64,000 nucleotides of DNA from Bacteroidota bacterium (GTDB lineage: Bacteria > Bacteroidota > Bacteroidia > NS11-12g > UBA9320). Positions within the stretch are counted from its first letter, which is position 1, and each line of letters starts with the position of its first letter. Of this stretch, positions 1 through 64,000 are shown piece after piece. The stretch is taken from NCBI GenBank assembly GCA_013359235.1, contig JABWCE010000001.1, positions 124,001-188,000 on the forward strand. Direction: 5' to 3'. Below the pieces are notes generated by a model that was given only the letters and a program-made list of their open reading frames with translations, made no database searches and was not told where the DNA came from. The position numbers were made by a program, and so were the translations under genes.

Positions 1-887
1 ATTGCACGTTTCCCATTAAAATCTGCCTGGCTGAAATATTGAAGGTGAGCTTTTAGTTCGTCAGTTTTCAAAACCGCATTTGTCATTGAATCTATAAATT
101 TATCGGCAACACCATAGCTGAAAAATCTCAGCGAACGTATATCAAACTGCCTGAATTCATTACCTCCGGGAAATAAATTACCTGTTTCGTAATTATATAC
201 CAACTGTGCATTATTTACAAAATTTGGTTTCAGGTCCGTAATTGCATTTGTCCAGTTGTTGTTTTGCAATATGCTTACTTTTACATCAGAAAATGGGTTT
301 GGTATATTAAAATTTTTGAAATCTACATTAAAATCTACTTCTTGTTTCGAAAACCTGAATTTTACATCAGTAGCACTATTTACAGTAGCTGTAACAGTTA
401 CTTTGGGGTCAATAACCATAAATCTTCTTATTAGTACAACATCATCTTCATTAAAATCTCTATAAACTTTTATTACGTAATTACCCGACCTCGTAAATTT
501 CACATCATTATTTGGAAAAACACAGCGATAACTTACATATTTCTGATAGGTGTTTGTAGAAAAAGAAAAATCTGAAATAGAGTTATTGAAATTGCCACTT
601 AAAAATTCGTTTTTGTTCATATTGCTCTCTTTCCAGTTTGCATCGCAATGTATAAAGGTATATTGATAAAATTCGTTGTTTGTTTTAAGCAAATCAAACG
701 AAAGCTGAAGTTTAGTTGTTTCAACAAGTGATATTAAAGGAACGGGGTCTGCGGTTTCGCTGACTGATGTAAGCAGAACACTTTCAATCAATGGGTCGAA
801 AGTTTGATTTGTATAAACCGTTTTTTCATCTTGCGAAAAAACAAAATTTGAAATTGTTATTATAAAACATAAAACAAAATTTCTCAC
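1..887 (-). CDS. T9SS plug protein (DUF5103 family), 3' end outside window
   Basis: Reading the minus strand from a GTG at 887 gives an open frame to the window edge. It starts with a signal peptide (VRNFVLCFIIITISNFVFSQ) and has no ATG, so an ATG-only search misses it. The N-terminal domain shows the family patterns YTFIHCDANWKESN and, about 60 residues later, YVIKVYRDFNEDDVVLIRRF. These are typical of the Bacteroidota DUF5103 protein, which plugs the SprA translocon of the type IX secretion system. The C-terminal part lies beyond the left edge. A TTG at 923 in the same frame is an alternative start, but it would put about 12 residues before the signal peptide. Family call is by recall of the pattern. 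Confidence 0.8.
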   Translation of the reverse strand, partial: MRNFVLCFIITISNFVFSQDEKTVYTNQTFDPLIESVLLTSVSETADPVPLISLVETTKLQLSFDLLKTNNEFYQYTFIHCDANWKESNMNKNEFLSGNFNNSISDFSFSTNTYQKYVSYRCVFPNNDVKFTRSGNYVIKVYRDFNEDDVVLIRRFMVIDPKVTVTATVNSATDVKFRFSKQEVDFNVDFKNFNIPNPFSDVKVSILQNNNWTNAITDLKPNFVNNAQLVYNYETGNLFPGGNEFRQFDIRSLRFFSYGVADKFIDSMTNAVLKTDELKAHLQYFSQADFNGKRA

Positions 888-942
888 AGAATGATAATGA
901 TAAATAATTGTTTTTTGGTACAAACTTTAATAAAAATTTTTA

Positions 943-3897
943 TTAATACCCAAAAATTTCTTCAAGCGTAACTATTTTCAGTTTGCCTGTTTTTTCAAGC
1001 TCTTTGAGGTTTACTTTGTCTTTGTTGCCAATTACAAAATAAATATATGGCTTGCCCGAAAGTCTTGTTTTATGAAGATTATTAAGGTCATCAAAAGAAA
1101 TTTTATCAATATTTTCATAAAAGTATTTTTTCTGATCTTCTTTAAATCCCCATTTAACAGCATCGTTAAATTCAAATAAAATGCCAACTCCAATTGTACG
1201 ATTGCTTTCAATTTTACTTTTTAACGCAAGTTTTGAATTTGAAAGCAGCAAATCAGATTTTGGCAATTCGTTTAGCAGTTCGTTCATTGCAGGTATTGCT
1301 TCGGGCATTTTGTCTGCCTGTGTACCTACATAAGCTGTTACCCCATCAAACTCATCTGGTTCATTTCCCTGTACATAGTAAGAATATGTGCTATATGCAA
1401 GGGCTTTGCTTTCTCTTATTGTTTGAAAAACTAAACTACTCATACCTCCTCCGAAATACTCATTAAATACACCAATCAACGGATCTTCGCTACGGTTTAC
1501 TTTATTTAGTTTACAATACCAACCAATTTCGGCTTGCACCATATCATAGTTTACAAAATAAACTTCGTTTTCTTTAACATCGCGTTTTATGTAATTTTTA
1601 GCTTCGGGTAATTTAATCTTTTTAGCAGAGCTTAGGTGCAATTTGTCTAATGTGTTTTTTACCTTGTTGCTCAACTCGGGTCCATAGTAAAAAACTTTGT
1701 GTTCGTATTTTACTAAATTGTGAATTATATCGCACAGTTCCTGAGCTTTAATATTTTTAAGTTCGGTTTCGCTGAGCATGTTTCTAAAAGGATTATCTGC
1801 CCCATAAATTGCATAATTTTTTAATGCTGACCCAAAAATTGCATTTTTGCTTTGCTTAGCATCCATTCTGCCTTTCATGGTTCGTGCTACAAGTCCTTTA
1901 AGGGCTTCGTCATCGGGTTTTGCATCGGCAAGAAATTCTTCAAATAAGGTTACTGATTTTTCAAAATTTTCTGTAAGCCCGCTTAAATAAATGTAAGATT
2001 GTTTATTGCCAACTGAAACTCCAAAACTACAAGCTAATTTAAAAAATTCTTTTGCAATTTGATTAGCAGTGTATTTCGAAGTACCTATAAAAGGCAGGTA
2101 GTTTACCGCAAAAGCCAACTTTAAGTCGTTGTATTTTCCGGCTTCTATTACATAATATAAATTGAAAAGTTGGTTTTCTTCGTTTTTTACAAGATAGGCA
2201 TTTATTCCATTTTTTAGTTTTATTTTTTCAATGTCTTTATCGTAGTTTATATATTTTGGTACCAGCTTGGTTGATGGGGTATTTAAAATATTTTCAACAA
2301 AAGCCGAAGTTTTTTCTCTATTTACTTCTACATTGGTTATTTCGGGCTTATCAATTTTTTTAATTGTTGTGTCAATGCCTTTGTGTTTGAAACAAACAAC
2401 ATAATCATCAGTATAATATTTATTAGCAAAATTTATAATGTCATTTTTCGAAAAGCCAAGCATTAGCTGGTCAACTTCAAGTGCTGTTTTATAATTTACC
2501 CCAAGAATAAAATAATCGAGCAAAGTGTATGCACGATTACCATTATCTTCAAACTGTTTCATTCGGTCAACCTTATTGTTTTGAACAATGCTTTTTACCA
2601 TTTCATAATCAAAATCACCTTTTTTAATTTTATTTATTTCTTCAATCAAAAGGTTTTGAACATCTGCTAATGTTTGTCCTTGTTTGGGTTTGCCACTAAA
2701 GAAGTGAACACTGTAATCTTTCAAAATTTCTACAGATGAAGAAGCACTTAATACTTGTTGAGATTTAATTAGGTCGAGGTCAATCAACCCAGCACCTTTA
2801 TAACTCAAAAGCAAATCTACAAGTTGTAATAAGGTTACGTCACGTGTACCTGCTCCCGGGAAACGATATCCCATATATAAATATTCTGCATCAGGTCCGT
2901 AAATATCAACTTTTGTAGTTGTAGAAGTGGGCATTTCGGGCATAAAATTATACGGTGGCACAGGTTCCGGCTTCATATAGCCAAATTTCTTATCAATTTC
3001 TACAATTATTTCGTCAGGATTAAAATCACCTGACATAATGATAGCCATATTATTCGGCACATAGTAGGTTTTATAATATTGTCTTATTTTTTTTAATGAT
3101 GGGTTTTTTAAGTGTTCAACAGTTCCAATTGTTGTTTGTAAGCCGTAATTGTGATTTTTGAACAGATTTGAAAACAATCCGTAAAACATTTTTCTACCAT
3201 CGTTGTCAAGGGTGCGGTTTTTTTCTTCATAAACAGCTTCAAGTTCGGTATGAAACAATCTTAAAACCGGATTTCTGAAACGTTCGGCTTCTATACTCAA
3301 CCAACGGCTTATTTCATTAGAAGGAATGTCGTTTACATAAACTGTTTGCTCAAAACTTGTAAATGCATTTGTACCGGTAGCACCAATACTTTGTACCAAT
3401 TTGTCGTATTCATTGGCAATTGAATATTTTGATGCAATAACCGAAACAGAATCTATTTCGTGATATATTTTTTTTCTTTTAATTTCATTTGTTTCGCTAT
3501 TGTATTTTTCGTATAATTCATCAATTTTATCAAGATAAATTTTTTCTTTTTCAAAATCTAATGTTCCATATTTGTCTGTACCTTTAAAAAGCATGTGTTC
3601 AAGGTAATGAGCCAATCCTGTATTATCTGCCGGATCGCTTTTGCTGCCTGCTTTTGTAGCTATAAGGGTTTGTACTCTTGGTGTAATATTATTTGGCGAA
3701 AGTATTACTGTAAGTCCATTTTCTAAGGTGTACCAGCGGCTTTTTAGAGGGTCGTTTTTATAGGTTTTGTATGAAAATTTTCCATCGTCAGAGTGTTTAA
3801 TTTCTTCACCTATTGTTACAATTTTAGGCTCAATTTGAGCAAAAATATTTGTGTTTGAAATTAAAATAAAAAGTACTAAAATTTTTCTTATTTGCAT
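943..3897 (-). CDS. M16 family zinc metallopeptidase, two-domain, exported
   Basis: A 984-residue protein with a signal peptide (about residues 1-20, ending NIFAQ) and two M16 halves. The inverted zinc motif HYLEH is at residues 97-101, inside GLAHYLEHMLFKG. The third zinc ligand is probably a glutamate in the ELEAVYEEKNR stretch further on. The second half lacks an obvious HxxEH, as is usual for the structural domain of pitrilysin-like enzymes. It likely degrades peptides in the periplasm. It follows the T9SS plug gene in the same direction with a gap of about 55 bp, so the two may be co-transcribed, though order alone does not show a functional link. Confidence 0.9.
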   Translation of the reverse strand: MQIRKILVLFILISNTNIFAQIEPKIVTIGEEIKHSDDGKFSYKTYKNDPLKSRWYTLENGLTVILSPNNITPRVQTLIATKAGSKSDPADNTGLAHYLEHMLFKGTDKYGTLDFEKEKIYLDKIDELYEKYNSETNEIKRKKIYHEIDSVSVIASKYSIANEYDKLVQSIGATGTNAFTSFEQTVYVNDIPSNEISRWLSIEAERFRNPVLRLFHTELEAVYEEKNRTLDNDGRKMFYGLFSNLFKNHNYGLQTTIGTVEHLKNPSLKKIRQYYKTYYVPNNMAIIMSGDFNPDEIIVEIDKKFGYMKPEPVPPYNFMPEMPTSTTTKVDIYGPDAEYLYMGYRFPGAGTRDVTLLQLVDLLLSYKGAGLIDLDLIKSQQVLSASSSVEILKDYSVHFFSGKPKQGQTLADVQNLLIEEINKIKKGDFDYEMVKSIVQNNKVDRMKQFEDNGNRAYTLLDYFILGVNYKTALEVDQLMLGFSKNDIINFANKYYTDDYVVCFKHKGIDTTIKKIDKPEITNVEVNREKTSAFVENILNTPSTKLVPKYINYDKDIEKIKLKNGINAYLVKNEENQLFNLYYVIEAGKYNDLKLAFAVNYLPFIGTSKYTANQIAKEFFKLACSFGVSVGNKQSYIYLSGLTENFEKSVTLFEEFLADAKPDDEALKGLVARTMKGRMDAKQSKNAIFGSALKNYAIYGADNPFRNMLSETELKNIKAQELCDIIHNLVKYEHKVFYYGPELSNKVKNTLDKLHLSSAKKIKLPEAKNYIKRDVKENEVYFVNYDMVQAEIGWYCKLNKVNRSEDPLIGVFNEYFGGGMSSLVFQTIRESKALAYSTYSYYVQGNEPDEFDGVTAYVGTQADKMPEAIPAMNELLNELPKSDLLLSNSKLALKSKIESNRTIGVGILFEFNDAVKWGFKEDQKKYFYENIDKISFDDLNNLHKTRLSGKPYIYFVIGNKDKVNLKELEKTGKLKIVTLEEIFGY

Positions 3898-3960
3898 AAT
3901 TTTCTATTTAAAAAAGGATTGCGAAATTAAACTAAATCAAGTTAAAAAAACATCAATTTT

Positions 3961-5196
3961 TCATAGGTTAATTTTCATACCAAGTCTTAGGGAGTTAGTA
4001 TAATTTCTTTGTTTTACTTCATATTTGTCAGAAAACGTATTGGTAATGCCTATTTTGAATTGAGGATTAGCAAAAAGTTGAATGTTTGTAGTAATGTATT
4101 TATTGTAAACCAAACCTAATATAGCGTTTAACGAATTTTTACGATATATATCAGGGCTTTGTCCTGCAATTGTATAAAAAGCATTATTCCCAAAATTATA
4201 CACTACTGTATTGGCAAAATATAATCTTCCGTAAGAAATGCCCGATTGAAGCTCAATATCTGTAAGCTCGTTTATATTATTAATTTTAATATCAAATATT
4301 AAAGGTAGTTCAAAATATGAAATATTGTTGTTAAACCGCAGATTAGAATATTCGGCATTAAGGTCTGGAGTTTCAAAATCAGGATAACCTTTGAAAAATT
4401 CATCATTTGCTTTGTTGTAATTTTTGCATAAAGTATTTTCATCTGGCTCTTTTAACAGAACAGATTCGCCTGTGTTTGTGTAATATAATCCTGTGTTTAA
4501 ATTTATATTTTTATTAATTCTATAAAACAAATCTAACCCGAAAGAATATTTCAAAAGTACATTGTTATTGGCATTTCGCGATTTTTCTGTTTGATAATAC
4601 CCATATTCAGATTTTTTTTTATTGATTTTATAATTAATCCTGCAATCTGACAAGCCTGTTGTAAGGCTCAATCCCAAAGCTATTTTGCTTCGTTTTGTAG
4701 TTTTTATCTCGGGCAATAAACCTATTTTGATGTTTTTGGGAAGGTAAACCGGTGTTGTATTAGTTTCGTCAAAAATTATTTTGAGCAATGGATTTATATT
4801 TATTTGTGAAAATTTGTTAGGTTTTATTTTGTTGTTTTTTTTAAGTTCATCTGCTTGAGTTTCGGGCAGTATAGGGCTTAACAATATTTGATTTTTCAAT
4901 AATTCTTCGGCTTTTTTACGGCTTTGCTCTAAGGTTTCGGTATTTTCAGTTTTTTTTGTTTCAAAATTTACAACTTCATTAGAACTTTCCTTTTTGGTTT
5001 TCTTTGTTTTTTCATTGGTATCACTGGCAAATAGCTTTGAAATTGAATAACTAATATTTTCGAAAAAATCAAAACCAGCTTTCCCCGAAAATAATTGAAT
5101 GCCTATTATCAAAAAGCCTACACTTGCAAGAATAGCAAATAAAAGAGAAGTGTTTTTCACTTTTTTTGATAATTTTTCTCTTTCTGCACTTCTCAT
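3961..5196 (-). CDS. membrane-anchored outer-membrane beta-barrel-like protein
   Basis: A 411-residue protein. The N-terminus is charged (MRSAEREKLSKK) and followed by one hydrophobic segment at about residues 16-36, with no clear cleavage site. A low-complexity Lys/Glu/Thr linker follows. The C-terminal half (about 165-411) has alternating aromatic/polar strands ending in NYTNSLRLGMKINL, like porin-family barrels of Bacteroidota with an anti-sigma-like N-terminal anchor. Specific function is not recognised. A TAAATTTG element (minus strand, 5214-5221) lies 17 nt before the start codon. Confidence 0.6.
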   Translation of the reverse strand: MRSAEREKLSKKVKNTSLLFAILASVGFLIIGIQLFSGKAGFDFFENISYSISKLFASDTNEKTKKTKKESSNEVVNFETKKTENTETLEQSRKKAEELLKNQILLSPILPETQADELKKNNKIKPNKFSQININPLLKIIFDETNTTPVYLPKNIKIGLLPEIKTTKRSKIALGLSLTTGLSDCRINYKINKKKSEYGYYQTEKSRNANNNVLLKYSFGLDLFYRINKNINLNTGLYYTNTGESVLLKEPDENTLCKNYNKANDEFFKGYPDFETPDLNAEYSNLRFNNNISYFELPLIFDIKINNINELTDIELQSGISYGRLYFANTVVYNFGNNAFYTIAGQSPDIYRKNSLNAILGLVYNKYITTNIQLFANPQFKIGITNTFSDKYEVKQRNYTNSLRLGMKINL

Positions 5197-5213
5197 AATT
5201 TATTTTCGTAAGA

Positions 5214-5221
5214 CAAATTTA
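5214..5221 (-). promoter_or_regulatory. putative -7 promoter element of the 3961-5196 gene
   Basis: The minus strand reads TAAATTTG, matching the Bacteroidota -7 consensus TAnnTTTG, upstream of the start at 5196. No TTG at the usual 17-23 nt spacing was found (nearest about 25), so support is partial. Confidence 0.35.
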
Positions 5222-5338
5222 AACTAAATAATATTTTTAGAATAATCAAAATAAACAATTGACCTAAATATGAAACTATTTATTTTCACAAATTGCCAAA
5301 CATTAGCAATTAAGTTGTGATTTTTAAGTTTAAAATTT

Positions 5339-6553
5339 TTAATTGTTATTGTCATTTTCTAAGGTTTTATCATCTTTTGTTAAACTTTGGCAATATTTTT
5401 CTAATTGTGTAGCTATGATATCCCAGTTGAACTTAGAAGTTGCTATTTCTTTCCCTTTTATTCCACAAGTTTCTCTTTGCATTTTTGAATCTAAAAGTTC
5501 AATGATTTTTGCAGCAAATAATTGAGGGTCTGTTTCCATAAATGCACCCATACCATTTTCAATTTCGAGCCCTTCAAAGCCAACATTAGTGCAAACTACA
5601 GGTATTCCCATAGCCATAGCTTCTATAACTTTATTTTGAGTGCCTGCACCAAATCGCAATGAAGAAACTACTACTGCTGCCTTGCTGTAATATTCGCCCA
5701 GATTTTTTACAAATCCGGTAACAACAATATTGCTACAGGCAAGATTTCTCACTTGTTTTACAGGCTTTTGCCCGGCTATAACAAATATTACATCGGATTT
5801 TATTTTCAATACCAACGGAAAAATTTCTTTAGTAAAATATACAACTGCATCCACATTCGGAGCATAATTCATATTTCCCGTAAACAGCAACACATTATCA
5901 ATTCCGTAGTTGTGTATTGTGTTTCCATACAATTCCAAATCAACACCATTTCTTAAAATTGCTACATTATTGCTTTTGTGTTCGTATTTTAAGTAATTCA
6001 AATCTTCTTTAGAACATACAAGACCAAGATTAAATTTACTTAAAATATGCTTTTCGTATTTATAAATTCGGTTGAATTCAATTTTTTGAAAAATTTTAAG
6101 AATAAAATTTGAACTTTTTTCAATTCTGCGTTTCCAATATAATGAGAAGGCATCGGGCAAATCAAGTATTCTGGGAATTGCTATTTCAGAAGTAAACTGA
6201 GCCATTCGCAAATGCTGAGTATGAATTACATCAATTTTGTTTTTGGCAACAAAATCTTCTAATGTATTTTTCATTTTATTGCTTTTGAAATAAGCTATTT
6301 GTAACGAAACATCCGAAAATATTGCCAAAAAACTGTTAAAATACGATTTCCATTTAGGCAGATATATAATTTTTACAGTTTTAAAAATATTTTCAAGTTC
6401 AGCTTTATACTTTAAATCTAATTTGGTTTCAGCAAAGGTAATCAAGTACAATTCGTTGTTTGTGCAGAGCCTTTTTGCAAGATTATAAATTTTAAGTTTG
6501 TCGCCTCTGTATGGCGGATAAGGAATCCTATTGGCAACAAATAAAATTTTCAT
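5339..6553 (-). CDS. glycosyltransferase family 4
   Basis: A 404-residue cytoplasmic glycosyltransferase of GT-B fold. The start MKILFVANRIPYPPYRGDKL is typical of GT4 enzymes that recognise a nucleotide-sugar acceptor system. The C-terminal half carries LLFTGNMNYAPNVDAV and a donor-binding region around PLRFGAGTQNKVIEAMAMG-like sequence (here SLRFGAGTQNKVIEAMAMG). It resembles the Stp1-like subgroup of sugar transferases, but substrate cannot be read from sequence. No other polysaccharide genes are next to it; the capsule locus in this window begins 52 kb away. Confidence 0.85.
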   Translation of the reverse strand: MKILFVANRIPYPPYRGDKLKIYNLAKRLCTNNELYLITFAETKLDLKYKAELENIFKTVKIIYLPKWKSYFNSFLAIFSDVSLQIAYFKSNKMKNTLEDFVAKNKIDVIHTQHLRMAQFTSEIAIPRILDLPDAFSLYWKRRIEKSSNFILKIFQKIEFNRIYKYEKHILSKFNLGLVCSKEDLNYLKYEHKSNNVAILRNGVDLELYGNTIHNYGIDNVLLFTGNMNYAPNVDAVVYFTKEIFPLVLKIKSDVIFVIAGQKPVKQVRNLACSNIVVTGFVKNLGEYYSKAAVVVSSLRFGAGTQNKVIEAMAMGIPVVCTNVGFEGLEIENGMGAFMETDPQLFAAKIIELLDSKMQRETCGIKGKEIATSKFNWDIIATQLEKYCQSLTKDDKTLENDNNN

Positions 6554-6565
6554 GAATTAAGACGG

Positions 6566-6573
6566 CAAAATTA
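6566..6573 (-). promoter_or_regulatory. putative -7 promoter element of the glycosyltransferase gene
   Basis: The minus strand reads TAATTTTG (TAnnTTTG consensus), 12 nt before the ATG at 6553. No convincing -33 TTG was seen. Confidence 0.35.
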
Positions 6574-6623
6574 ATATAAAAAAATTGCGATTTAAATGGT
6601 TTAGCATATTGAATAAACCTTAT

Positions 6624-6721
6624 TCATGTTTACCCCAAAAACAAATAAATTTACAATAGAAAGATTTTAAATAGTTTTGTAAATAAAAATCAACAATGAA
6701 TTGGAAAATAACATCAGGATT
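6624..6721 (+). repeat. direct repeat copy A upstream of the helicase fusion
   Basis: This block matches 11663-11783 in the same orientation. Shared runs include CCCAAAAACAAATAAATTTA, AAGATTTTAAATAGTTTTGT and AATAAAAATCAACAATG, followed by a matching TTGGAAAATAA and ATCAGGATTA. Copy A lacks about 22 nt that copy B carries in its middle. The two copies bracket the 4.8-kb helicase gene. There are no terminal inverted repeats and no transposase. Confidence 0.85.
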
Positions 6722-6834
6722 ATCATTTAAAACTGCATTTTTTTTTCAGGATGAGATAGCGACTTTTTGGGCAACAATTAATAATTTAAATAGAAAACAA
6801 AAGACTATTACCAAATATATTCAGCAAATAGAAA

Positions 6835-9800
6835 ATGAATTCAATTGCATTCATTGATACCGAGATTGAGCCAAAGAGCCGAAAAATTCTTGACATTGGA
6901 AGTGTCAAGGGTGATGGAAGTTCTTTTCACAAAACTTCGGTTGCTGAGTTCATACAGTTTCTTAATGGGACTGAATTTATTTGCGGACACAATATTTTCA
7001 ATCACGACATAAAGTTTATTGGAAAGGCATTGACCGATGCAGGAGTTAATTCTGAAAACATCATTGACACTTTATTTCTTTCTCCCCTGCTATTTCCGAC
7101 AAAGCCGTATCATGCTTTATTAAAAGATGACAAACTTCAATCAGAAGACAGGAACAATCCTTTGAATGATTCAATCAAAGCAAAAGATTTATTCAATGAT
7201 GAAGTTGCAGCATTTAAACAAACTGACGAAACACTCAAACAAATTTTCTATTTGCTTTTGAAAGACAAGAAGGAGTTCCGCTCCTTTTTCCGTTTCATCG
7301 CATTCACAAGTTCAGGCACAGACCTTGAAAAACTGATTCGCCAGAAATTTGAAAATGAAATTTGTGAACATGTTGACCTGACAAAAATAATTTCAGAACA
7401 GCCGATTGAACTTGCTTACTGCTTATCACTTGTTAGTTCATTTATTGAACACAATAAAATTCATTCAATTACACCGCCTTGGGTGTTGAAAAACTATCCC
7501 GAAGTGGAACGGATAATGTTTCGTTTAAGAAACAAACCTTGTGTAAGCGGTTGTGAATACTGTAATCAGGCATTAGATGTAAATAAAGGCTTAAAAAGAT
7601 TTTTCGGTTTTGATTCTTACCGAAGTTATGGTGGCGAACCATTACAAGAAAAAGCAGTTAAAGCAACTATTAACAATAAATCAATTCTTGCTGTTTTTCC
7701 AACAGGAGGAGGAAAGTCAATCACGTTTCAAGTTCCATCTTTGATGAGCGGAGAAACTTCAAAAGGTTTAACAATTGTGATTTCGCCTTTGCAATCATTG
7801 ATGAAAGACCAGGTTGACAATCTTGAAAAAATTGGAATTACAGATGCAGTTACCATAAATGGTTTGCTTGACCCGATTGAAAGAGCGAAATCTTTTGAAA
7901 GAGTTGAAGATGGTTCAGCTTCTATTCTTTACATCTCTCCTGAATCATTGCGTTCACGAACAATTGAACGATTGATTTTGGGAAGAAAAATTGTTCGTTT
8001 TGTTATAGATGAAGCACACTGCTTTTCTTCGTGGGGACAAGATTTCAGAGTTGATTATTTATACATCGGTGATTTCATCAAACAAATTCAGGAAAAGAAA
8101 AATCTTGAAGATGGAATTCCAGTTTCATGTTTCACAGCAACAGCGAAACAAAAAGTTATTGAGGATATTCGTGACTACTTCAAAGAAAAACTTTCGCTTG
8201 ACCTTGAACTGTTCACTTCAAAAGCATCAAGAACAAATCTTCAATACAAAGTTTTTGAGAAAGGAGACGAAGAAGAAAAGTATCAGGCAGCAAGAGATTT
8301 GATTGAGGAGAAGAATTGTCCGACTATCATTTATGTTTCAAGGACACGAAAAGCATATTCACTTGCAGAACGCTTAACTGAAGATGGGTTCAACGCCAAA
8401 CCTTATCACGGCAAAATGGATGTTAAAGAAAAAACGGCTAACCAAAATGCTTTCATATCAGGCGAAGTTCCAATCATGGTTGCAACTTCTGCTTTTGGAA
8501 TGGGAGTTGACAAAAAAGATGTTGGCATGGTGATTCACTATGAGATTTCCGATTCACTTGAAAACTATATTCAGGAAGCAGGGAGAGCAGGACGAGATGA
8601 AAATATTGTTGCTGATTGTTTCGTGTTGTTTAACGAGGAAGACCTTAGTAAACATTTCATACTGTTGAATCAAACCAAACTTTCAATCAAAGAGATTCAA
8701 CAGATTTGGAAAGCGATAAAAGAAATTACAAGATTTCGTTCAACAGTTTCAAATTCCGCTTTAGAGATTGCACGAAAAGCGGGTTGGGATGATAATGTTG
8801 TTGAAATTGAAACGAGAGTTATTACAGCCATTGCAGCTTTGGAAGACGCAGGATACTTGAAACGTGGACAAAATATGCCGAGAATTTTTGCCAACAGTAT
8901 TCTTTCAAAAAATGCACAGGAAGCTATTGACAAAATCAATGCTTCCGAAAGATTTGAGGAGAGGCAAAAAGAAAAGGGAATAAGAATTATCAAGAAACTT
9001 TTTTCAAGTAAAAGCAGGAAGCAAACAAATGATGAAACTGGCGAATCAAGGATTGATTATATCAGCGACCATCTTGGAATTGTAAAAGAAGAAGTGATAA
9101 ACATTGTGAATCTTCTTCGTGAGGAAAAGATTTTGGCTGATGCAAAGGACTTAACTGCTTTTATTAAGAAAGGAGAAAACAAAAACCGTTCTCTTAATAT
9201 TGTTGAGGCATTTAGTAAGATTGAGCATTTCTTGCTTCCATTTTTTGAGGAACAGGAAAAAACATTTCACATAAAAGAACTAAATGAAGAAGCCGAATCA
9301 AAAGGTTGCGAAGATGTAACTACGAACAAACTTAAAACCATTATCAACTTTTGGGCAATCAAGAATTGGATTAAGCGACAGAATCTTGAGTACTCAAAAA
9401 ATCATGTTGTGATTCTCTCTCTGCATCCAAGAGAAATGTTGAAGGAAAAATTAGAGAAGCGACATGAATTGGCTAAGTTCACAGTTGAGTATCTTTATGA
9501 TAAAAGCAATCTGAATATTTCAGAAGATGATAAAGACAAGGAAGAAGTTTTGGTTGAGTTTTCAGTTCACGAACTGAAAGAAGAATTTGAAAAACGACCA
9601 AAACTTTTTGAAATGCATGTATCATTTGAAGATATTGAGGACACACTTTTTTATCTTTTAAGAATTGATGCCATAAAAATTGAAGGAGGATTTCTTGTTG
9701 TCTATAATAAACTGACCATTGAACGAGTTGAACAAGACAACTATAAAAAATATACGAAGGAAGATTATCGGATGTTAAATCAATTTTACGAAAACAAAGT

Positions 9801-11655
9801 TCAGCAAATTCATATTGTTGGAGAGTATGCAAAGAAGATGATAGACGATTACAAGGATGCTCTTCAATTTGTAGAAGATTACTTTCAGTTGAATTATACT
9901 TCATTTCTAAGAAAATACTTTCCGGGAAGCAAGATTGATAATTTAAAACTCAAAATGACACCTGGAAAATTCAGACAACTTTTCGGAGAGCTTTCACCAT
10001 CACAATTAAAAATCATTAATGACAACGAATCCAAATATATTGTTGTAGCCGCTGGACCTGGAAGTGGTAAAACAAAAGTGTTGGTTCATAAACTTGCTTC
10101 TTTGCTTTTAATGGAAGATGTTAAACATGAGCAATTACTTATGCTTACCTTTTCAAGAGCAGCAGCAACAGAATTTAAGAAACGATTACTTAAACTCATT
10201 GGTAATGCTGCCAATTACATTGAGATAAAAACTTTTCACTCCTATTGTTTTGACCTGTTAGGCAAGGTTGGAAGTTTAGAAAAATCAGATGTGATATTGA
10301 AAAAGACGATTGAGAAAATCAAAAACAAGGAAGTTGAAGCAAGCAGAATCACAAAAACTGTTTTGGTGATTGATGAGGCACAGGACATGGATGAAGATGA
10401 GTTTAATCTGATAAATACGTTGAGGGAACAAAATGAGGAAATGAGAGTGATTGCAGTCGGTGATGATGACCAAAATATTTACGAGTTCAGAGGAGCAAGC
10501 TCAAAATATCTTGAAATGTTTATTGAAGTAAACAAAGCAACCAAACATGAGTTGGTTGAAAATTACAGAAGCAAGAGCAACCTTGTTGATTTCACAAACC
10601 AGTTTGTGAAGCGAATTCAACACCGGCTGAAAGGCACCCCAATTATTCCAAAACAAACAGAAAATGGAAGAATAAAATTGGTTCGGTACCAAAGCAATAA
10701 TCTAATTACACCGCTTGTACAAGATATACGCTCGACCGGACTTACAGGAACTACTTGTGTACTGACAAAGACAAATGAGGAAGCATTACTAATTACCGGG
10801 CAACTTTTGAAAAAAGGTGTGCAAGCGAAGCTCATCCAGACCAATGACAGTTTCAGCTTAATTAACCTTTTGGAAGTTAGATTCTTTTTAAGCCAGTTGA
10901 GCTTAGCTGATGATGTTTTCATAATCAACGATGAAGTTTGGGCTAATGCAAAGCGGGTATTGTTAAGCAAGTTTCGGAACAGTACAAAATTAGAAGTTTG
11001 CCAAAACATCATTAACGATTTTGAAGCCACCAATCCAAAGAAGAAATACAAATCTGATTTTGAAGCTTTCATTCGTGAATCCAAGTTGGAAGATTTCATT
11101 AATGAGAATGGAGAAACAATTTTAGTTTCAACTATTCACAAAGCCAAGGGCAAAGAGTTTGACAATGTTTTCCTGATGCTTGAAAACTTCAACATTGCAA
11201 CAGACGAAGCCATACGGCTGTTGTATGTGGCAATGACAAGGGCGAAACAAAATTTGACCATTCATTTAAACTCAAACTTTCTTGACAATATAAAAAGAGA
11301 AAATTTAGAGCGAGTTGTTGATAGTGAAATCTATATGCGATCGGATGAGTTAATAATGAACTTAACACATGAAGATGTCAATCTTGGATATTTTGAATAT
11401 GTTCAGCATCGTTTAAAAGATAGCATTAGTGGAGACGAACTTGTTGTGCAGAATGACGGATGTGCAAATTCAAATGGTGATTTGGTATTAAAGTTTTCAA
11501 AGAAGTTACTCGAAACTATTCAAAAACATAAGGAGATTGGATTTGAATTGAAAAGTGCAAAAATAAATTTCGTTGTTTACTGGTTTAAAGAGGAATCTGA
11601 ACAAGAGATTAATATTATTTTACCTGAATTATACTTTGAAAGGAGGCATGGATAA
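6835..11655 (+). CDS. DEDD exonuclease - RecQ helicase - UvrD-like helicase fusion
   Basis: A 1606-residue single polypeptide in three parts. (1) Residues 1-125 look like a DEDD 3'-5' exonuclease: D8 and E10 in FIDTE, D58 in GHNIFNHD, then PYHALLKDD and NPLNDS. (2) Residues about 250-600 are an SF2 RecQ core: FFGFDSYRSYGGEPLQEKA, Walker A PTGGGKS with K294, DEAH at 392-395, QEAGRAGRD at 580-588. The classical RecQ zinc-binding cysteines are absent after it. (3) Residues about 1050-1500 are an SF1 UvrD/Rep core: AGPGSGKT with K1079, DEAQ at 1180-1183, GDDDQNIYEFRGA, STIHKAKGKEFD at about 1432, LLYVAMTRAK. A Cys cluster C236-x3-C240-x2-C243 precedes the RecQ part. The gene sits alone between direct repeats and looks somewhat richer in GC than its neighbours. 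A role in DNA repair or in defence against phage/plasmid DNA is inference. Confidence 0.9.
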   Translation: MNSIAFIDTEIEPKSRKILDIGSVKGDGSSFHKTSVAEFIQFLNGTEFICGHNIFNHDIKFIGKALTDAGVNSENIIDTLFLSPLLFPTKPYHALLKDDKLQSEDRNNPLNDSIKAKDLFNDEVAAFKQTDETLKQIFYLLLKDKKEFRSFFRFIAFTSSGTDLEKLIRQKFENEICEHVDLTKIISEQPIELAYCLSLVSSFIEHNKIHSITPPWVLKNYPEVERIMFRLRNKPCVSGCEYCNQALDVNKGLKRFFGFDSYRSYGGEPLQEKAVKATINNKSILAVFPTGGGKSITFQVPSLMSGETSKGLTIVISPLQSLMKDQVDNLEKIGITDAVTINGLLDPIERAKSFERVEDGSASILYISPESLRSRTIERLILGRKIVRFVIDEAHCFSSWGQDFRVDYLYIGDFIKQIQEKKNLEDGIPVSCFTATAKQKVIEDIRDYFKEKLSLDLELFTSKASRTNLQYKVFEKGDEEEKYQAARDLIEEKNCPTIIYVSRTRKAYSLAERLTEDGFNAKPYHGKMDVKEKTANQNAFISGEVPIMVATSAFGMGVDKKDVGMVIHYEISDSLENYIQEAGRAGRDENIVADCFVLFNEEDLSKHFILLNQTKLSIKEIQQIWKAIKEITRFRSTVSNSALEIARKAGWDDNVVEIETRVITAIAALEDAGYLKRGQNMPRIFANSILSKNAQEAIDKINASERFEERQKEKGIRIIKKLFSSKSRKQTNDETGESRIDYISDHLGIVKEEVINIVNLLREEKILADAKDLTAFIKKGENKNRSLNIVEAFSKIEHFLLPFFEEQEKTFHIKELNEEAESKGCEDVTTNKLKTIINFWAIKNWIKRQNLEYSKNHVVILSLHPREMLKEKLEKRHELAKFTVEYLYDKSNLNISEDDKDKEEVLVEFSVHELKEEFEKRPKLFEMHVSFEDIEDTLFYLLRIDAIKIEGGFLVVYNKLTIERVEQDNYKKYTKEDYRMLNQFYENKVQQIHIVGEYAKKMIDDYKDALQFVEDYFQLNYTSFLRKYFPGSKIDNLKLKMTPGKFRQLFGELSPSQLKIINDNESKYIVVAAGPGSGKTKVLVHKLASLLLMEDVKHEQLLMLTFSRAAATEFKKRLLKLIGNAANYIEIKTFHSYCFDLLGKVGSLEKSDVILKKTIEKIKNKEVEASRITKTVLVIDEAQDMDEDEFNLINTLREQNEEMRVIAVGDDDQNIYEFRGASSKYLEMFIEVNKATKHELVENYRSKSNLVDFTNQFVKRIQHRLKGTPIIPKQTENGRIKLVRYQSNNLITPLVQDIRSTGLTGTTCVLTKTNEEALLITGQLLKKGVQAKLIQTNDSFSLINLLEVRFFLSQLSLADDVFIINDEVWANAKRVLLSKFRNSTKLEVCQNIINDFEATNPKKKYKSDFEAFIRESKLEDFINENGETILVSTIHKAKGKEFDNVFLMLENFNIATDEAIRLLYVAMTRAKQNLTIHLNSNFLDNIKRENLERVVDSEIYMRSDELIMNLTHEDVNLGYFEYVQHRLKDSISGDELVVQNDGCANSNGDLVLKFSKKLLETIQKHKEIGFELKSAKINFVVYWFKEESEQEINIILPELYFERRHG

Positions 11656-11662
11656 TTCTAAT

Positions 11663-11783
11663 ACATGTTTGTCCCAAAAACAAATAAATTTACAATAAAA
11701 AAGATTTTAAATAGTTTTGTAAACTGTAAAAAATACTTATTGTAAATAAAAATCAACAATGTATTGGAAAATAATATCAGGAT
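11663..11783 (+). repeat. direct repeat copy B downstream of the helicase fusion
   Basis: Same-orientation partner of 6624-6721, starting 8 bp after the helicase stop codon. It contains about 22 extra bases after AAATAGTTTTGTAAA, around an ACTTATTGTAAA segment that partly duplicates the flanking GTAAA. It ends just inside the intergenic space before engB. The pair suggests insertion or recombination rather than a shared promoter, because only one copy precedes a plus-strand gene. Confidence 0.85.
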
Positions 11784-11807
11784 TAACGCTAAAAACCTAT
11801 CAATCTG

Positions 11808-12401
11808 TTATTTGTTAAAACAATCTGATATAAATTTTAAAATTTCTATTTTGCCTTGCCCATTTAAAGCAGATGTGCAAATTAAAGGTGGTATATTTTC
11901 CCAATATTTTCTCAGTTCATCTTTCATTTTTTGAACATTTTGATTAACAAATTTGCCTTTATCCTTATCGGTTTTTGTAAAAATTAAACAAATAGGCACA
12001 CGGTTTTCTCCGCATTTATTGATAAATTCAATATCAGATTTTTGAGGTTCAAGCCTGCTGTCAACCAGAATAAAAAGGCAATACAGATTTTTACGGCAAA
12101 TTATGTAATTATTTATAAGTTCTTCAAATTTGCTTCTTTCTGTTTTTGAAACTCTTGCATACCCATACCCTGGTAAATCGGCAAAATATATCGAGTCGTT
12201 TATAAAAAATTGATTTATAAGTTTGGTTTTACCTGGCATTGACGATGTTTTTGCCAAATCTTTTTTATTGCAAATCATATTTATTAACGAAGATTTACCC
12301 ACATTGCTTCGCCCAATAAAAGCAAATTCGGCAAATTGGTCATCTTTCATCTTTTTGCAATCATCAAATGATTTGAGAAAAACAGCTTTTTTAATTTCCA
12401 T
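11808..12401 (-). CDS. engB: ribosome biogenesis GTP-binding protein YsxC/EngB
   Basis: A 197-residue TRAFAC-class GTPase used in large-subunit ribosome assembly. G1 is GRSNVGKSS (residues 30-38), G3 is DLPGYG (75-80), G4 is TKTD (142-145), and a late SALNG forms G5. Length and motif spacing fit the EngB/YihA family. It is transcribed away from ubiE across about 90 bp. The minus strand holds a near-consensus AATCTTTG before the start. Confidence 0.95.
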   Translation of the reverse strand: MEIKKAVFLKSFDDCKKMKDDQFAEFAFIGRSNVGKSSLINMICNKKDLAKTSSMPGKTKLINQFFINDSIYFADLPGYGYARVSKTERSKFEELINNYIICRKNLYCLFILVDSRLEPQKSDIEFINKCGENRVPICLIFTKTDKDKGKFVNQNVQKMKDELRKYWENIPPLICTSALNGQGKIEILKFISDCFNK

Positions 12402-12475
12402 ACTTTATGCAAAGATTGTATTTTTTAATTTAATGATTTTAGAAATACTTATAAATAAACGCTATCAAATATTAG

Positions 12476-12483
12476 TATATTTG
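12476..12483 (+). promoter_or_regulatory. putative -7 promoter element of ubiE-porT-tgt
   Basis: TATATTTG matches TAnnTTTG and ends 8 nt before the ubiE ATG at 12492, implying a leader of only a few nucleotides. No TTG at 17-23 nt spacing is visible. Confidence 0.45.
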
Positions 12484-12491
12484 CAGCCTGA

Positions 12492-13211
12492 ATGCAAGTA
12501 AAACCTGAAATATTTTCAACCGAAACCCAAAAAGTTCAAATAAAGAAAATGTTTGACTCTATAAGTCATAAATACGATTTTCTCAATCATACTTTATCTC
12601 TTGGAATTGATAAAATTTGGAGAAAAAAAGCTATAAATTCACTTAGAAATATTAAACCTAAAAGAATAATTGATATAGCTACCGGTACAGGCGATATGGC
12701 AATTGAAGCTATAAAACTCAACCCTGAAAAAATTATAGGAATTGATATATCTTCAGGGATGCTTGAAATAGGTAGAAAAAAAATAAAAGCAAAAAATATT
12801 AATAACATTGAACTATTGTACGGCGATTCAGAAAAAATTGATTTTGCCGATAATACTTTTGATGCTGCTACTGTGGCATTTGGAGTACGCAATTTTGAAA
12901 ATCTAGAAAAAGGGCTTTCAGAAATTTATCGTGTTTTGAAAAACGGAGGAATGCTTGCCATACTTGAGTTTTCAAAACCTACCATTTTCCCTGTAAAGCA
13001 ACTCTACAACTTTTATTTCAATGTAATTTTACCCAAAATTGGAAATATTTTTTCAAAGAATAAATTTGCATATAAATATCTTCCTGATTCGGTAATGAAA
13101 TTTCCTGATGGAAGTAATTTTTTAAATATAATGAAAAATTGCGGATATGAAAATTGCACTCAAAAACGTTTAATGTTTGGCATTTGCACTTTATACAACG
13201 GCAGTAAATAA
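12492..13211 (+). CDS. ubiE: demethylmenaquinone methyltransferase UbiE/MenG
   Basis: A 239-residue class I SAM-dependent methyltransferase. The SAM-binding motif I is DIATGTGDMA (residues 61-70), and the family signatures VAFGVRNFENLEKGL and LEFSKP follow. It catalyses the last C-methylation of menaquinone, the usual quinone of Bacteroidota. The stop codon shares one base with the porT start (13211), and the two genes are commonly neighbours in this phylum. Transcription probably begins just upstream at the element at 12476. Confidence 0.93.
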   Translation: MQVKPEIFSTETQKVQIKKMFDSISHKYDFLNHTLSLGIDKIWRKKAINSLRNIKPKRIIDIATGTGDMAIEAIKLNPEKIIGIDISSGMLEIGRKKIKAKNINNIELLYGDSEKIDFADNTFDAATVAFGVRNFENLEKGLSEIYRVLKNGGMLAILEFSKPTIFPVKQLYNFYFNVILPKIGNIFSKNKFAYKYLPDSVMKFPDGSNFLNIMKNCGYENCTQKRLMFGICTLYNGSK

Positions 13212-13906
13212 TGACTAAAAAGACTTTAACAATATTAATTCTGTTTTTTACAACACGCTTTTGTTTGGCTCAGCAAAATGACCCACTTTATGATTTGAGC
13301 CAAAAAGTTCATTTTGGGTTTTCAATAATTGGAACTTATGGTAAGATGAAGTTTTCGCAAAGTCCAGAATTTTTTAAACTTGATAACGATACCTTAAATT
13401 ATGTTTCAACAAAAAATTTTCCTGGGCTTGGAGTAGGTGGTATATTCAATTACCATATTACCGAGTTTTGGGATTTGAGATCAATGGTTATTGTGCAAGT
13501 GATGTCGCAACGCAATCTCACATACCATTTCAGAGGAGGAATTGAAAAAACCGCATTGTTGCAATCAACATATTTTGAACTTCCGGTTTTATTGAAGTAC
13601 AAATCAGTAAGGCGAAAAAATTTTAGATTTTATGCAATAGCCGGACTTGGTTACAGATACAATTTTACAAACGATGTAGATACCGAGAGAAGCACTACAA
13701 AACCCATAGTAGCACTAAAACCCAATACATTTAATTACGATATTGGCGTAGGAATAGATTTGTATTATCCTTATTTTAAATTTTCGCCCGAGTTAAAATT
13801 GAGCAATGATATTTTTAATGCGATAGTTAAAGACGGATATATTTTTACAAATTCACTAAACGGACTATACCCAAAATTAATCCAATTTTCACTTCATTTC
13901 GAATAA
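13211..13906 (+). CDS. porT: type IX secretion/gliding protein PorT
   Basis: A 231-residue outer-membrane protein with signal peptide MTKKTLTILILFFTTRFCLA followed by Q. It then has VHFGFSIIGTYGKMKF, FPGLGVGGIF, STYFELPVLLKYKS and NYDIGVGIDLYYPYFKFSPE, in that order. These are the conserved strands of the PorT/SprT eight-stranded barrel needed for T9SS function. Position directly after ubiE also matches porT loci of other Bacteroidota. Together with the plug protein at the left edge it indicates a working T9SS. Its stop codon abuts the TTG start of tgt. Confidence 0.85.
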   Translation: MTKKTLTILILFFTTRFCLAQQNDPLYDLSQKVHFGFSIIGTYGKMKFSQSPEFFKLDNDTLNYVSTKNFPGLGVGGIFNYHITEFWDLRSMVIVQVMSQRNLTYHFRGGIEKTALLQSTYFELPVLLKYKSVRRKNFRFYAIAGLGYRYNFTNDVDTERSTTKPIVALKPNTFNYDIGVGIDLYYPYFKFSPELKLSNDIFNAIVKDGYIFTNSLNGLYPKLIQFSLHFE

Positions 13907-15025
13907 TTGAAGTTTAATCTTTTAAAAACAGACACTAAAAGCAATGCACGTTGCGGAATAATAGAAACCGGGCACGGTAATGTTAATACACCTGTTTTTA
14001 TGCCCGTAGGTACTCAAGGTACAGTAAAAGCAGTAAACCAAAAAGTTTTAAAAGATGAAATAAATGCCCAGATAATTTTAGGAAACACTTATCATTTGTA
14101 TTTACGCCCAGGGCAAACAATAATTAATCAGGCAGGCGGAATTCACAATTTTATCAACTGGCAAAGACCAATACTTACAGATAGCGGGGGTTTTCAGGTT
14201 TATTCGCTTTCGTCAAACAGAAAACTCAAAGAAAACGGAGTTGAATTCAGAAGTCATATTGACGGCAGAAAATTAATTTTTACACCTGAAAATGTAATTG
14301 ATACTCAAAGAATGATAGGTGCTGATATAATTATGGCTTTTGACGAGTGTACACCTTATCCATGCGATAAAAGTTATGCCGAAAACAGTATGCACCTTAC
14401 ACACCGCTGGCTCAACAGGTGTATTGCCAGATTTAATGAAACTGATAATTTATATGGGTACGAGCAATTTCTTTTTCCGATAGTGCAAGGTAGTGTTTAC
14501 CATGATTTAAGAATACAATCAGCAGAATACATTTCAAATTCAAATTGCAATGGTAATGCTATTGGCGGGCTTTCTGTTGGCGAACCTGCTGAAACCATGT
14601 ATGAAATCACTGAAATTGTGTGTAAAATATTACCCCAAAATAAACCACGATATTTAATGGGAGTTGGAACTCCCGAAAACATTTTGGAATGTATTTCACT
14701 TGGAATTGATATGTTTGATTGTGTAATGCCTACACGAAATGCCAGAAACGGTATGTTGTTTACTGCAAATGGTACAATAAACATTAAAAACAAAAAATGG
14801 GAGAATGATTTTTCACCTATTGACGAAGAACTTTCGCCCGATTATTCTAAAGCATACCTCAGGCATCTTTTTGTAGCTGGTGAGTACCTCGCAAGCCAAA
14901 TTTCAAGTATTCACAACCTGAAATTTTACATTTGGCTTGTAAATACAGCCCGTGAGAAAATTATTGATGGAAGTTTTGCAGAATGGAAAAATAAAATTGT
15001 AATGGTTTTGAAACAAAGGCTTTAA
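13907..15025 (+). CDS. tgt: queuine/preQ1 tRNA-ribosyltransferase
   Basis: A 372-residue TIM-barrel enzyme that exchanges G34 for the queuosine precursor in GUN tRNAs. The start is TTG, immediately after the porT stop. The substrate pocket motif DSGGFQVYSL begins at D92, and GIDMFDCVMPTRNARNG carries the nucleophile (probably D271). The usual C-terminal zinc cluster (CxCxxC) is missing: the equivalent stretch reads DEELSPDYSKAYLRHL, although the later IHNL histidine remains. The family in Bacteroidota often lacks these cysteines. The gene ends 4 bp inside the convergent cobalamin adenosyltransferase gene. Confidence 0.95.
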   Translation: MKFNLLKTDTKSNARCGIIETGHGNVNTPVFMPVGTQGTVKAVNQKVLKDEINAQIILGNTYHLYLRPGQTIINQAGGIHNFINWQRPILTDSGGFQVYSLSSNRKLKENGVEFRSHIDGRKLIFTPENVIDTQRMIGADIIMAFDECTPYPCDKSYAENSMHLTHRWLNRCIARFNETDNLYGYEQFLFPIVQGSVYHDLRIQSAEYISNSNCNGNAIGGLSVGEPAETMYEITEIVCKILPQNKPRYLMGVGTPENILECISLGIDMFDCVMPTRNARNGMLFTANGTINIKNKKWENDFSPIDEELSPDYSKAYLRHLFVAGEYLASQISSIHNLKFYIWLVNTAREKIIDGSFAEWKNKIVMVLKQRL

Positions 15026-15567
15026 ACCCATTTAATATCTACATCTCCCTGTTTGAAAGTTATGTATCTTGAAAGCACAAAAAGATAATCTGAAAGACGG
15101 TTAAGGTAAATCACAATTATATTATCAACCACAGAATTAATTGAAAGTTTTACAACGCATCTTTCGGCTCTGCGGCACACACTGCGAGCTACATTGCAAT
15201 ATCCATTTTCTACGGAACTACCAGGCAAAATAAAATTTCGCAATTCTGGCAATTCAGCTTCCATTCTATCAATTTCGTTTTCCATTTCTACCACATCGCT
15301 GATATTTATTTCGGGCAATTTCATTTTTGATTTTTCGGGATGCGACGCAAGGTGTGAGCCTATTGTGAAGAGATTTCTTTGTATATTTTCAAGGATATTG
15401 TCATTATTAATTTCTTTAATGTTTTTAATTACTCCAACCCACGAATTAAGTTCATCAACTGTGCCATAAGCCTCAATTCTCAAATCTGATTTTTTTATTT
15501 TTACCCCTCCAATAAGTGAAGTCTCGCCTTTGTCGCCTTTTTTGGTATAAATTTTCATTTTGAGCAT
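15022..15567 (-). CDS. cob(I)alamin adenosyltransferase, PduO/MMAB type
   Basis: A 181-residue trimeric-type ATP:cob(I)alamin adenosyltransferase that makes coenzyme B12. The N-terminal ATP-binding loop is YTKKGDKGETSLIGG, followed by KKSDLRIEAYGTVDELNSWVG. The signature RSVCRRAERCVV and the C-terminal NRLSDYLFVLSRY are present. The start could be M1 or M4 (MKIYTKKG), three codons downstream. It converges on tgt with a 4-bp overlap, so no separate terminator fits between them. Its presence implies cobalamin use, for example by methylmalonyl-CoA mutase elsewhere. Confidence 0.92.
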   Translation of the reverse strand: MLKMKIYTKKGDKGETSLIGGVKIKKSDLRIEAYGTVDELNSWVGVIKNIKEINNDNILENIQRNLFTIGSHLASHPEKSKMKLPEINISDVVEMENEIDRMEAELPELRNFILPGSSVENGYCNVARSVCRRAERCVVKLSINSVVDNIIVIYLNRLSDYLFVLSRYITFKQGDVDIKWV

Positions 15568-15699
15568 TTATAAATTATCAATGATATGCAAATAACAAAT
15601 AGCCAAATTGATATTCTGTTTGTAATATTCATAAATCTAATATTTTTAGAATTGCTTAAATTACCATTTTTTAAGAAAAACAGATAAGCTAATATTTTT

Positions 15700-16998
15700 T
15701 TAATAATTTCCATGTTGTACCTCAAGTTTTATTAAGTCCTGTCCAATATCACGGCGAAAATTTATTCCTTCAAAATTTATTTTTTCAATGCTTTTATAGC
15801 TTTTATCCAAAGCTTCGCTGAGGCTTGAACCAAAAGATGAAACAGCCAAAACTCTTCCTCCGTTTGTTAAAATATAATTACCTTCATTTATAGTTCCTGC
15901 ATGAAAAACAATGCTTTCAAACGTATTTGAAATTTCAATTTTTTTCCCTTTTTCATAATTTCCGGGATAACCTTTAGAAACTAACATTACAGTACTACAA
16001 AAATCTTTAACAAATTCAGGAGAAATTTCGTTCAATTTCTTGTGTTTTGAAAAGCTAATAATTTCTGATAATGAATTTTTTAATCTGGGCAAAACTACTT
16101 CGGTTTCGGGGTCGCCCATACGGCAATTATATTCAATCACAAATGGATTTTCTCCGACTTTTATCAATCCAAAAAAAACAAATCCAACATAATCAATATT
16201 TTCATTTTTCAATCCATTAAATGTTGGATTTATTATATTTTTTATAACTTTTTGTTTAAAATTTTCATCGGCAAATAATACCGGTGAAACTGCTCCCATA
16301 CCTCCTGTATTGGGACCGGTATCATTTTCTCCAATTTTTTTGTAATCTTTTGCTTCCGGCAATAGAATATAATCACTCCCATCGCTGATTGCAAAAAACG
16401 AAACTTCAATGCCATTGAGAAATTCTTCTATGACAATTTTATTACTTGCTTTTCCAAACATATTCTGTAAAAGCATTTCGTTTACAGTGTCACGAGCATC
16501 TTCAAGGCTTTGACAAATAATTACACCTTTTCCTGCTGCAAGTCCATCAGCTTTTATTACATAAGGAGGATTAAGAGTTTCGAGAAAATTAAAAGCACTT
16601 TGCTCTTCGCCCTTAACAAACGATTTGTATTTTGCTGTAGGAATATTATACTTGGTCATAAAGTTTTTCGAAAAATCTTTACTTCCTTCAAGCATAGCTC
16701 CTCTCTCATCAGGTCCAAAAACATATATATTTTTAAGCATTTGGTGGTTTTCAAAAAAATTTCTTATCCCTCCTACAAGTGTATCTTCGCCACCCGGCAA
16801 CAAAGTATCTATGTTATTTTCTATGCAAAATTTTCCTATTTCTTCAAAATTGCTCAAATTCAAGTTCACATTTGTTCCATATTGAAGAGTTCCGGCATTG
16901 CCGGGTGCAATAAAAATGTTTTCTTTTGGCAATTCTTTATTTAATTTCCAAGCAAAGGCAGACTCTCTTCCACCCGAACCAAGTATGAGTATTTTCAT
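15700..16998 (-). CDS. purD: phosphoribosylamine-glycine ligase
   Basis: A 432-residue ATP-grasp enzyme of de novo purine synthesis that makes GAR from phosphoribosylamine, glycine and ATP. The N-terminus MKILILGSGGRESAFAWKL is the standard PurD start. The ATP-grasp core has PYVIKADGLAAGKGVIIC, NTGGMGAVSPV and EYNCRMGDPETEVVLPR. Length is normal for the family. It is divergent from secA, and each gene has its own recognisable promoter in the 145-bp gap. Confidence 0.97.
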   Translation of the reverse strand: MKILILGSGGRESAFAWKLNKELPKENIFIAPGNAGTLQYGTNVNLNLSNFEEIGKFCIENNIDTLLPGGEDTLVGGIRNFFENHQMLKNIYVFGPDERGAMLEGSKDFSKNFMTKYNIPTAKYKSFVKGEEQSAFNFLETLNPPYVIKADGLAAGKGVIICQSLEDARDTVNEMLLQNMFGKASNKIVIEEFLNGIEVSFFAISDGSDYILLPEAKDYKKIGENDTGPNTGGMGAVSPVLFADENFKQKVIKNIINPTFNGLKNENIDYVGFVFFGLIKVGENPFVIEYNCRMGDPETEVVLPRLKNSLSEIISFSKHKKLNEISPEFVKDFCSTVMLVSKGYPGNYEKGKKIEISNTFESIVFHAGTINEGNYILTNGGRVLAVSSFGSSLSEALDKSYKSIEKINFEGINFRRDIGQDLIKLEVQHGNY

Positions 16999-17009
16999 AA
17001 ACTAAGATG

Positions 17010-17042
17010 CAAAGTTACCTTGTTGTAAACAAATAATATCAA
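17010..17042 (-). promoter_or_regulatory. putative promoter of purD
   Basis: On the minus strand, TTG (17042-17040) is followed after 22 nt by TAACTTTG (17017-17010), fitting TTG-N17-23-TAnnTTTG. It lies 11 nt upstream of the purD start. Confidence 0.55.
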
Positions 17043-17082
17043 AAAAAAATATACTTTAAATTTTGACTGTTACAAAAAGTAA

Positions 17083-17116
17083 TTGCCAATTAAACGATAT
17101 TTGCCCATTAATTTTG
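17083..17116 (+). promoter_or_regulatory. putative promoter of secA
   Basis: TTG at 17083-17085, 23 nt spacer, TAATTTTG at 17109-17116, matching the Bacteroidota consensus at the upper spacing limit. The secA ATG is 27 nt downstream of the -7 element. Confidence 0.5.
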
Positions 17117-17143
17117 GAATAAAATTTGAGTTAAGCATAAAAC

Positions 17144-20100
17144 ATGATTGGTACTATAGTAAAAAGTATATCTAATATATTCGGAAACAAATCGCAACGC
17201 GATGTAAAAGACCTTTCTCCGCTGGTTGATAAAATAAACGAACACTTCCATAGTTATTCGGCTTTGAGCAATGATGAGCTGAGAGAAAAAACAGTAGAAT
17301 TTAAGTTGCGAATTAAAGAATATTTAAAAGAAATTGATGAAGAAATTTTGGCTTTGAAACACGAAGCAGAACACCTGCTTACAGAAGAAATTCATCGAAA
17401 ACAAGAAGTTTATGACAAAATTGACAAATTAGAAAAAGAAAATGACCATAAACTTGAAGAAATTTTGCTGGAAATACTTCCTGAAGTATTTGCAGTAGTA
17501 AAAGAAACAAGCCGCAGGTTTTCTGAAAACAATGAAATAGAAGTTACTGCAACTGCATTTGACCGCGAACTTGCCACAACTAAAGATTTTTTAACAATTA
17601 AAGGCGAAAAAGCCTATTATAAAAACTCGTGGAATGCTGCCGGACAAATCGTAAACTGGAATATGGTGCATTACGATGTGCAATTGATAGGCGGTATTGT
17701 TTTACATTCGGGTAAAATTTCAGAAATGGCAACAGGTGAAGGGAAAACATTAGTATCAACTTTGCCTGCTTTTTTAAATGCCTTAGGTGGCAAAGGAGTT
17801 CACATTGTAACAGTAAACGATTATTTGGCACGAAGAGACTGTGAGTGGAATGGTCCCTTATTTCAGTTTCATGGTTTAAAAGTTGATTGTATTGACTATC
17901 ACCGACCAAGCTCTACCGAAAGACGAAATGCTTATTTGGCAGATATTACTTACGGAACAAATAACGAGTTTGGTTTTGATTACCTGCGTGACAATATGTG
18001 CCATGAGACAGAAGAACTTGTACAACGTAAACATCATTTTGCAATGGTTGACGAGGTTGACTCTGTACTTATTGATGATGCAAGAACTCCATTAATTATA
18101 TCAGGTCCGGTGCCTAAGGGCGACCAGCACGAATTCTCTGAACTTAAACCGAGAATTGAAAAACTTGTTGAACTTCAAAAAAAATACATAGTATCAGCAC
18201 TTGCAGATGCAAAAAAACTTATGGATGCCAAAGACGAAAAAGGTGCAGGTTTGGCTTTGCTGAGATGTTACAGAGGGTTACCCAAAAACAAAGCATTGAT
18301 TAAATATCTTGGCGAGCCTGGCACAAAAGCAGTTTTAACAAAATCTGAAAGCTATCACTTGCAAGATTCACAACGCGAAATGCCTAAAGCTGATGAACCT
18401 CTTTATTTTACAATTGATGAAAAAAATCACAGTATAGAGCTTACTGACAAAGGAATTGATACAATTACCTCGGCAGGTGAAGATAAAAATTTCTTTGTTT
18501 TGCCCGATGTCGGTTCTGAAATTGCTGAAATAGAAAAAACAATTACAAACGAAAAAGAAAAAGCTATAAAAAAAGAAGAATTGATGAGAGATTTTGCAAT
18601 AAAATCTGAAAGAATTCACTCAATAAATCAACTTCTTAAAGCATATACATTATTTGAAAAAGATGTAGAATACATCATTCAAGATGGAAAAATAAAAATA
18701 GTAGATGAGCAAACAGGTAGAATACTTGAAGGAAGACGATATTCTGACGGGCTACATCAGGCAATAGAAGCAAAAGAAAATGTAAAAGTAGAAAATGCCA
18801 CACAAACTTTTGCAACCATTACTCTTCAAAATTTTTTCAGAATGTACCACAAACTTGCAGGAATGACAGGTACTGCCGAAACAGAAGCAGGCGAATTATG
18901 GGAAATTTATAAACTTGATGTAGTAGTTATACCGCCAAACAGAAAAGTAATAAGAGACGACCGCGAAGACCTGGTTTACAAAACCAAACGCGAAAAATAC
19001 AATGCTGTAATAGAAGAAATTGTAGATTTAACTTCAAAGGGAAGACCCGTTTTGGTAGGAACTACATCAGTAGAAATTTCGGAATTGATAAGTAAAATGC
19101 TTTCGATGCGAAAAATAAAGCATAATGTGTTAAATGCTAAACAACACCAACGCGAAGCCGATATAGTAGCCGAAGCCGGTCGTTCGGGGGCTGTAACAAT
19201 AGCAACAAATATGGCTGGTCGCGGAACTGATATAAAATTGGGTGAAGGAGTAAAAGAAGCCGGCGGGCTTGCAATTATTGGTACCGAAAGACATGAAAGT
19301 CGAAGGGTTGACAGGCAGTTGAGAGGTAGAGCAGGTCGCCAGGGGGATCCAGGAAGTTCACAATTTTTTGTGAGCCTCGAAGATGATCTAATGAGACTTT
19401 TCGGTAGCGAAAAAGTTTCAAAAATTATGGATAGATTTGGATATAAAGAAGGGGAGGTAATTCAGCATTCACTAATTTCTAAAACCATTGAACGTTCGCA
19501 ACGCAAAGTAGAACAAAACAATTTCGGAATAAGAAAAAGACTTTTGGAATACGATGATGTTATGAACAAGCAAAGAACTGTAATATACTCTTTACGCAAA
19601 AATGCTTTGTTTGGCGACAGACTTGCAGTTGACCTTAACAATATGCTTTTTCAATGGTGCGAAGAAAATTCTATCACTTTTAAAGATTCTTATGAATATG
19701 AAGATTTTAAAATGGAAGTGCTACGAAACTTTGCTTATTCGCCCGAAATAACCGATGATGAGTTTAGAAATTTAAAACATGAAGATTTTTCAGACAAATT
19801 GTTCGATGAACTAACAAATCATTACAACCAAAAATCTCAGCATTTAAGGCATTCTTCATTACCAGTATTCAAAAGACTGCAAATGGAAAAAAACGGACAA
19901 ATTGAAAATATAATTGTACCGTTTACTGATGGAATAAAAACAATAAATGTAATATCTAATGTAAACAAAACTATTGAAACAGAAGGGCAAGAATTAATTA
20001 ATAGTTTTGAAAAATTTGTTACTCTAAACAGCATTGACGAACACTGGAAAGAACATTTAAGAGAACTTGACGACCTTAAACAAGCTGTAGGAACTGCATA

Positions 20101-20455
20101 TCTTGAACAAAAAGACCCATTGCTAATTTATAAAAAAGAATCATTTAACCTGTTTGGAGAAATGATTTCTGCATTGAATAAAGAAGTTTTATCACTTTTA
20201 TATAAATCATACATTCCGGGAACGGACGAAAGCGACTTGAAAGAAGCCCGTGAACGCCGTAAAACCGATATGAGCCGAATGAAAACCGGAAGAGATGAAA
20301 TTGGAAACCCAAACCAACATTCAGGTACGAATGCTCCAATAGAAAAAGTACAACAAAGCCCCATAATTTCTGGACCCAAAGTGGGAAGAAATGACCCGTG
20401 CCCATGTGGTAGCGGTATAAAATACAAAAAATGCCATGGCAAAGATTTGAATTGA
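17144..20455 (+). CDS. secA: preprotein translocase ATPase SecA
   Basis: A 1103-residue motor of the Sec pathway, about 200 residues longer than the E. coli protein. Bacteroidota SecA is typically this long, with insertions in the N-terminal and preprotein cross-linking regions. Walker A MATGEGKT has K201, and [17 protein letters not shown] and [19 protein letters not shown] follow. [15 protein letters not shown] and [14 protein letters not shown] mark the second helicase domain. The C-terminus ends in the zinc-binding [14 protein letters not shown] that contacts SecB or lipids. It is followed closely by two genes for exported proteins. Confidence 0.98.
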
Positions 20456-20457
20456 TT

Positions 20458-20892
20458 ATGAAAAAAATTGTTATTGTATTTTTAATCTTACTCAATTTTA
20501 AAAATTTATACTCACAAGGTAAAATCGAAGTAGTTGTAGATTCACAACTTTACGAAATTCAAAGCCAAAGGCTAAAAAATAAAAAAATTGCAGATTCAAA
20601 ACCCGATACTCTTGTTGTTCAAGGTTACAGGCTACAAGTATTTTTTAGCAACGACAGAAAAAAAGCATTAAAAATAAAAGATAAACTTATTAAAGAATTT
20701 CCTGAATACGCAAATGAAGTTTATTTACTTTATCAATCACCCAATTACAAAGTAAGGATTGGAAATTTTGTAAAAGAAACTGATGCAAAACCTCTTGAAA
20801 GGAGGCTTCTAAAGCATTTTGACAATGTTTTTATTGTTCGTGATAAAATTGTTTACATTAAAAACAAAATTTCAAAAGAACCCGAAGATTAA
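20458..20892 (+). CDS. exported SPOR-domain protein
   Basis: A 144-residue protein starting at the ATG 2 bp after the secA stop. A longer frame from 20431 would overlap secA and bury the signal peptide. Signal peptide MKKIVIVFLILLNFKNLYSQ is followed by a linker and one SPOR domain (about residues 60-135): GYRLQVFFSNDRKKA, then NYKVRIGNFVKETDA and a C-terminal FIVRDKI. SPOR domains bind denuded peptidoglycan, often at division sites. Co-transcription with secA is likely from the 2-bp gap. Confidence 0.85.
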   Translation: MKKIVIVFLILLNFKNLYSQGKIEVVVDSQLYEIQSQRLKNKKIADSKPDTLVVQGYRLQVFFSNDRKKALKIKDKLIKEFPEYANEVYLLYQSPNYKVRIGNFVKETDAKPLERRLLKHFDNVFIVRDKIVYIKNKISKEPED

Positions 20893-20905
20893 TTTTTTAA
20901 TAAAA

Positions 20906-21988
20906 ATGAACTTTAAATCAATAATTTCTTTTATTTTTTTGTTTTTAGCTGTTAATGAGTTAGCATTTTCGCAAAAACAAACAAAACCCAAAAATGTAAT
21001 TTTGATGATAGGCGACGGTATGGGGCTTGCTCAAATATGTGCCGGAATGGTTTATCGTCAAGGCGATCTTAATCTTGCAAGATTTAAAAAAATAGGTTTT
21101 ATCAAAACTTATAGTTCTGATAACTATGTAACCGACAGTGCAGCAGGAGCAACCGCTTTTTCGATAGGAAAGAAAACATACAATGGTGCAGTTGGGTTAG
21201 ATAGTTTAAAACACGCACAAGAAACACTAATTGAAATAGCCGAAAATAACAAAAAATCAACCGGTATAGTTGTTACATGCACAGTTACACATGCCACACC
21301 CGCTTCATTCATTGCACATGTAGAAAATAGAAACCATTACTTTGATATTGCAAGTTACTACCCAAACTCTGGAGTTGATGTTGTAATTGGTGGTGGCATG
21401 GCTTATTTTAACAAAAGAAAAGACAAAAAAAATTTAATTGATACTTTATTGAAAAGTGGGTATGATGTTTTTGATAGTACAAATGATATAAACACAATTA
21501 ATAGTACAAAATTTTATAAGTTTACAAATAATTATCATTTACCAAAAATGTCGGAAGGACGCGGAAATTACTCTGAAATAGCATCATTAAAAGCTATTGA
21601 AACACTTAACAAAAATAAAAATGGTTTTTTTCTGATGATAGAAGGTTCGCAAATTGACTGGGGTAGCCACGACACATCTTTGTCTTACACAGTAAATGAG
21701 ATGTTGGATTTTGATAATACTATTGGTAGGGTTTTAGATTGGGCTGTAAAAGATGGAAACACTTTGGTTATTGTAACAGCCGACCACGAAACAGGCGGAC
21801 TTACACTTGTTGATGGTTCGTTAAAAGACAAAAAACTTACAGGGAAATTTTCTACAACAGAACATACCGGCATAATGGTTCCCGTTTTTGCTTTTGGTCC
21901 GGGTTCTGATGAATTTTCGGGCATTTATGAAAACACTGCAATTTTTCATAAAATCATTAATCTTACAGGTTATAAGTGTTTTAAATAA
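20906..21988 (+). CDS. alkaline phosphatase family protein
   Basis: A 360-residue exported phosphatase. The ATG at 20906 directly precedes the signal peptide (ISFIFLFLAVNELAFSQ); an upstream in-frame start at 20819 would overlap the previous gene. Active-site motifs are NVILMIGDGMGLAQ with the first metal aspartate, YVTDSAAGATAFS with the nucleophile serine, then HVTPASF-like THATPASFIAHV, MIEGSQIDWGSHD, and ADHETGG. It hydrolyses phosphomonoesters in the periplasm. It is shorter than E. coli PhoA and fits the compact Bacteroidota class. Confidence 0.92.
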   Translation: MNFKSIISFIFLFLAVNELAFSQKQTKPKNVILMIGDGMGLAQICAGMVYRQGDLNLARFKKIGFIKTYSSDNYVTDSAAGATAFSIGKKTYNGAVGLDSLKHAQETLIEIAENNKKSTGIVVTCTVTHATPASFIAHVENRNHYFDIASYYPNSGVDVVIGGGMAYFNKRKDKKNLIDTLLKSGYDVFDSTNDINTINSTKFYKFTNNYHLPKMSEGRGNYSEIASLKAIETLNKNKNGFFLMIEGSQIDWGSHDTSLSYTVNEMLDFDNTIGRVLDWAVKDGNTLVIVTADHETGGLTLVDGSLKDKKLTGKFSTTEHTGIMVPVFAFGPGSDEFSGIYENTAIFHKIINLTGYKCFK

Positions 21989-22024
21989 AAAAGAGGCTAT
22001 CTCGATAGAAACAGCCTCTTTTAT
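21987..22024 (+). terminator. bidirectional hairpin terminator
   Basis: AAAGAGGCT and AGCCTCTTT form an inverted repeat separated by a 13-nt loop, with an A-run before and a T-run after. It lies between the converging alkaline phosphatase and rpmA genes, so it can serve both strands. Confidence 0.8.
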
Positions 22025-22041
22025 AAAATTCTCAATATTTT

Positions 22042-22299
22042 TTATGCAATTGGTTCTACTGAAACAAAAGATCGGTTATTTTCTTTTTTCTTAAAAACAA
22101 CTGTTCCGTCAACCAGTGCAAATAATGTATGATCTTTGCCAATGCCAACACCTCTGCCGGGATGGTGTTTTGTACCTCTCTGTCTAACCAAAATATTGCC
22201 GGCTTTTACGGCTTGGCCGCCAAAAAGCTTAACCCCTAATCGCTTACTGTGCGATTCACGACCATTTTTTGATGAACCTGCTCCTTTTTTATGTGCCAT
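22042..22299 (-). CDS. rpmA: 50S ribosomal protein L27
   Basis: An 85-residue L27. The N-terminus [16 protein letters not shown] reaches the peptidyl transferase centre and needs no propeptide cleavage here. The core has [19 protein letters not shown] and [20 protein letters not shown]. It lies 3 bp downstream of rplU, the conserved pairing. Confidence 0.98.
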
Positions 22300-22302
22300 G
22301 TT

Positions 22303-22614
22303 TTATCCTTTTATAGAATCTATTTGAATTTTTGTTAAATATTGTCTGTGACCTTTTTTGTTTTTGTATCCTTTACGGCGTTTCTTTTTGAAAACTATTA
22401 TTTTATCACCTTTTAGATGTGAAATTATTTTTGCACTTACCGATGCGTTTTCTATGCTCGGGTTTCCAACTGTTATAGTTCCGTTGTTATCAATAAGCAA
22501 AACATTATCAAATTTTACCGAACTGCCTTCGTCACCACTTAGGCGATTAACGTAAATATTCTGTTTTTCGCTTACTTTAAACTGCTGACCTGCTATTTCT
22601 AATATTGCGTACAT
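22303..22614 (-). CDS. rplU: 50S ribosomal protein L21
   Basis: A 103-residue L21 starting at MYAILEIAGQQFKVSE. An ATG 18 nt upstream (22632) would add MQPSKQ, which is outside the family consensus and lies inside the promoter, so it is rejected. The conserved KKRRKGYKNKKGHRQYLT segment that binds 23S rRNA is near the C-terminus. It forms an operon with rpmA. Confidence 0.97.
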   Translation of the reverse strand: MYAILEIAGQQFKVSEKQNIYVNRLSGDEGSSVKFDNVLLIDNNGTITVGNPSIENASVSAKIISHLKGDKIIVFKKKRRKGYKNKKGHRQYLTKIQIDSIKG

Positions 22615-22629
22615 TTGTTTTGAGGGCTG

Positions 22630-22659
22630 CAAAATTAATTATTATTTTCAATTTTTCAA
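22630..22659 (-). promoter_or_regulatory. putative promoter of rplU-rpmA
   Basis: On the minus strand, TTG (22659-22657), 19 nt, TAATTTTG (22637-22630), an ideal match. The implied transcription start falls a few bases downstream, at or past the alternative ATG, which supports the shorter L21 start at 22614. Confidence 0.65.
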
Positions 22660-22782
22660 ATTGAGCTATAAAAATATTTTTTACTTATACAGATTCATAA
22701 ATAATTATAAATTTTTTAAAAAAAACTCAAAACAAATATTTCAATTTTTAACATTTTTTTTAATATTGTAGTCAAAGAGAGT

Positions 22783-23997
22783 ATGAAAAGTATAATATTT
22801 TTATTTCTGATTTATTGTTCTGTTGTTTTTGCACAAAAAGATTGTCAAATTCCAAGTAAAAACTATCCACCAATTACTGATTTAGAAACATCAACTTTCA
22901 GAGGTTTTATGGGTGGAAAATACAAAAATGGTTCAAATTTATTAACAGGAAACTATCTAAATGACGCTTTAGCGTTATCTGCACAAATAAAAACATTAGA
23001 TATTTCTGGCAATCAAAACAAAAATGGAAAGATTGTAATGGTAGGAATTGGCGCTTCAAATCCACGAACCGAGTTTGCTGCATTTCAAAGGCAATATGAT
23101 ACATTCACAAATAAAAATCAAAATTTGGTGCTGGTAAATACATGTATTGGCGGTCAAGGAGTACAAAAAATGAATATTTCAACCGATAATTACTGGGTAC
23201 AAGCTCAAAAAACATTTGACTCGGTAAATGTTGACTTCAAACAAGTACAAATTGCATGGATAGAGACTGATAATACTCAAAATGGCGATACCTTATTTCC
23301 AAGAGCTGCACTTAGTCTTATTCAAGATTTAAGACAACTCTTAATTACAATGAAAGTAAAATTTCCAAATTTAAAGTTGTGCTATTTCAGTGCAAGAGCT
23401 TATGCGGGCTGGGCAAGCACCGGATTAGGAAAAGGGTTGGCTCATCCTCGTGATTATTACAATGGTTGGGCAATAAAATGGTTGATAGACAGTGCAACCA
23501 CTCAAAATCCAAATTTTAAATACATGGGAAATCAATCTATAATTCCGATGCCATTGTATGCAACATATAATTGGACCAATGCAGAACAAGTAAGAAAAGA
23601 TGGTTTTTATATAAATTGTACTAACGATATTGGAAATGATGGATTACATTTATCTGCAAATGGTGAAATGAAACTGGGAAATCTTATGTTTAATTTTTTC
23701 AAAAGCGACACCAGTTCTGCATCTTGGTTTGTAAAAACTAATGCTGTTGGGAATATAAATAGTAGCTTAAAATCAAATATTTTAATATATCCCAATCCAA
23801 GTTCGGGCGAATTTCACATTAAAAACAATTCTTCAAATCATTTAAATTTTAATGTATTTAACTTTTTAGGTCAATCAATTTATTTTATAAAAATTAATCC
23901 AAACGAATATTTAACAATAAAAACTGATAGTTGGAACAAAGGTATATATTGGCTAAAAGACATCAATGGCAGTTATTTTAAACTAATAGTAAAATAA
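22783..23997 (+). CDS. T9SS-exported SGNH/GDSL-hydrolase-like protein
   Basis: A 404-residue protein. Signal peptide (MKSIIFLFLIYCSVVFAQ), then a central domain of about 290 residues, then a T9SS type A sorting domain: ILIYPNPSSGEFHIKN starting near residue 330 and GIYWLKDINGSYFKLIVK at the end. The central domain has GIGASNPRTEF near its start and NDGLHLSANGEMKLG near its end, which could supply the D-x-x-H of SGNH hydrolases. A catalytic GDS block was not found, so esterase activity is uncertain. It stands alone, downstream of an AT-rich gap with no clear promoter. Confidence 0.65.
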   Translation: MKSIIFLFLIYCSVVFAQKDCQIPSKNYPPITDLETSTFRGFMGGKYKNGSNLLTGNYLNDALALSAQIKTLDISGNQNKNGKIVMVGIGASNPRTEFAAFQRQYDTFTNKNQNLVLVNTCIGGQGVQKMNISTDNYWVQAQKTFDSVNVDFKQVQIAWIETDNTQNGDTLFPRAALSLIQDLRQLLITMKVKFPNLKLCYFSARAYAGWASTGLGKGLAHPRDYYNGWAIKWLIDSATTQNPNFKYMGNQSIIPMPLYATYNWTNAEQVRKDGFYINCTNDIGNDGLHLSANGEMKLGNLMFNFFKSDTSSASWFVKTNAVGNINSSLKSNILIYPNPSSGEFHIKNNSSNHLNFNVFNFLGQSIYFIKINPNEYLTIKTDSWNKGIYWLKDINGSYFKLIVK

Positions 23998-24128
23998 ACT
24001 ATCTATTTTCAAATTTATGTCTTGAATTTTTAATTGTTTTAATTATTAAATAATATAAGAGAAAGGCTTCATTTAAAAATTTCGATTTATATTTTGAACT
24101 TAAATTATATTTTGTATTTTAATAATAC

Positions 24129-24136
24129 TAAATTTG
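24129..24136 (+). promoter_or_regulatory. putative -7 promoter element of tRNA-Arg
   Basis: TAAATTTG matches TAnnTTTG, 19 nt before the mature tRNA 5' end. The nearest TTG is only 14 nt upstream, shorter than usual. Confidence 0.4.
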
Positions 24137-24155
24137 CAACCTGTTTTTTTAATAT

Positions 24156-24228
24156 GGACCCGTGGCTTAATGGATAGAGCATCTCACTACGGATGAGAGG
24201 ATTGGGGGTTCGAGTCCCTCCGGGTTCA
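24156..24228 (+). tRNA. tRNA-Arg (anticodon ACG)
   Basis: A complete 73-nt cloverleaf. The acceptor stem GGACCCG pairs with CGGGTTC (one G-U). The D arm is GCTT/GAGC, the anticodon stem TCTCA/TGAGA closes the loop CTACGGA with ACG at 34-36, and the T arm is GGGGG-TTCGAGT-CCCTC. The discriminator is A and CCA is not encoded. A34 would be deaminated to inosine to read CGN codons. Confidence 0.97.
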
Positions 24229-24269
24229 CAAAGTACTCAATTAATATTTTATTAGTAAAGGCTAACTAT

Positions 24270-25010
24270 TTAAAAAACTTTATTAAAATTAACTTCAGCT
24301 TGTTCCCAGTTTATCACATTCCACCATGCATTTATATAATCTGCCCGTTTGTTTTGATATTTTAAATAATAGGCATGTTCCCAAACATCGAGAGCAAGTA
24401 TCGGATAACCTTTAAACTCGGCAATATCCATAAGAGGATTATCCTGATTGGCTGTTATACCGATTTCAAGTTTTTTTGATTTATTTATTACAAGCCATGC
24501 CCAGCCTGAGCCAAATATGCCTTTTGCTGCATCGCTAAACTTTAATTTAAAATTTTCAAACGTACCAAACTCTTTATTTATTGAATCTGCTAAATTGCCA
24601 ATGGGTTTACCATTGCTATTGGGTTTCATTAGTTTCCAAAAAAGCGAATGATTATAATGGCCTCCCCCATTGTTTCTTAAAGCATTTGACAATTTTGAGA
24701 CATTCTCACAAAGCTCTTCTATTGTATTTACAGATATTTTAGTCTCATCTATTGCTTTATTAAGTTTATCAATATATGCTTGATGATGTTTGCTGTGATG
24801 AATTTCCATTGTCTGTTTATCAATAAAGGGTTCTAAAGAATCGTAACTATAAGGCAATTTGGGTAAAACAAAGTGATTTTTTCCTACACCATCAATAGAA
24901 AATAAAGGTTTTGCATTTGCAATGTTATTTAGCAATGAACCAGAAACCACACCTGAAACTGTAAGGATTGAAGCATTTTTCAAAAATTCGCGTCTATTGC
25001 TTTTCATCAT
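24270..25010 (-). CDS. superoxide dismutase (Mn-type signature) with Tat signal
   Basis: A 246-residue Fe/Mn superoxide dismutase. The N-terminal 34 residues form a twin-arginine-type signal (NRREFLKNAS, then a hydrophobic stretch and ANAKP), so the enzyme is probably exported folded with its metal. The mature part begins FVLPKLPYSYDSLEP. Metal ligands are H71 in MEIHHSKHH, a histidine in GGHYNHSLFW, and the Asp and His of DVWEHAYYLKY. The ITANQDNPLMD segment, with its glutamine, is the Mn-type arrangement. It converges on the tRNA-Arg gene. Confidence 0.9.
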   Translation of the reverse strand: MMKSNRREFLKNASILTVSGVVSGSLLNNIANAKPLFSIDGVGKNHFVLPKLPYSYDSLEPFIDKQTMEIHHSKHHQAYIDKLNKAIDETKISVNTIEELCENVSKLSNALRNNGGGHYNHSLFWKLMKPNSNGKPIGNLADSINKEFGTFENFKLKFSDAAKGIFGSGWAWLVINKSKKLEIGITANQDNPLMDIAEFKGYPILALDVWEHAYYLKYQNKRADYINAWWNVINWEQAEVNFNKVF

Positions 25011-25087
25011 TTTTTATATTAGAGAGAATTGTCAATAGTTTAACAAAAATTTTGATTTGATTGTTTTTTATAAAATAGCGGTTATTA

Positions 25088-26890
25088 TTAATTTTGATTA
25101 AAATAATCAAACAATATTCTTGCTTTGCTTTTGCCTATATGAGATATAATAGTTTCGGGAGTTTGTATTTTTATGTTTTTAATGCTTTTAAATTTATTGA
25201 GTAAAAGCTTTGCTGTTTCTTCTCCAATACCTTTTATTTGGGTGAGTTCAGTAACAACAATTGCCTTTGAATGCCTATTGCGGTATTTGCTTATTCCAAA
25301 TCTGTGAGCTTCGTTTCGTATATGTTGAATAATTTTAAGTGTTTCTGATTTTTTGTCAATATGCCATGGAATTGGGTCATCAGGATAATATATTTCTTCA
25401 AGCCTTTTGGCAATACCAATTACTTGAAATTTCCCATACATATCAATACTTTTAAGTGCATTTACAACAGTGCTTAGCTGCCCTTTGCCTCCATCTATTA
25501 TAAGTAAATCAGGCAAAATGCTATTTTCTTCTTTTAATCTTTTAAAACGGCGTACAATTACTTCGTGCATTGTTGCAAAATCATCAGGTCCATCAACGGT
25601 TTTAACATTATAAATACGATAGTCTTTTTTTGAAGGTTTTCCGTTTCTGAAAACCACACAAGCCGAAACAGGATAATTGCCTTGAAAATTTGAGTTATCA
25701 AAACATTCTATGTATCTCGGTTGTACATTTATTTTCAAATCATCTTTTATAATGTTCATCAATCTGGTTACTCTAAGTTCGGGGTCTAATTTGTCGTATT
25801 GTTCAAGTTTTTCTTTTTTATAATGTAAAAGATTGGTCATGCTTATTTGCAAAAGTTTAAGTTTATCGCCAGATTTGGGAGTTGTAAATTTAATACCTTC
25901 AGATTTCAGTTCAATTTCTACGGGTAATATTATTTCTGTAGCATTGCTGTTGTATCTCTGACGTATTTCGGCGATAGACATAAGCAAAATTTCAGAATCT
26001 GTTTCGTTAAGTACTTTGCGATACTCAATGGTTTGCGATTGTATAATCATACCATTCGAAATTTTAAGATAATTTACAAAGGCAAACTGCTGTAAAGTAC
26101 TTATATTAAAAACATCTACATTGTTTATTTTATGGCTTACAACCATTGTTTTTGCCTGAAATTCATTAAGCGTTTTAAGTTTATTTTTAAAAACTTCGGC
26201 TTTTTCAAAATTTAAGGCTTCAGCTTCTTTAATCATCATGGTTTTGAGATGTTTTTTTACAGGGGCAAGATTACCTCTCAAAATATACTTTATATTTTTT
26301 ATAGATTCGGCATATTCGGGTTGTGTTTCAAACTTTTCGCAAGGTCCACGACAATTGCCTATTTGATATTCGAGGCATATTCTAAATTTTTGGTCATCAA
26401 TATTTTTTACTGTAAGTGGGAGATTACAATTTCGGGTTGGATAAAGTTGTTTTACCAAATCGAGTACTACATTCATTACTCTGGGTGACGAATATGGTCC
26501 AAAATAATCTGAACCATCTTTAACCGGGTTTCGCATTGCAAAAACCTTTGGAAAAGGCTCATTGGTAATTTTTATAAGTGGAAATGACTTGTCATCTTTA
26601 AGGTTTATATTATAACGTGGTCTAAATTCTTTAATCAACGAATTTTCTAATAGCAATGCATCAAGTTCAGTATTTACAAGTGTAAATTCAATTCTATTAA
26701 TTTTTGATACTAAAATTTCTGTTTTGCGGTTTTCAAATTTTTTTTTGGTAAAATAACTGCTTACACGTTTCTTTAAGCTCTTGGCTTTACCAATGTAAAT
26801 TATTGTATCGGTATTGTCAAAATATTTGTAAACACCCGGTTTATCGGGTAGTTTAGAGATTATGCTTTTAAAATCAAATGTATTTTCCAA
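25088..26890 (-). CDS. uvrC: excinuclease ABC subunit C
   Basis: A 600-residue dual-incision nuclease of nucleotide excision repair. The start is TTG at 26890; an in-frame TGA lies just upstream, and no ATG is available. The GIY-YIG domain begins PDKPGVYKYFDNTDTIIYIGKA. The cysteine-bearing region (CLEYQIGNCRGPCEKF) follows, then a UVR segment near EAEALNFEKAEVFKNKL. The RNase H-like domain has ECFDNSNFQGNYPVSACVVF and DLLIIDGGKGQL. The C-terminus has the helix-hairpin-helix pair. Confidence 0.96.
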   Translation of the reverse strand: MENTFDFKSIISKLPDKPGVYKYFDNTDTIIYIGKAKSLKKRVSSYFTKKKFENRKTEILVSKINRIEFTLVNTELDALLLENSLIKEFRPRYNINLKDDKSFPLIKITNEPFPKVFAMRNPVKDGSDYFGPYSSPRVMNVVLDLVKQLYPTRNCNLPLTVKNIDDQKFRICLEYQIGNCRGPCEKFETQPEYAESIKNIKYILRGNLAPVKKHLKTMMIKEAEALNFEKAEVFKNKLKTLNEFQAKTMVVSHKINNVDVFNISTLQQFAFVNYLKISNGMIIQSQTIEYRKVLNETDSEILLMSIAEIRQRYNSNATEIILPVEIELKSEGIKFTTPKSGDKLKLLQISMTNLLHYKKEKLEQYDKLDPELRVTRLMNIIKDDLKINVQPRYIECFDNSNFQGNYPVSACVVFRNGKPSKKDYRIYNVKTVDGPDDFATMHEVIVRRFKRLKEENSILPDLLIIDGGKGQLSTVVNALKSIDMYGKFQVIGIAKRLEEIYYPDDPIPWHIDKKSETLKIIQHIRNEAHRFGISKYRNRHSKAIVVTELTQIKGIGEETAKLLLNKFKSIKNIKIQTPETIISHIGKSKARILFDYFNQN

Positions 26891-26955
26891 TTTTCTATTT
26901 CATGTTTTTTCAAAGTTTTGACAATAGAATTTTATGGTTATAATTTTTTATATAG

Positions 26956-27516
26956 TTAAACAGTCATTATTTCTTTTTCTTTTACAGTTGTTATTTCATC
27001 AATTTTCTTAATAAAATTATCAACCATTTTTTGAACATCGTTTTCTGCATCCTTTGCCAAATCTTCGCTTAAGCCATCTTTTTGTAGTTTTTTTATTTTT
27101 TCATTGGCATCTTTTCTAAGATTTCTGACAGCAATTTTTGAGTTTTCGGCTTCGTGTTTCACCTGTTTTACCAATGATAATCTACGTTCTTCATTCAATG
27201 GAGGTATAGGAATTAAAATTATTGTTCCATCGTTTTGAGGATTAAAACCAAGATTGGCATTCATTATTGCTTTTTCAATTACAGGTATCATTGATTTTTC
27301 CCAGGGTTGCACAGAAATTGTACGGGCATCTGGGGTATTTACACTTGCTACCTGATTTAAAGGCATATTGGCTCCATAATATTCAACCATTACACCATCT
27401 AACAGCGAGGGCATTGCTTTGCCGGCTCTAAGCCTCGAAAACTCTATTCGTGTATGCTCTATCGCTTTTTCCATGTGCTCTTTTGTATAATTTAAAATTG
27501 AATTAAGGTCACTCAT
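26956..27516 (-). CDS. frr: ribosome recycling factor
   Basis: A 186-residue RRF that splits post-termination ribosomes with EF-G. Conserved blocks are EFSRLRAGKAMPSLLDG, SVQPWEKSMIPVIEKAI, PPLNEERRLSLVKQV and RNLRKDANEKIKKL. The usual upstream partner pyrH is not next to it here; the preceding gene is a membrane protein 59 bp away. A TATTTTTG element (minus strand, 27537-27544) may give frr its own promoter. Confidence 0.97.
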   Translation of the reverse strand: MSDLNSILNYTKEHMEKAIEHTRIEFSRLRAGKAMPSLLDGVMVEYYGANMPLNQVASVNTPDARTISVQPWEKSMIPVIEKAIMNANLGFNPQNDGTIILIPIPPLNEERRLSLVKQVKHEAENSKIAVRNLRKDANEKIKKLQKDGLSEDLAKDAENDVQKMVDNFIKKIDEITTVKEKEIMTV

Positions 27517-27575
27517 TGTTTCTGTATTTTATTCCACAAAAATAAAAACTTATTATTTTAATTTTTTACTAAAAT

Positions 27576-28553
27576 TTAATAATTGAGTTGAACGCTTATT
27601 AGTCCTAAAACCAACAGCAAAAACAGAATATTTTTTATCCAGTTGTTTCCCTTTCTTTCCTGAAAGTAATTTGAAGCAAAAACACTTGCCGGTATTGCTG
27701 CCAAAGCCATATTGTACCATAAATTTACTTCTTGAACAAAAACAACCAAAATGCTTACTATCCAAAAAACTAAAAAAACTCCGGCAAATCTCTTTGCCTT
27801 ATTTGTTACTGATGTGCTTTTGAATTGAAAAATAAGATATGATATTAATACTAAAGCAAATAAAATTGATAATAGTATATAAAATCTCTCTTGCCAGTGA
27901 TTTATAATTACATAAATTTTGATTGGTGTAAACGTAAAAAAATTAAGAAAATCACTGATATTTCCACTTAAATAATAAACTCCTGCCGATATGAGTAGCA
28001 CAATAAATGTTGAGAGTAGCATTATTAAAAAATTTGTAATTTCATAAGTGTAAACAATAAGAACTCCAATAAGTACCGCAGGTATAAAGTAAATTGTTTC
28101 TTTTGCAAATAAAAATGATATGCCTATTAATGTTCCAATATCTAAAAATAATAAACCGGGATTTTTGCCCGATTCTTGCAAATTCAACATTTTATGAATT
28201 ATTAATATCATAAAAAAATTGAGAAATGATGCAGGATTGAGATAAAACTGCTCGCTGTAAACCAAAGCAACAAGAACATAGATGATAAATGGGAAAAAAG
28301 TTCTCTCTTTTATCACTTTGTGATAATGTAACAAAAATGTGAGCAAACCTGCCTGTATAGCTACAAACGAAACGGCAATTGCTATTTCAATAAAATCATT
28401 AAAAACAATTATTTTTTTTAAAGCGAAAAATAACGGTGTATAAGTAACATGGGGCGGTTCGGGCACAAATTCAAAAAAAAATTTAGAAACAACAATCACC
28501 AGAATTCCTATTAAAATTCCTCCAATTGTACGGTTTCTTATTAATTGTACCAT
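27576..28553 (-). CDS. polytopic membrane protein (DUF6427-like)
   Basis: A 325-residue integral membrane protein with about nine to ten predicted hydrophobic helices spread over its whole length. The N-terminus MVQLIRNRTIGGILIGI, and TYTPLFFAL and EQFYLNPASFLNFF patterns, resemble a Bacteroidota-only family of unknown function near cell-envelope genes. No catalytic residues were recognised. It starts 4 bp after the upstream gene, so it belongs to the permease operon. Confidence 0.6.
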   Translation of the reverse strand: MVQLIRNRTIGGILIGILVIVVSKFFFEFVPEPPHVTYTPLFFALKKIIVFNDFIEIAIAVSFVAIQAGLLTFLLHYHKVIKERTFFPFIIYVLVALVYSEQFYLNPASFLNFFMILIIHKMLNLQESGKNPGLLFLDIGTLIGISFLFAKETIYFIPAVLIGVLIVYTYEITNFLIMLLSTFIVLLISAGVYYLSGNISDFLNFFTFTPIKIYVIINHWQERFYILLSILFALVLISYLIFQFKSTSVTNKAKRFAGVFLVFWIVSILVVFVQEVNLWYNMALAAIPASVFASNYFQERKGNNWIKNILFLLLVLGLISVQLNY

Positions 28554-28557
28554 TTTA

Positions 28558-30009
28558 TTAAAATTGAATTTTTAACAGAGCAAACTTACGTTCTTTTATA
28601 ACAGGAACAATAATTTTGTTGTTCGAAATTTGTTTTCCTTCATCAGAAATTATAAGTGCATTGAATAAATCTCCATCTACAATTTTTCTTACTTGTTTTG
28701 TTCCTAATGGTGTAAAATCAGCTAAAATAATATCACCACCATTAGATACAGGATAGTTGTATAAAATGTTTATTTTGTTTTGAGTATTTGAAACAAAAAC
28801 CGAACTTAAAATTCCTCCATCGTTTATAGAATTTTGAATTTTGTTTATATTGCTTTCCCATACGAGATTTCCGCTGCTGTCAAAATTCTGTATTATTAAA
28901 TTTTCAAAAAAATAAATTAATTTTCCCTGTGAGGTGGGCGATCCATTAATTCCTATTATTTCTTGGTCTTTATTAATAATAGTATTTTCTATTACTTTTA
29001 CAAAACTTCCGTTAAAACAATTTATAATTTTTTTTAACTTGTAAGTAGCTGGAATAAAACCGCTTTGAGATTTATGTTCGCCTTCTGTTTCTTTTATGAT
29101 TTCTTTTGAAAAAGGTGTTTTTATAAAATTAACCGAGTCTTTCACGATATTTCTGAATTTAATAAAAACTTGTCCTTCGTATCCGCTTTTGTATGACGAT
29201 GTGTAAAAACCTGAAACTATTTTGGTTTTGCTAAAATTGTTATTTAAAATTTTTGCTTGAGATATTAAATAATTTGAATCTTCAAGCAATTTCACTCTTA
29301 ATACATCATTATCGGTTTGCAGTAAAAAGTATTGAGATACTGCATCTTCAATGTTTCTTTTTGATGCCAGAAATGTCAATTTGTATTCGTTTTCAAAAAC
29401 AAAATCTTCAATTTGGTCAAACTTGTATTTTTTGTCTATTGCTATTGTTTTGTTAACTTTTGTTTCAAGATTTATATCATAAACAGAATATTCAAAGCTT
29501 TTAATTTTTGAAACAATATTTGAAACATTTGCAATATAATAATTGCTGTGAGTTTCATCGGGTTTAATAATAATTTTTGGTTCAGGTACATTATCGTGAA
29601 GTTGTACATTCATCAATATCTTATCATTAATTTTTGGCTCAAAAACCGAATTGAAGTATGTGGCAACTATATTATAAGTTTTACTCTTTTTAAAATAAAT
29701 CTGTTTTATAACTAACAAGCCGTTTTTGTTTATATCAACATAAAGCAAACGAGTATTTTTTAACAAAAAACTTTTGCTGGTTTCTAATCCGAGGTTATGT
29801 CGGTATCGTTCAAAAACCACAAATCGCGAAAGTAGTTTGTTTCTGTGCCTTATTACATAAATTCCGTTTTCATCTTCGCCAACAATAGTTGTATAAATTG
29901 AGTTTCCCCTAATTTTGGTAGTGTTGCTCCACTCTAACGATTGAGCATTTATAATCTGAATTTTTAAAAATACAATAAGAAAACTTAAAATAAATTTAAA
30001 AAACCTCAT
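28558..30009 (-). CDS. exported protein of unknown function
   Basis: A 483-residue protein with a signal peptide (MRFFKFILSFLIVFLKIQIINAQ). The rest is beta-rich, with recurring short strands separated by polar turns, which could fold as a propeller. No family motif or lipobox was recognised and there is no T9SS sorting domain at the C-terminus. Its ATG overlaps the permease stop codon by one base (TGATG arrangement), so translation is likely coupled. Confidence 0.6.
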   Translation of the reverse strand: MRFFKFILSFLIVFLKIQIINAQSLEWSNTTKIRGNSIYTTIVGEDENGIYVIRHRNKLLSRFVVFERYRHNLGLETSKSFLLKNTRLLYVDINKNGLLVIKQIYFKKSKTYNIVATYFNSVFEPKINDKILMNVQLHDNVPEPKIIIKPDETHSNYYIANVSNIVSKIKSFEYSVYDINLETKVNKTIAIDKKYKFDQIEDFVFENEYKLTFLASKRNIEDAVSQYFLLQTDNDVLRVKLLEDSNYLISQAKILNNNFSKTKIVSGFYTSSYKSGYEGQVFIKFRNIVKDSVNFIKTPFSKEIIKETEGEHKSQSGFIPATYKLKKIINCFNGSFVKVIENTIINKDQEIIGINGSPTSQGKLIYFFENLIIQNFDSSGNLVWESNINKIQNSINDGGILSSVFVSNTQNKINILYNYPVSNGGDIILADFTPLGTKQVRKIVDGDLFNALIISDEGKQISNNKIIVPVIKERKFALLKIQF

Positions 30010-31460
30010 CAGTCTGATTTTTTAAATCTGTTTAAAATAAAGTAGGAAATTATACCAATGCCAATTATAAAAACCGCAATACGACTTGTTTCCCAGCGAT
30101 AAACCAATAAATCAAGCGAAATTAAACCTGCAAAAATTATATAAAGTATTGGCAAATATGGATAAAAAAGCGTTTTGTATGGGCGAGGCGTTTGTGGTTG
30201 TTTTTTTCTTAAAATTATAATTCCGGCAACAGTAATTACATAAAATGAAAGAGAAGCAAACGTAGTATAATCAAGCAATTTGCCATAAGTTCCGCTCAAA
30301 CACAGTACACTGGCCCAAATAGCCTGCATAATAATAGCATTGCCAGGTACATGACGCTTGTTTAACACTCCCGCCTTTTTAAAGAATAGTTTATCTTGTG
30401 CCATAGCGTAATACAGCCTTGCACCGGCCAGTATCATTCCATTATTGCAGCCAAAAGTTGAAACCATAATCATTATTGCCATTAGCACAATAGCAGAGTT
30501 TCCAAAAATAATACCTGCCGCAGCCACGCCTACCCTATCGTTTTCTGCCCACATTATTCCTCTTTCGATAATTGATGTTCCTGCAACATTTCCATCTACT
30601 GGCAAAAGCATAAAATAAGCCACATTTGCAAGAAAATAAAGTAGTACAACCATTCCTACACCTATTATTAAACTATAAGGTATATTTCTCTGTGGGTTTT
30701 TGACTTCTCCGGCAGTATAGGTTATATTATTCCATGCATCGCAGCTAAAAAGTGAGCCTACCATTGCCAGCCCAATAGCTATCATTAGTTGCAAGCCACT
30801 AAGCGATTCTTTGAAAATACCTGTTTCAGTAGCTTTTACACTATATGAATTCCAGAAATATTTTAAGTTGTGTAAAAATGCTTCGCTGTTTAAACCAACG
30901 TAAATACCGGCAGCTATAAGAAAAAGCAATGAACCAATTTTGGCAACTGTAAATATTCCCTGTACAATTTTAGCATTTTTCAAACCTAAAAGATTGTTTA
31001 TTGAAAGTAAAACTATTAATAAAATACCCGTTAATTGCTGAGTGTTAAATTTTAAAAAACCAAAATCTACAAGAATATTATCAGGCGAGACCCAAGGCAA
31101 AAGCACACCAGTAAATTTTGCAAAAGCAATAGCTACAGCAGCTATAACACCTGTTTGAACAACAAAAAAAGTAATTAACCCAAAAACAAAACCGGTACCG
31201 CGTCCATAAGCTTCGGTAAGATAAACATATTGCCCGCCTGCCTTTGGAAACATGCCAGCAAGTTCGCCATATCCAAGTGCTGTCATTATTGTAAGTATGC
31301 CTGTAAAAAGCCAGATTAGAAGCACTACACCAGGCGAACCTACTTGCCTTGACATTTCTGCTGTAACTATAAAAATACCCGAACCTATCATTGAGCCGGC
31401 TACAAGCATACTACTATCGAACAAGCCTAACTCTTTCTTAAATTTTACTGTATTTGACAT
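30009..31460 (-). CDS. APC-superfamily amino acid permease
   Basis: A 483-residue transporter with about twelve transmembrane helices. The first helix carries GSMIGSGIFIVTAEM, the substrate-binding unwound segment typical of APC transporters, followed by GYGELAGMFPKAGGQYVYLTEAYG. A mid-protein FSCDAWNNITYTAGEVKNPQRNIP is typical of LAT/SteT-like exchangers. The substrate is not predictable; exchange of neutral amino acids is a guess. It leads a three-gene operon and has its own promoter. Confidence 0.88.
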   Translation of the reverse strand: MSNTVKFKKELGLFDSSMLVAGSMIGSGIFIVTAEMSRQVGSPGVVLLIWLFTGILTIMTALGYGELAGMFPKAGGQYVYLTEAYGRGTGFVFGLITFFVVQTGVIAAVAIAFAKFTGVLLPWVSPDNILVDFGFLKFNTQQLTGILLIVLLSINNLLGLKNAKIVQGIFTVAKIGSLLFLIAAGIYVGLNSEAFLHNLKYFWNSYSVKATETGIFKESLSGLQLMIAIGLAMVGSLFSCDAWNNITYTAGEVKNPQRNIPYSLIIGVGMVVLLYFLANVAYFMLLPVDGNVAGTSIIERGIMWAENDRVGVAAAGIIFGNSAIVLMAIMIMVSTFGCNNGMILAGARLYYAMAQDKLFFKKAGVLNKRHVPGNAIIMQAIWASVLCLSGTYGKLLDYTTFASLSFYVITVAGIIILRKKQPQTPRPYKTLFYPYLPILYIIFAGLISLDLLVYRWETSRIAVFIIGIGIISYFILNRFKKSD

Positions 31461-31474
31461 CTAATTTTTTCGGT

Positions 31475-31506
31475 CAAACATACATCAATAAAAATAATTT
31501 TTGCAA
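31475..31506 (-). promoter_or_regulatory. putative promoter of the permease operon
   Basis: On the minus strand, TTG (31506-31504), 21 nt, TATGTTTG (31482-31475), 14 nt before the permease ATG. Both elements and spacing fit the Bacteroidota consensus. Confidence 0.6.
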
Positions 31507-31515
31507 ATAATATTT

Positions 31516-32421
31516 TTAGATTTTAATAAGAGTTACAGTATATGTGTAAGACTTTTCGGGAGCATTTTCTACTCCATTTATTGTAACGGTATATTCAATA
31601 TCTTCAATGCTTGAAGTATTTATTCCTACTGGCTCCCACACTATTGTATTATCGCCATATCCGTTATCCGTTTTTGATACTACATTAAGTATTACTGCAC
31701 CAAACGGACCACTCATAGAAACTGTTGCATTGGCAAAATTTGCTCCCGGAATTCCAAAACTCCATCTTGCAAATACAAGAGTTTGTGGTACAAATCCCTT
31801 TGGAGGATATGCAATAAATGGTGGAATTACTGTGTTTCCACCTGCAAAACCAATAGTTCCTAAAGACATACTTTTATCTGTTGTTCCATAACTGAATTGG
31901 GTTTTTGTTGAATGAAGTATCCACCGCCTGTGACCACAAGGTTTATTGTTTGAACCAAAATCGTTTATAAACGATGTAATTGCTCCTGTAGAATGGCTAC
32001 CAAGGCTAAGATTACTTGTTTTAGCACCATCAAATCCTTTTTGTGTCCAGCAAGTCCATGAGTTTGGTGGATTATGGCTTAATTGATAATTTGCTTTCAT
32101 CATTAAAGCCGCTTGTTGATACATTTCAAATTTTGATGTATCTAAGGTTGTGTTGTAGTTCAGCCCAACAAGTTTTCTGAAATAATTTATTCTTTTTATC
32201 ACCATTTCGTTTGTTTGCTGCGATGCTCTGCCAGCTATACATCCATTTGTACTGCCTGTCCAACCTGGATTTGCCACTGCTGTTGCTAGATAGATGTTGT
32301 TATAATCGTCAATTACAGTTTGTCTTTCGTTTTGTAAATCATCTTCTTTTTTGCAACTTTCATACGTAAAAATTATAGTTGCAAAGCTGAGAATTAATAG
32401 TATTTGTTTTAAAACATTCAT
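31516..32421 (-). CDS. CAP/SCP-domain lipoprotein
   Basis: A 301-residue protein read from the ATG at 32421, which places the lipoprotein signal at the N-terminus (MNVLKQILLILSFATIIF then YESC-KK). An ATG at 32448 adds nine residues and is less likely. The domain has the CAP layout: RINYFRKLVGLNYNTTLD, AALMMKANYQLSHNPP and CGHRRWILH near the conserved histidine. A C-terminal Ig-like segment of about 90 residues follows. It is probably surface- or periplasm-anchored with unknown activity. It is the last of five same-strand genes from the M43 protease. Confidence 0.8.
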   Translation of the reverse strand: MNVLKQILLILSFATIIFTYESCKKEDDLQNERQTVIDDYNNIYLATAVANPGWTGSTNGCIAGRASQQTNEMVIKRINYFRKLVGLNYNTTLDTSKFEMYQQAALMMKANYQLSHNPPNSWTCWTQKGFDGAKTSNLSLGSHSTGAITSFINDFGSNNKPCGHRRWILHSTKTQFSYGTTDKSMSLGTIGFAGGNTVIPPFIAYPPKGFVPQTLVFARWSFGIPGANFANATVSMSGPFGAVILNVVSKTDNGYGDNTIVWEPVGINTSSIEDIEYTVTINGVENAPEKSYTYTVTLIKI

Positions 32422-32465
32422 TTTATTGATTAATGGAAATTTCGGCATAAAATTACAATAATATT

Positions 32466-32852
32466 TTAGGTTGCAAAAGCAATAATATGACCATCAGGAT
32501 CTGCTACATAACCTACGGTATCTCCCCAATCGCGTTTTTGCATTTTGCTTACAGGTTTTGCACCGGCAACAATGGCTCTTTGGTAATACTCATCTGCATT
32601 ATCAAACTTCAAATACAACTCGCAACGTGGAATTCCATTTCCTGTTTGTGGATGTGGAGTTTTGTTTTTTAAAATGTTTGCAATGCCTTTTTCAGGCATC
32701 AATCCGAGTTTCAGGTTTTCAGAAATTTCAAATTCAGTAATACCAGGAACGTACAATGATGGTTTTAAATTTAACAAATGCGAATAAAAATCAGAACTTT
32801 TATTTTGGTCTGAAACGTATAAAATTATCTCAAACATTACAATTTTACTCAT
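32466..32852 (-). CDS. VOC-family (glyoxalase-like) protein
   Basis: A 128-residue vicinal-oxygen-chelate domain with paired beta-alpha-beta-beta-beta modules. The start FEIILYVSDQNKSSDFYSHL and the end DWGDTVGYVADPDGHIIAFA are characteristic. One potential metal ligand is E/H within GIPRCELYLKF. No substrate can be assigned. An internal ATG at 32837 is an alternative start. It lies 9 bp after the transglutaminase-like gene. Confidence 0.85.
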   Translation of the reverse strand: MSKIVMFEIILYVSDQNKSSDFYSHLLNLKPSLYVPGITEFEISENLKLGLMPEKGIANILKNKTPHPQTGNGIPRCELYLKFDNADEYYQRAIVAGAKPVSKMQKRDWGDTVGYVADPDGHIIAFAT

Positions 32853-32861
32853 TACAAAATA

Positions 32862-33764
32862 TTATTTTTCGAGTACTTCGGTCATTAGCTCGCACTGGTG
32901 AACCATTCTGTTGTTTTTGAGCTTTTCATAAGAAGAATGAAGATTGCGTACCATTCTTTTTATTATTTCAATATTTTTACAAGGTAAAAAATACTCATCT
33001 TTAGGCTCTATATTTACTTGTTTTAAAAAAACAAACAGGTTTTCTTTAGGAAAAACCGAGCCTTTGTTGAATGGATTTATGTAAAATTGAACAGGAGAGT
33101 TTGCATTGGGAACCAAAAAATTAGTTTGGTTTAATTTTACAGGTTTTACTTCAGTGTTTTCATCAAGATAACCAACTATAAAGTGTTGAGGAAGATTTAC
33201 ACCAAAAACTGGCAATTGCAATCTTTGAGCTACTATTGAATATATAATTGCAAGTGAAATGGGATTTCCTTTTTTTCTCTCAAATACTTTAGAAAGATAG
33301 GAATTATCGGGGTTGTGATAGTCTTCGTTGTCGCCTGTAAAACGATGTACATCAAAAAAAATGTAATTTAATATTTTAATTTTATCAAACGATGTAAGGT
33401 CGTAATTAAGTTCAAGCCAAACATCAAGTTTTATTTTGTTTAGTATATTTTCAAAATACTGGCGGTCAATTTCAGGATATTTCAGTTTGTTTATTATCAA
33501 AGCTCCTTCAAGCAGGTCATTTTGGTTGGTATCTTTCCATTTTTTTAGTTCCTCTAAAGTGTAATAAGATTGAATTTTTTTAATAATTTCATCTACCCTT
33601 TTTTGCCTTAATTCGTTTATTTCTGACGTTTCATAACTTTGTTCTAATGATGGTATAATATCAGGTCCTAACTGAAAAAGTCTTTGCTCTACCTGATTTA
33701 CCACGTCATCATCGGTATCATCAAGCAAATAAATTAAAGCTTTTATTTCTGCCTCGTTTATCAA
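32862..33764 (-). CDS. transglutaminase-like (SirB1/Transglut_core2) protein
   Basis: A 300-residue protein when read from the TTG at 33764, 7 bp after the topA stop. This gives MINEAEIKALIYLLDDTDDD as the N-terminus, the usual family start. The only in-frame ATG (33827) lies 56 bp inside topA and adds a lysine-rich stretch that merely mirrors the TopA tail. N-terminal HEAT-like helices (about 1-90) are followed by the core VFERKKGNPISLAIIYS and LPVFGVNLPQHFIVGY. The cysteine of true transglutaminases is replaced in the NPISLAI loop, so catalysis is doubtful. Confidence 0.8.
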   Translation of the reverse strand: MINEAEIKALIYLLDDTDDDVVNQVEQRLFQLGPDIIPSLEQSYETSEINELRQKRVDEIIKKIQSYYTLEELKKWKDTNQNDLLEGALIINKLKYPEIDRQYFENILNKIKLDVWLELNYDLTSFDKIKILNYIFFDVHRFTGDNEDYHNPDNSYLSKVFERKKGNPISLAIIYSIVAQRLQLPVFGVNLPQHFIVGYLDENTEVKPVKLNQTNFLVPNANSPVQFYINPFNKGSVFPKENLFVFLKQVNIEPKDEYFLPCKNIEIIKRMVRNLHSSYEKLKNNRMVHQCELMTEVLEK

Positions 33765-33771
33765 TTTTATT

Positions 33772-36090
33772 TTACTTTTTCCCTTTTTTATAAAACGTTT
33801 TCTTGGGCGACGAATTGCTTTTGGCATCGCCTATTATTTTTAAACATTTTTCTAAATTTAAAGTTTTGGGATCTGTACCTTTAGGAATTTTATAATTTTC
33901 TTTGTTTTGTGCAATGTACGGACCGTATCTTCCGTTGAGAACCATAATGTTTTCGGGCAATTCCATTATTACTTTTTCAAGTTCGGCTTTGCGTTTTTCA
34001 TTTATTATTTCTATGGCTCTTTCAAATTCTATTTCATAAGGATCATCGGTTTTTGGAAGTGAAAAAAATTTGTTGTTGTGCTGAATATATGGTCCAAATC
34101 TACCAATTCCAATTTTTACAGGTTTTCCTTCAAAATCATTTAAAATTCTTGGTAGTTCAAATAGTTCTACAGCTTCTTCAAGGGTAATAGTGTCAATGCT
34201 CTGCCCTTTTTTAAGCCTTGCAAATACGGGTTTTACATCGTTTGCACCATCACCTATCTGTATCATAGGACCGTATCTGCCAATTTTGGCAAAAACCGGT
34301 TGGGAGGTTTTGGGATGCAAACCTATCTCTCTTTCGCCTGTAACTTTTTCTGATATTTTCATTGTTTTGTCAATAAGGTTATGAAAAGGGTGATAAAATT
34401 CGTTTAGCATTTTTGTCCATTCCATCATTCCTTGTGCAATTTCATCAAATTCCTTTTCAACATTTGCAGTAAAGTTGTAATCCATTATCTCATTAAAATT
34501 TTTTAAAAGATAATCGGTTACTACAGTTCCGATATCAGTTGGGAACAATTTGTTTTTTTCGGCTCCGATATTTTCTGTTTTGTTTTCAGCTTTTATTTTA
34601 TCATTTTTAAGCTGAATGATTTCATATTCGCGTTTTGTACCTTCTCTGTTTTCTTTTTCAACATATCCGCGTTTTAAAATTGTGCTGATAGTTGGAGCAT
34701 AAGTTGATGGACGACCAATGCCAAGTTCTTCAAGGTCTTTTACCAAACTCGCTTCGGTGTATCTTGCAGCAGGCTTTGAAAACCGCTGTGTTGCGGTTAT
34801 TGAAATATTATTGGGTTTATCACCTTTTTTCATTGCCGGCAATACTGCAGATTCAGTATCGTCTTCAGTTAATTCATCATTGCCTTCAAGGTAAACCTTC
34901 AAAAAACCATCAAATTTTATAACTTCACCTATTGCAACAAAGTTTTTTTTGTTTTTTGAAATTTCAATTTTCACTTCGGTTCTTTCTATTTCGGCATCGC
35001 TCATTTGCGAGGCAATTGCTCGTTTCCATATTAAATCATACAATTTTTTTTGTTGATTATCTTCTCCTGCATTTTGATTATTGAAATATGTAGGTCTTAT
35101 AGCTTCGTGGGCTTCTTGTGCAGTGTTGCTTTTGGTTTGATATCGGCGTGGTTTGCTGTATTTATCGCCATAATTGCTGATAATTTCATTTTTTGATGAG
35201 TTTATTGCCAGTTCTGATAAATTTACAGAATCTGTTCTCATATATGTTATGTGCCCTGCTTCGTATAGTTTTTGAGCAAGTGTCATGGTTTGCGACACTG
35301 AATAACCTAATTTTCGGCTTGCCTCTTGTTGCAAAGTTGAAGTTGTAAATGGTGCTGAAGGTTTTCGAAGCGAAGGTTTTATTTCTACTGATTCAACTGT
35401 AAAATCAGAACCTTTGCAAGATTCGAGAAATTTTATTGCATCATCTCTTTTTTCAAACTTTTCGGCAAGTTCGGCATTAAATTTTTTATCGTTAAATTCA
35501 AATTGAGCAACAACTTTATAATATGATTTGGAAACAAATTCAATAATTTCTCTCTCTCTTTCAACAATTAATCTAACAGCCACACTCTGTACTCTACCAG
35601 CCGAAAGTGCCGGTTTAACCTTTTTCCAAAGTACGGGAGAAAGTTCAAAACCTACAATTCTGTCAAGCAATCGGCGAGCTTGTTGTGCATCAACAAGATT
35701 TTTGTCTATATCTCTTGGATTTTCTATAGCTTTGAGTATTGCGGGCTTTGTAATTTCATGAAAAACTATACGTTTTGAATTTTTATTGTTTAAACCCAAA
35801 ACTTCTGATAAATGCCACGAAATAGCTTCTCCTTCGCGGTCTTCGTCTGATGCAAGCCATACTGTTTCTGATTTTTTGGCAATTTCTTTAAGTTCTTTTA
35901 CAACCGAAGTTTTATCTTTGGGAATAATATAAGTTGGTTTGAAATTTTTATTTACATCAATGGCATTATCTCCTTTGTCAAGGTCTCTAATATGTCCAAA
36001 GCAAGATTTTACTGTGTAATCTGCTCCCAAAAACTTTTCAATGGTTTTAGCTTTTGCAGGCGATTCTACTATTACCAGGTTCTTTGTCAT
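33772..36090 (-). CDS. topA: DNA topoisomerase I
   Basis: A 772-residue type IA topoisomerase that relaxes negative supercoils. The Toprim domain starts NLVIVESPAKAKTIEKFLG and has ASDEDREGEAISWHL. The catalytic tyrosine is Y283 in ITYMRTDSVNLS. The C-terminus has three short repeats (GRYGPMIQIGDG, GRFGPYIQHNNK, GRYGPYIAQNKE) instead of the zinc ribbons of E. coli TopA, typical of Bacteroidota. A lysine-rich tail ends the protein. Confidence 0.97.
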   Translation of the reverse strand: MTKNLVIVESPAKAKTIEKFLGADYTVKSCFGHIRDLDKGDNAIDVNKNFKPTYIIPKDKTSVVKELKEIAKKSETVWLASDEDREGEAISWHLSEVLGLNNKNSKRIVFHEITKPAILKAIENPRDIDKNLVDAQQARRLLDRIVGFELSPVLWKKVKPALSAGRVQSVAVRLIVEREREIIEFVSKSYYKVVAQFEFNDKKFNAELAEKFEKRDDAIKFLESCKGSDFTVESVEIKPSLRKPSAPFTTSTLQQEASRKLGYSVSQTMTLAQKLYEAGHITYMRTDSVNLSELAINSSKNEIISNYGDKYSKPRRYQTKSNTAQEAHEAIRPTYFNNQNAGEDNQQKKLYDLIWKRAIASQMSDAEIERTEVKIEISKNKKNFVAIGEVIKFDGFLKVYLEGNDELTEDDTESAVLPAMKKGDKPNNISITATQRFSKPAARYTEASLVKDLEELGIGRPSTYAPTISTILKRGYVEKENREGTKREYEIIQLKNDKIKAENKTENIGAEKNKLFPTDIGTVVTDYLLKNFNEIMDYNFTANVEKEFDEIAQGMMEWTKMLNEFYHPFHNLIDKTMKISEKVTGEREIGLHPKTSQPVFAKIGRYGPMIQIGDGANDVKPVFARLKKGQSIDTITLEEAVELFELPRILNDFEGKPVKIGIGRFGPYIQHNNKFFSLPKTDDPYEIEFERAIEIINEKRKAELEKVIMELPENIMVLNGRYGPYIAQNKENYKIPKGTDPKTLNLEKCLKIIGDAKSNSSPKKTFYKKGKK

Positions 36091-36098
36091 TACTTTTA

Positions 36099-38207
36099 TT
36101 ACGGTAAAACTGTTATTTTTTTAATTATTGTTCTGTCTTGTGTTTTTAAATGTACAAAGTAAATACCTGCCGAAATATGTTTCAATACAATTAATGAATT
36201 ATTATTTTCATTAATGATTTGGGTATCAACAAGCGAAATATTTTGCCCTTCGATGTTATAAATTTTAAAATCTTCAAATTTTAAATTTTTGTTTTTTACA
36301 TAAATATTAAAATTTCCATTGCTCGGATTTGGAAATATTTTTAAAATTTCATCATTATTAAATGTTTCAACAGAACTTGGTTGCAATTCTACAATATTTA
36401 CATTATCAAGATAAATACTGTTTCCGCTTCGGCTACGCACTTCAAATTTTATCATCACATTTTTATATGTTTCATATTTTGTAAGGTCAAGTGTTATTTC
36501 GTTCCAATATTCTTTGGCTGAAGGTTGCCAACCAAGTTCAACAATTTTATCTACTCCAAGCCCATTGTTATTAATTAATGCTTTTAAAGGTTTCCAGGTT
36601 TGTCCGCAATCTGTAGTTAATGAAATTGTCAATACTTCGGTGCTGCTTTCATTTGCAGGACGATATGCAACTCTGAATTTTAATGCAGGGCTTCTTCCTT
36701 TAATTGCTGATAGGTCAAAATTATCAGAAATAAGATTATAAAGTGAATTAGTAGCTGAGCCTTCATCAATGTAAGCCATCATTGCGGCATTTCCTTCGTA
36801 TTTTACATTTGTAGTTCTTCGCCATCCGTATTCGCCGGTTTCCCATATTTTCCAAAAGCCATTAAGAATTTGGCTGTTTTCAAAGCCTTCGGCAATTGGT
36901 GATTTTAATGTTGACTCAGAAGGTAAAACTGTAATCATTTTTTCAACTACTTTTGTATTATCACCTGCTGAATTTGATACGGTTAATGATACTTTATAAG
37001 TTCCGGGTGTATTGTAAACAATTTGGGGTGCAATGGCTGATGATGTAGATGGAGTACCTCCTTCAAAAGTCCAAGAATATGTAGTAACAGTGGCATTATA
37101 CGAATAATCTTTAAATGTAATAGAGCCTCCCTGACATACCGTTACCAAATTGTTTGATGTATTAAAATCAGCAATTGGTTTGCATGTAGGATTTGTAAAA
37201 ATTCCGGTAGCATTATGTGCAGCAGTTGAAATAATTTGTGCCCTTAAATTAGAGTTGCCAAGCGAATTGTCAACAACAGCTTTTTGACCTTTTGTAAACA
37301 TGTTTTGACAAGAGCCAGTAGCATAATCCATAAAATTTTCAACCATATCAAGTTGGTCAGGAAAATCGTTTGTACATGTATTATTTGAAGTAGGACAGCC
37401 ATAGCTTGGTTCTTTCACCGGAGGGGTATCGCAAACATAATCGCCAGAATTATTACAATTTCCGCCGCATCCTCCCTGAAATGGGTGATAAAGTCCAAGC
37501 CAGTGACCAACTTCATGAACTAAAGTTCTACCTTTGTAATTGTTGCTTGAAGCAGTACCTATGCTTCCTACATAATCTGATAATATCACAATTCCGTCTT
37601 TTGTAGAGTTTGTAGAATTGGGCAAAGTGGCATAACCTAAAACTCTTCCACCACTTCCTGCATCCATTGCAATATTTTTTACAACCCAAATGTTAAGATA
37701 TTTTCTGTAATCCCATCTAATTAGGTTTTTTACTGCATCATCGCCCCCATCTGTAAGGTATGAAAATGTTCGGGTTATACCTTCGGTACAATTTCCGCTT
37801 GGATCTTTTCTGGCAAGTTTAAACTCAATATCCATATCGGCAGCTACGCTTTTAAAAATGCTTCTGGTATTTGATGTATCAGCATTCTGGCGTTGATAGG
37901 CTTCGTTTAAAATTCGCAACTGGTCTTCAATTTGTGCTTTTGTGATGTTTTCAGTTCCGTAAGTGTGTATTATATGAAAAACTACAGGAATTGTACGGGT
38001 TGTACCCTTTTTGAAAAATTTGTTTTCAGAATTTGATAAGTTTTGTAATTGATTGTTGTATTCGTTTACGCTTTTAATAAGTTCGGGGTTAGATTTTAAC
38101 ATCTCTGAAAGATAAAAATCAGACCCACAAATATTTTTTTGTGCAAACACACCTGCAAATAGCATAACAAATGCAGTAGTAGCTAATATTTTAATATATT
38201 TAAACAT
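36099..38207 (-). CDS. M43 (pappalysin-type) metalloprotease with PKD and T9SS sorting domain
   Basis: A 702-residue secreted protease. Signal peptide about 1-22 (ending GVFAQ). The M43 domain has HEVGHWLGLYH with ligands H231, H235 and H241 and catalytic E232, then the Met-turn region FMDYATGSC. A PKD domain lies at about 345-430 (YSWTFEGGTPS, TPGTYKVSLTVSN). A jelly-roll/MAM-like domain follows (NSIYLDNVNIVE). The C-terminus is a T9SS sorting domain (KIFPNPSNGNFNIYV, SAGIYFVHLKT). It is likely released to the surface. It is encoded 8 bp upstream of topA, so co-transcription is plausible though functionally unexpected. Confidence 0.92.
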   Translation of the reverse strand: MFKYIKILATTAFVMLFAGVFAQKNICGSDFYLSEMLKSNPELIKSVNEYNNQLQNLSNSENKFFKKGTTRTIPVVFHIIHTYGTENITKAQIEDQLRILNEAYQRQNADTSNTRSIFKSVAADMDIEFKLARKDPSGNCTEGITRTFSYLTDGGDDAVKNLIRWDYRKYLNIWVVKNIAMDAGSGGRVLGYATLPNSTNSTKDGIVILSDYVGSIGTASSNNYKGRTLVHEVGHWLGLYHPFQGGCGGNCNNSGDYVCDTPPVKEPSYGCPTSNNTCTNDFPDQLDMVENFMDYATGSCQNMFTKGQKAVVDNSLGNSNLRAQIISTAAHNATGIFTNPTCKPIADFNTSNNLVTVCQGGSITFKDYSYNATVTTYSWTFEGGTPSTSSAIAPQIVYNTPGTYKVSLTVSNSAGDNTKVVEKMITVLPSESTLKSPIAEGFENSQILNGFWKIWETGEYGWRRTTNVKYEGNAAMMAYIDEGSATNSLYNLISDNFDLSAIKGRSPALKFRVAYRPANESSTEVLTISLTTDCGQTWKPLKALINNNGLGVDKIVELGWQPSAKEYWNEITLDLTKYETYKNVMIKFEVRSRSGNSIYLDNVNIVELQPSSVETFNNDEILKIFPNPSNGNFNIYVKNKNLKFEDFKIYNIEGQNISLVDTQIINENNNSLIVLKHISAGIYFVHLKTQDRTIIKKITVLP

Positions 38208-38304
38208 TATTTTTTTATTAAGTATTTTTTACAAAAAGTGTGCAATATTAATTTTTTTAAATTTCTATTTATAAAGAATGTATTATTTATATTTTAAAAA
38301 CCAA

Positions 38305-39954
38305 CTACCCAATCAATTGTTTTGCACCCTCAAATATTGTATTGCTGTAGTTTTTGCCGCCAATCATTTCGGCTATTTTATCTATACGTTCTTCTTTAGT
38401 AAGTTTTTTAATATCAGTAATCGTTGTTCCATTTTGCTGTTCTTTGAAAACAAAAAAATGGTGATTGCCTGCGGCAGCAATTTGAGGTAAATGTGTAATA
38501 ACAATCAACTGCGAAAGTGTTGAAATTTCTTTCATCATTTCGGCAGTTTTAAGTGCTGTTTCGCCTGAAATTCCCGTATCTATCTCGTCAAAAATTATAG
38601 TAGGCATAATATTTTTTTGAGAAATAATTGTTTTTAAAACGAGCATCAATCTCGATATTTCGCCACCTGATGCTATATTTTGAATTGGATTATACATTTT
38701 TCCTTTTGACGCTGATAAAAGAAAATTTGTGTCATTTATTCCGAAATTGCCGAGTTCATTATTTTCATTTAAGTTTAAATCAATTTTAAGGCTTGCACCG
38801 TTCATTCCGAGGCTGTTTATCATTTTTGTAATAGTATTTTCGAGGTTGATTTTGCTTTTGTTTCTTTGCTCCGACATGGTTTCTGCCAATTTATGACATT
38901 GTTTTTCTAATTTTTCAATTTTTAATGTCAATTCGTACTTTTCATTGTCAATTGTATTATATTTTTCCAACTCGTCTGTTAATTTTTCTTTAACTTTTAT
39001 CAAATCGGTTTCTCTGTGCTTTTGCGATAAGTTGTGAAGCAAAACAAGCCTTTGGTTAATATTTTCAAGTCTTTCGGGGTCAATTGTTATTTGAGTTGAA
39101 AATCTATCAATATCCGAAGTTATATCTTTTAAATTGAAATAAACTGTTTCAATCCTTTCGGCAATCTCGCTAAATCTGCTATCGTTTTTCGAAATATTTT
39201 TTATCATATTTTTTACCGACGATAATTGTTCAAGTGTAGCAAATTCGGTATCAGACAATGTATTTCTAATTTCAGAAAGGGTTTTGAGATTTTCTTCGGC
39301 AAAACTCAAAGCTTTGTATTCTTCCTCAAGAATTTCGTTTTCGTTTTCTTTAAGTTTTGCACTTTCTAACTCTTCAAGCAAAAACATTTTAAAATTTCTC
39401 TCATCAATACTGCGTTTTTCTGTTTCAATAATTACTTCAAGTTGTTTTTTGCAGGTTTTAAATTCTTTGTATAATTTTGAATATTCATCTTGGATTTTTA
39501 ATGTTTCACTATAACTATCAATGGTTTTAAATTGAAATGATTTTTGAAACAAATCTAAATTTTGATGCTGCGAATGTATATCAATAAGAAATTTTCCCAA
39601 TTCTTTGAGATGATTTAATTGAGCGGGAGTATCGTTTATAAAAGCACGTGACCGCCCGTTTAGCGAAATTTCACGTCTTAAAATCAACTGTTCAGAAAAG
39701 TCAAAGCCATTTTCATCAAACCAAGTTAAAAGATTGTAGTTTTTAATATCAAAAACACCTTCAATTACACATTTTTCTTCATTTTCAACAATTGTAAAAT
39801 TATCGGTTCTATCTCCAAGCAATAACCCTAATGCACCAAGTATTATAGATTTACCAGCTCCTGTTTCGCCTGTAATTACATTAAAATTTGAACAGGGAGC
39901 AAATGCCAGATTTTTAATTAAAGCATAATTTTTTACTTTTAACTCAGATAACAT
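38305..39954 (-). CDS. recN: DNA repair protein RecN
   Basis: A 549-residue SMC-like ATPase for double-strand-break repair. The N-terminal Walker A is TGETGAGKSIILGAL near residue 30, after MLSELKVKNYALI. A long coiled coil occupies the middle (about 150-360). The C-terminal lobe has the signature IASGGEISRLMLVLK and Walker B PTIIFDEIDTGISG. Length is normal. A TACTTTTG element is 6 nt before the ATG. Confidence 0.97.
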   Translation of the reverse strand: MLSELKVKNYALIKNLAFAPCSNFNVITGETGAGKSIILGALGLLLGDRTDNFTIVENEEKCVIEGVFDIKNYNLLTWFDENGFDFSEQLILRREISLNGRSRAFINDTPAQLNHLKELGKFLIDIHSQHQNLDLFQKSFQFKTIDSYSETLKIQDEYSKLYKEFKTCKKQLEVIIETEKRSIDERNFKMFLLEELESAKLKENENEILEEEYKALSFAEENLKTLSEIRNTLSDTEFATLEQLSSVKNMIKNISKNDSRFSEIAERIETVYFNLKDITSDIDRFSTQITIDPERLENINQRLVLLHNLSQKHRETDLIKVKEKLTDELEKYNTIDNEKYELTLKIEKLEKQCHKLAETMSEQRNKSKINLENTITKMINSLGMNGASLKIDLNLNENNELGNFGINDTNFLLSASKGKMYNPIQNIASGGEISRLMLVLKTIISQKNIMPTIIFDEIDTGISGETALKTAEMMKEISTLSQLIVITHLPQIAAAGNHHFFVFKEQQNGTTITDIKKLTKEERIDKIAEMIGGKNYSNTIFEGAKQLIG

Positions 39955-39960
39955 TTAATG

Positions 39961-39968
39961 CAAAAGTA
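39961..39968 (-). promoter_or_regulatory. putative -7 promoter element of recN
   Basis: The minus strand reads TACTTTTG, ending 6 nt before the recN ATG, so the transcript would have almost no leader. No TTG at standard spacing was seen. Confidence 0.45.
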
Positions 39969-39983
39969 TCACTTTAGCCGATA

Positions 39984-40490
39984 TTATGGAGAAACCGTAT
40001 CTTTTTTAATTACTTTTACTGTATCGTACTTTGTCCAGTCAATTTTCCCCATAAATTTTTTTTCGAGTTGTGTCCATTTTGATGGCTCTTTCCAATGCCC
40101 ACGTGCATAAGCATAACGAGCTTTTTTCCAACTTCCGTAATAATCATACAAATGTTTTATATAAAAGATACCGACAATAAGATAGTTTTCGCGGGTTTTT
40201 CCACCTTTCAAACCAAGTTTTTTATACCAGTGTTTAAATGTATTATCTACTATTTGTAAATCTCCATGTGCAGTTCCTCCGCTAAAATCGCGAATAAACC
40301 GCCAGCCGGTTTCGTTGTTTCCAATATCGCGTATTAATCCTTCGGGCACTCCTGCCTCACGGCAAACGCTATCGCTGAATGAAAGAATTTGTTCTCTTGT
40401 TTTGGGTTTTGATTGTGCTGAGGTTATTTGAGATACAAACAAGAGTATTGTTATAGAATGTGTTATTTTGTAAAATTTTAACATATACAT
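39984..40490 (-). CDS. exported lytic transglycosylase-like (SLT) protein
   Basis: A 168-residue protein read from the ATG at 40490, which gives a proper signal peptide (MYMLKFYKITHSITILLF, ending TSAQS). A start at 40568 would add 26 hydrophobic residues and is disfavoured. The lysozyme-fold domain has the catalytic glutamate in GNNETGW and GDLQIVDNTFKHW, equivalent to the GLMQI motif. YAYARGHW comes near the end. It probably cleaves peptidoglycan glycan strands. Confidence 0.8.
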   Translation of the reverse strand: MYMLKFYKITHSITILLFVSQITSAQSKPKTREQILSFSDSVCREAGVPEGLIRDIGNNETGWRFIRDFSGGTAHGDLQIVDNTFKHWYKKLGLKGGKTRENYLIVGIFYIKHLYDYYGSWKKARYAYARGHWKEPSKWTQLEKKFMGKIDWTKYDTVKVIKKDTVSP

Positions 40491-40612
40491 TTTGTTTTGA
40501 TAGTCAAAGATAATAAAGAGAATTATTATATTAATATATAAGTTTTGAACAACTGTTAATATGTCCAATAAAATTGAAAATCAAAGTTTTTGTTTAAAAA
40601 CTAAAATAAATG

Positions 40613-40645
40613 TTGCATTTTAATTTATAAAGATGTATAAATTTG
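40613..40645 (+). promoter_or_regulatory. putative promoter of the surface-protein pair
   Basis: TTG at 40613-40615, 22 nt, TAAATTTG at 40638-40645, 21 nt upstream of the ATG at 40667. Good match to the Bacteroidota consensus. Confidence 0.6.
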
Positions 40646-40666
40646 TAATTGCTAATTTAATTTATT

Positions 40667-42469
40667 ATGACAAAGAGATTATCTATTCTATTCTTATTAG
40701 GTTTGTTTTGTTTAACAAACAGTTCGGTTTATTCACAGGTTAAAATCGGTGACAATCCTTCAACAATCAATTCTAATTCAATTTTAGAACTTGAAAGTTC
40801 TTCAAAAGGATTTTTAATCCCCAGAGTTACATTAAACAATGTAAATGTTGTAGCCCCATTAACAGACCCTGTACCTGTTGGTATGATGGTTTATAATGAC
40901 AGCGGAAGCGTTTCGCAAGGGTTTTATTTTTGGGATGGTACTCGTTGGGTAAAGTTTACTCATGAAGCATCAAACCCTACAACAAAAACCACAAGTGCCA
41001 CACTCACAAAAAATCAAACATTTGTGCTTGTAAATCCTGCTACAACAAGTGCCACAATTACACTGCCCGAAATCACTGCTATTGACAACGGTCTTGAAAT
41101 TACGGTAAAAAATGTAGGTTCTTATGATGATTTGGTAATTGTAGATGGTTATGGCTCTGCAACTATTGATGGTGCAGATAAATATTATGAAACACGTTGG
41201 GTTGGTATAACATTTATAGCAAGTAGCGGTAACTGGATTACAAAAAATAAAGAGAATTCTTCTGATAATATAATGGATGTTCATTCTCAAAGTAGTTGGA
41301 CATCAATTGAAGAAGCTTTAGCTTTTCTTGAAGAACACATGGAAAGCCCCATGATTATTAGGCTTGGAGATTTAGATTATGAAATTTCATCAACAATTGT
41401 TATTGATTTGCCTTATGCACTTACAATTCAAGGTTCTTCGTATGGTAATTCTTCAATATTTCCCGATACAACAGCATTAGCAGGTAAACCTATGTTCAGA
41501 TGTAAATCTGATTGTTACTTTAAAATGATAGATTTTAATAACAATGGTGCTGTAACTTATGGCGATGGCTCAGGTGAGGATGCTATACGATTTCTCGGTT
41601 CAGGAACTTATAATGAAATAAAAGATTGCACTTTTGATGGATTTTATAATACAATTACAGACTCAACAAACGCTGAACTTTGGGTGTTTGAAACCGATAT
41701 TGAAAACTCTGCAAACAATGGCATTTTATTACACAGCGACTCTGCAGGTGCTGTTTTAAAAGTTGCTGAAACTGATTTTATAAGTTGCAAAAGAGGTGTG
41801 AATTTAGATAAAGGGTCTTCTGCTACTATACAGTTAGCATCAGGGGGATATTATAATGGAGAATCTACTGATTCAGCTATTGTTTATCATCCATATACTT
41901 TTACAGATTTTACAAGTATTTCAATCACTGGTAATTCATGGAATAATACTGGTGCATATATTTCAGGTTTTGATTTTACACGTAGTGATGGCAGAGATGC
42001 AAATGCAATACTCGAAAGTAATGCCGGTATGGCTGATAAAAAACCATCATGTTATATTAATTTGTTGAATGGCAGTTCAAATACAACTATAACAACAGCA
42101 AATGTATGGTACAAAGCTAATTTTACAAATACTTCTTCAAATACATGTAAATTTACAATTGCAAATAATAAAATTACCTTTCAGCCATCATACGTTAGAG
42201 ACGCAATGGTTGTAATTACAGGTAATTTATCAATTAATTATAGCAGTCAAACCGTATCACTGGGATTAGTAAAAAACGGTTCATCAGGTACAAGATATGG
42301 TGAAACCACACTTAGAACAAGTACAGCAGGTACAGCTTCACAATTCTCAACAACTATTTACTTATCAAATATTTCAAAAGATGATTATTTTGAAATATAT
42401 CTAAGTAATACATCTGGTGGGCGTATAGTAACAATGCTCGACCTTAACTGGCAAGTTATCACTTATTAA
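40667..42469 (+). CDS. large surface protein with beta-helix and fibre-like C-terminus
   Basis: A 600-residue exported protein. Signal peptide MTKRLSILFLLGLFCLTNSS is followed by a segment common to Bacteroidota surface proteins (NSILELESSSKGFLIPRVTL, GFYFWDGTRWVKF). The middle (about 205-450) has short strand repeats like a right-handed parallel beta-helix (EIKDCTFDGF, LKVAETDFISCKRG). The last 130 residues, rich in Ser/Thr/Asn, resemble the globular heads of tail-fibre or C1q-like trimers. No T9SS sorting domain was recognised. Adhesion is a guess. The next gene is 18 bp downstream. Confidence 0.6.
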   Translation: MTKRLSILFLLGLFCLTNSSVYSQVKIGDNPSTINSNSILELESSSKGFLIPRVTLNNVNVVAPLTDPVPVGMMVYNDSGSVSQGFYFWDGTRWVKFTHEASNPTTKTTSATLTKNQTFVLVNPATTSATITLPEITAIDNGLEITVKNVGSYDDLVIVDGYGSATIDGADKYYETRWVGITFIASSGNWITKNKENSSDNIMDVHSQSSWTSIEEALAFLEEHMESPMIIRLGDLDYEISSTIVIDLPYALTIQGSSYGNSSIFPDTTALAGKPMFRCKSDCYFKMIDFNNNGAVTYGDGSGEDAIRFLGSGTYNEIKDCTFDGFYNTITDSTNAELWVFETDIENSANNGILLHSDSAGAVLKVAETDFISCKRGVNLDKGSSATIQLASGGYYNGESTDSAIVYHPYTFTDFTSISITGNSWNNTGAYISGFDFTRSDGRDANAILESNAGMADKKPSCYINLLNGSSNTTITTANVWYKANFTNTSSNTCKFTIANNKITFQPSYVRDAMVVITGNLSINYSSQTVSLGLVKNGSSGTRYGETTLRTSTAGTASQFSTTIYLSNISKDDYFEIYLSNTSGGRIVTMLDLNWQVITY

Positions 42470-42487
42470 TAATTAAAATTTAATATT

Positions 42488-43867
42488 ATGAAAAGGATAA
42501 TAATAACATTAATATTTTATACATTAAGTATTAATATTAATGCCCAAAACAATATTGTAAATAGTGGAAATATGCAGGTACATACGGGGGCAAATATTGT
42601 TTTCTTTGGTAGTTTTACCAATAATGGAACATATACCCAATCGGCAGGAACTTTTACTTTTGACGGAACCGAAGCTCAATCACTTGTAAGCAATGGCTCA
42701 ACAACGTTTTATAATTTGGTGATTGATAATTCGAGCAATACCGGAGTTACTTTTAGCGGGGGCAATGTAATTGTCACCAATAATCTTACCCTTACTGACG
42801 GATTTGTTTATACCTCAGCTTCAAATTTGATAGTGCTGAACGATAATGCAACAGTAACGGGCGGTTCGAGCAGCAGCTATGTAATTGGTCCTTTCAAAAA
42901 AATAGGAAATGAATCATTTACATTTCACGTAGGCAAAACCGGATATTATATGCCAATATCTATTTCGGCTCCGGGTAATTCGAGTGATGCCTTTACAGCC
43001 GAATATTATAGGGCAAACCCCAAAACGGCTTATGGAAGCACAAAAGATGGCAGTTTGAACAAAGTAACAGACAATGAATATTGGGATCTTGCAAGAAACT
43101 CTGGAAGTTCAAACGTGACGGTAACTTTAGGATGGTCTGGCAATACCAGCAATATAGGAAATTTGAGTGATTTAAGAGTTACACAATGGAACGGTTCACA
43201 ATGGGATAATCTTGGCAATGCAAGCACTACAGGCTCAACTTCGTCAGGTACAGTTACTGCATCAAGCAATGCAACATATTATAATGCTTTTGCATTTGGA
43301 ACAATTTCAGAATTAAATCCTTTGCCTGTTACTCTTATGAGTTTTACAGCGGTATTAAATAATGGCATTGTTGATTTAGATTGGGTAACTGCCACCGAAG
43401 TAAACAATGATTATTTTACTGTTGAAAAGACAATAAACGGTAAAGATTTTGAATTTGTCGCCAATGTTAAAGGTGCAGGAAACAGCAGTCAAAAGTTAAA
43501 ATATCATACTGTTGATATAAAACCATATAATGGCATTTCGTATTACAGATTAAAACAAACAAACTTTGACCAAAGTTTTACTTATTCAAATTTAGTACCT
43601 GTAAATTTAACGGCAAATAAAACAATCGCGGTTTATCCAAATCCATCATTAGATGGAAAAATAACCCTTGCTTTAAACAATATAAAAGAACCTTTCAGCT
43701 ATGTCCAGATTTGCGATATTAACGGAAAATTAGTTTATTCAGATAATTTAAAAACTTCAACTGATATAAATTATTCTTTTGATTTATCAAACTTAGGCAA
43801 AGGTCTTTATTTATTAAAAATCACAAATACTTCCGGAACAGAAACCCGCAAGTTCAATATTCAATAG
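42488..43867 (+). CDS. T9SS-exported surface protein with repeated beta domains
   Basis: A 459-residue protein. Signal peptide about 1-19 (ending NINAQ). The N-terminal half contains short beta repeats (GSFTNNGTYTQSAGTFTFDG, then FYNLVIDNSSNTGVTFSGG and NNLTL). The central LPVTLMSFTAVLNNGIVDL begins a fibronectin-like domain common before the sorting signal. The C-terminus is a T9SS type A domain (VYPNPSLDGKITLALNN, GKGLYLLKIT). It is probably displayed on the surface with its upstream neighbour. Confidence 0.75.
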   Translation: MKRIIITLIFYTLSININAQNNIVNSGNMQVHTGANIVFFGSFTNNGTYTQSAGTFTFDGTEAQSLVSNGSTTFYNLVIDNSSNTGVTFSGGNVIVTNNLTLTDGFVYTSASNLIVLNDNATVTGGSSSSYVIGPFKKIGNESFTFHVGKTGYYMPISISAPGNSSDAFTAEYYRANPKTAYGSTKDGSLNKVTDNEYWDLARNSGSSNVTVTLGWSGNTSNIGNLSDLRVTQWNGSQWDNLGNASTTGSTSSGTVTASSNATYYNAFAFGTISELNPLPVTLMSFTAVLNNGIVDLDWVTATEVNNDYFTVEKTINGKDFEFVANVKGAGNSSQKLKYHTVDIKPYNGISYYRLKQTNFDQSFTYSNLVPVNLTANKTIAVYPNPSLDGKITLALNNIKEPFSYVQICDINGKLVYSDNLKTSTDINYSFDLSNLGKGLYLLKITNTSGTETRKFNIQ

Positions 43868-43882
43868 TTTTTATAATAAGAC

Positions 43883-43918
43883 AATACTATCAACATTCAG
43901 GCGAATGTTGATAGTATT
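43883..43918 (+). terminator. strong hairpin terminator
   Basis: A perfect 16-bp inverted repeat (AATACTATCAACATTC and its complement) with a 4-nt loop AGGC, followed by a short T-rich run. It sits 15 bp after the T9SS protein stop codon. Confidence 0.85.
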
Positions 43919-43977
43919 TGTTTTGAGAACCATATAATATGATTTTAGTTTGAAAAATATAGTCAACTCAAAACAAA

Positions 43978-44769
43978 ATGGCTAAAGTAAAGGTAATTGC
44001 ATACCAAATTTCTGAAACAATTGATGTTTTAAAATTTAAAGAATCAAAACCAGCCGAGCTTATATATTTTGATTCGTCAAGAGAAAGCGAACTTTTCTAT
44101 CAAATATATAAAGAACAATACATTTCCGTATTCAAATACGGTATAGTATGTTTTTTTAATATAAAACCTGACCAGATTGAACGATTCATCAAATTAGCTT
44201 ATCCTTATACTTACAACCGTCTTGAGTGGGAGATGATAAAAGAATTTGACGTTGAAACCTATTCGCATGGTATAAATTTCGGTTTTAACAAACTTGACAT
44301 CGGTTTTCCTCAAAGTGATATTATAAAATTGATAATACTCAATGTTTCGCAGTCATTAACCTTAGAATATTACACTCTACAAACCAAAATACTTTTTAAT
44401 GATGTAAACAAACATTCGCTTTCATTAGAACAACACCAGAAACTTTCAGTATCAAACCGCGAGCTAAAAAGAATAATAGGAAAAGTATTAAGTATAAAAA
44501 ACCGTCTTGTTACAAACCTATACATTCTTGAAGCATCGCCCGGAACTTATAAAAATGAAACTTTAAAAAAGATAGATTTAGGATTGAAAGACAACCTCGA
44601 AATGTATAAAAGAAGCGAAACTCTTCATGAAGAACTTAAAATTATCAGAGAACAGTTAGAACTATTTAATGATATTGTTGACCACGCTTTTGATGTAAAG
44701 TTAGAAATGATTATTATAGGACTTATTGTTTTTGAAATAATAAATACACTTATTGAATATATAATCTAA
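43978..44769 (+). CDS. RMD1/YagE-family (DUF155) protein
   Basis: A 263-residue protein of the DUF155 family, known from the yeast mitochondrial protein Rmd1 and bacterial YagE-like proteins. The N-terminal domain has FKYGIVCFFNIKPDQIERF. The C-terminal half has long helices with KRIIGKVLSIKNRLVTNLY and a single terminal membrane helix (about 240-261, MIIIGLIVFEIINTLIEYI). The molecular role is unknown. It converges on trxB with only 5 bp between stop codons. Confidence 0.75.
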   Translation: MAKVKVIAYQISETIDVLKFKESKPAELIYFDSSRESELFYQIYKEQYISVFKYGIVCFFNIKPDQIERFIKLAYPYTYNRLEWEMIKEFDVETYSHGINFGFNKLDIGFPQSDIIKLIILNVSQSLTLEYYTLQTKILFNDVNKHSLSLEQHQKLSVSNRELKRIIGKVLSIKNRLVTNLYILEASPGTYKNETLKKIDLGLKDNLEMYKRSETLHEELKIIREQLELFNDIVDHAFDVKLEMIIIGLIVFEIINTLIEYII

Positions 44770-44774
44770 AAAAA

Positions 44775-45704
44775 CTAATGTTGAGATGCTAAATATCTTT
44801 CAGCATCAAGTGCAGCCATACAACCAGAGCCTGCCGCCGTTACAGCTTGCCTGTAATTTTTATCCTGAACATCGCCACAAGCAAAAACCCCTTCAATATT
44901 TGTTTTAGTGCTACCGGGTATAGTTTTTATATATCCCTGCTCATCTAATTCTATAAAACCTTTAAAAATTTCAGTATTAGGATTATGCCCTATTGCAACA
45001 AAAAAACCTGAAACTGATAATGTTTTTAATTCATTTGTAATATTATTTTTCACTCTTACTCCATCTACAACCTTGTCACCTAAAATCTCAACAGTTTCTG
45101 TATTGTATAAAATTTCTATATTTTTTGTATTTTCTACCCTGTGAATCATTGCTTTTGATGCACGCATTTTGTCTTTACGCACTAACATATACACTTTGTT
45201 GCAAATATTTGCCAGATAGCTCGCTTCTTCGGCAGCCGAATCACCGGCTCCTACTATTGCTACATCTTTTCCTCTGTAAAAAAATCCATCGCAAACAGCA
45301 CAAGCTGATACACCTGCCCCATTCAATCGCTTTTCTGAAGGTATTCCGAGCCATTTTGCTGAAGCACCGGTTGCAATTATTACAGTTTGAGCTTCAATTT
45401 CGTGATTGTCATCAATTATTACTTTAAAGGGTTTTTGCGAAAAATCTACCTTAGTTGCCAATCCATAACGAATATCGCTGCCAAGTCTTTCGGCTTGCTT
45501 TTTAAACATATCCATAAGTTCTGGTCCTTGAACACCATGAGGAAAACCGGGAAAATTTTCAACCTCAGTAGTAATGGTTAATTGCCCGCCTGGCTGCAAT
45601 CCTTCATAAATTACAGGTTTCATATCTGCTCTTGAGGCATAAATTGCGGCTGTGTATCCGGCAGGTCCCGAGCCAATAATTAAGCATTTTACTTTTTCTG
45701 TCAT
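44775..45704 (-). CDS. trxB: thioredoxin reductase
   Basis: A 309-residue FAD/NADPH flavoprotein that reduces thioredoxin. The FAD-binding motif is IIGSGPAGYTAAIYASRA at the N-terminus. The redox-active CAVC sits in SACAVCDGFFYRGKDVAIVGAGDSA-like sequence near residue 135, followed by the NADPH GxGxxA motif. The C-terminal FAD motif is GVFACGDVQDKNYRQAVTAAG. Standard length. Confidence 0.97.
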   Translation of the reverse strand: MTEKVKCLIIGSGPAGYTAAIYASRADMKPVIYEGLQPGGQLTITTEVENFPGFPHGVQGPELMDMFKKQAERLGSDIRYGLATKVDFSQKPFKVIIDDNHEIEAQTVIIATGASAKWLGIPSEKRLNGAGVSACAVCDGFFYRGKDVAIVGAGDSAAEEASYLANICNKVYMLVRKDKMRASKAMIHRVENTKNIEILYNTETVEILGDKVVDGVRVKNNITNELKTLSVSGFFVAIGHNPNTEIFKGFIELDEQGYIKTIPGSTKTNIEGVFACGDVQDKNYRQAVTAAGSGCMAALDAERYLASQH

Positions 45705-45712
45705 AATTGCTG

Positions 45713-45720
45713 CAAAAATA
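45713..45720 (-). promoter_or_regulatory. putative -7 promoter element of trxB
   Basis: The minus strand reads TATTTTTG, ending 8 nt before the trxB ATG; a near-leaderless transcript is implied. No -33 TTG at usual spacing. Confidence 0.45.
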
Positions 45721-45835
45721 ATTTTATTACTAAAATATTAATTTGTTTCTGTTAATTTTTGTTTTACAAAATCTAACTGATTTTTATCATTTAAAATTTT
45801 TATTTTCCTTATTCTTATTTAGAATAATTATAAAT

Positions 45836-45843
45836 TATATTTG
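45836..45843 (+). promoter_or_regulatory. putative -7 promoter element of the heme-uptake operon
   Basis: TATATTTG matches TAnnTTTG, 35 nt before the ATG at 45879. No clear -33 TTG and no obvious Fur-like palindrome were seen in the gap. Confidence 0.45.
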
Positions 45844-45878
45844 CAAGCAGTTTAAAACAATTAAAATAAAATAAAAAA

Positions 45879-47066
45879 ATGTACAAAAAATTATTATTAT
45901 TTCTCTTTATAGGTGTACACGTAAGTGTATTTTCACAAACAACAGATAGTGTTTCTACAGGTTTACAAAATGCAAACGACGTTTATTACAGTTTTTCAAC
46001 CGGTATAGTAAAAACACAGCCGATAAACAATTGGGATATTGCTTTCGAAATTTCAGGATATACCGCCAGTATTCTTGTTAACCAGGCAAAAGGCAATGAA
46101 CTCTATCAAACACCATTTTCTATTGCTCAATGGTCGTCATTTGATACAACATCTTTTAAGAGTTTTAAAAGGATGTTTAACAGTGAGTACACTTGGGCAC
46201 TTGGAGCTTTTAACCGCCATACTGACAATAACTATGATTTAGGTTGGGGAACTTATAATACATCAACTCATGTAATTGCCGGTGATAGCATTTTTCTAAT
46301 AAAGTTGAGTGATGGAACACTTAAAAAAATCACTATTTTAAATTTAACATCAGGTGTTTACAATTTTAAGTATGCCTCTATTGATGGTAGCAACGAAAAA
46401 ACAGCATCTATTGCAAAATCAAATTTCAAAAACAAGAACTTTGCATATTACTCGCTAAGCGGAGATTCTTCTATTGACAGAGAACCTTTAACAAGCGATT
46501 GGGATTTGGTTTTTACAAAATATACGGTTTTTATTCCTACTCCATATAATGTTGCCGGTGTATGGACCAATAAAAATACAAAAACCGCCAAAGCGACTAA
46601 AGTTCCTACCGGTATAATGAGTTTCTCAGGATACAATTTTTCTGACACAAATTCTGTAATAGGTTACAACTGGAAAAAATACAATGCTTCACTCGGTAAA
46701 TATAGCATAACTGATAGCTTGGTTTTCTTTGTAAATACATCAAAAAACAACTATTATAAAATTTATTTCACAGGTTACGCAGGAGGTAGCCAGGGTAAAT
46801 ATTATTTTGTTCATCAAAGCATTGCAGCATCTGTAAATAAAATTTCAAAAGCAAATATTACTATTTTCCCCAATCCTGTAAGTGAAGAATTGAATATTTC
46901 TACTAATGGACAAATTTTAAGTTACAACATTAAAAATTTAGAAGGAAAATCAGTATTAGTAGGCAATGACAGCACTATAAATACAGCGATACTTGCAAAA
47001 GGTTTTTATATTTTAAATGTAAATACAAGTGAAGGAAATACTTTTGTTAAGTTTTTAAAAGATTGA
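45879..47066 (+). CDS. HmuY-like heme-binding protein with T9SS sorting domain
   Basis: A 395-residue exported protein. Signal peptide about 1-20 (VHVSVFSQ). Residues about 30-310 hold two HmuY-like halves. Each has the family pattern of a tryptophan-aspartate strand: YYSFSTGIVKTQPINNWDIAFE early, and FAYYSLSG with SDWDLVFTKY later. The C-terminus is a T9SS sorting domain (ITIFPNPVSEELNIS, AKGFYILNVNTSEG). HmuY proteins take heme from host proteins and pass it to a TonB-dependent receptor, and such a receptor gene follows 11 bp downstream. Heme as ligand is inferred from family and context. Confidence 0.75.
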   Translation: MYKKLLLFLFIGVHVSVFSQTTDSVSTGLQNANDVYYSFSTGIVKTQPINNWDIAFEISGYTASILVNQAKGNELYQTPFSIAQWSSFDTTSFKSFKRMFNSEYTWALGAFNRHTDNNYDLGWGTYNTSTHVIAGDSIFLIKLSDGTLKKITILNLTSGVYNFKYASIDGSNEKTASIAKSNFKNKNFAYYSLSGDSSIDREPLTSDWDLVFTKYTVFIPTPYNVAGVWTNKNTKTAKATKVPTGIMSFSGYNFSDTNSVIGYNWKKYNASLGKYSITDSLVFFVNTSKNNYYKIYFTGYAGGSQGKYYFVHQSIAASVNKISKANITIFPNPVSEELNISTNGQILSYNIKNLEGKSVLVGNDSTINTAILAKGFYILNVNTSEGNTFVKFLKD

Positions 47067-47077
47067 AATTATAAATT

Positions 47078-49315
47078 TTGACAATCAGTCATTCATATAA
47101 TAGCTTAATTTTTAACCCGTCAAAGCATAAATATCTGCTGGCTTTGTTAATGTTTGCAGCATCTTTTGCAAATGCACAGATAAATATTACTTTTTTAAGT
47201 GAAGCTGATAATTTGCCAATTGTATTTGCACCTGTAAAATGGAAAATTTTAACAACAGGTAAAACAATGCAATGCCAGACAGATATTGATGGGAAATTAA
47301 ATATTTCAAATGAAGGCAGTACTGTAATTACTAACTTTAGCTATCTCGGTTACGAATCGAGAAGAGATACATTCAATAAAAACGGCAACTTTACTATCTT
47401 AGTAAAAACCGATATAAAATATCTGCCCGAAGCAGTTGTTACAGACCAATATACTGCTACCAATACTGAAAAAGCAGTTCAAAAAATTATAGTAATTGAC
47501 GAAAAAAAAATAAAAAGTTTAGCAGCAGTAAATCTCGGCGATTTGCTTTCAAATCAATTAAATTTTAAAATAAATAATGACAATTCACTTGGCAGTAGTT
47601 TATCAATAATGGGTTTAAATGGTCAAAATATAAAAATTTTGATTGACGGAATTCCTGTTATTGGCAGGATGAATGGCAATATTGATATAAGCCAGATAAA
47701 CCTAAATGACATTGAGAGAATTGAAATAATAGAAGGACCACTTTCTGTTGCTTACGGAACTAATGCACTTGGAGGGGCAATTAATATTATTACAAAGAAA
47801 AAACCTTCAAAAAAAACAAATCTCACAACTTCATTTTACTACGAAAACTCAGGAAAATACAATGCTGATGCTACTTTTAAGTACCGAAGAGCAAATGGAG
47901 TTTATAATTTTTCATTAGGCAGAAATTATTTTGACGGTTGGTCTTCAACCAAATATTTAAGATTTGAAGAATGGAAACCCAAGGAGCAATATTTTGGAAG
48001 GTTTCAATATTTAAGAAAAATCAAATGTTTTGATATAGATTTCAAATCAGAATATTTCAACGAAAAGCTTACAAACAAAGGCGTTCCGCGTCAGCCATAT
48101 TACGAAACTGCTTTTGATGAATATTTTTATACCAATCGTTTTGACAATTCAATTACAGCAAACTCTAAATTCAAAAAAAATCGTTTTTTAAACATTATTT
48201 TTTCATACAATACATACTCAAGAGTAAAAAACCGATATCTTTTTAATAGAGTTACACTCGAACGCACTTTAGTTCCTGAAGCAAACGAACAAGATACAAC
48301 AAAATTTTCATTATTTGTAATGAGAGGAACATTTTCAAAATCATTATCAAATGCTAAATTAAATTATCAGGCAGGTTATGACATAAATCTTGAAAAAGGT
48401 TCAGGTCAAAGGCTCAAAAATGAAATTGAAAAAATTAATGATTTAGCAGTTTTTACAAGTTTAGAATACACACCTGTAAAAGACTTGCAAATAAAACCCG
48501 GCATTCGATACTCGTACAATTCAGCTTTTAAAACCGTTCCAATTCCAAGTATTAATTTTAAATATTCTTTTAAATCAAATGCAATTGTTAGAACTTCGTA
48601 TGCAAAAGGTTTCAGAGCTCCTGATTTAAAAGAATTGTATCTTAATTTTGTTGATGTAAACCACGACATCACCGGTAACCCAAATTTAAAGCCCGAAAAA
48701 TCAGACAACTTTCAAATTTCACTTATCAAAAAGTTATTTTATAAAAAAAGTATTTTTTTTCCCGAAATTACTTTTTATGCCAACTCAGTTAAAGACAGAA
48801 TTTTTCTATCTTACAGGCAAAATACAAACTATACATACATGAATATTGCTAAGTTTAAATCATTGACCGGTACTTTTAATTTTGGTTATAAATGTGATAA
48901 AATATCAGGAAATACTGGATTTTCATCTTCAACAATTTCTACTTCCGAAAAAGGATTTGCAAATTCGGCTACATTTTACGAAATATCCAACAACACTTCC
49001 TTTACCGAAACAAAAACCGGTATTACTTCATCATTATTTATAAAATTCAACAGCAAAACTTACAACTTTACAACCGATGAAAATGGAAATACAGTAAAAA
49101 CTATTATACCACAGTATTTTTGGTCTGATTTTACTTTAAGCAAATCATTTTTCGGAAAAAAACTTTCAGTAAATTGTGGAATTAAAAACATTTTGAATGT
49201 TAAAACCCTTGCAATGTCCGGTGTATCAAACGGCACACACAGCAACGGAGGCAGTTATCTGGCAGGAATGGGAAGAACTTATTTTATCAAAATAGAATAT
49301 AATTTTGCAAAATAG
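47078..49315 (+). CDS. TonB-dependent outer-membrane receptor (HmuR-like)
   Basis: A 745-residue receptor read from a TTG start. No ATG precedes the signal peptide (KYLLALLMFAASFANAQ). A carboxypeptidase-like regulatory domain (about 35-105) is followed by the plug (about 120-245: ILIDGIPVIGRMNGNIDIS, RIEIIEGPLSVAYGTNALGGAINI). A 22-strand barrel ends in YFIKIEYNF. A barrel motif ATSYAKGFRAPDLKELYL-like (here RTSYAKGFRAPDLKELYL) is typical of heme and siderophore receptors. Flanking HmuY-like genes suggest heme. Confidence 0.88.
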   Translation: MTISHSYNSLIFNPSKHKYLLALLMFAASFANAQINITFLSEADNLPIVFAPVKWKILTTGKTMQCQTDIDGKLNISNEGSTVITNFSYLGYESRRDTFNKNGNFTILVKTDIKYLPEAVVTDQYTATNTEKAVQKIIVIDEKKIKSLAAVNLGDLLSNQLNFKINNDNSLGSSLSIMGLNGQNIKILIDGIPVIGRMNGNIDISQINLNDIERIEIIEGPLSVAYGTNALGGAINIITKKKPSKKTNLTTSFYYENSGKYNADATFKYRRANGVYNFSLGRNYFDGWSSTKYLRFEEWKPKEQYFGRFQYLRKIKCFDIDFKSEYFNEKLTNKGVPRQPYYETAFDEYFYTNRFDNSITANSKFKKNRFLNIIFSYNTYSRVKNRYLFNRVTLERTLVPEANEQDTTKFSLFVMRGTFSKSLSNAKLNYQAGYDINLEKGSGQRLKNEIEKINDLAVFTSLEYTPVKDLQIKPGIRYSYNSAFKTVPIPSINFKYSFKSNAIVRTSYAKGFRAPDLKELYLNFVDVNHDITGNPNLKPEKSDNFQISLIKKLFYKKSIFFPEITFYANSVKDRIFLSYRQNTNYTYMNIAKFKSLTGTFNFGYKCDKISGNTGFSSSTISTSEKGFANSATFYEISNNTSFTETKTGITSSLFIKFNSKTYNFTTDENGNTVKTIIPQYFWSDFTLSKSFFGKKLSVNCGIKNILNVKTLAMSGVSNGTHSNGGSYLAGMGRTYFIKIEYNFAK

Positions 49316-50296
49316 ATGAAACTAAAACCTATAATTTTCATATTAATTACTGTATTTTTCTATTGTTGCGAAAAAGCAGAAAAACCTATAAAACCTTATG
49401 ACCGAGGCAACGTTACAAACAGCGTAGCCCCTATGGGAAATAACTATGAAAATCATGTTTTTTTCAATCTTGATTCAAACAAAGTTGTAAAAACAATTAG
49501 TAAAAACGATTGGGATATTGCATTTGACTGCAGCGATTTAAAACATATAATACACCCAAATAATGGCAGAGGGGTTTATGTAGCAAAAACCAATAAATTA
49601 AATTTTACAGAAGTAAATGATACTATCGGATTAAAATTTTACTGGGGGCAACCATCATTAAATATTGATAGTTTAGCTTTCGGGAAATGGTGGCTCGAAA
49701 ATCCAAAAATTTTTGTAATAAATCTCGGAGTTGATGAATTAGGTATGCCTTTGGGCTTCGTAAAATGCAAACCCGAGTTGATAAACAACAAAACTTTAAA
49801 ACTTTTATGGTGCAAACTGAACGAAACTACACCAACTGTGGAAACCATTGAGAAAAACGCAGATTACAATTTTGTGTATTATTCGTTTTTAAATAAAAAA
49901 CAAGTTGATATTGAACCCAGAAAGAATGAATGGGATTTGTTTTTCACTCAATATGTAAAAATGATATTTTCAACAGATTTAAAAATTTCGCAAGATTACC
50001 AACTTGCAGGTGTATTAATAAATCCTTCAAGGATATCAGTAGCAACAGATTATAAAACTCCATTTACAGAGATTAACGGTTCGAAATTAGATTCTTACAT
50101 CTTTTCAAACGTAAGCGATGCAATAGGATATGAATGGAAAATTTACAGTTTCTCAACAAACTCTTATGTGGTTTTACCCGAAATTAATTATATAATTTCG
50201 CAAAAAAATGGATTTTTTTACAAGCTGCATTTCATTGATTTTTATAATGATTTAGGCATAAAGGGTTATCCAAAATTTGAATTTCAGAAAATTTAA
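49316..50296 (+). CDS. HmuY-like lipoprotein
   Basis: A 326-residue protein whose ATG abuts the receptor stop codon. The N-terminus is a lipoprotein-type signal (IIFILITVFFYCCEK). Two HmuY-like halves follow: FNLDSNKVVKTISKNDWDIAF and VYYSFLNKKQVDIEPRKNEWDLFFTQY. It has no T9SS sorting domain, unlike the first gene of the operon, so it is probably the anchored form. It converges on another lipoprotein gene with a gap of 2 bp. Confidence 0.75.
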   Translation: MKLKPIIFILITVFFYCCEKAEKPIKPYDRGNVTNSVAPMGNNYENHVFFNLDSNKVVKTISKNDWDIAFDCSDLKHIIHPNNGRGVYVAKTNKLNFTEVNDTIGLKFYWGQPSLNIDSLAFGKWWLENPKIFVINLGVDELGMPLGFVKCKPELINNKTLKLLWCKLNETTPTVETIEKNADYNFVYYSFLNKKQVDIEPRKNEWDLFFTQYVKMIFSTDLKISQDYQLAGVLINPSRISVATDYKTPFTEINGSKLDSYIFSNVSDAIGYEWKIYSFSTNSYVVLPEINYIISQKNGFFYKLHFIDFYNDLGIKGYPKFEFQKI

Positions 50297-50298
50297 AA

Positions 50299-50865
50299 TT
50301 ATTTAATCCTGAGTTTTTCTGTAAGTTTTACCTCGTCAACAATTTGATGATATTGATAGCCCAAGAGTTTTAGTTCTTTTAAACTGTCTTTCCTGAAAAA
50401 TATCAATTTTTCGCGTAAATTTCCGTCTTTATATTGGGCATCAAAAATCAACTCACAGTAGTCACCTACTCCATTTTCACCATCGGTTTGTGTTTTTGCA
50501 CCTTGATCAAAAAGTGTTACAAAGGCGAGTTTTCCCATTTTTATTTGAGCATTCTTGTATGATGCAGTAAAATCGTCAGGGGTAGAAACATCAAAAACAT
50601 CAGGATGCAAAAATTTATTTGGTTCGGTATAATTTTGCTTTAAAAGGCTTTTATAAAAATAATTCGAGATTTCGATAGCCTTAGAAATCATAAGCTCTTC
50701 TTGACTTACCTTCTTTTTATGTGTTTCGGTTTTCTTTTGCTCGGTTCCTACAGTTACAGTATCATTATTTTGCGGGTTTTCAGTTTCGCTATTCACTACT
50801 GAATTATTGTTTATACACGATACAACCGAGAACATCAACAAATAAATAAAAACCAAATTTTTCAT
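50299..50865 (-). CDS. lipoprotein of unknown function
   Basis: A 188-residue protein read from the ATG at 50865 (MKNLVFIYLLMFSVVSC), which gives a good lipobox VVSC. An ATG at 50880 adds five residues. A charged Asn/Thr/Lys linker precedes a domain of about 120 residues (AIEISNYFYKSLLKQNYTEP, then VTLFDQGAKTQ and EKLIFFRKDS) that resembles small cystatin/NTF2-like folds. No specific family was recognised. Confidence 0.6.
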   Translation of the reverse strand: MKNLVFIYLLMFSVVSCINNNSVVNSETENPQNNDTVTVGTEQKKTETHKKKVSQEELMISKAIEISNYFYKSLLKQNYTEPNKFLHPDVFDVSTPDDFTASYKNAQIKMGKLAFVTLFDQGAKTQTDGENGVGDYCELIFDAQYKDGNLREKLIFFRKDSLKELKLLGYQYHQIVDEVKLTEKLRIK

Positions 50866-50934
50866 TATTTTTTTTACCAAACAATAATAATATAAATTTG
50901 ATAAATAAATGAAAAATGATTTTGTTTGAGGAAT

Positions 50935-50942
50935 TATATTTG
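50935..50942 (+). promoter_or_regulatory. putative -7 promoter element of the cyclase operon
   Basis: TATATTTG ends 7 nt before the ATG at 50950, implying a very short leader. No TTG at the usual spacing was found. Confidence 0.45.
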
Positions 50943-50949
50943 TTAAAAA

Positions 50950-52401
50950 ATGACAATGTCAAAAATTTTATTAATAATAGCTTTTTTATCATTTAGTATC
51001 ACAACTGTTTTTTCTACAAATGAAGATTTTGAAAAAACCATAAAAGCTATGTCAGACAGCAAAGAGAAAGTAGATTTGATGAATAACGAAGTAGATAGAA
51101 TATTGGGGAAAGAACCGAGCAAAGAAGATTGTAAAAAAGCCGAAAAAATTGCATTAAAAGCAGCAAAAATTGCCGAACATTTAGACTACAAAACAGGAAT
51201 GGCAAGAAGTTACGAACAACTCACCAAAATTTATGAGATACTCGATTATCAATTAAAATACTTAAAATTCAAATCAAAAGCCGCAATGATAGACCGTGGC
51301 GAAGAATTGAAAAAACAAGAAGATGCTATAAGAAAGCAAAATGAAGACATAAACAGGCAAAAAGCCGAAATTGAAAAACAAAAAAAAGATGCCGAAAAAA
51401 TCAAACAAGAAATAGATGCTCTTGCTAAAGACAATAACACAAACAAAAGCGTTATAGCCCAAAAACAGGCAGAACTAAGCGAAAAAGAAAAATCACTTAA
51501 CGAAACTACCGGAAAACTTAATGTAATGACCGAAGAAGCCGTTAGACTTGCCGAAAAAAATAAAATTTTGGAGCAAGAAACCATAATAAGAAAACTTGAA
51601 GTTGAAAAAGAAAAAACAAATAAAATGATACTGATTTCGGTACTGGGTTTTTTCTTAATACTATCAGTAATACTTTTCTGGCTATATAGTTCAAAGAAAA
51701 GTTTTGTACGGCAACTCGCCAAGAAAAACGAAATAATACTTGCAGAAAAAAAGCGTTCTGACGATTTGTTGTTAAATATTTTACCCGTAGAAACAGCAAA
51801 CGAACTTAAAGAAAATGGCAAAGCAGTAGCCCGTGATTATGAAATGGTAACAGTGCTTTTTACCGATTTTAAAGATTTTACAATAATTAGCGAAAGTCTT
51901 ACCCCAAAAAATTTGGTTGACGAAATTGATATGTGCTATTGTGCTTTCGATACAATTTTAGAAAAATATGGTATTGAAAAAATTAAAACAATTGGCGATG
52001 CCTACTTGTGTGCAGACGGAATTGCAAATGAAAGCGAAAAAGTATTGAACCATGACCCCTCTAAAACAATTGAAGCTGCATTTGAAATAGTAGATTTTAT
52101 GCAAGAAATGTACAAAAAACGCGAAACCGAAGGAAAACCATTCTTTAAAATAAGAATAGGCATACACAGCGGACCACTTGTGGCTGGAGTAGTTGGGCGA
52201 AAGAAATTTGCTTATGATATTTGGGGCGATACAGTAAATACTGCAGCGAGGATGGAACAAAACAGCGAACCAGGTAAAATCAATATTTCATCAGTTACTT
52301 ACAACATGGTGAAAGATAAATATAATTTTACACACAGAGGCAAAATAGAAGCAAAAAACAAAGGAAATATTGATATGTATTTTGTTGAGAAAAAAATTTA
52401 A
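50950..52401 (+). CDS. membrane-bound class III adenylate cyclase
   Basis: A 483-residue protein. A signal-like first segment (about 3-22), a periplasmic TPR-like/coiled-coil region rich in Lys/Glu (about 60-220), one membrane helix (about 226-246), then a cytoplasmic cyclase domain (about 295-480). The metal-binding aspartate is D306 in TVLFTDFKDF. IKTIGDAY and YDIWGDTVNTAARM supply the Lys and Asp that select adenine, so cAMP is the probable product. The coiled coil probably relays a periplasmic signal. It heads an operon with an acyl-CoA ligase. Confidence 0.85.
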   Translation: MTMSKILLIIAFLSFSITTVFSTNEDFEKTIKAMSDSKEKVDLMNNEVDRILGKEPSKEDCKKAEKIALKAAKIAEHLDYKTGMARSYEQLTKIYEILDYQLKYLKFKSKAAMIDRGEELKKQEDAIRKQNEDINRQKAEIEKQKKDAEKIKQEIDALAKDNNTNKSVIAQKQAELSEKEKSLNETTGKLNVMTEEAVRLAEKNKILEQETIIRKLEVEKEKTNKMILISVLGFFLILSVILFWLYSSKKSFVRQLAKKNEIILAEKKRSDDLLLNILPVETANELKENGKAVARDYEMVTVLFTDFKDFTIISESLTPKNLVDEIDMCYCAFDTILEKYGIEKIKTIGDAYLCADGIANESEKVLNHDPSKTIEAAFEIVDFMQEMYKKRETEGKPFFKIRIGIHSGPLVAGVVGRKKFAYDIWGDTVNTAARMEQNSEPGKINISSVTYNMVKDKYNFTHRGKIEAKNKGNIDMYFVEKKI

Positions 52402-52437
52402 TCATTTAAGAAAAATCTAAAAAATCAGTAAAAAAAA

Positions 52438-54090
52438 ATGGCAGAAAATTACCCATGGTTTAAGAGCTACCCGAGTTTTGCTCCACATGAAATTGACCCT
52501 GAAAAATACAAATCTCTTATTGATATACTCGAAAGAGCCGTAGCCAAATTTAAAGATTTACCATCAATAGAAAACATGGGAAAATCAATTTCGTTTAATG
52601 AACTTAATAAATTTTCGGATGCTTTTGCTTGGTATCTTCAAAACAAAACAAATTTAAAACCCGGCGACCGTGTAGCAATACAGATGCCTAATATTATCCA
52701 GTTTCCTATTGCAGTTTTCGGAATTTTAAAAGCCGGAATGATTGTAGTAACTGTAAATCCGCTATATACAGCCGAAGAAATGTTGCATCAGTTTACCGAT
52801 TTAGGAGTAAAAGGAATTGTGATTTTAGAAAATTTTGCATTTAATCTTGAAAAAATTAAAGCAGAAACAACGATAGAAACTATAATTATAGCTTCAGTTG
52901 GCGATATGCTTGGTGCTGTGAAAAGAACTATTGTAAATTTTGTGGTGAGAAACATAAAAAAAATGGTTCCAAAATATAACCTCGAAAATTATGTAAAATT
53001 TAATGATACTATCAACATATTAAAAAAACCTTTAAAAATAAATTTGTCATCAAAAGATATAGCATTATTAATAAATACAGGAGGTACAACCGGCGTTTCG
53101 AAAGGTGTAACCTTATCACATGGAAATATATGTGCAAATATGGCTCAGGTTGACGGCTGGCTTGGAAATGTACTTGAAGAAGGAAAAGAAATTTTTATTA
53201 CCCCACTCCCACTTTACCATATTTTTTCGTTCACAGCCAATCTTATACTTGGAATACATCTTGGCGGAAAAATAAAATTAATTACCAACCCTCGCAATAT
53301 GAAAGCATTTATAAAAGAACTTAAAAAAGAAAAATTTTCATTTTTTTCAGGGGTAAACACTCTTTTTAATGGATTACTTAACCAACCTTCATTTTCTGAA
53401 GTAGATTTTTCAGGTTTAAAAATCACATTAGCCGGGGGAATGGCTTTGCAAGATGTAGTTTCAAAAAAATGGGAAAAAACAACCGGCAACCCTGTAATTG
53501 AAGCCTACGGGCTTTCAGAAACATCACCAGGGGCAAGTGTAAATCCAATAGATGGTAATCATAAAATTGGTTCAATAGGATTGCCATTGCCTTCTACAAT
53601 TTTTAAATTGCTTGACGACAACGGAAACGAAGTGCCACAGGGACAACCAGGCGAAATTGCTATAAAAGGTCCTCAAGTGATGCTTGGATATTGGCAAAAA
53701 CCTGAAGAAAATGCAAAAGTTTTTAAAGGAGATTTTTTACTTACAGGTGATATTGGCGTGATGGACGAAGATGGTTTTTTTAAAATTGTTGACCGCAAAA
53801 AAGAAATGATCATTGTTTCGGGATTTAATGTATTTCCGAATGAAATAGAAAAAGTCATTGCCGAACATCCAGGCGTGCTCGAAGTTGGAGTAAGAGGTGT
53901 AGCTGATGAAAAAACTACTGAAGCTGTTAAAGCTTTTATTGTAAAACGCGATGCTAAACTAAATGAAGAAGAAATTAAAGAATTTTGCAAACAAAGACTT
54001 ACACCTTACAAAGTACCAAAATACATTGTTTTCAGAGATGAATTACCTAAATCAAATATTGGAAAAATATTAAGGAGAAAACTCGAGTAA
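52438..54090 (+). CDS. long-chain fatty-acid-CoA ligase (AMP-forming)
   Basis: A 550-residue ANL-superfamily enzyme. P-loop-like INTGGTTGVSKGVTLSHGN is at about 212-230, the A4/A5 motif is EAYGLSETSPGAS, and the A7/A8 hinge is LTGDIGVMDEDGFFKIVDRKKE. The catalytic lysine is in PKSNIGKILRRKL at the C-terminus. It activates fatty acids for degradation or lipid synthesis and is similar to FadD. It follows the cyclase by 36 bp and precedes a muramidase-like gene by 1 bp. Confidence 0.92.
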   Translation: MAENYPWFKSYPSFAPHEIDPEKYKSLIDILERAVAKFKDLPSIENMGKSISFNELNKFSDAFAWYLQNKTNLKPGDRVAIQMPNIIQFPIAVFGILKAGMIVVTVNPLYTAEEMLHQFTDLGVKGIVILENFAFNLEKIKAETTIETIIIASVGDMLGAVKRTIVNFVVRNIKKMVPKYNLENYVKFNDTINILKKPLKINLSSKDIALLINTGGTTGVSKGVTLSHGNICANMAQVDGWLGNVLEEGKEIFITPLPLYHIFSFTANLILGIHLGGKIKLITNPRNMKAFIKELKKEKFSFFSGVNTLFNGLLNQPSFSEVDFSGLKITLAGGMALQDVVSKKWEKTTGNPVIEAYGLSETSPGASVNPIDGNHKIGSIGLPLPSTIFKLLDDNGNEVPQGQPGEIAIKGPQVMLGYWQKPEENAKVFKGDFLLTGDIGVMDEDGFFKIVDRKKEMIIVSGFNVFPNEIEKVIAEHPGVLEVGVRGVADEKTTEAVKAFIVKRDAKLNEEEIKEFCKQRLTPYKVPKYIVFRDELPKSNIGKILRRKLE

Positions 54091-54091
54091 C

Positions 54092-54778
54092 TTGTTAAAA
54101 AAAATAAAGAAAAAAAAACTTTTGGCAGTTTTAATAATTGTCATAGGAATAATTGCTGTAATTATTTTTCAAAAAATAAAAAATAAAAGTACTCTCGAAA
54201 ATTTTGATTTTAGGCTAAATACCGTTGACAGAACTTGGTTAAACTACGGCGAACAAGTTATTGAAGTAGGTGAAGAACTTAGTCTTCAACCTGAATATTT
54301 ACTCGCTTTAATTGCATTAGAATGTGAAGGCTACAGAAATGTTAAGAGCCGTTTTGAACCTTATATTTTCAAAAAGTTGTTAAAAGTTCGCGAAGCAAAA
54401 ATTGAAAACTTCGAAGGCATTATCCCCCAAGATTTGTATAATAGTAGCGACGAAGCATTGAAAAATCTTGCCTCATCATGGGGACCTTTTCAACTAATGG
54501 GCTACCAATGCTTTCATCTTGATATAAAAATAAAACAACTCAGAGGCAAAAAATCAATATATTACGGTGCATTTTGGATAAAAAAAATGTATGGCACATA
54601 TCTTGAGCAGAAAAAATTTAAAGATGCCTTCCATCTTCACAATACCGGACAAAAATATCCAAAATACGGACCTCCCAAAACTCACAACAAACGCTATGTG
54701 CCGAAGGGTTTGAAATATATGAAGCAATTTGAAAAATTAATAGCTGAATCAAAAACTGATTCTTCAAAAAAGGAATAA
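54092..54778 (+). CDS. membrane-anchored N-acetylmuramidase-like protein
   Basis: A 228-residue protein read from TTG at 54092, just after the ligase stop. An uncleaved anchor (KKLLAVLIIVIGIIAVIIF, about residues 9-27) is followed by a lysozyme-like domain. YLLALIALECEGYRNVKSRF has the candidate catalytic glutamate, FEPYIFKKLL matches the FEPHIF motif of the N-acetylmuramidase (DUF3380) family, and SSWGPFQLMGYQ is the substrate-binding block. It probably acts on peptidoglycan at the outer face of the inner membrane. Confidence 0.75.
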   Translation: MLKKIKKKKLLAVLIIVIGIIAVIIFQKIKNKSTLENFDFRLNTVDRTWLNYGEQVIEVGEELSLQPEYLLALIALECEGYRNVKSRFEPYIFKKLLKVREAKIENFEGIIPQDLYNSSDEALKNLASSWGPFQLMGYQCFHLDIKIKQLRGKKSIYYGAFWIKKMYGTYLEQKKFKDAFHLHNTGQKYPKYGPPKTHNKRYVPKGLKYMKQFEKLIAESKTDSSKKE

Positions 54779-54797
54779 AAATAAATCAATTTTTATT
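54774..54797 (+). terminator. weak AT-rich bidirectional hairpin
   Basis: AATAAAAAT and ATTTTTATT form a 9-bp all-AT stem with a 6-nt loop between the converging muramidase-like and smpB genes. Composition alone could produce this, so it is tentative. Confidence 0.3.
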
Positions 54798-55243
54798 TAT
54801 TTAAATCTTGCAATATCGCGTTCAATATCCTTTTTCTTTATATCTTCTCTTTTGTCAAAATGCTTTTTGCCTTTTGCAATGCCAATTTTCAATTTTGCAA
54901 AACCCGTTTCAGAAAAATACAATTCTAAGGGAACAAGAGCATAACCTATATTTTTAAGCTTTTCTTTAATTTTTTTTATTTCGTTTTTCTTTAATAAAAG
55001 TTGGCGTGCAGCATCGGGTTTATGATGTAAAAAGCCTGTGTTTTTATATTCGGCAATGTGCATATTTTTAATAACAACCTTATCGTTTTCAACCACACAA
55101 TAAGCATCATTAATATTGGCATTTGCACCCCTTATTGATTTTACTTCGGTGCCTTTTAAAATTATACCTGCATCAAAAACAGTTTCAATAAAATATTCGA
55201 ACCCTGCTTTTTTGTTTTTAATTACAATTTTCTTTTCACTCAT
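54797..55243 (-). CDS. smpB: SsrA-binding protein SmpB
   Basis: A 148-residue tmRNA partner for ribosome rescue. Conserved blocks are NKKAGFEYFIETVFDAGIIL, GTEVKSIRGANANINDAY, LYFSETGFAKLKIGIAKGKK and the C-terminal HFDKREDIKKKD tail. It overlaps the upstream thioesterase gene by 8 bp. Confidence 0.98.
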   Translation of the reverse strand: MSEKKIVIKNKKAGFEYFIETVFDAGIILKGTEVKSIRGANANINDAYCVVENDKVVIKNMHIAEYKNTGFLHHKPDAARQLLLKKNEIKKIKEKLKNIGYALVPLELYFSETGFAKLKIGIAKGKKHFDKREDIKKKDIERDIARFK

Positions 55244-55610
55244 TAGGTATAATTTTATTAAAAATACTTTCGATTTTTTCTTTTTTTAAAATTTTCTGTC
55301 CTGTAATACCTGTTGCAATTAGTCTATTACCAACTACAGCGGTAAAATTACACCAAATTACGTTGCCTTCAATTTTATCAAAAAAACCTGTAAACAATAC
55401 TTTTTCGCCTTCCAAAGCTGCGCTATGATGTTTTATTTGCAAAAAAGTGCCTATCCCCTCTTCATCATTTTCTTTCATATCAATAACAAAAAGACGACAA
55501 ACCCATTCGGCACTTTTTCCTATTGAAAAAGTAGATAAAACCTTATGAACAATGCCACTTTCAAAACTTGCAAAATTTTGCTCATTAACTTCAATTTCGT
55601 AAGTTTTCAT
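55236..55610 (-). CDS. hotdog-fold thioesterase-like protein (FlK-like)
   Basis: A 124-residue protein read from the ATG at 55610 (MKTYEIEVNEQNF); an ATG at 55637 adds nine residues. GTFLQIKHHSAALEGEKVLF and CNFTAVVGNRLIATGITGQK resemble the hotdog helix and strands of fluoroacetyl-CoA-type thioesterases, with the central histidine pair. Substrate is unknown. The 8-bp overlap with smpB suggests coupled translation. Confidence 0.6.
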   Translation of the reverse strand: MKTYEIEVNEQNFASFESGIVHKVLSTFSIGKSAEWVCRLFVIDMKENDEEGIGTFLQIKHHSAALEGEKVLFTGFFDKIEGNVIWCNFTAVVGNRLIATGITGQKILKKEKIESIFNKIIPNE

Positions 55611-55725
55611 ATCGCCCTTATTGTAAATAAATTTCATTTTTTAAATATTCAAAATTAGTAAAAAACACAAAAATCAGTTCGTTACATACTATTTTAAAAA
55701 AAAATAAAATATACTAACAATTTTG

Positions 55726-55757
55726 TTGAATTATATTTATTCAGTTGTGTATTTTTG
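55726..55757 (+). promoter_or_regulatory. putative promoter of dnaN
   Basis: TTG at 55726-55728, 21 nt, TATTTTTG at 55750-55757. The -7 element ends 6 nt before the dnaN ATG (55764), so the transcript would be nearly leaderless. It also argues against the in-frame ATG at 55755, which lies inside the element. Confidence 0.6.
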
Positions 55758-55763
55758 CTCATT

Positions 55764-56882
55764 ATGAAATTTATTGCAAATTCATCAACATTAGTTGAAC
55801 ATTTACAAAAAATAAGTGGTACATTAGTATCAAAACCCACTTTGCCAATAATTGAAAACTTTCTTTTCAACGTTGAAAAAAACAAACTCAGTATTACCAG
55901 TACCGACCTCGAAACTACCATGACAACATTTATGAATGTTGAATCTGATTCAAAAATTTCGGTTGCAGTTCCTTCGCGTTTGGTAATTGAAATACTTAGA
56001 ACTATGCCCAATCTTCCAATTACATTTACGGTTGATGAAAAAACAAATCAGGTACAACTCCAAACCGAATTCGGTACTTATAAACTTGCAGGGCAAGATG
56101 GAAAAGATTTTCCAAAAATACCCGATACAGAATTTGATTCATCATTTAACATACCTTCAGAAACATTACATGATTGTATATCGAAAACTATTTTTGCAAC
56201 AGGAAATGATGAACTTAGATTAAACCTAACAGGAGTATATGTTGACCTTGAAGAAGACAAAATCACTTTTGTTTCAACAGATGCAAACCGCCTTGTAAAA
56301 GATGAAAGAACCGATGTAAAACCAGGTGTTAAGCACAGTTTTATACTTCCTAAAAAAGCACTTAATTTATTAAAAACAACTCTATCAGGTTCTGATTCGG
56401 TTGTAAAAGTAGATTATAACCGTTCAAATGCTTTTTTTGCATTTGGCGATACAAAGCTTATTTGCCGATTTGTCGACGAAAGATACCCCGATTACAATGC
56501 GGTAATTCCTATAGATAATCAAAATATTTTAATTATGAACCGCGAAGATTTGTATAATTCGGTTAAACGTATTTCAATCTTTTCAAATAAATCAACACAT
56601 CTGATTAGGATTAAAATTGCAGGAAGTTCAATGTCATTATCTGCCGAAGATTTTGATATGAGCAACGAAGCTGATGAAAATATTTCATGTGAATACAATG
56701 GTGAGGATATGGAAATTGGCTTCAATTCTAAATTATTACTCGAACTACTCGGCTCATTAGAATGTGAAAACATTAGATTTGAGTTAAGTGCCCCAAACCG
56801 TGCCGGAGTTCTTTTTCCTGTAGAAAAAACCGAAGGTGAAAATATATTGATGCTTATTATGCCATTAATGCTCAATAATTAA
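55764..56882 (+). CDS. dnaN: DNA polymerase III beta sliding clamp
   Basis: A 372-residue clamp with three structurally repeated domains. The start MKFIANSSTLVEHLQKISG is the normal N-terminus. Further markers are STDLETTM in domain 1, STDANRLV in domain 2 (about residue 175), and the C-terminal LMLIMPLMLNN variant of the peptide-binding ILMPM motif. No dnaA or recF is adjacent, so this is not the classical origin arrangement. It converges on phoH with a gap of 6 bp. Confidence 0.97.
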   Translation: MKFIANSSTLVEHLQKISGTLVSKPTLPIIENFLFNVEKNKLSITSTDLETTMTTFMNVESDSKISVAVPSRLVIEILRTMPNLPITFTVDEKTNQVQLQTEFGTYKLAGQDGKDFPKIPDTEFDSSFNIPSETLHDCISKTIFATGNDELRLNLTGVYVDLEEDKITFVSTDANRLVKDERTDVKPGVKHSFILPKKALNLLKTTLSGSDSVVKVDYNRSNAFFAFGDTKLICRFVDERYPDYNAVIPIDNQNILIMNREDLYNSVKRISIFSNKSTHLIRIKIAGSSMSLSAEDFDMSNEADENISCEYNGEDMEIGFNSKLLLELLGSLECENIRFELSAPNRAGVLFPVEKTEGENILMLIMPLMLNN

Positions 56883-56888
56883 AATAAT

Positions 56889-57866
56889 TTACCTTTTCTC
56901 TTCTGATTTTTTTGAATATGCAGTTATGATTTTTTTAACCAAAGGATGTCTTACTACATCTTTCACATCAAGATATACAACACTTATACCTTTTATATTT
57001 TGCAAAATTTTTACAGCATTTTTTAAGCCTGATTCAATTTTTGGTGGTAAATCTATTTGAGTTAAATCTCCTGTAACTATAACCTTTGCATTTGGACCCA
57101 TTCTCGTTAAAAACATTTTTAATTGAGTATTTGTAGCATTTTGTGCTTCATCTAATATCACAAAACAGTTGTCTAATGTTCGTCCACGCATAAAAGCCAT
57201 AGGAGCAATTTCAATTGTGCGATTTTCTATGTATTTTAAATATTTATCGGCAGGCAACATATCTTGCAACGAATCGTACAATGGGCGTAAATAAGGGTCA
57301 ATTTTTTCTTTCAAATCACCTGGTAAAAATCCAAGACTTTCACCTGCTTCAACAGCGGGGCGGGCAAGAAAAATTCTTTTAATACTTTTATTTTTTAAAG
57401 CTCTTACAGCTAAAGCAACAGCAGTATATGTTTTTCCTGTTCCTGCTGGACCTATTGCAAAAACTATATCATTATTATCTACTTCCTGCACCAATTTTAT
57501 TTGGTTTGCAGTGCGTGCTTTAATTATTTTTCCATTAGGACCAAAAACCAAAGTGTTGTTTTCGGCATTAAATGGTTTAAAATTATCTTCGCCGTCATTA
57601 ATTTCATATTCTTTACCATTTTGAAGCAATTCAAAAAGTTCTTCTTTATTCAGGTAATTTCTGGTGTTAATCAAATCTTGAAGTAAATCGAGTTTTTCTT
57701 CAAAATTTTTTATTTCGGATGTTGGTCCTGAAATTTTTATTTCATTACCACGAGCCGATAATTTCAATAATGGGTACAGGGTTTTTAATATTGTTAAATA
57801 ATCGTTGTTTGGATTAAAGAATACTGCAGGTTCTGTTTTTTCAATTAATATTATTTTTTCTGTCAA
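56889..57866 (-). CDS. PhoH-like ATPase
   Basis: A 325-residue protein of the PhoH family. I choose TTG at 57866, giving MTEKIILIEKTEPAVFF, which fits the family. The upstream in-frame TTG at 57887 overlaps a TATTTTTG promoter element and so would not be transcribed whole. An N-terminal KH-like segment precedes the P-loop core. That core has FAIGPAGTGKTYTAVALAV, RPAVEAGESLGFLPG, and LDEAQNATNTQLKMFLTRMG as Walker B, followed by VTGDLTQIDLP. The cellular role is unsettled; RNA metabolism is suggested for the family. Confidence 0.9.
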   Translation of the reverse strand: MTEKIILIEKTEPAVFFNPNNDYLTILKTLYPLLKLSARGNEIKISGPTSEIKNFEEKLDLLQDLINTRNYLNKEELFELLQNGKEYEINDGEDNFKPFNAENNTLVFGPNGKIIKARTANQIKLVQEVDNNDIVFAIGPAGTGKTYTAVALAVRALKNKSIKRIFLARPAVEAGESLGFLPGDLKEKIDPYLRPLYDSLQDMLPADKYLKYIENRTIEIAPMAFMRGRTLDNCFVILDEAQNATNTQLKMFLTRMGPNAKVIVTGDLTQIDLPPKIESGLKNAVKILQNIKGISVVYLDVKDVVRHPLVKKIITAYSKKSEEKR

Positions 57867-57884
57867 GCTATTAAAATTTTTATG

Positions 57885-57892
57885 CAAAAATA
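57885..57892 (-). promoter_or_regulatory. putative -7 promoter element of phoH
   Basis: The minus strand reads TATTTTTG, which contains the TTG of the longer phoH frame. Transcription would start a few bases later, supporting the TTG at 57866 as translation start. Confidence 0.45.
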
Positions 57893-57961
57893 GCTATTAA
57901 AACGTGTAGTTTTTTAGATACTTTGTTAACTATTGCAAGTAGATAAGTAAATAAATCGAAA

Positions 57962-57969
57962 TAACTTTG
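57962..57969 (+). promoter_or_regulatory. putative -7 promoter element of the DUF62 gene
   Basis: TAACTTTG matches TAnnTTTG and ends 5 nt before the GTG start at 57975. The nearest TTG upstream is 26 nt away, beyond the usual limit. Confidence 0.45.
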
Positions 57970-57974
57970 CGAAA

Positions 57975-58769
57975 GTGGAAAAGCTATCAGACAATTTGCC
58001 CATTATTACTCTTACAACCGATTTTGGAATTCATTCGCATTTTGTAGCCGAGCTTAAGGGCAAACTATTGAATATACTCCCAAATTGTAAAATAATTGAT
58101 ATTACACATTCCATAAATCCATTTCAACTAATAGAAACTTCATTTATTCTCAAAAACTCAATTTTTCATTACCCACCTCAAACCATTCATGCCGTTGGCG
58201 TTGATTCGAGTTTAGAATTGTATAAATCGTTAATAATAGCAAAATGTAAAAATCAATTTATAATTGCGGCAAACAATGGAATTTTACCAATGGTTTTGAA
58301 TGGTTTTGAATACAATTATAAAAATATTGAAATTAAACAGGATGATTATTTTTCATTCAAAAATATTTTTCCACATTACATAAAATCACTGATTGAAAAC
58401 AATTTTGATTTGGAAAAATTACCCGGAGAAAATGAAAACATTTTAAAATTAGTAATGCAGAAGCCAGTATTTTCGGGCAATATTATTACGTTTAACATCA
58501 TATATATAGATAATTTTGGAAATGCCTACACAAATCTTACAAGAGATTTTTTTGAAGATGTGGTAGGAAATAAAAAATTTATAATAAATCTCAGCAAATT
58601 TGAAAGTGTCTCGAAAATTCACACAAACTATAACGATGTAAGCGAAGGCGAAAAGGTGTGTTTTTTTGATGAAAACGGTTATATGGTTATAGCAATAAAC
58701 AGAGGTAGAGCTAATAAACTCCTTGGATTTAGGCTGGAAAACAATCAATTCATTATCGAGTTAATTTAA
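57975..58769 (+). CDS. SAM hydroxide adenosyltransferase (DUF62)
   Basis: A 264-residue enzyme that hydrolyses S-adenosylmethionine to adenosine and methionine using an activated water. The start is GTG. The N-terminus has ITLTTDFGIHSHFVAELKG with the first substrate-binding aspartate. IIDITHSINPFQLIETSFIL, VGVDSS and the late IYIDNFGNAYTNLTRDF follow, all conserved in the family. A C-terminal strand domain ends with the RGRANKLLGFRLENN block. Physiological role is uncertain. Confidence 0.92.
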   Translation: MEKLSDNLPIITLTTDFGIHSHFVAELKGKLLNILPNCKIIDITHSINPFQLIETSFILKNSIFHYPPQTIHAVGVDSSLELYKSLIIAKCKNQFIIAANNGILPMVLNGFEYNYKNIEIKQDDYFSFKNIFPHYIKSLIENNFDLEKLPGENENILKLVMQKPVFSGNIITFNIIYIDNFGNAYTNLTRDFFEDVVGNKKFIINLSKFESVSKIHTNYNDVSEGEKVCFFDENGYMVIAINRGRANKLLGFRLENNQFIIELI

Positions 58770-58795
58770 TTTTTTTAAAAAAAATAAAATTTTTC

Positions 58796-58825
58796 TTGTA
58801 TAAATTTTAATATTGAGTAATTTTG
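58796..58825 (+). promoter_or_regulatory. putative promoter of the polysaccharide locus
   Basis: TTG at 58796-58798, exactly 19 nt, TAATTTTG at 58818-58825: the best promoter match in the window. It lies downstream of an in-frame TTG at 58813, so it supports translation from the ATG at 58843. Confidence 0.65.
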
Positions 58826-58842
58826 CTACTCAAAACTGCTCG

Positions 58843-59370
58843 ATGTTAGATACACTCGTTTCGTCAAAAACAAAAATAAAATTATTATTAAAGTTTTTTC
58901 TAAACGCCAATAATACTGCGTATCTACGAAATCTTGAAACCGAGTTTAACGAGTCAACAAATGCAATAAGAATTGAATTAAACAGATTTGAAGAATCGGG
59001 TTTGCTTAATTCCTATAGCGAAAGAAATAAAAAAATTTTCAAAGCCAATACAAAACATCCACTATACCCCGAAATTAATTCGATTATAAGAAAATACATA
59101 GGTATTGATAAAATTATAGATGAAATTATTTCAAGGCTTGGCGAGCCCGATAAAGTTTGGCTTGTCGGAAATTTTGCCCGTGGGTTAGACAGTTCCACAA
59201 TTGATTTGAAAATTAAAGGAACAATAGATAAATCATACCTTAATACTTTAATTAAAAAGGTTGAAAATTCAATAACTCGTAAAATAAATATTACAATTAT
59301 TGATAGTGCTGAAGAATTGCTAATTGAAAACAAAATTGAACCTGCTTTGCTTTTGTGGAGTAGGGTTTAA
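58843..59370 (+). CDS. winged-helix protein with nucleotidyltransferase-like domain
   Basis: A 175-residue protein. The N-terminal half (about 1-75) is a winged helix-turn-helix (SSKTKIKLLLKFFLNANNTA, then LETEFNESTNAIRIELNRF and LNSYSERNKKIFKANTKHPL). The C-terminal half (about 90-160) looks like a minimal nucleotidyltransferase fold (VWLVGNFARGLDSSTIDLKI). Here the GS-x-A-R-G core has become GNFARG, and the D-x-D pair is only partly kept. Related proteins occur at the head of capsule loci in Bacteroidota next to UpxY genes, so a regulatory role is likely; this is inference. Confidence 0.7.
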   Translation: MLDTLVSSKTKIKLLLKFFLNANNTAYLRNLETEFNESTNAIRIELNRFEESGLLNSYSERNKKIFKANTKHPLYPEINSIIRKYIGIDKIIDEIISRLGEPDKVWLVGNFARGLDSSTIDLKIKGTIDKSYLNTLIKKVENSITRKINITIIDSAEELLIENKIEPALLLWSRV

Positions 59371-59374
59371 AAAA

Positions 59375-59392
59375 AGCTTAATTTTTTAAGCT
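59375..59392 (+). terminator. hairpin in the leader of the UpxY gene
   Basis: AGCTTAA, TTTT, TTAAGCT form a perfect 7-bp stem 4 bp after the previous stop codon. It could end transcription of the regulator gene or act as an attenuator overcome by the antiterminator. Confidence 0.4.
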
Positions 59393-59532
59393 AAATATAT
59401 TGTTAATTGCCACTCAGAAACATGTGACTGAGCTGGCGAAGCAGTGAAAAATTTTTTGATTTACAAAATATTAACATTTGAAAATAAAGCGATTAAGACG
59501 TTATTTCATAAAAGTATTTTTTCTGAAAAAAT
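59393..59532 (+). other. leader region upstream of the UpxY-type gene
   Basis: About 140 bp with no ORF. It contains a second small inverted repeat, CTCAG (59413-59417) with CTGAG (59428-59432), enclosing CACATGTG-like sequence, and an A-run/T-run at about 59447-59457. No JUMPStart or ops sequence was recognised. It is the position where UpxY-like proteins act in Bacteroides capsule loci. Confidence 0.35.
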
Positions 59533-60027
59533 ATGAATAAATGGTATGTAATATATACAAACCACCATCACGAAAAAAAAACGGTGCAACTATTACAACA
59601 AAATGGTATAGAATGCTTTTTGCCATTGCATAAAGTTAGAAAAAAATGGTCTGATAGAATTAAAATTGTAGAAGTGCCACTTTTTAAATCTTATGTTTTT
59701 GTAAGAATTACAGAAGATGAAAAATTGAAAGTTAGGGAGGCACAAGGAGTTATTAATTTTGTGTATTGGCTTGGGAAACCGGCAATAGTTAGAGATTCGG
59801 AAATCGAAATAATTAAAAAATTTATTGGAGAATATCAAAATATAATTGTAAAACCTATAAAATTAAAAGTTAATGATAAGGTAAAGGTAGACAGTGGTCC
59901 AATGATGGATTATACAGGAAAAATTTTGAAATGTGGTAAAAACAAAGTTAAAGTAATTTTTGACTCTTTTGGAATCGAATTAAGAGCAGATATACATATA
60001 AATAATTTAGTACCTTTGCCCGATTAA
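59533..60027 (+). CDS. UpxY-type transcription antiterminator (NusG paralogue)
   Basis: A 164-residue NusG-family protein. The NGN domain occupies about 1-105 (WYVIYTNHHHEKKTVQLL, FLPLHKVRKKWSDRIK, PLFKSYVFVRI). The KOW domain occupies about 115-160 (DKVKVDSGPMMDYTGKIL). It is specialised rather than the housekeeping NusG, as judged by position at the head of an export operon. Such proteins help RNA polymerase read through long polysaccharide operons. The Wza-like gene follows 8 bp later. Confidence 0.92.
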   Translation: MNKWYVIYTNHHHEKKTVQLLQQNGIECFLPLHKVRKKWSDRIKIVEVPLFKSYVFVRITEDEKLKVREAQGVINFVYWLGKPAIVRDSEIEIIKKFIGEYQNIIVKPIKLKVNDKVKVDSGPMMDYTGKILKCGKNKVKVIFDSFGIELRADIHINNLVPLPD

Positions 60028-60035
60028 GTAAAAAA

Positions 60036-60797
60036 ATGAAATTATTTTTTAAAACTTTAAGTTTATATTTTATAATATTAATTATTAGTTCTTGTGGCAA
60101 GAAACTAATTTATTTTCAACAAAAAGATGATGATAAAAACAAAACCAAATCTATAACTGTATCAAAACCTGAAAATGTTAGAGATCATATAATTGAACCT
60201 GGCGATATTGTAGGTTTAAAAATAATAACAACAAATAAAGAACTTAATGATGAATTTTTGAAATACACAAGTACTGCAACGTCAAAAGAAATGCCGGTTA
60301 ACGGGTTAACAGTTTCTGAAAATGGTACAATATTTTTACCATACATCGGAAGTTTAAAAATTGCAGGAATAAGTATTTCGGAGGCAGAAACTCTTGTAAA
60401 AAATGAACTTGGCAAATCATTAAACAATTTTACAGTTGAATTTACTTTAAATTCATTTAGGGTTTCGGTTTTGGGAGATGTAAGATCACCCGGAATTATT
60501 AATTCGCCTGGTGATAAAATGACTATAATTGATGCTTTGAGTTTAAGTGGCGATTTAGGACCCGATGCAAACAGAAAAAACATAAAAGTTATTAGGCAAA
60601 ACGGAGATAAAAAAAATGTGTACTTTCTTGATATATCATCAATAGAAATTTTCAAATCAGAAGTTTATTACTTAAAATCAAATGACATTGTGTATATCGA
60701 ATCTCTAAACAGAAAGTTTGTTAAAGACAATTTAACTTATATAGCCTTATTTGCCACAGTGATAAACACACTTGCAATATTGATAAGATTGTATTAA
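60036..60797 (+). CDS. polysaccharide export lipoprotein (Wza-like)
   Basis: A 253-residue outer-membrane export protein. The signal ends in a lipobox (IIISSC-GKK). A Poly_export domain is at about 55-140 (IIEPGDIVGLKIITTN, NGTIFLPYIGSLKIAG, LVKNELGKSL). A SLBB domain follows (SVLGDVRSPGIINSPGD, DALSLSGDLG), and the C-terminal membrane helix is ALFATVINTLAILIRLY. It forms the outer-membrane pore for capsule or exopolysaccharide. It sits between the antiterminator and its kinase partner. Confidence 0.95.
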   Translation: MKLFFKTLSLYFIILIISSCGKKLIYFQQKDDDKNKTKSITVSKPENVRDHIIEPGDIVGLKIITTNKELNDEFLKYTSTATSKEMPVNGLTVSENGTIFLPYIGSLKIAGISISEAETLVKNELGKSLNNFTVEFTLNSFRVSVLGDVRSPGIINSPGDKMTIIDALSLSGDLGPDANRKNIKVIRQNGDKKNVYFLDISSIEIFKSEVYYLKSNDIVYIESLNRKFVKDNLTYIALFATVINTLAILIRLY

Positions 60798-60813
60798 AAT
60801 TTTATAAAAATTA

Positions 60814-63279
60814 GTGGAAATCAACAATTCAGAAATAGAAAACAGACAAAGCGAAGGTATAAATTTTAAGTCAATAATAGGGCTTTTAAGGGTTTACTGG
60901 ATACTTTTTGTAGTGTGTATTACAATCGCATTAATAGATGCTTATATAATAATAAGGTATTCAACTCCATATTATAAAATACAAAGCGATATTTTATTAT
61001 CAAACCAAACAAAAGGAAAAGAAGGAGCAGAAATTTTAGGAGCCCAAGGCTTTTCTGATGCTTTTAACCCATGGGATCCCACCTATGTAAACGATAAAAT
61101 TGCAACTATTAAATCATTAAAATTTGTTAAACCAGTTATTGAGAAGCTCAGATTTGACCATACTTACATAACTAAAGGCAATATTAAATCATCAGAAGTT
61201 TACGAAAAAGAACTTCCAATTAAACTATATTACAGACCATTTGAACCTTCTGTTTATAATTATAAATTTTTTATAAAACTAAACAAAAACAGTTTTTCAA
61301 TCAAAGTAGTTGATGGCGAAGAAGTTATTTACAATAATAAGAAAAATTTGTATAATGACTCTATAATATTTAAAAATTGTGTTTTATATATTGAATCAGA
61401 TGTTAATTCTGAATTATGGGATAAAACATTAAACATTGGAGATTTAACAGTAACATTACAAAACATAAATAATGTTGCAAAAAGCTATACATCAAACCTA
61501 AATGTAACGCAAAAACCCAAAACAAAAATTTTAGAATTATCAATTGAAGCTAGCGAATCAAAAAAAGGTTTGGATTTTATTCAAGAACTTTCAAAGGCTT
61601 TTATTGAAAAAGGGTTAGAAGAAAAGAAGCAAAAATTCAGCAGTTCTCTTATTTTTATAAACGAACAATTAAAAAAAGTTGAAGATGCTTTAGATAATTA
61701 CGAATTTGATCTTGAAACATTTAAAAAAACAACCGGATTATTTGATTTTCTTTCAGAAAGTGAAATAATGCTCACAGAAAAAACATCATTAGAAGAGAAA
61801 CTTAAAGAACAAGAAATATTACTAAAAAAAGTTATTGCTCTTAAAGATTATGTTCAAAATCATCAGGATTTATCAGGGCTTGCACCATCAACTTTTGGAA
61901 TTGCTGACCCATTATTAGTGCCACTAATAAATGAACTTAGCAAAGTAAGTATAGAACTTAATGAACTTGGATATGATTTTAACCAAAATACCATACAATA
62001 TAAAAAATATAAACAAAGATATACTACCGCAAAAAATTTATTAATTGAAAATATTAATAGTATAATATCAAGTACTAATTCTATTCTTAGCTCATATAAA
62101 ACAGCTTTAGCTACCCTTAATGCCAAAGTGAACAAATTGCCCGATTATGAGAGAAAAGGATTGGGAATGAAAAGAAAATCAAGTATTCAAGAAAAAATAT
62201 ATTTGTTACTATTAGAAAAGAAATTCGAAAATGAAATTGCAATTTCAGGAACTATAAGCGATTATTCAATTTTGAATGAAGCTGAAATTTTAGGTCAAAC
62301 AAAACCAAATTCAAAAAATATTTATCTTTTTTCAATTATCTTAGGTATTTTGGTTCCTGCACTCTATATTTATCTTAAAATATTTTTTGACAATAAAATA
62401 AGAAGCCGTGAACAAATTGAAAAATACACAAAAATTCCATTCTTGGGTACTATACCACATCATCATTCTGATAATATAATGGTTTTTAAAGAAAACTCGA
62501 AATCAATGATTGCTGAATCTTTCAGAAACCTTAGATCAAATATTATGTTTATGTTAAAAAATGAAAAACCTTCAAATGTAATTCTTGTAACATCAACCAT
62601 TAGTGGCGAAGGTAAAACATTTTGCACTTTAAATTTGGCTCAGGTGCTTGCAATTTCAGGAGTAAAAGTTGTTGTATTAGGCTTAGATTTAAGAAAACCC
62701 AGATTGCATTTGAGTTTTGATTTGAAAAATGATATCGGTATAAGCACTTTTCTAACTGGTAGAGCTGAGTTAGAAAATATTATTTTTAAAACTAATTATG
62801 AAAATATTGATGTAATGCCATCTGGTCCTGTACCTCCCAATCCTTCAGAGCTTATCCTTACTGACAAAATGAAAGATTGTATTGAAAAATTAAAAAGTGA
62901 ATATGATTATGTTTTATTAGATACAGCACCATTAGGCCTGGTATCTGACTCTATTGACCTGATGAAAATTACAGACCTGAACATCTATGTAATGCGTGAA
63001 AGTTATTCAAATATTGCTTCGATAGGGTTTGTAAATGAATTTTACGAAAAACAAAATATTAAAAATATTGGAATTGTATTAAATGATTCAACATTTGCCG
63101 GTATAAAATATGGCTATGGCTATGGTTATGGTTATGGTTATGGTTATGGTTATGGTTATGGTTATGGTTATGGTTATGGTTATGGTTATGGTTATGGTTA
63201 TGGTTATTATGATGACGATAGAAAAACTAATAAAAAGAAAAATTGGCTTAATAAAATAAACAGCATATTTAAGAATTAA
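60814..63279 (+). CDS. Wzc-like polysaccharide co-polymerase and BY-kinase with (YG)16 tail
   Basis: An 821-residue inner-membrane protein read from GTG at 60814. The N-terminal Wzz domain is flanked by membrane helices (about 28-48 and about 506-524), with a long periplasmic coiled coil between (about 260-450). The cytoplasmic kinase domain has Walker A SGEGKT with K601, Walker A' GLDLRKPR with D625, and Walker B LLDTAP with D703. The tail is 16 Tyr-Gly units (766-797) plus Tyr-Tyr, then a lysine-rich end. Tail tyrosines are autophosphorylated in this family and control chain length. The perfect repeat is unusual: most family members have irregular Tyr clusters. Confidence 0.93.
63109..63204 (+). 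repeat. hexanucleotide microsatellite encoding (Tyr-Gly)16
   Basis: Sixteen in-frame six-base units: the first two TATGGC, then fourteen identical TATGGT, ending before TATTAT. Being a multiple of three, length changes add or remove Tyr-Gly pairs in the kinase tail without shifting frame. Confidence 0.97.
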
Positions 63280-64000
63280 TGGAAAATAAAATAGGTATTA
63301 TAGGGCTTGGATATGTAGGTTTGCCTTTGGCAGTAGAATTTGGAAAAAAATTTAAAACAGTTGGGTTTGATATTAATTCAAACCGAATAATGGAATTGAA
63401 AAATGGTGTTGACAATACTTTGGAGGTTGATTCTGATAATCTAAAGTCTTCAAAATATTTAGAATTTACTAATGAATATAAAGATATTGAATTTTGCAAT
63501 TTTTATATAGTTACTGTACCTACCCCAGTTGACAATAATAACAGACCAGACTTAAAACCATTGTTAGGGGCTAGTGAAACTATTGGAAAAGTACTTAAAA
63601 AAGGAGATATTGTTGTTTACGAATCAACTGTTTACCCTGGCGTTACAGAAGATAAATGCGTTCCTGTACTTGAAAAAGTTTCAGGATTGAAATTTAATAT
63701 TGATTTCTTTTGTGGATATTCTCCCGAAAGAATAAACCCGGGAGATAAGGAACATACTGTTACAAAAATTTTAAAAATAACATCAGGTTCAACTCCACAA
63801 ACTGCAGAAAAAGTAGATAATTTGTATAAAACTATTATTACCGCAGGCACCCACAAAGCACCAAGTATAAAAGTTGCCGAAGCTGCAAAAGTTATTGAAA
63901 ATTCGCAACGCGACATAAATATTGCCTTTATAAATGAATTGGCAAAAATATTTCACACTTTAGGCATTGACACAAATGAAGTATTAGAAGCTGCAGGTAC
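63279..64000 (+). CDS. nucleotide-sugar dehydrogenase (TviB/WbpA-like), 3' end outside window
   Basis: At least 240 residues, open to the right edge. The ATG shares one base with the kinase stop codon. The Rossmann motif is [18 protein letters not shown] (residues 5-22). [27 protein letters not shown] and [16 protein letters not shown] follow, typical of UDP-N-acetylhexosamine 6-dehydrogenases rather than UDP-glucose dehydrogenase. [19 protein letters not shown] precedes the catalytic cysteine region, which is not in the window. It makes an acidic sugar precursor for the polysaccharide. Confidence 0.93.

Follow-up and report, generated by a model that had tools for sequence, protein, structure and literature searches.

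A helicase gene in the 64-kb window analysed here (the whole stretch of 64,000 nucleotides from a Bacteroidota genome) is enclosed by two direct repeats, A and B, that we take with considerable confidence to be decayed MITEs. The arrangement is best read as the fossil of a MITE-flanked cassette that lies at a synteny break, the MITEs having helped to bring the helicase to its present place; we give this reading a probability of about 0.55. The odd repeat pair would then be explained as the likely fossil of a MITE-linked gene capture.

Two direct repeats around one gene

Searches in a region of 6.6 kb and in the window as a whole recovered A and B in the same orientation, with no long plausible gene other than the helicase between them (Table 1), as the original prediction had stated. 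Two ungapped blocks align, 6610-6671 with 11649-11710 (81% identical) and 6677-6733 with 11740-11796 (89% identical). With gaps, the repeats are 74% identical over 148 columns, at an E-value of 1.5e-26 in a search against the whole 64-kb window, versus 0.001 for the next-best other match. Copy B had been placed 8 bp downstream of the helicase stop; the shared block was found to begin at about 11649 and hence to overlap the last helicase codons and the stop. On its right side, A runs on to about 6759 as a match to the dispersed family described below.

Table 1. Location of the repeats, genes and other features in the window
Feature	Position	Strand	Remarks
Glycosyltransferase flank	5339..6553	-	Block of glycosyltransferase, hypothetical gene and M16 peptidase; elsewhere in congeners
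Repeat A, probable decayed MITE copy	6610..6759	+	Without 23 bp present in B; right end still recognisable
TAGTTTTG, promoter-like word in A	6672..6679	+	Fits TAnnTTTG; identical word at 11712 in B
53-aa ORF	6696..6857	+	Starts inside A, overlaps helicase start
Helicase gene, 1606 aa	6835..11655	+	Putative DEDDh-like N-terminus, RecQ-type (~245-640) and UvrD-type (~1050-1490) regions
Repeat B, probable sister MITE copy	11649..11796	+	Right end lost; overlaps helicase stop codon; ends 11 bp before engB stop
engB flank	11808..12401	-	Block of engB, ubiE, hypothetical gene and tgt; elsewhere in congeners

The two copies differ in length by 23 nt plus one, a difference first ascribed to an internal insertion of about 22 nt in the second copy. 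Of the eight other copies in the alignment, seven match the 23-nt stretch missing from A wholly or partly; the one on contig C29 has no sequence there. Because these seven copies have sequence at this place, A probably lost the 23 nt, and an insertion in B was rejected. The 53-aa ORF had no Pfam match above the cut-off and is probably a by-product of the MITE. The possibility that A and B form a coding repeat was rejected as well: the ORF that starts in A changes frame in the other copies (by eye), so the shared unit would be DNA and not a peptide. The word TAGTTTTG agrees with what we take to be the -7 promoter consensus of Bacteroidota.

No window site for inverted termini in A or B was found at up to six substitutions, indels not being allowed. 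The right end of A aligns with the right end of the family, and the outer left terminus of A and the outer right terminus of B are unrecognisable. The absence of inverted termini was thus correctly predicted for A and B themselves, but it does not extend to the family, some other copies of which keep both termini. No target-site duplication was seen by eye at A and B, where the element borders are uncertain after decay. Among the window ORFs of 80 aa or more in the first 20 kb and of 150 aa or more in the rest, none was judged by eye to encode a transposase, also as predicted. Far from the repeats, at 60814-63279, the window potentially encodes a polysaccharide-export-kinase-like protein (by eye) with a long GY-repeat run at its end.

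Membership of the repeats in a dispersed MITE family

When A, B and a third copy were used to search the genome (2.65 Mb in 44 contigs), nine family members were obtained, namely A, B, two copies on contig C12, and five copies that stand singly among other genes on C24, C29, C28, C8 and C18. Apart from B, matches at E 0.005 or weaker were left out of the count; a strict pattern search recovered a single copy. On C18 the match extends over just 33 bp (E 1.2e-4), and the C8 copy consists of 58 bp with two facing 26-bp termini. On C24 (L003, 1501-2955), the MITE copy supplies an ATG that lies in frame with a 484-aa secreted-looking ORF and may act as its start (by eye).

Related copies retain inverted termini of 25-26 bp, which face each other in the C8, C28 and C29 copies and in a 208-bp copy of the congener G001. 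At no more than three mismatches the family terminus occurs at four sites in the own genome, compared with none for the reversed control. At no more than two it occurs in 14 of 58 genomes, the own genome included, with a single reversed-control site overall. In G001 the terminus bounds both the 208-bp element, which carries no gene, and a 1.40-kb element, while in G037, from another family, it bounds elements of about 1.47 kb. Right-end sub-repeats are common to the own-genome copies and these longer elements (by eye). ORFs of the 1.40-kb element matched rve_3 over the cut-off and rve below it; the listed G037 element has a single ORF of at least 100 aa (107 aa), whose match does not reach the cut-off. 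In neither of these two parent elements was an intact full transposase ORF found.

A profile built without A and B ranked A first (E 1.3e-7, 6690-6756) and B second (E 0.0068) among the window matches, the best E-value in the reversed window being 0.68. Beyond the right end, A and B resemble the other copies weakly, and B alone reaches E 0.0068. No member of the A/B subfamily was detected in 21 relatives. When ten copies were aligned, A and B grouped as sisters with a support of 1.0 and an identity of 0.84, compared with 0.48-0.70 to the others, and they seem to go back to a single copy or a single event that is not recent.

As expected of MITEs, the elements are short (about 150 bp each), dispersed in nine genome copies and without a transposase gene of their own, and the family shares its ends with the 1.40- and 1.47-kb elements as putative autonomous parents. 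Terminal inverted repeats are present in the family and are not recognisable in A and B. Because the profile built without them ranks both on top, and given the family termini and parent elements, A and B are very likely decayed MITEs. They would not be intact MITEs but relatives of such elements, since their left termini are unrecognisable. Membership in a dispersed family speaks against the suggestion that the repeats are a target duplication made by a large recombination event.

The helicase gene and its foreign origin

Residues D8, E10, D58, H93 and D98 are kept in all 16 aligned helicase sequences, that of the window included, a pattern which we take to be the DEDDh exonuclease motif. The protein may therefore be a triple fusion of exonuclease, RecQ and UvrD parts, although the best solved-structure match of the N-terminus (encoded at 6835-7530), a PolC exonuclease, is weak (E 0.1).

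Full-length copies of the helicase were found in 3 of the 58 genomes searched, i.e. the own genome, G006 and G037. Compared with the window, G006, of the same genus, is 72% identical in the helicase and 66% in engB, while the corresponding values for G037 are 86% and 44%. At the level of sequence, the analysis shows that the helicase gene was horizontally acquired. A scan of 84,980 species genomes yielded 243 stretches with some relative of the helicase. The best 80 of these have identities of 68-87% (best segment) and come mostly from records named Bacteroidota, and also from Brocadia, Fibrobacter and Syntrophaceae. No close carrier was found in the collections of phages, where 12 records match (covering 22-28% of the protein in the 10 matches listed), or of plasmids, where 62 records match at E 1e-50, five of them with at least 80% cover and all below 60% identity. 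Judged by titles and abstract openings on integron, fusion, cassette and defence topics, no literature description of this helicase as a cassette was found.

The gene lies at an apparent synteny break

The block engB-ubiE-hypothetical-tgt is conserved in all six congeners, tgt being cut by a contig end in one. On the 3' side of engB, where 1.7 to 3.5 kb could be read, none of the six has a match to the helicase. The glycosyltransferase and engB lie on different contigs in every one of them. In the four congeners with long contigs, the glycosyltransferase adjoins the same hypothetical gene as in the window, its far side is occupied by other genes for about 6 kb, and the neighbours of both flanks are other genes than in the window. 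Only part of this hypothetical gene is present in G005, and the search of G002, with its short contigs, did not recover it.

The empty glycosyltransferase-engB site expected from the original prediction was accordingly not encountered in the six congeners. Because the two blocks lie apart in these genomes, the window junction does not look like an ancestral junction into which a gene was dropped. The chromosome appears to have been rearranged at the helicase.

Origin of the MITE-helicase-MITE arrangement

We propose that non-autonomous MITEs of an rve-type insertion sequence came to flank an acquired helicase gene in direct orientation, the helicase having either arrived together with two MITEs or been captured between them. 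This could have happened by composite transposition via the MITE ends, with the transposase acting in trans, or by recombination of a molecule carrying a MITE and the helicase with a resident MITE. The two flanking blocks would have been joined in the same event or in a later one. A and B have the form of a composite transposon in that two related elements flank a passenger, but they do not offer usable outer ends. Because the ends have decayed, the unit is most likely immobile now. The identity of only 84% argues against A and B being a recent, active pair, and at this value a deletion between them by homologous recombination would be possible and is expected to be rare.

The two copies on C12 form a second direct pair, 1.2 kb apart, around a RhuM-Fic gene. 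They are not sisters, their identity being 0.62. The RhuM-Fic gene itself (L055, 746-2070) has PDC-S23 as its best PADLOC match. The original prediction had called for a search for further genome copies and named, as a refuting result, a repeat scattered as an ordinary intergenic element unrelated to the gene. Seven copies besides A and B do exist, and the repeats thus belong to such a dispersed family, although with the C12 pair it is not wholly unrelated to accessory genes. In simulations with nine randomly placed copies, two same-orientation pairs no more than 5.2 kb apart arose with a P of about 0.002, in a test chosen post hoc.

It is also conceivable, with a smaller share of probability, that the MITEs inserted around a resident foreign gene and played no part in moving it, one of the two copies being derived from the other through a local hop or a duplication. 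The five single copies would fit such a history, as would the C12 bracket, which looks like two separate insertions, and the presence of the helicase elsewhere with no family member nearby: of 80 loci, 2 have a family terminus (at most five mismatches) no more than 600 bp from the gene. However, two same-orientation pairs, each around one accessory gene, are improbable by chance according to the post hoc simulation, and the sister relation of A and B fits a single event better than two.

A recombination between MITEs that joined two distant blocks, with the helicase marking the break and having come with one partner, seems unlikely. The distribution of the glycosyltransferase and engB blocks over different contigs in all six congeners, and the other genes lying beyond both blocks in four of them, would agree with such a rearrangement, but a reciprocal MITE recombination leaves one MITE per junction and not two sisters.

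Direct repeats around the helicase in other genomes

The 80 loci compared comprise the 80 from the scan minus L153, L184 and L198, which are cut within the gene, plus L116, L117 and the window. A total of 75 loci had 250 bp on both sides and were used to count brackets by close direct repeats, i.e. repeats within 450 bp on both sides at E of at most 1e-6. The helicase was bracketed in 6 of the 75 loci, compared with 3 of 324 other ORFs of at least 200 residues in the same loci (p 0.002). When the homologous loci L148 and L155 were counted once, the numbers were 5/74 and 3/324 (p 0.007); further kin, such as L116/L124, L141/L143, L162/L199 and L172/L181, were counted separately, and one of the three control matches is in L155. 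Such a bracket is absent from the remaining 69 loci, and G037, with the nearest helicase copy, has neither a close direct repeat nor a family terminus beside the gene.

The bracketing repeats are unrelated between hosts, being palindromic in G006, an array in L136 and a 197-bp repeat in L133. In G006 (L117), the palindromic 64-bp repeat occurs at 421-484, 4700-4763, 9669-9732 and 11542-11605 and separates a block with HNH, HIT, DnaB-like and reverse transcriptase genes (by eye), the helicase and a HipA-like gene. In L136 (5697-14324), six direct-repeat copies separate the helicase and several small toxin-antitoxin-like genes (by eye). Homology stops near the gene in some genome pairs, for example at -80 and about +37 in L159 versus L162 or L199, whereas longer flanks are common to L116 with L124 and to L141 with L143. 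L159 and L162 carry the same GC-rich hairpin motif downstream of the gene, in opposite orientations (by eye). The idea of a gene-cassette boundary was therefore near the mark as regards a horizontally acquired helicase with homology ending close to it in some hosts.

These data on brackets across hosts are leads and not proof of a common mechanism. It is a rather speculative thought that the helicase is a single-gene mobile unit which lodges between direct copies of any dispersed repeat that a host offers, perhaps by way of circles that recombine with the repeats already there and with the help of its own exonuclease and helicase parts in uptake. Such a unit would span the MITEs of the window, the palindromic repeat of G006, the other families and the integron-like borders of L126 and L128.

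Those borders, short inverted sequences GTTGGGGCA / TGCCCCAAC around the helicase in 2 of 80 loci, together with hairpins in the upstream flanks (z -3.8 and -2.9) and integron integrases over the cut-off in the L131 and L134 genomes (2 of 13 searched versus 0 of 14 controls), raised the possibility that A and B are sites of the attC type around an integron-like helicase cassette. This is very improbable and largely refuted for the window: the own genome (G000) has no integron integrase over the cut-off (best TIGR02249 match 99 bits, cut-off 265), the folding of A is no better than that of its shuffled versions (z -0.24) and that of B only somewhat better (z -2.57, one of two copies), both match the MITE family, the L136 repeat has no special fold either (z 0.93), and the L126 and L128 hosts have no integrase over the cut-off. 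A and B were therefore rejected as attC sites.

In a wider view, brackets of unrelated direct repeats are more frequent around this widespread helicase than around neighbouring ORFs, and the same MITE family brackets two different accessory genes in one genome. If the enrichment holds in a larger sample, the travel of single large genes without mobility genes of their own would become directly testable.

Comparison with known systems

The MITE-helicase-MITE arrangement appears to be a decayed mobile cassette that falls into a known general class, and not a new element type. The parent elements are presumably IS3-like: with their length of about 1.4 kb, OrfA/OrfB-like ORFs with an rve-type domain and TGTC...GACA ends, we take them to resemble the IS3 family, although the parent copies examined here have broken or partial transposase ORFs. 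As in integron cassettes, a single gene lies between related sites and the sites differ among hosts, but the own genome has no integrase over the cut-off and A has no attC-like fold.

TIMEs are short elements without transposase that mobilise DNA and give composite-transposon-like units (PMC4133298). A and B are likewise short, without transposase and arranged in a composite-like manner. However, TIMEs are derived from the Tn3 family and their mobilisation of DNA has been demonstrated, whereas A and B would have an rve-type parent and have decayed termini. Mobile insertion cassettes and MITE-flanked integrons (PMC5444012) carry passenger genes within or between the ends of non-autonomous elements. 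The helicase of the window is similarly a passenger between such ends; the cassette described there has recognisable 22-bp inverted repeats, while neither A nor B retains its two ends.

Follow-up and report, generated by a model that had tools for sequence, protein, structure and literature searches.

The gene at positions 6835–11655 (+ strand) of the window, the 64,000-nt stretch of Bacteroidota DNA that was analyzed, encodes a single chain of 1606 residues carrying a predicted DnaQ-like exonuclease, a RecQ-type helicase core and a compact UvrD-type helicase. Comparison with its relatives indicates that the gene is accessory and has moved horizontally between orders and phyla. Its architecture, motifs, selection, patchiness and transfer, together with defense-enriched neighbors and optional HNH or methyltransferase-HIT genes, lead us to favor, with slightly better than even confidence, a horizontally spread single-protein helicase-nuclease that would act against invading DNA.

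Domain architecture of the fusion protein

The open reading frame begins with ATG and runs through its 1606 codons without an internal stop. ORF, domain and motif searches agree with the original prediction of three modules with intact helicase motifs in one isolated gene: the motifs of both helicase cores were located completely in the translation, and the fusion gene stands alone, as both flanking genes (5339–6553 and 11808–12401) lie on the opposite strand. Comparison with six close relatives yielded dN/dS values of 0.06–0.09; this purifying selection indicates that the gene has been kept functional. The mildly different base composition noted earlier was found as well, with a GC content of 34.8% versus 31.3% for the window and a third-position GC of 30.5%, the highest among 27 genes measured. 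A small ORF of 53 codons (6696–6857, + strand) overlaps the start of the fusion gene; this candidate may not be a genuine gene and was not seen upstream of relatives of the fusion gene.

The N-terminal domain (residues 1–130; 6835–7224, + strand) is predicted, though not with certainty, to be a DnaQ-like DEDD exonuclease on the basis of invariant columns, a profile match and the layout of the model. Searched alone it gave no Pfam match. It contains the motifs D8/E10, GHNxxxxD58, IDTL, PYHxLxK and NxPxxD112, and the DEDD metal ligands D8, E10, D58 and D112 are invariant in 20 out of 20 relatives, some of them 27–29% identical to the window protein. A profile of 20 relatives matched DEDDh exonucleases of known structure, with PolC as the best hit (E 2.8e-4), and DEDDh, DnaQ and Cas2-DEDDh chains at E 0.007–0.04; the predicted structure shows the beta-beta-beta-alpha layout. 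In DnaQ-like enzymes the ExoIII motif supplies a general base, His in H-x4-D or Tyr in Y-x3-D. The usual place of the general-base histidine, five residues before D112, is occupied by Asn107, and the spacing of the DEDDh histidine is not canonical, so that exonuclease activity is a prediction. His93 is invariant and may take the role of the general base.

Residues 253–620 (7591–8694, + strand) form a RecQ-type SF2 helicase core according to TIGR00614, motifs and Foldseek. The motifs GGGKS, DEAH, FTATA and QEAGRAGR and the aromatic loop SSWGQDFR are present, so the core has both the aromatic-rich loop and the motif VI (QxxGRAGR) by which RecQ family members are recognized. TIGR00614 matches residues 253–617 (E 9.5e-80; 268.6 bits versus a curated cut-off of 219.8). 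A structure model of residues 1–660 reached a mean pLDDT of 80 and its best PDB matches were RecQ catalytic cores; Foldseek aligned the core to the RecQ structures 6crm, 4tmu and 1oyw at E values of ∼2e-25 to 4e-24. Neither the zinc-binding RQC domain that follows the core nor HRDC gave a Pfam match in the fusion protein, which also falls below the cut-off of TIGR01389 (312 versus 640 bits). Judged by these sequence features, the fusion is a RecQ-core protein and not a canonical RecQ. Directly before the core lies a cysteine cluster, C236-x3-C240-x2-C243 (7540–7563, + strand), whose three cysteines are invariant in 45 members of the Bacteroidota clade; it is possibly a metal site that replaces the RecQ zinc domain expected after the core. 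The genome of the window (G000) encodes two further RecQ proteins (contig C6, 77038–78120, and contig C37, 59339–60406; frames of 732 and 642 aa), and the fusion is thus not the sole RecQ there.

The second helicase (residues 1052–1480; 9988–11274, + strand) is a compact UvrD/GajB-like SF1A enzyme by Pfam, PADLOC, Foldseek and motifs. UvrD-helicase (PF00580) matches from residue 1054 (E 1.4e-32) and UvrD_C (PF13361) up to residue 1480 (E 4.3e-22), and the SF1A motifs I–VI of the UvrD/Rep/PcrA group are all present (GPGSGKT, DEAQ, GDDDQ, YRS, STIHKAKGKEFD and YVAMTRA). Subdomain 1B, located between motifs Ib and II, is missing: ∼45 residues separate TFHS from DEAQ. PcrA 6–101 aligns to fusion residues 1047–1143 and Rep 175–294 to residues 1142–1261; as these stretches adjoin, the intervening part of ∼73 residues is absent from the fusion. 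The absence of 1B would suit a stripped-down translocase. Among PADLOC models, the DRT-associated helicase and GajB come closest to this helicase. For residues 641–1606 the predicted structure was poor (pLDDT 65, pTM 0.34) and was used solely for the UvrD match; Foldseek of this second half listed UvrD, PcrA and Rep first, then AdnB and GajB, and also AddA and RecB, with E values of 2.5e-6 to 1.3e-4 for the GajB structures. RecQ and UvrD/PcrA/Rep motors both move 3′→5′, which makes the earlier suggestion that the chain unwinds DNA with both polarities unlikely.

Two parts of the chain are without a recognized domain. The middle region between the RecQ core and the UvrD part (∼425 residues, 621–1045; 8695–9969, + strand) has no significant Pfam match; its start, at residues 641–680, appears to be winged-helix-like. 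The C-terminal ∼115 residues (1490–1606; 11302–11652, + strand) likewise gave nothing significant in Pfam, and were modeled as a beta-rich domain with a pLDDT of ∼85–90 over most of its length. It could represent a novel domain for binding DNA or a partner.

Direct repeats at the boundaries of the gene

The fusion gene is bounded by imperfect direct repeats, in line with its earlier description as a lone, repeat-flanked gene. The left copy (124 nt; 6610–6733, + strand) and the right copy (148 nt; 11649–11796, + strand), which begins at the gene end, share blocks of 81–89% identity with one insertion of 23 nt. Each carries a Bacteroidota-type TAnnTTTG motif (at 6672–6679 in the left copy) that would, from its consensus, be a promoter. 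A short sequence, ATCAGGATTATCATTAAAA, is common to both repeats (6696–6733 and 11759–11796) and to a few other genome sites (L192 near 1501 and L193 near 1500); one of these sites is the beginning of a 484-codon ORF. Full-length copies occur in the genome only at the fusion gene and the short core at a few other places, and a dispersed element was therefore rejected. In sister species the repeat was not found at the syntenic place, and a simple target-site duplication could therefore not be demonstrated. The manner in which the fusion gene was inserted or duplicated may be recorded in these repeats.

The neighbors in the window are ordinary genes (EngB, UbiE-like) and do not form a defense island. 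At a guess from 21 matches in 30 bases to one relative, positions 6811–6831 might preserve the final codons of an HNH gene that has otherwise been lost. The two-copy repeats and the small overlapping ORF suggest that the insertion site was rearranged and could be taken to mean that the gene is a decayed or chance remnant without function, but a frame of 1606 codons, helicase motifs that are all intact and a dN/dS below 0.1 against six relatives make this reading very improbable.

Patchy distribution and horizontal transfer

At least 80 genome records contain the same architecture at 67–87% identity, nearly all of them full-length. These close relatives are found in Bacteroidota, including a Flammeovirgaceae protein 87% identical to that of the window, and in Brocadia (two assemblies), Fibrobacter and Syntrophaceae with 69–78% identity; as some records are metagenome bins, contamination is possible for single cross-phylum cases. 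More diverged relatives (28–50%) occur in Proteobacteria, Cyanobacteria and Aliarcobacter, and on plasmids of Bacteroides, Aliarcobacter, Rhodobacterales, rhizobia, Thiothrix, Allochromatium and Nostoc; for four of the plasmid relatives the Pfam domains were checked. With a gammaproteobacterial relative as query, a weak test, no DNA match was found in E. coli genomes.

Within its own lineage the gene is patchy, as would be expected of an acquired function. It is carried by 3 of 108 genomes of the order and 15 of 396 genomes of the phylum (12 of 172 genera); single genera have it in 10 of 250 and 2 of 6 genomes, and the window's own genus in 2 of 7. One conserved syntenic position in nearly all relatives, which would have spoken for a core gene, is clearly not what we found: in the other carrier of the genus (G006) the fusion gene and EngB are on separate contigs, and the other examined members of the genus contain the EngB-UbiE block without the fusion gene. 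On either side, homology to the closest relatives stops at the gene boundary or close to it. The window and a species of another family (G037) share 86% identity in the fusion protein and just 44% in EngB. A tree of 76 relatives mixes orders, with 31 order changes versus a minimum of 9. Patchy occurrence, horizontal movement, different loci within the genus and the flanking repeats thus bear out the original view of an acquired rather than core gene. Patchiness and transfer would fit any accessory gene and in this respect count against the specificity of a defense reading.

A gene that serves mobile elements, in plasmid replication, transfer or counter-defense, and is carried as their cargo, would also spread in this way. 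About 20–30 plasmid records carry the fusion, one copy adjoining parA/parB and replication genes, and long direct repeats flank the window copy. These plasmid records are just a few tens out of 72,556, many copies are located on large chromosomal-type contigs with varying neighbors, and the window copy adjoins neither an integrase nor a transposase. A scan of viral contigs, which reaches close relatives only, found none, and among phage records none covers 80% of the fusion protein; a phage origin was rejected on these two results. We regard service to mobile elements as improbable.

Neighboring genes and possible partners

We surveyed up to two genes per side of ∼80 relatives (254 proteins) with PADLOC models at E ≤ 1e-15, using as control 209 proteins located 90–200 kb from the fusion gene in the same genomes. 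Defense matches, counted by hand from tables, amounted to ∼28 of 254 neighbors versus ∼9 of 209 controls (∼11% versus 4%), some control matches being ordinary UvrD. This is an enrichment of ∼2.5-fold (odds ratio ∼2.8, Fisher p ∼0.009, on the hand-estimated counts), which we consider moderate. Of the two properties generally looked for in anti-phage systems, patchiness is thus clear and association with defense genes moderate. The matched neighbors comprise HNH, type I restriction–modification (RM), type IV restriction, type II restriction (a HindIII relative by Pfam), AbiD, AbiE, viperin, PD-T4-1 and several PDC candidates; type I RM recurs at five loci, McrBC at three and HipA-like genes at four (some named from sequence by eye). 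On plasmids, the copy of Allochromatium is located close to type I RM and that of Thiothrix close to cas6, while others have toxin–antitoxin genes nearby. The proposed association with defense genes therefore stands for the restriction, Abi, PDC, viperin and McrBC neighbors of relatives, but only at moderate enrichment and not for the window copy, which lies outside any defense island.

Two kinds of genes may be coupled to the fusion. An HNH_2 gene lies upstream and overlaps the fusion start by 4 nt in four loci (L021, L086, L087 and L141), and a more distant HNH_2 relative is located 27 nt upstream in L055. A methyltransferase-HIT protein is encoded beside the fusion gene in four other loci (L040, 8108–15561; L082, 8113–15654; L142, 5021–6031; L152, 7255–8107). 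In L040 and L082 a second HNH gene precedes the methyltransferase-HIT gene; in L152 the HIT gene is convergent and adjoins the fusion gene; in L142, which belongs to G006 of the same genus, the HIT and HNH relatives are short pieces only, ∼3–4 kb upstream. The L142 pieces look as if they are decaying. The nuclease gene upstream of methyltransferase-HIT is of the Cas9 type (HNH_4) in L040, with a relative in L082, and the HIT part shows a weak match to the PADLOC model ThsC. HNH, methyltransferase-HIT and exonuclease-RecQ-UvrD possibly constitute a three-gene system. Most copies, including that of the window, have no constant partner, and no HNH partner was found elsewhere in the window's own genome.

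Comparison with known systems

We found no description of the exonuclease-RecQ-UvrD architecture in the literature covered, which excluded subscription papers and included some narrow searches. The architecture is widespread under the name 'RecQ family ATP-dependent DNA helicase', contrary to the earlier notion that SF2 and SF1 cores are rarely fused. NCBI entries of this name with ∼1600–1756 aa (for example WP_022275194, WP_151029446 and WP_207249163) have the same helicase order at 28–50% identity; the designation is a name alone, for which no function was found described in the literature.

Several defense systems resemble parts of the fusion. GajB of Gabija and the DRT-associated helicase are compact UvrD-type SF1A enzymes like its C-terminal half. 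Unlike Gabija, the window gene comes without the OLD-family nuclease GajA and has a nuclease and a second helicase in its own chain; no GajA was seen among the PADLOC families listed for neighbors of relatives (the first 25 of each list). Gabija membership was rejected, since the match is confined to the helicase core and the window gene stands alone. The likeness to DpdF of the Dpd system and to PsyrT is confined to the RecQ core, and the partner genes are absent. Membership of Dpd (core match of 215 bits versus an NCBIfam cut-off of 550, gene alone) and of PsyrTA (helicase core matches only) was rejected as well. AdnAB, RecBCD and AddAB likewise unite two motors and a nuclease in one machine, but combine SF1 with SF1 and a RecB-type nuclease, whereas the fusion combines SF2 with SF1 and a DnaQ-type exonuclease.

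Human WRN, which is among the PDB sequence matches of the fusion, also has a DnaQ-like exonuclease followed by a RecQ helicase; it has no UvrD part, and the fusion lacks the RecQ zinc domain after the core. The WRN exonuclease belongs to another DEDD subgroup. The closest described object is a fusion of Thermus thermophilus HB27 (TT_RS10770, WP_011174436; L189, 8956–13905), a single chain of ∼1650 aa that unites a DnaQ-type exonuclease with RecQ and is encoded in a strain-variable region of the megaplasmid pTT27 with a cas3 gene nearby. Its second helicase is of the DinG type (Helicase_C_2), precedes RecQ and is not accompanied by UvrD; identity with the window protein was rejected for this DinG-type helicase. 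The largely dispensable pTT27 thus encodes, with DnaQ-DinG-RecQ, a second design of exonuclease plus two helicases.

These likenesses bear on the main rival of a defensive role, an accessory DNA repair or recombination enzyme that would handle the host's own ends or stalled forks as a WRN counterpart and would have spread for its benefit under damage or recombination. Both helicase families are repair enzymes, the order of exonuclease and RecQ resembles WRN, many copies have no evident defense neighbor, and the paper that reported the three-domain Thermus fusion compared repair genes and genome partitions (PMC1274311). Absence from 96–97% of relatives, heavy transfer, the two other RecQ proteins of the genome, a neighborhood rich in restriction and other defense genes and the coupling to HNH nucleases speak against it. 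We judge a repair role unlikely, but worth more weight than service to mobile elements.

Proposed function

If the protein acts in defense, it would load where the invader exposes DNA ends, gaps or forks; where a partner nuclease is coupled, its cut would give the loading site. The two 3′→5′ motors, the RecQ core and the stripped-down UvrD/GajB-like translocase, would then unwind the DNA, and the N-terminal DEDD exonuclease would remove the exposed 3′ strand. The fusion would be a one-chain analog of AdnAB/RecBCD-type or Gabija-type machines, outside those families.

A more far-reaching version, which we put forward tentatively and hold at somewhat less than even, is that the fusion represents an undescribed, phylum-crossing defense family: one polypeptide would hold every part of the attack machine (DEDD exonuclease, RecQ motor and minimal UvrD motor), and exchangeable upstream modules, HNH or HNH plus methyltransferase-HIT, would supply the cut or the sensing in some lineages. 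If this is true, a housekeeping name has concealed, across several phyla, a compact counterpart of RecBCD/Gabija-type machines that consists of one gene. The fusion would also be a test case for what two motors from different superfamilies do in one chain when both run in the same direction, and the HNH or methyltransferase-HIT partners present in some loci would offer a direct route to the trigger of the fusion protein.

Follow-up and report, generated by a model that had tools for sequence, protein, structure and literature searches.

Tyrosine-glycine tails of Wzc-like kinases in a class of Bacteroidota: a probably constrained unit number, possibly made mutable in one lineage by a pure hexanucleotide repeat

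It is a question in the field how many tyrosines the tail of a capsule kinase must have and whether polymer length is set by their number, and a 2025 review finds the number and arrangement of tail tyrosines poorly conserved (PMC12220298). The locus described here raises this question in a particular form: a Wzc-like kinase encoded in the window (the whole 64-kb stretch of DNA that was analysed) ends in 16 Tyr-Gly units followed by Tyr-Tyr, fourteen of them spelled by one and the same hexamer. A preliminary description took this tail for a possible tunable switch, in which slippage would change the tyrosine count in frame and the capsule length by degrees. The analyses presented here point, with moderate confidence, to a phospho-ratchet tail of constrained length whose unit number became mutable in this lineage when the hexamer recently expanded; the tail is probably not an evolved capsule rheostat. 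The features concerned are collected in Table 1.

Table 1. Features of the kinase locus and of the repeat tract, in window coordinates
Feature	Position	Strand	Basis or remark
UpxY-family transcription antiterminator, head of locus	59533-60027	+	NF033644, 136 bits, cut-off 100
Wza-like outer-membrane polysaccharide export protein	60036-60797	+	Poly_export and SLBB
ORF of the Wzc-like kinase	60814-63279	+	GTG start, 821 aa
Probable Walker A STISGEGKT (residues 594-602)	62593-62619	+	Motif and alignment
Walker A' variant (residues 619-628)	62668-62697	+	Gly623 replaces first Asp of DxD
Probable Walker B region VLLDTAP (around residues 699-706)	62908-62931	+	Motif and alignment
TATGGC x2 (YG units 1-2)	63109-63120	+	Sequence read directly
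TATGGT x14 (YG units 3-16), in-frame hexanucleotide microsatellite	63121-63204	+	Sequence, Tandem Repeats Finder and codon simulation
TAT TAT, Tyr-Tyr after (YG)16	63205-63210	+	Sequence read directly
C-terminal extension, acidic then basic/amphipathic	63211-63276	+	Common to the class
Nucleotide-sugar dehydrogenase (TviB-like)	63279-64000	+	First of the sugar-precursor/Wzx/Wzy/glycosyltransferase genes running past the window

The tail array as a whole occupies positions 63109-63210, with (YG)16 at residues 766-797, Tyr-Tyr at residues 798-799 and 18 tyrosines in total. It heads the Tandem Repeats Finder list for the window (score 184 vs 64 for the runner-up), no further strong tandem array was found in the 60 kb beyond the window, and the kinase tail is the only array of at least four YG units in the 2.65-Mb source genome. 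Its purity might be sought in codon usage alone, an AT-rich genome picking TAT and GGT without any slippage, and both are indeed common codons in the window (35 long ORFs give TAT 0.68, GGT 0.32 and GGA 0.39). Yet GGA, the commonest Gly codon, is missing from the tail, and GGA and GGG are absent from all 62 YG units of four genus members, in whose neighbouring genes these two codons account for about half of the Gly residues. Under the codon usage of the window, fourteen identical units have a probability of ~6e-10, and the longest identical run in 200,000 simulated 16-unit arrays never exceeded 10. Codon bias therefore cannot account for the purity of the TATGGT run; this explanation was rejected on both the probability and the simulation, retains next to no credibility, and leaves a pure short tandem repeat beyond chance. 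In a shifted register, positions 63121-63204 read as (GGTTAT)n, a telomere-like G-rich repeat, in which two-tetrad quadruplexes could form and could promote slippage.

The 821-residue protein combines Wzz, GNVR and P-loop kinase regions in one chain, and two transmembrane segments flank its Wzz-type periplasmic domain. It matches TIGR01007 (eps_fam, polysaccharide biosynthesis tyrosine autokinase) with 152.6 bits against a cut-off of 108, and its GNVR and Wzz profile scores lie slightly under their cut-offs. The best PDB match by sequence is Wzc (7nhr, E 8e-44), and a fold search also returns Wzc structures (E 3e-34). The structure model (pLDDT 71, pTM 0.42) supports the overall fold only, its kinase-tail region being too uncertain for the tyrosine pocket to be placed, and the tail is predicted to be disordered (pLDDT <50 over residues 758-821). 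Judged from these matches, the gene is a Wzc-like (PCP-2a type) polysaccharide co-polymerase/BY-kinase and a predicted autokinase.

Its surroundings agree with this assignment. The UpxY antiterminator stands directly ahead of the exporter gene, which is the arrangement of Bacteroides capsule loci, and the kinase gene is followed by those for a TviB-like dehydrogenase, a TviC-like epimerase, a Wzx flippase, glycosyltransferases and a Wzy_C polymerase/ligase protein, completing the genetic context of the Wzc family (wza, Wzx, Wzy, glycosyltransferases). No LMW-PTP was found in the source genome; the cognate tyrosine phosphatase would be supplied genome-wide by a single CpsB/CapC-type PHP gene (L285, at G000:C43:13575-14171; 144.8 bits, cut-off 27), which is unlinked to the kinase, lies on a separate contig and adjoins DNA polymerase III gamma/tau-like and sugar isomerase-like genes. 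Since the Wza-like exporter, dehydrogenase, Wzx, Wzy, glycosyltransferases and PHP phosphatase are all present, the kinase locus is a polysaccharide locus of the Wzx/Wzy type, with a kinase of its own and, elsewhere in the genome, a candidate phosphatase.

E. coli Wzc, in which each tail sits in the active site of the neighbouring subunit, cycles between octamer and monomer (PMC8285477). The mechanism is a ratchet, in which the active-site tyrosine is ordered by the tyrosine two residues ahead (PMC11986026); phosphorylation begins at the C-terminal end, the octamer comes apart once about four events have taken place, and a phosphatase resets the tail (PMC8285477, PMC11986026). Polysaccharide chain length responds to these phosphorylation cycles (PMC12220298). 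The preliminary description is sound in part: its tract is exact to the base, the Wzc-like identity of the kinase is borne out by TIGR01007, by the Wzc structure matches and by the Wzx/Wzy locus, and published work connects polymer length with the phosphorylation of the tail (PMC8285477, PMC11986026, PMC12220298).

The window kinase shares with E. coli Wzc (PCP-2a; K30 and K-12) the Wzz/GNVR region joined to a BY-kinase, probable Walker A and B motifs, the position after wza in a Wzx/Wzy locus, and a Tyr-rich C-terminal tail of YxY spacing. Its YY and acidic residue match the Y-x-Y-Y-D end of the K30 tail (numbering of PMC11986026); K30 Wzc has seven tail tyrosines and the window kinase 18 in a strict (YG)n. 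Other differences are the Gly in Walker A', the missing counterparts of E675 and K701, the extra acidic/basic extension, and the PHP phosphatase of the source genome as against the LMW-PTP partner of E. coli Wzc. The Walker A motif lacks the first Gly of the review's GX5GK[S/T] pattern; K30 Wzc aligns with the window kinase at the catalytic Lys601 and at the Walker B Asp703, and DTAP agrees with the Walker B pattern (four hydrophobic residues, then DX2P). Walker A' is defined as four hydrophobic residues followed by DXDXR (PMC12220298), from which the window kinase departs: it has VVVLGLDLR, the stretch reading GLDLRKP with Gly for the first Asp. The same Gly occurs in 100 of 207 Tyr-tailed kinase rows (L009-L284, including a few duplicate loci), which indicates a large variant group rather than a broken gene; Glu, Ser, Asn or Ala takes this place in 20 more of the 207. 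By alignment, two residues of the YxY ratchet are also replaced: the pocket acid E675 of K30 Wzc falls on Ser736, and K701, of the D28-K701 ion pair, on Ala, with Ser and Ala at these places in the family. A different acid could stand in for E675. As E675, K701 and the first Walker A' Asp are not conserved, the E. coli ratchet may not apply here in every detail. Most kinases of the class have a short extension past the YG tail, often with a Trp/Phe-Lys-Arg amphipathic stretch, and this acidic/basic extension may serve membrane binding or tail docking.

Tyr-Gly tails are also known from streptococci, where the short [YGX]4 tail of CpsD is the autophosphorylation target of the capsule kinase; compared with the window kinase, CpsD has about four units, is a separate kinase polypeptide (PCP-2b) and has no pure DNA repeat. 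Ptk1 of Porphyromonas gingivalis, likened here by its description in the available part of PMC4082711, is a single-chain kinase with a C-terminal Tyr-rich cluster, adjoins a wza-like gene and autophosphorylates in vitro; in contrast to the window kinase, no microsatellite is reported for Ptk1 in that part of the source. Php1 of the same species parallels the phosphatase of the source genome as a PHP-class partner of a Bacteroidota BY-kinase, according to the available part of PMC6759763.

A survey of 395 class genomes, sampled evenly with one genome per species, showed at least one array of at least six YG units in 156 of them. Of the 182 arrays collected, 181 are BY-kinase C-termini: 171 have an automatically detected kinase mark upstream, and ten of the other 11 were recognised by eye, one of these ten having scant upstream sequence and being judged on the downstream part. 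The only non-kinase array (L120, genome G088) belongs to a Tyr/Gly/Asn-rich protein with (TATGGT)5. Unit numbers across the collected arrays are mostly 6-10, with a range of 6 to 18. The orthologues of the window kinase within its genus have 14, 14, 16 and 18 units; elsewhere in the family the tails are alike but interrupted. In tails collected by kinase homology Tyr is better conserved than Gly, as would be expected from the YxY ratchet of E. coli Wzc: the YxY spacer is non-Gly in 77 of 591 cases, and a residue other than Tyr occupies the middle of YGzGY in 26 of 378. None of the open papers found by the literature searches describes long (YG)n tails. The (YG)n protein tail itself is common in the class, and the unusual part is the state of the DNA.

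In nearly all relatives the synonymous codons of the YG tails are mixed. Adjacency was evaluated in 139 arrays unselected for purity, by shuffling units within arrays: identical neighbouring units number 213 vs 244 expected (z -2.8), and units two or three apart are slightly more alike than shuffled ones (z ~2.4). Both the deficit and the excess weaken after similarity clustering or redundancy removal, and the safe statement is that the identity of adjacent units is not enriched in the class. The proposal that slippage homogenises the tails class-wide was rejected, adjacent identity lying below the shuffled value, and array length shows no significant correlation with homogeneity (rho 0.13, p 0.12). 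The codons tend to alternate, with fewer identical neighbours and more identity at 12 and 18 bp, which could reflect selection against slippage, codon-pair effects or old 12/18-bp duplications.

Pure runs do occur. Runs of at least five identical units are found in 9 of the 139 unbiased arrays, and (TATGGT)>=5, that is, at least five units, in 13 of the 395 class genomes, with 0 matches to the reversed control pattern; several families of the class have pure TATGGT runs, almost all of them inside these kinase tails. The longest pure run besides the 14 units of the window is 9 among the arrays collected, and the window array is the purest long array seen. Two further arrays, L204 (G091) and L275 (G104), have pure runs of nine and six units built of other hexamers, TATGGG and TACGGT, so the pure-repeat phenomenon is not tied to TATGGT. 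Purity is not kept even within the genus, where the longest identical runs are 14, 7, 5 and 2, and one member (G003) has GGT in all 18 units with TAT and TAC mixed. The genus seems to have gone through several rounds of re-expansion from a TAYGGY unit, with transitions eroding the array afterwards, and we infer that the window stands at the fresh end of it.

The number of units behaves differently from their codons. With similarity measured over the 80 residues beside the tail, 16 independent kinase pairs are at least 90% identical there; 12 of them agree in YG count and the mean difference is 0.31, whereas random kinase pairs agree in 18% of cases and differ by 2.29 on average. In the former pairs, units in register are identical in 21 of 85 cases, where shuffling leads one to expect 15.9 +/- 3.2, and L170 and L171, identical over the 80 residues and in the tail protein, differ in the codons of most units. 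Equal counts despite such synonymous turnover suggest that the count is stabilised by selection on the protein; a low rate of length mutation could equally explain the constant counts of scrambled arrays. Pairs in which one array has at least four identical units in a row differ by 2.0 units vs 0.72 for other pairs (p 0.004; 8 and 46 pairs), overall similarity being alike at 0.80 and 0.81. Scaled to length, the difference is 20% vs 9% (p 0.011 in a rank test, 0.017 by permutation), and it is stable at other cut-offs, only 5-8 independent pure-array pairs standing behind the result. The greater divergence of pure-array pairs supports slippage as a length mutator, and purity would thus appear to bring length instability. 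L119 (G120), with ten units of which nine are pure TATGGT, and its congener L156 (G187), with six scrambled units and 85% identity beside the tail, offer a natural tail-length contrast within one genus.

The favoured reading combines these patterns with what is known of E. coli Wzc. The (YG)16-YY tail would then be a continuous substrate track for trans-autophosphorylation, in which nearly every tyrosine has another two residues ahead, as a YxY ratchet needs; it may be threaded register by register, C-terminal end first, through the neighbouring kinase and be reset by the PHP-type phosphatase of the CpsB/CapC family, and the number of units could set the count of available steps or binding registers. 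Selection at the protein level would hold the YG number within a lineage-specific range, and scrambled synonymous codons would guard the DNA against slipping in most relatives. In the window lineage the array would have been recently re-expanded from one TATGGT unit, its unit number thereby becoming mutable in in-frame steps of 6 bp, possibly by slippage that is still under way. As a step adds or removes one site in about seventeen, its effect on kinase cycling would be slight, and most of the variation in the tolerated range may be near-neutral.

Graded, in-frame variation, which the preliminary description set apart from classical phase variation, has a precedent in E. coli tolA, where the number of in-frame coding repeats leads to graded phenotypes and clonal populations give rise to contractions with a frequency of 6.9e-5 (PMC3477136). 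The preservation of frame on slippage by 6 bp stands. The repeats of tolA differ from the present ones in that they belong to a stress-tolerance gene, are not phosphorylation sites and contract in a RecA-dependent manner (PMC3477136). The six-bp VNTR O157-10 of E. coli O157:H7 has the unit length of the window tract; for the strains tested, the available part of PMC3777172 gives it mutation rates of 1.3e-4 to 4.8e-4 per generation, which climb above ~13 units. The six-bp loci of this organism differ in serving as typing markers, for which that part gives no graded function. If as mutable as these repeats, the window array would vary in a large population. The view that the repeat is slippage-prone gains from the greater differences in unit number between pure arrays and their relatives. 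The class-wide feature is a protein repeat and no DNA microsatellite, which speaks against an evolved tuning switch.

Whether selection maintains the pure hexamer because in-frame slippage spreads tail lengths, and with them polymer lengths, is a separate matter. The recurrence of pure TATGGT runs in several families, nearly always in these tails, the faster divergence of pure arrays in length and the long tails of the window genus would all suit such an evolved rheostat, but long pure runs are rare in unbiased arrays, purity is lost within the genus, adjacent units are not enriched for identity and close relatives keep their YG count. The evolved switch of the preliminary description is not supported by these results and is, in our estimate, unlikely; unlikely, too, is a related reading for Wzc kinases of the Bacteroidota type, in which (YG)n is a countable ratchet track that sets polymer length, scrambled codons lock the count and a pure hexamer unlocks graded, heritable capsule-length variants. 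Given the small effect of one unit and the close counts of near relatives, a constrained count is preferred over a dedicated rheostat.

The opposite possibility, that the array did expand by slippage and that its length past a handful of tyrosines is functionless and drifts, is just as unlikely as the rheostat. It draws on the spread of counts from 6 to 18 across the class and on E. coli Wzc, which works with far fewer tyrosines and for which it matters how far the tail is phosphorylated, not which tyrosine is (PMC11986026); drift is nevertheless hard to reconcile with the 75% of close pairs that agree in count despite synonymous turnover, against 18% of random ones, or with the better conservation of Tyr than of Gly. 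Very unlikely is a tail that acts mainly as a sticky low-complexity segment, with Tyr as stickers and Gly as spacers, which would cluster kinases or recruit partners until phosphorylation dissolves the contacts. Its long, regular and predictedly disordered Tyr/Gly composition and the conserved acidic/basic extension behind it are what such a segment might show, yet its position and YxY periodicity fit the substrate tail of Wzc, which has been seen in the active site of the neighbour (PMC8285477). The constrained phospho-ratchet tail, recently made mutable, thus remains the favoured reading.

The class-wide pattern, in which counts are kept, codons are scrambled and pure arrays are more variable, is a more general result than the tract of the window. 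The class provides a natural series of near-perfectly regular tails of 6 to 18 YG units, whose counts outlast synonymous turnover, and the few lineages with a mutable count add to this series, so that a direct test of how tail length acts by dose becomes feasible. Should slippage indeed tune the polymer, the surface polysaccharide of these bacteria would vary in a graded manner, not on/off.
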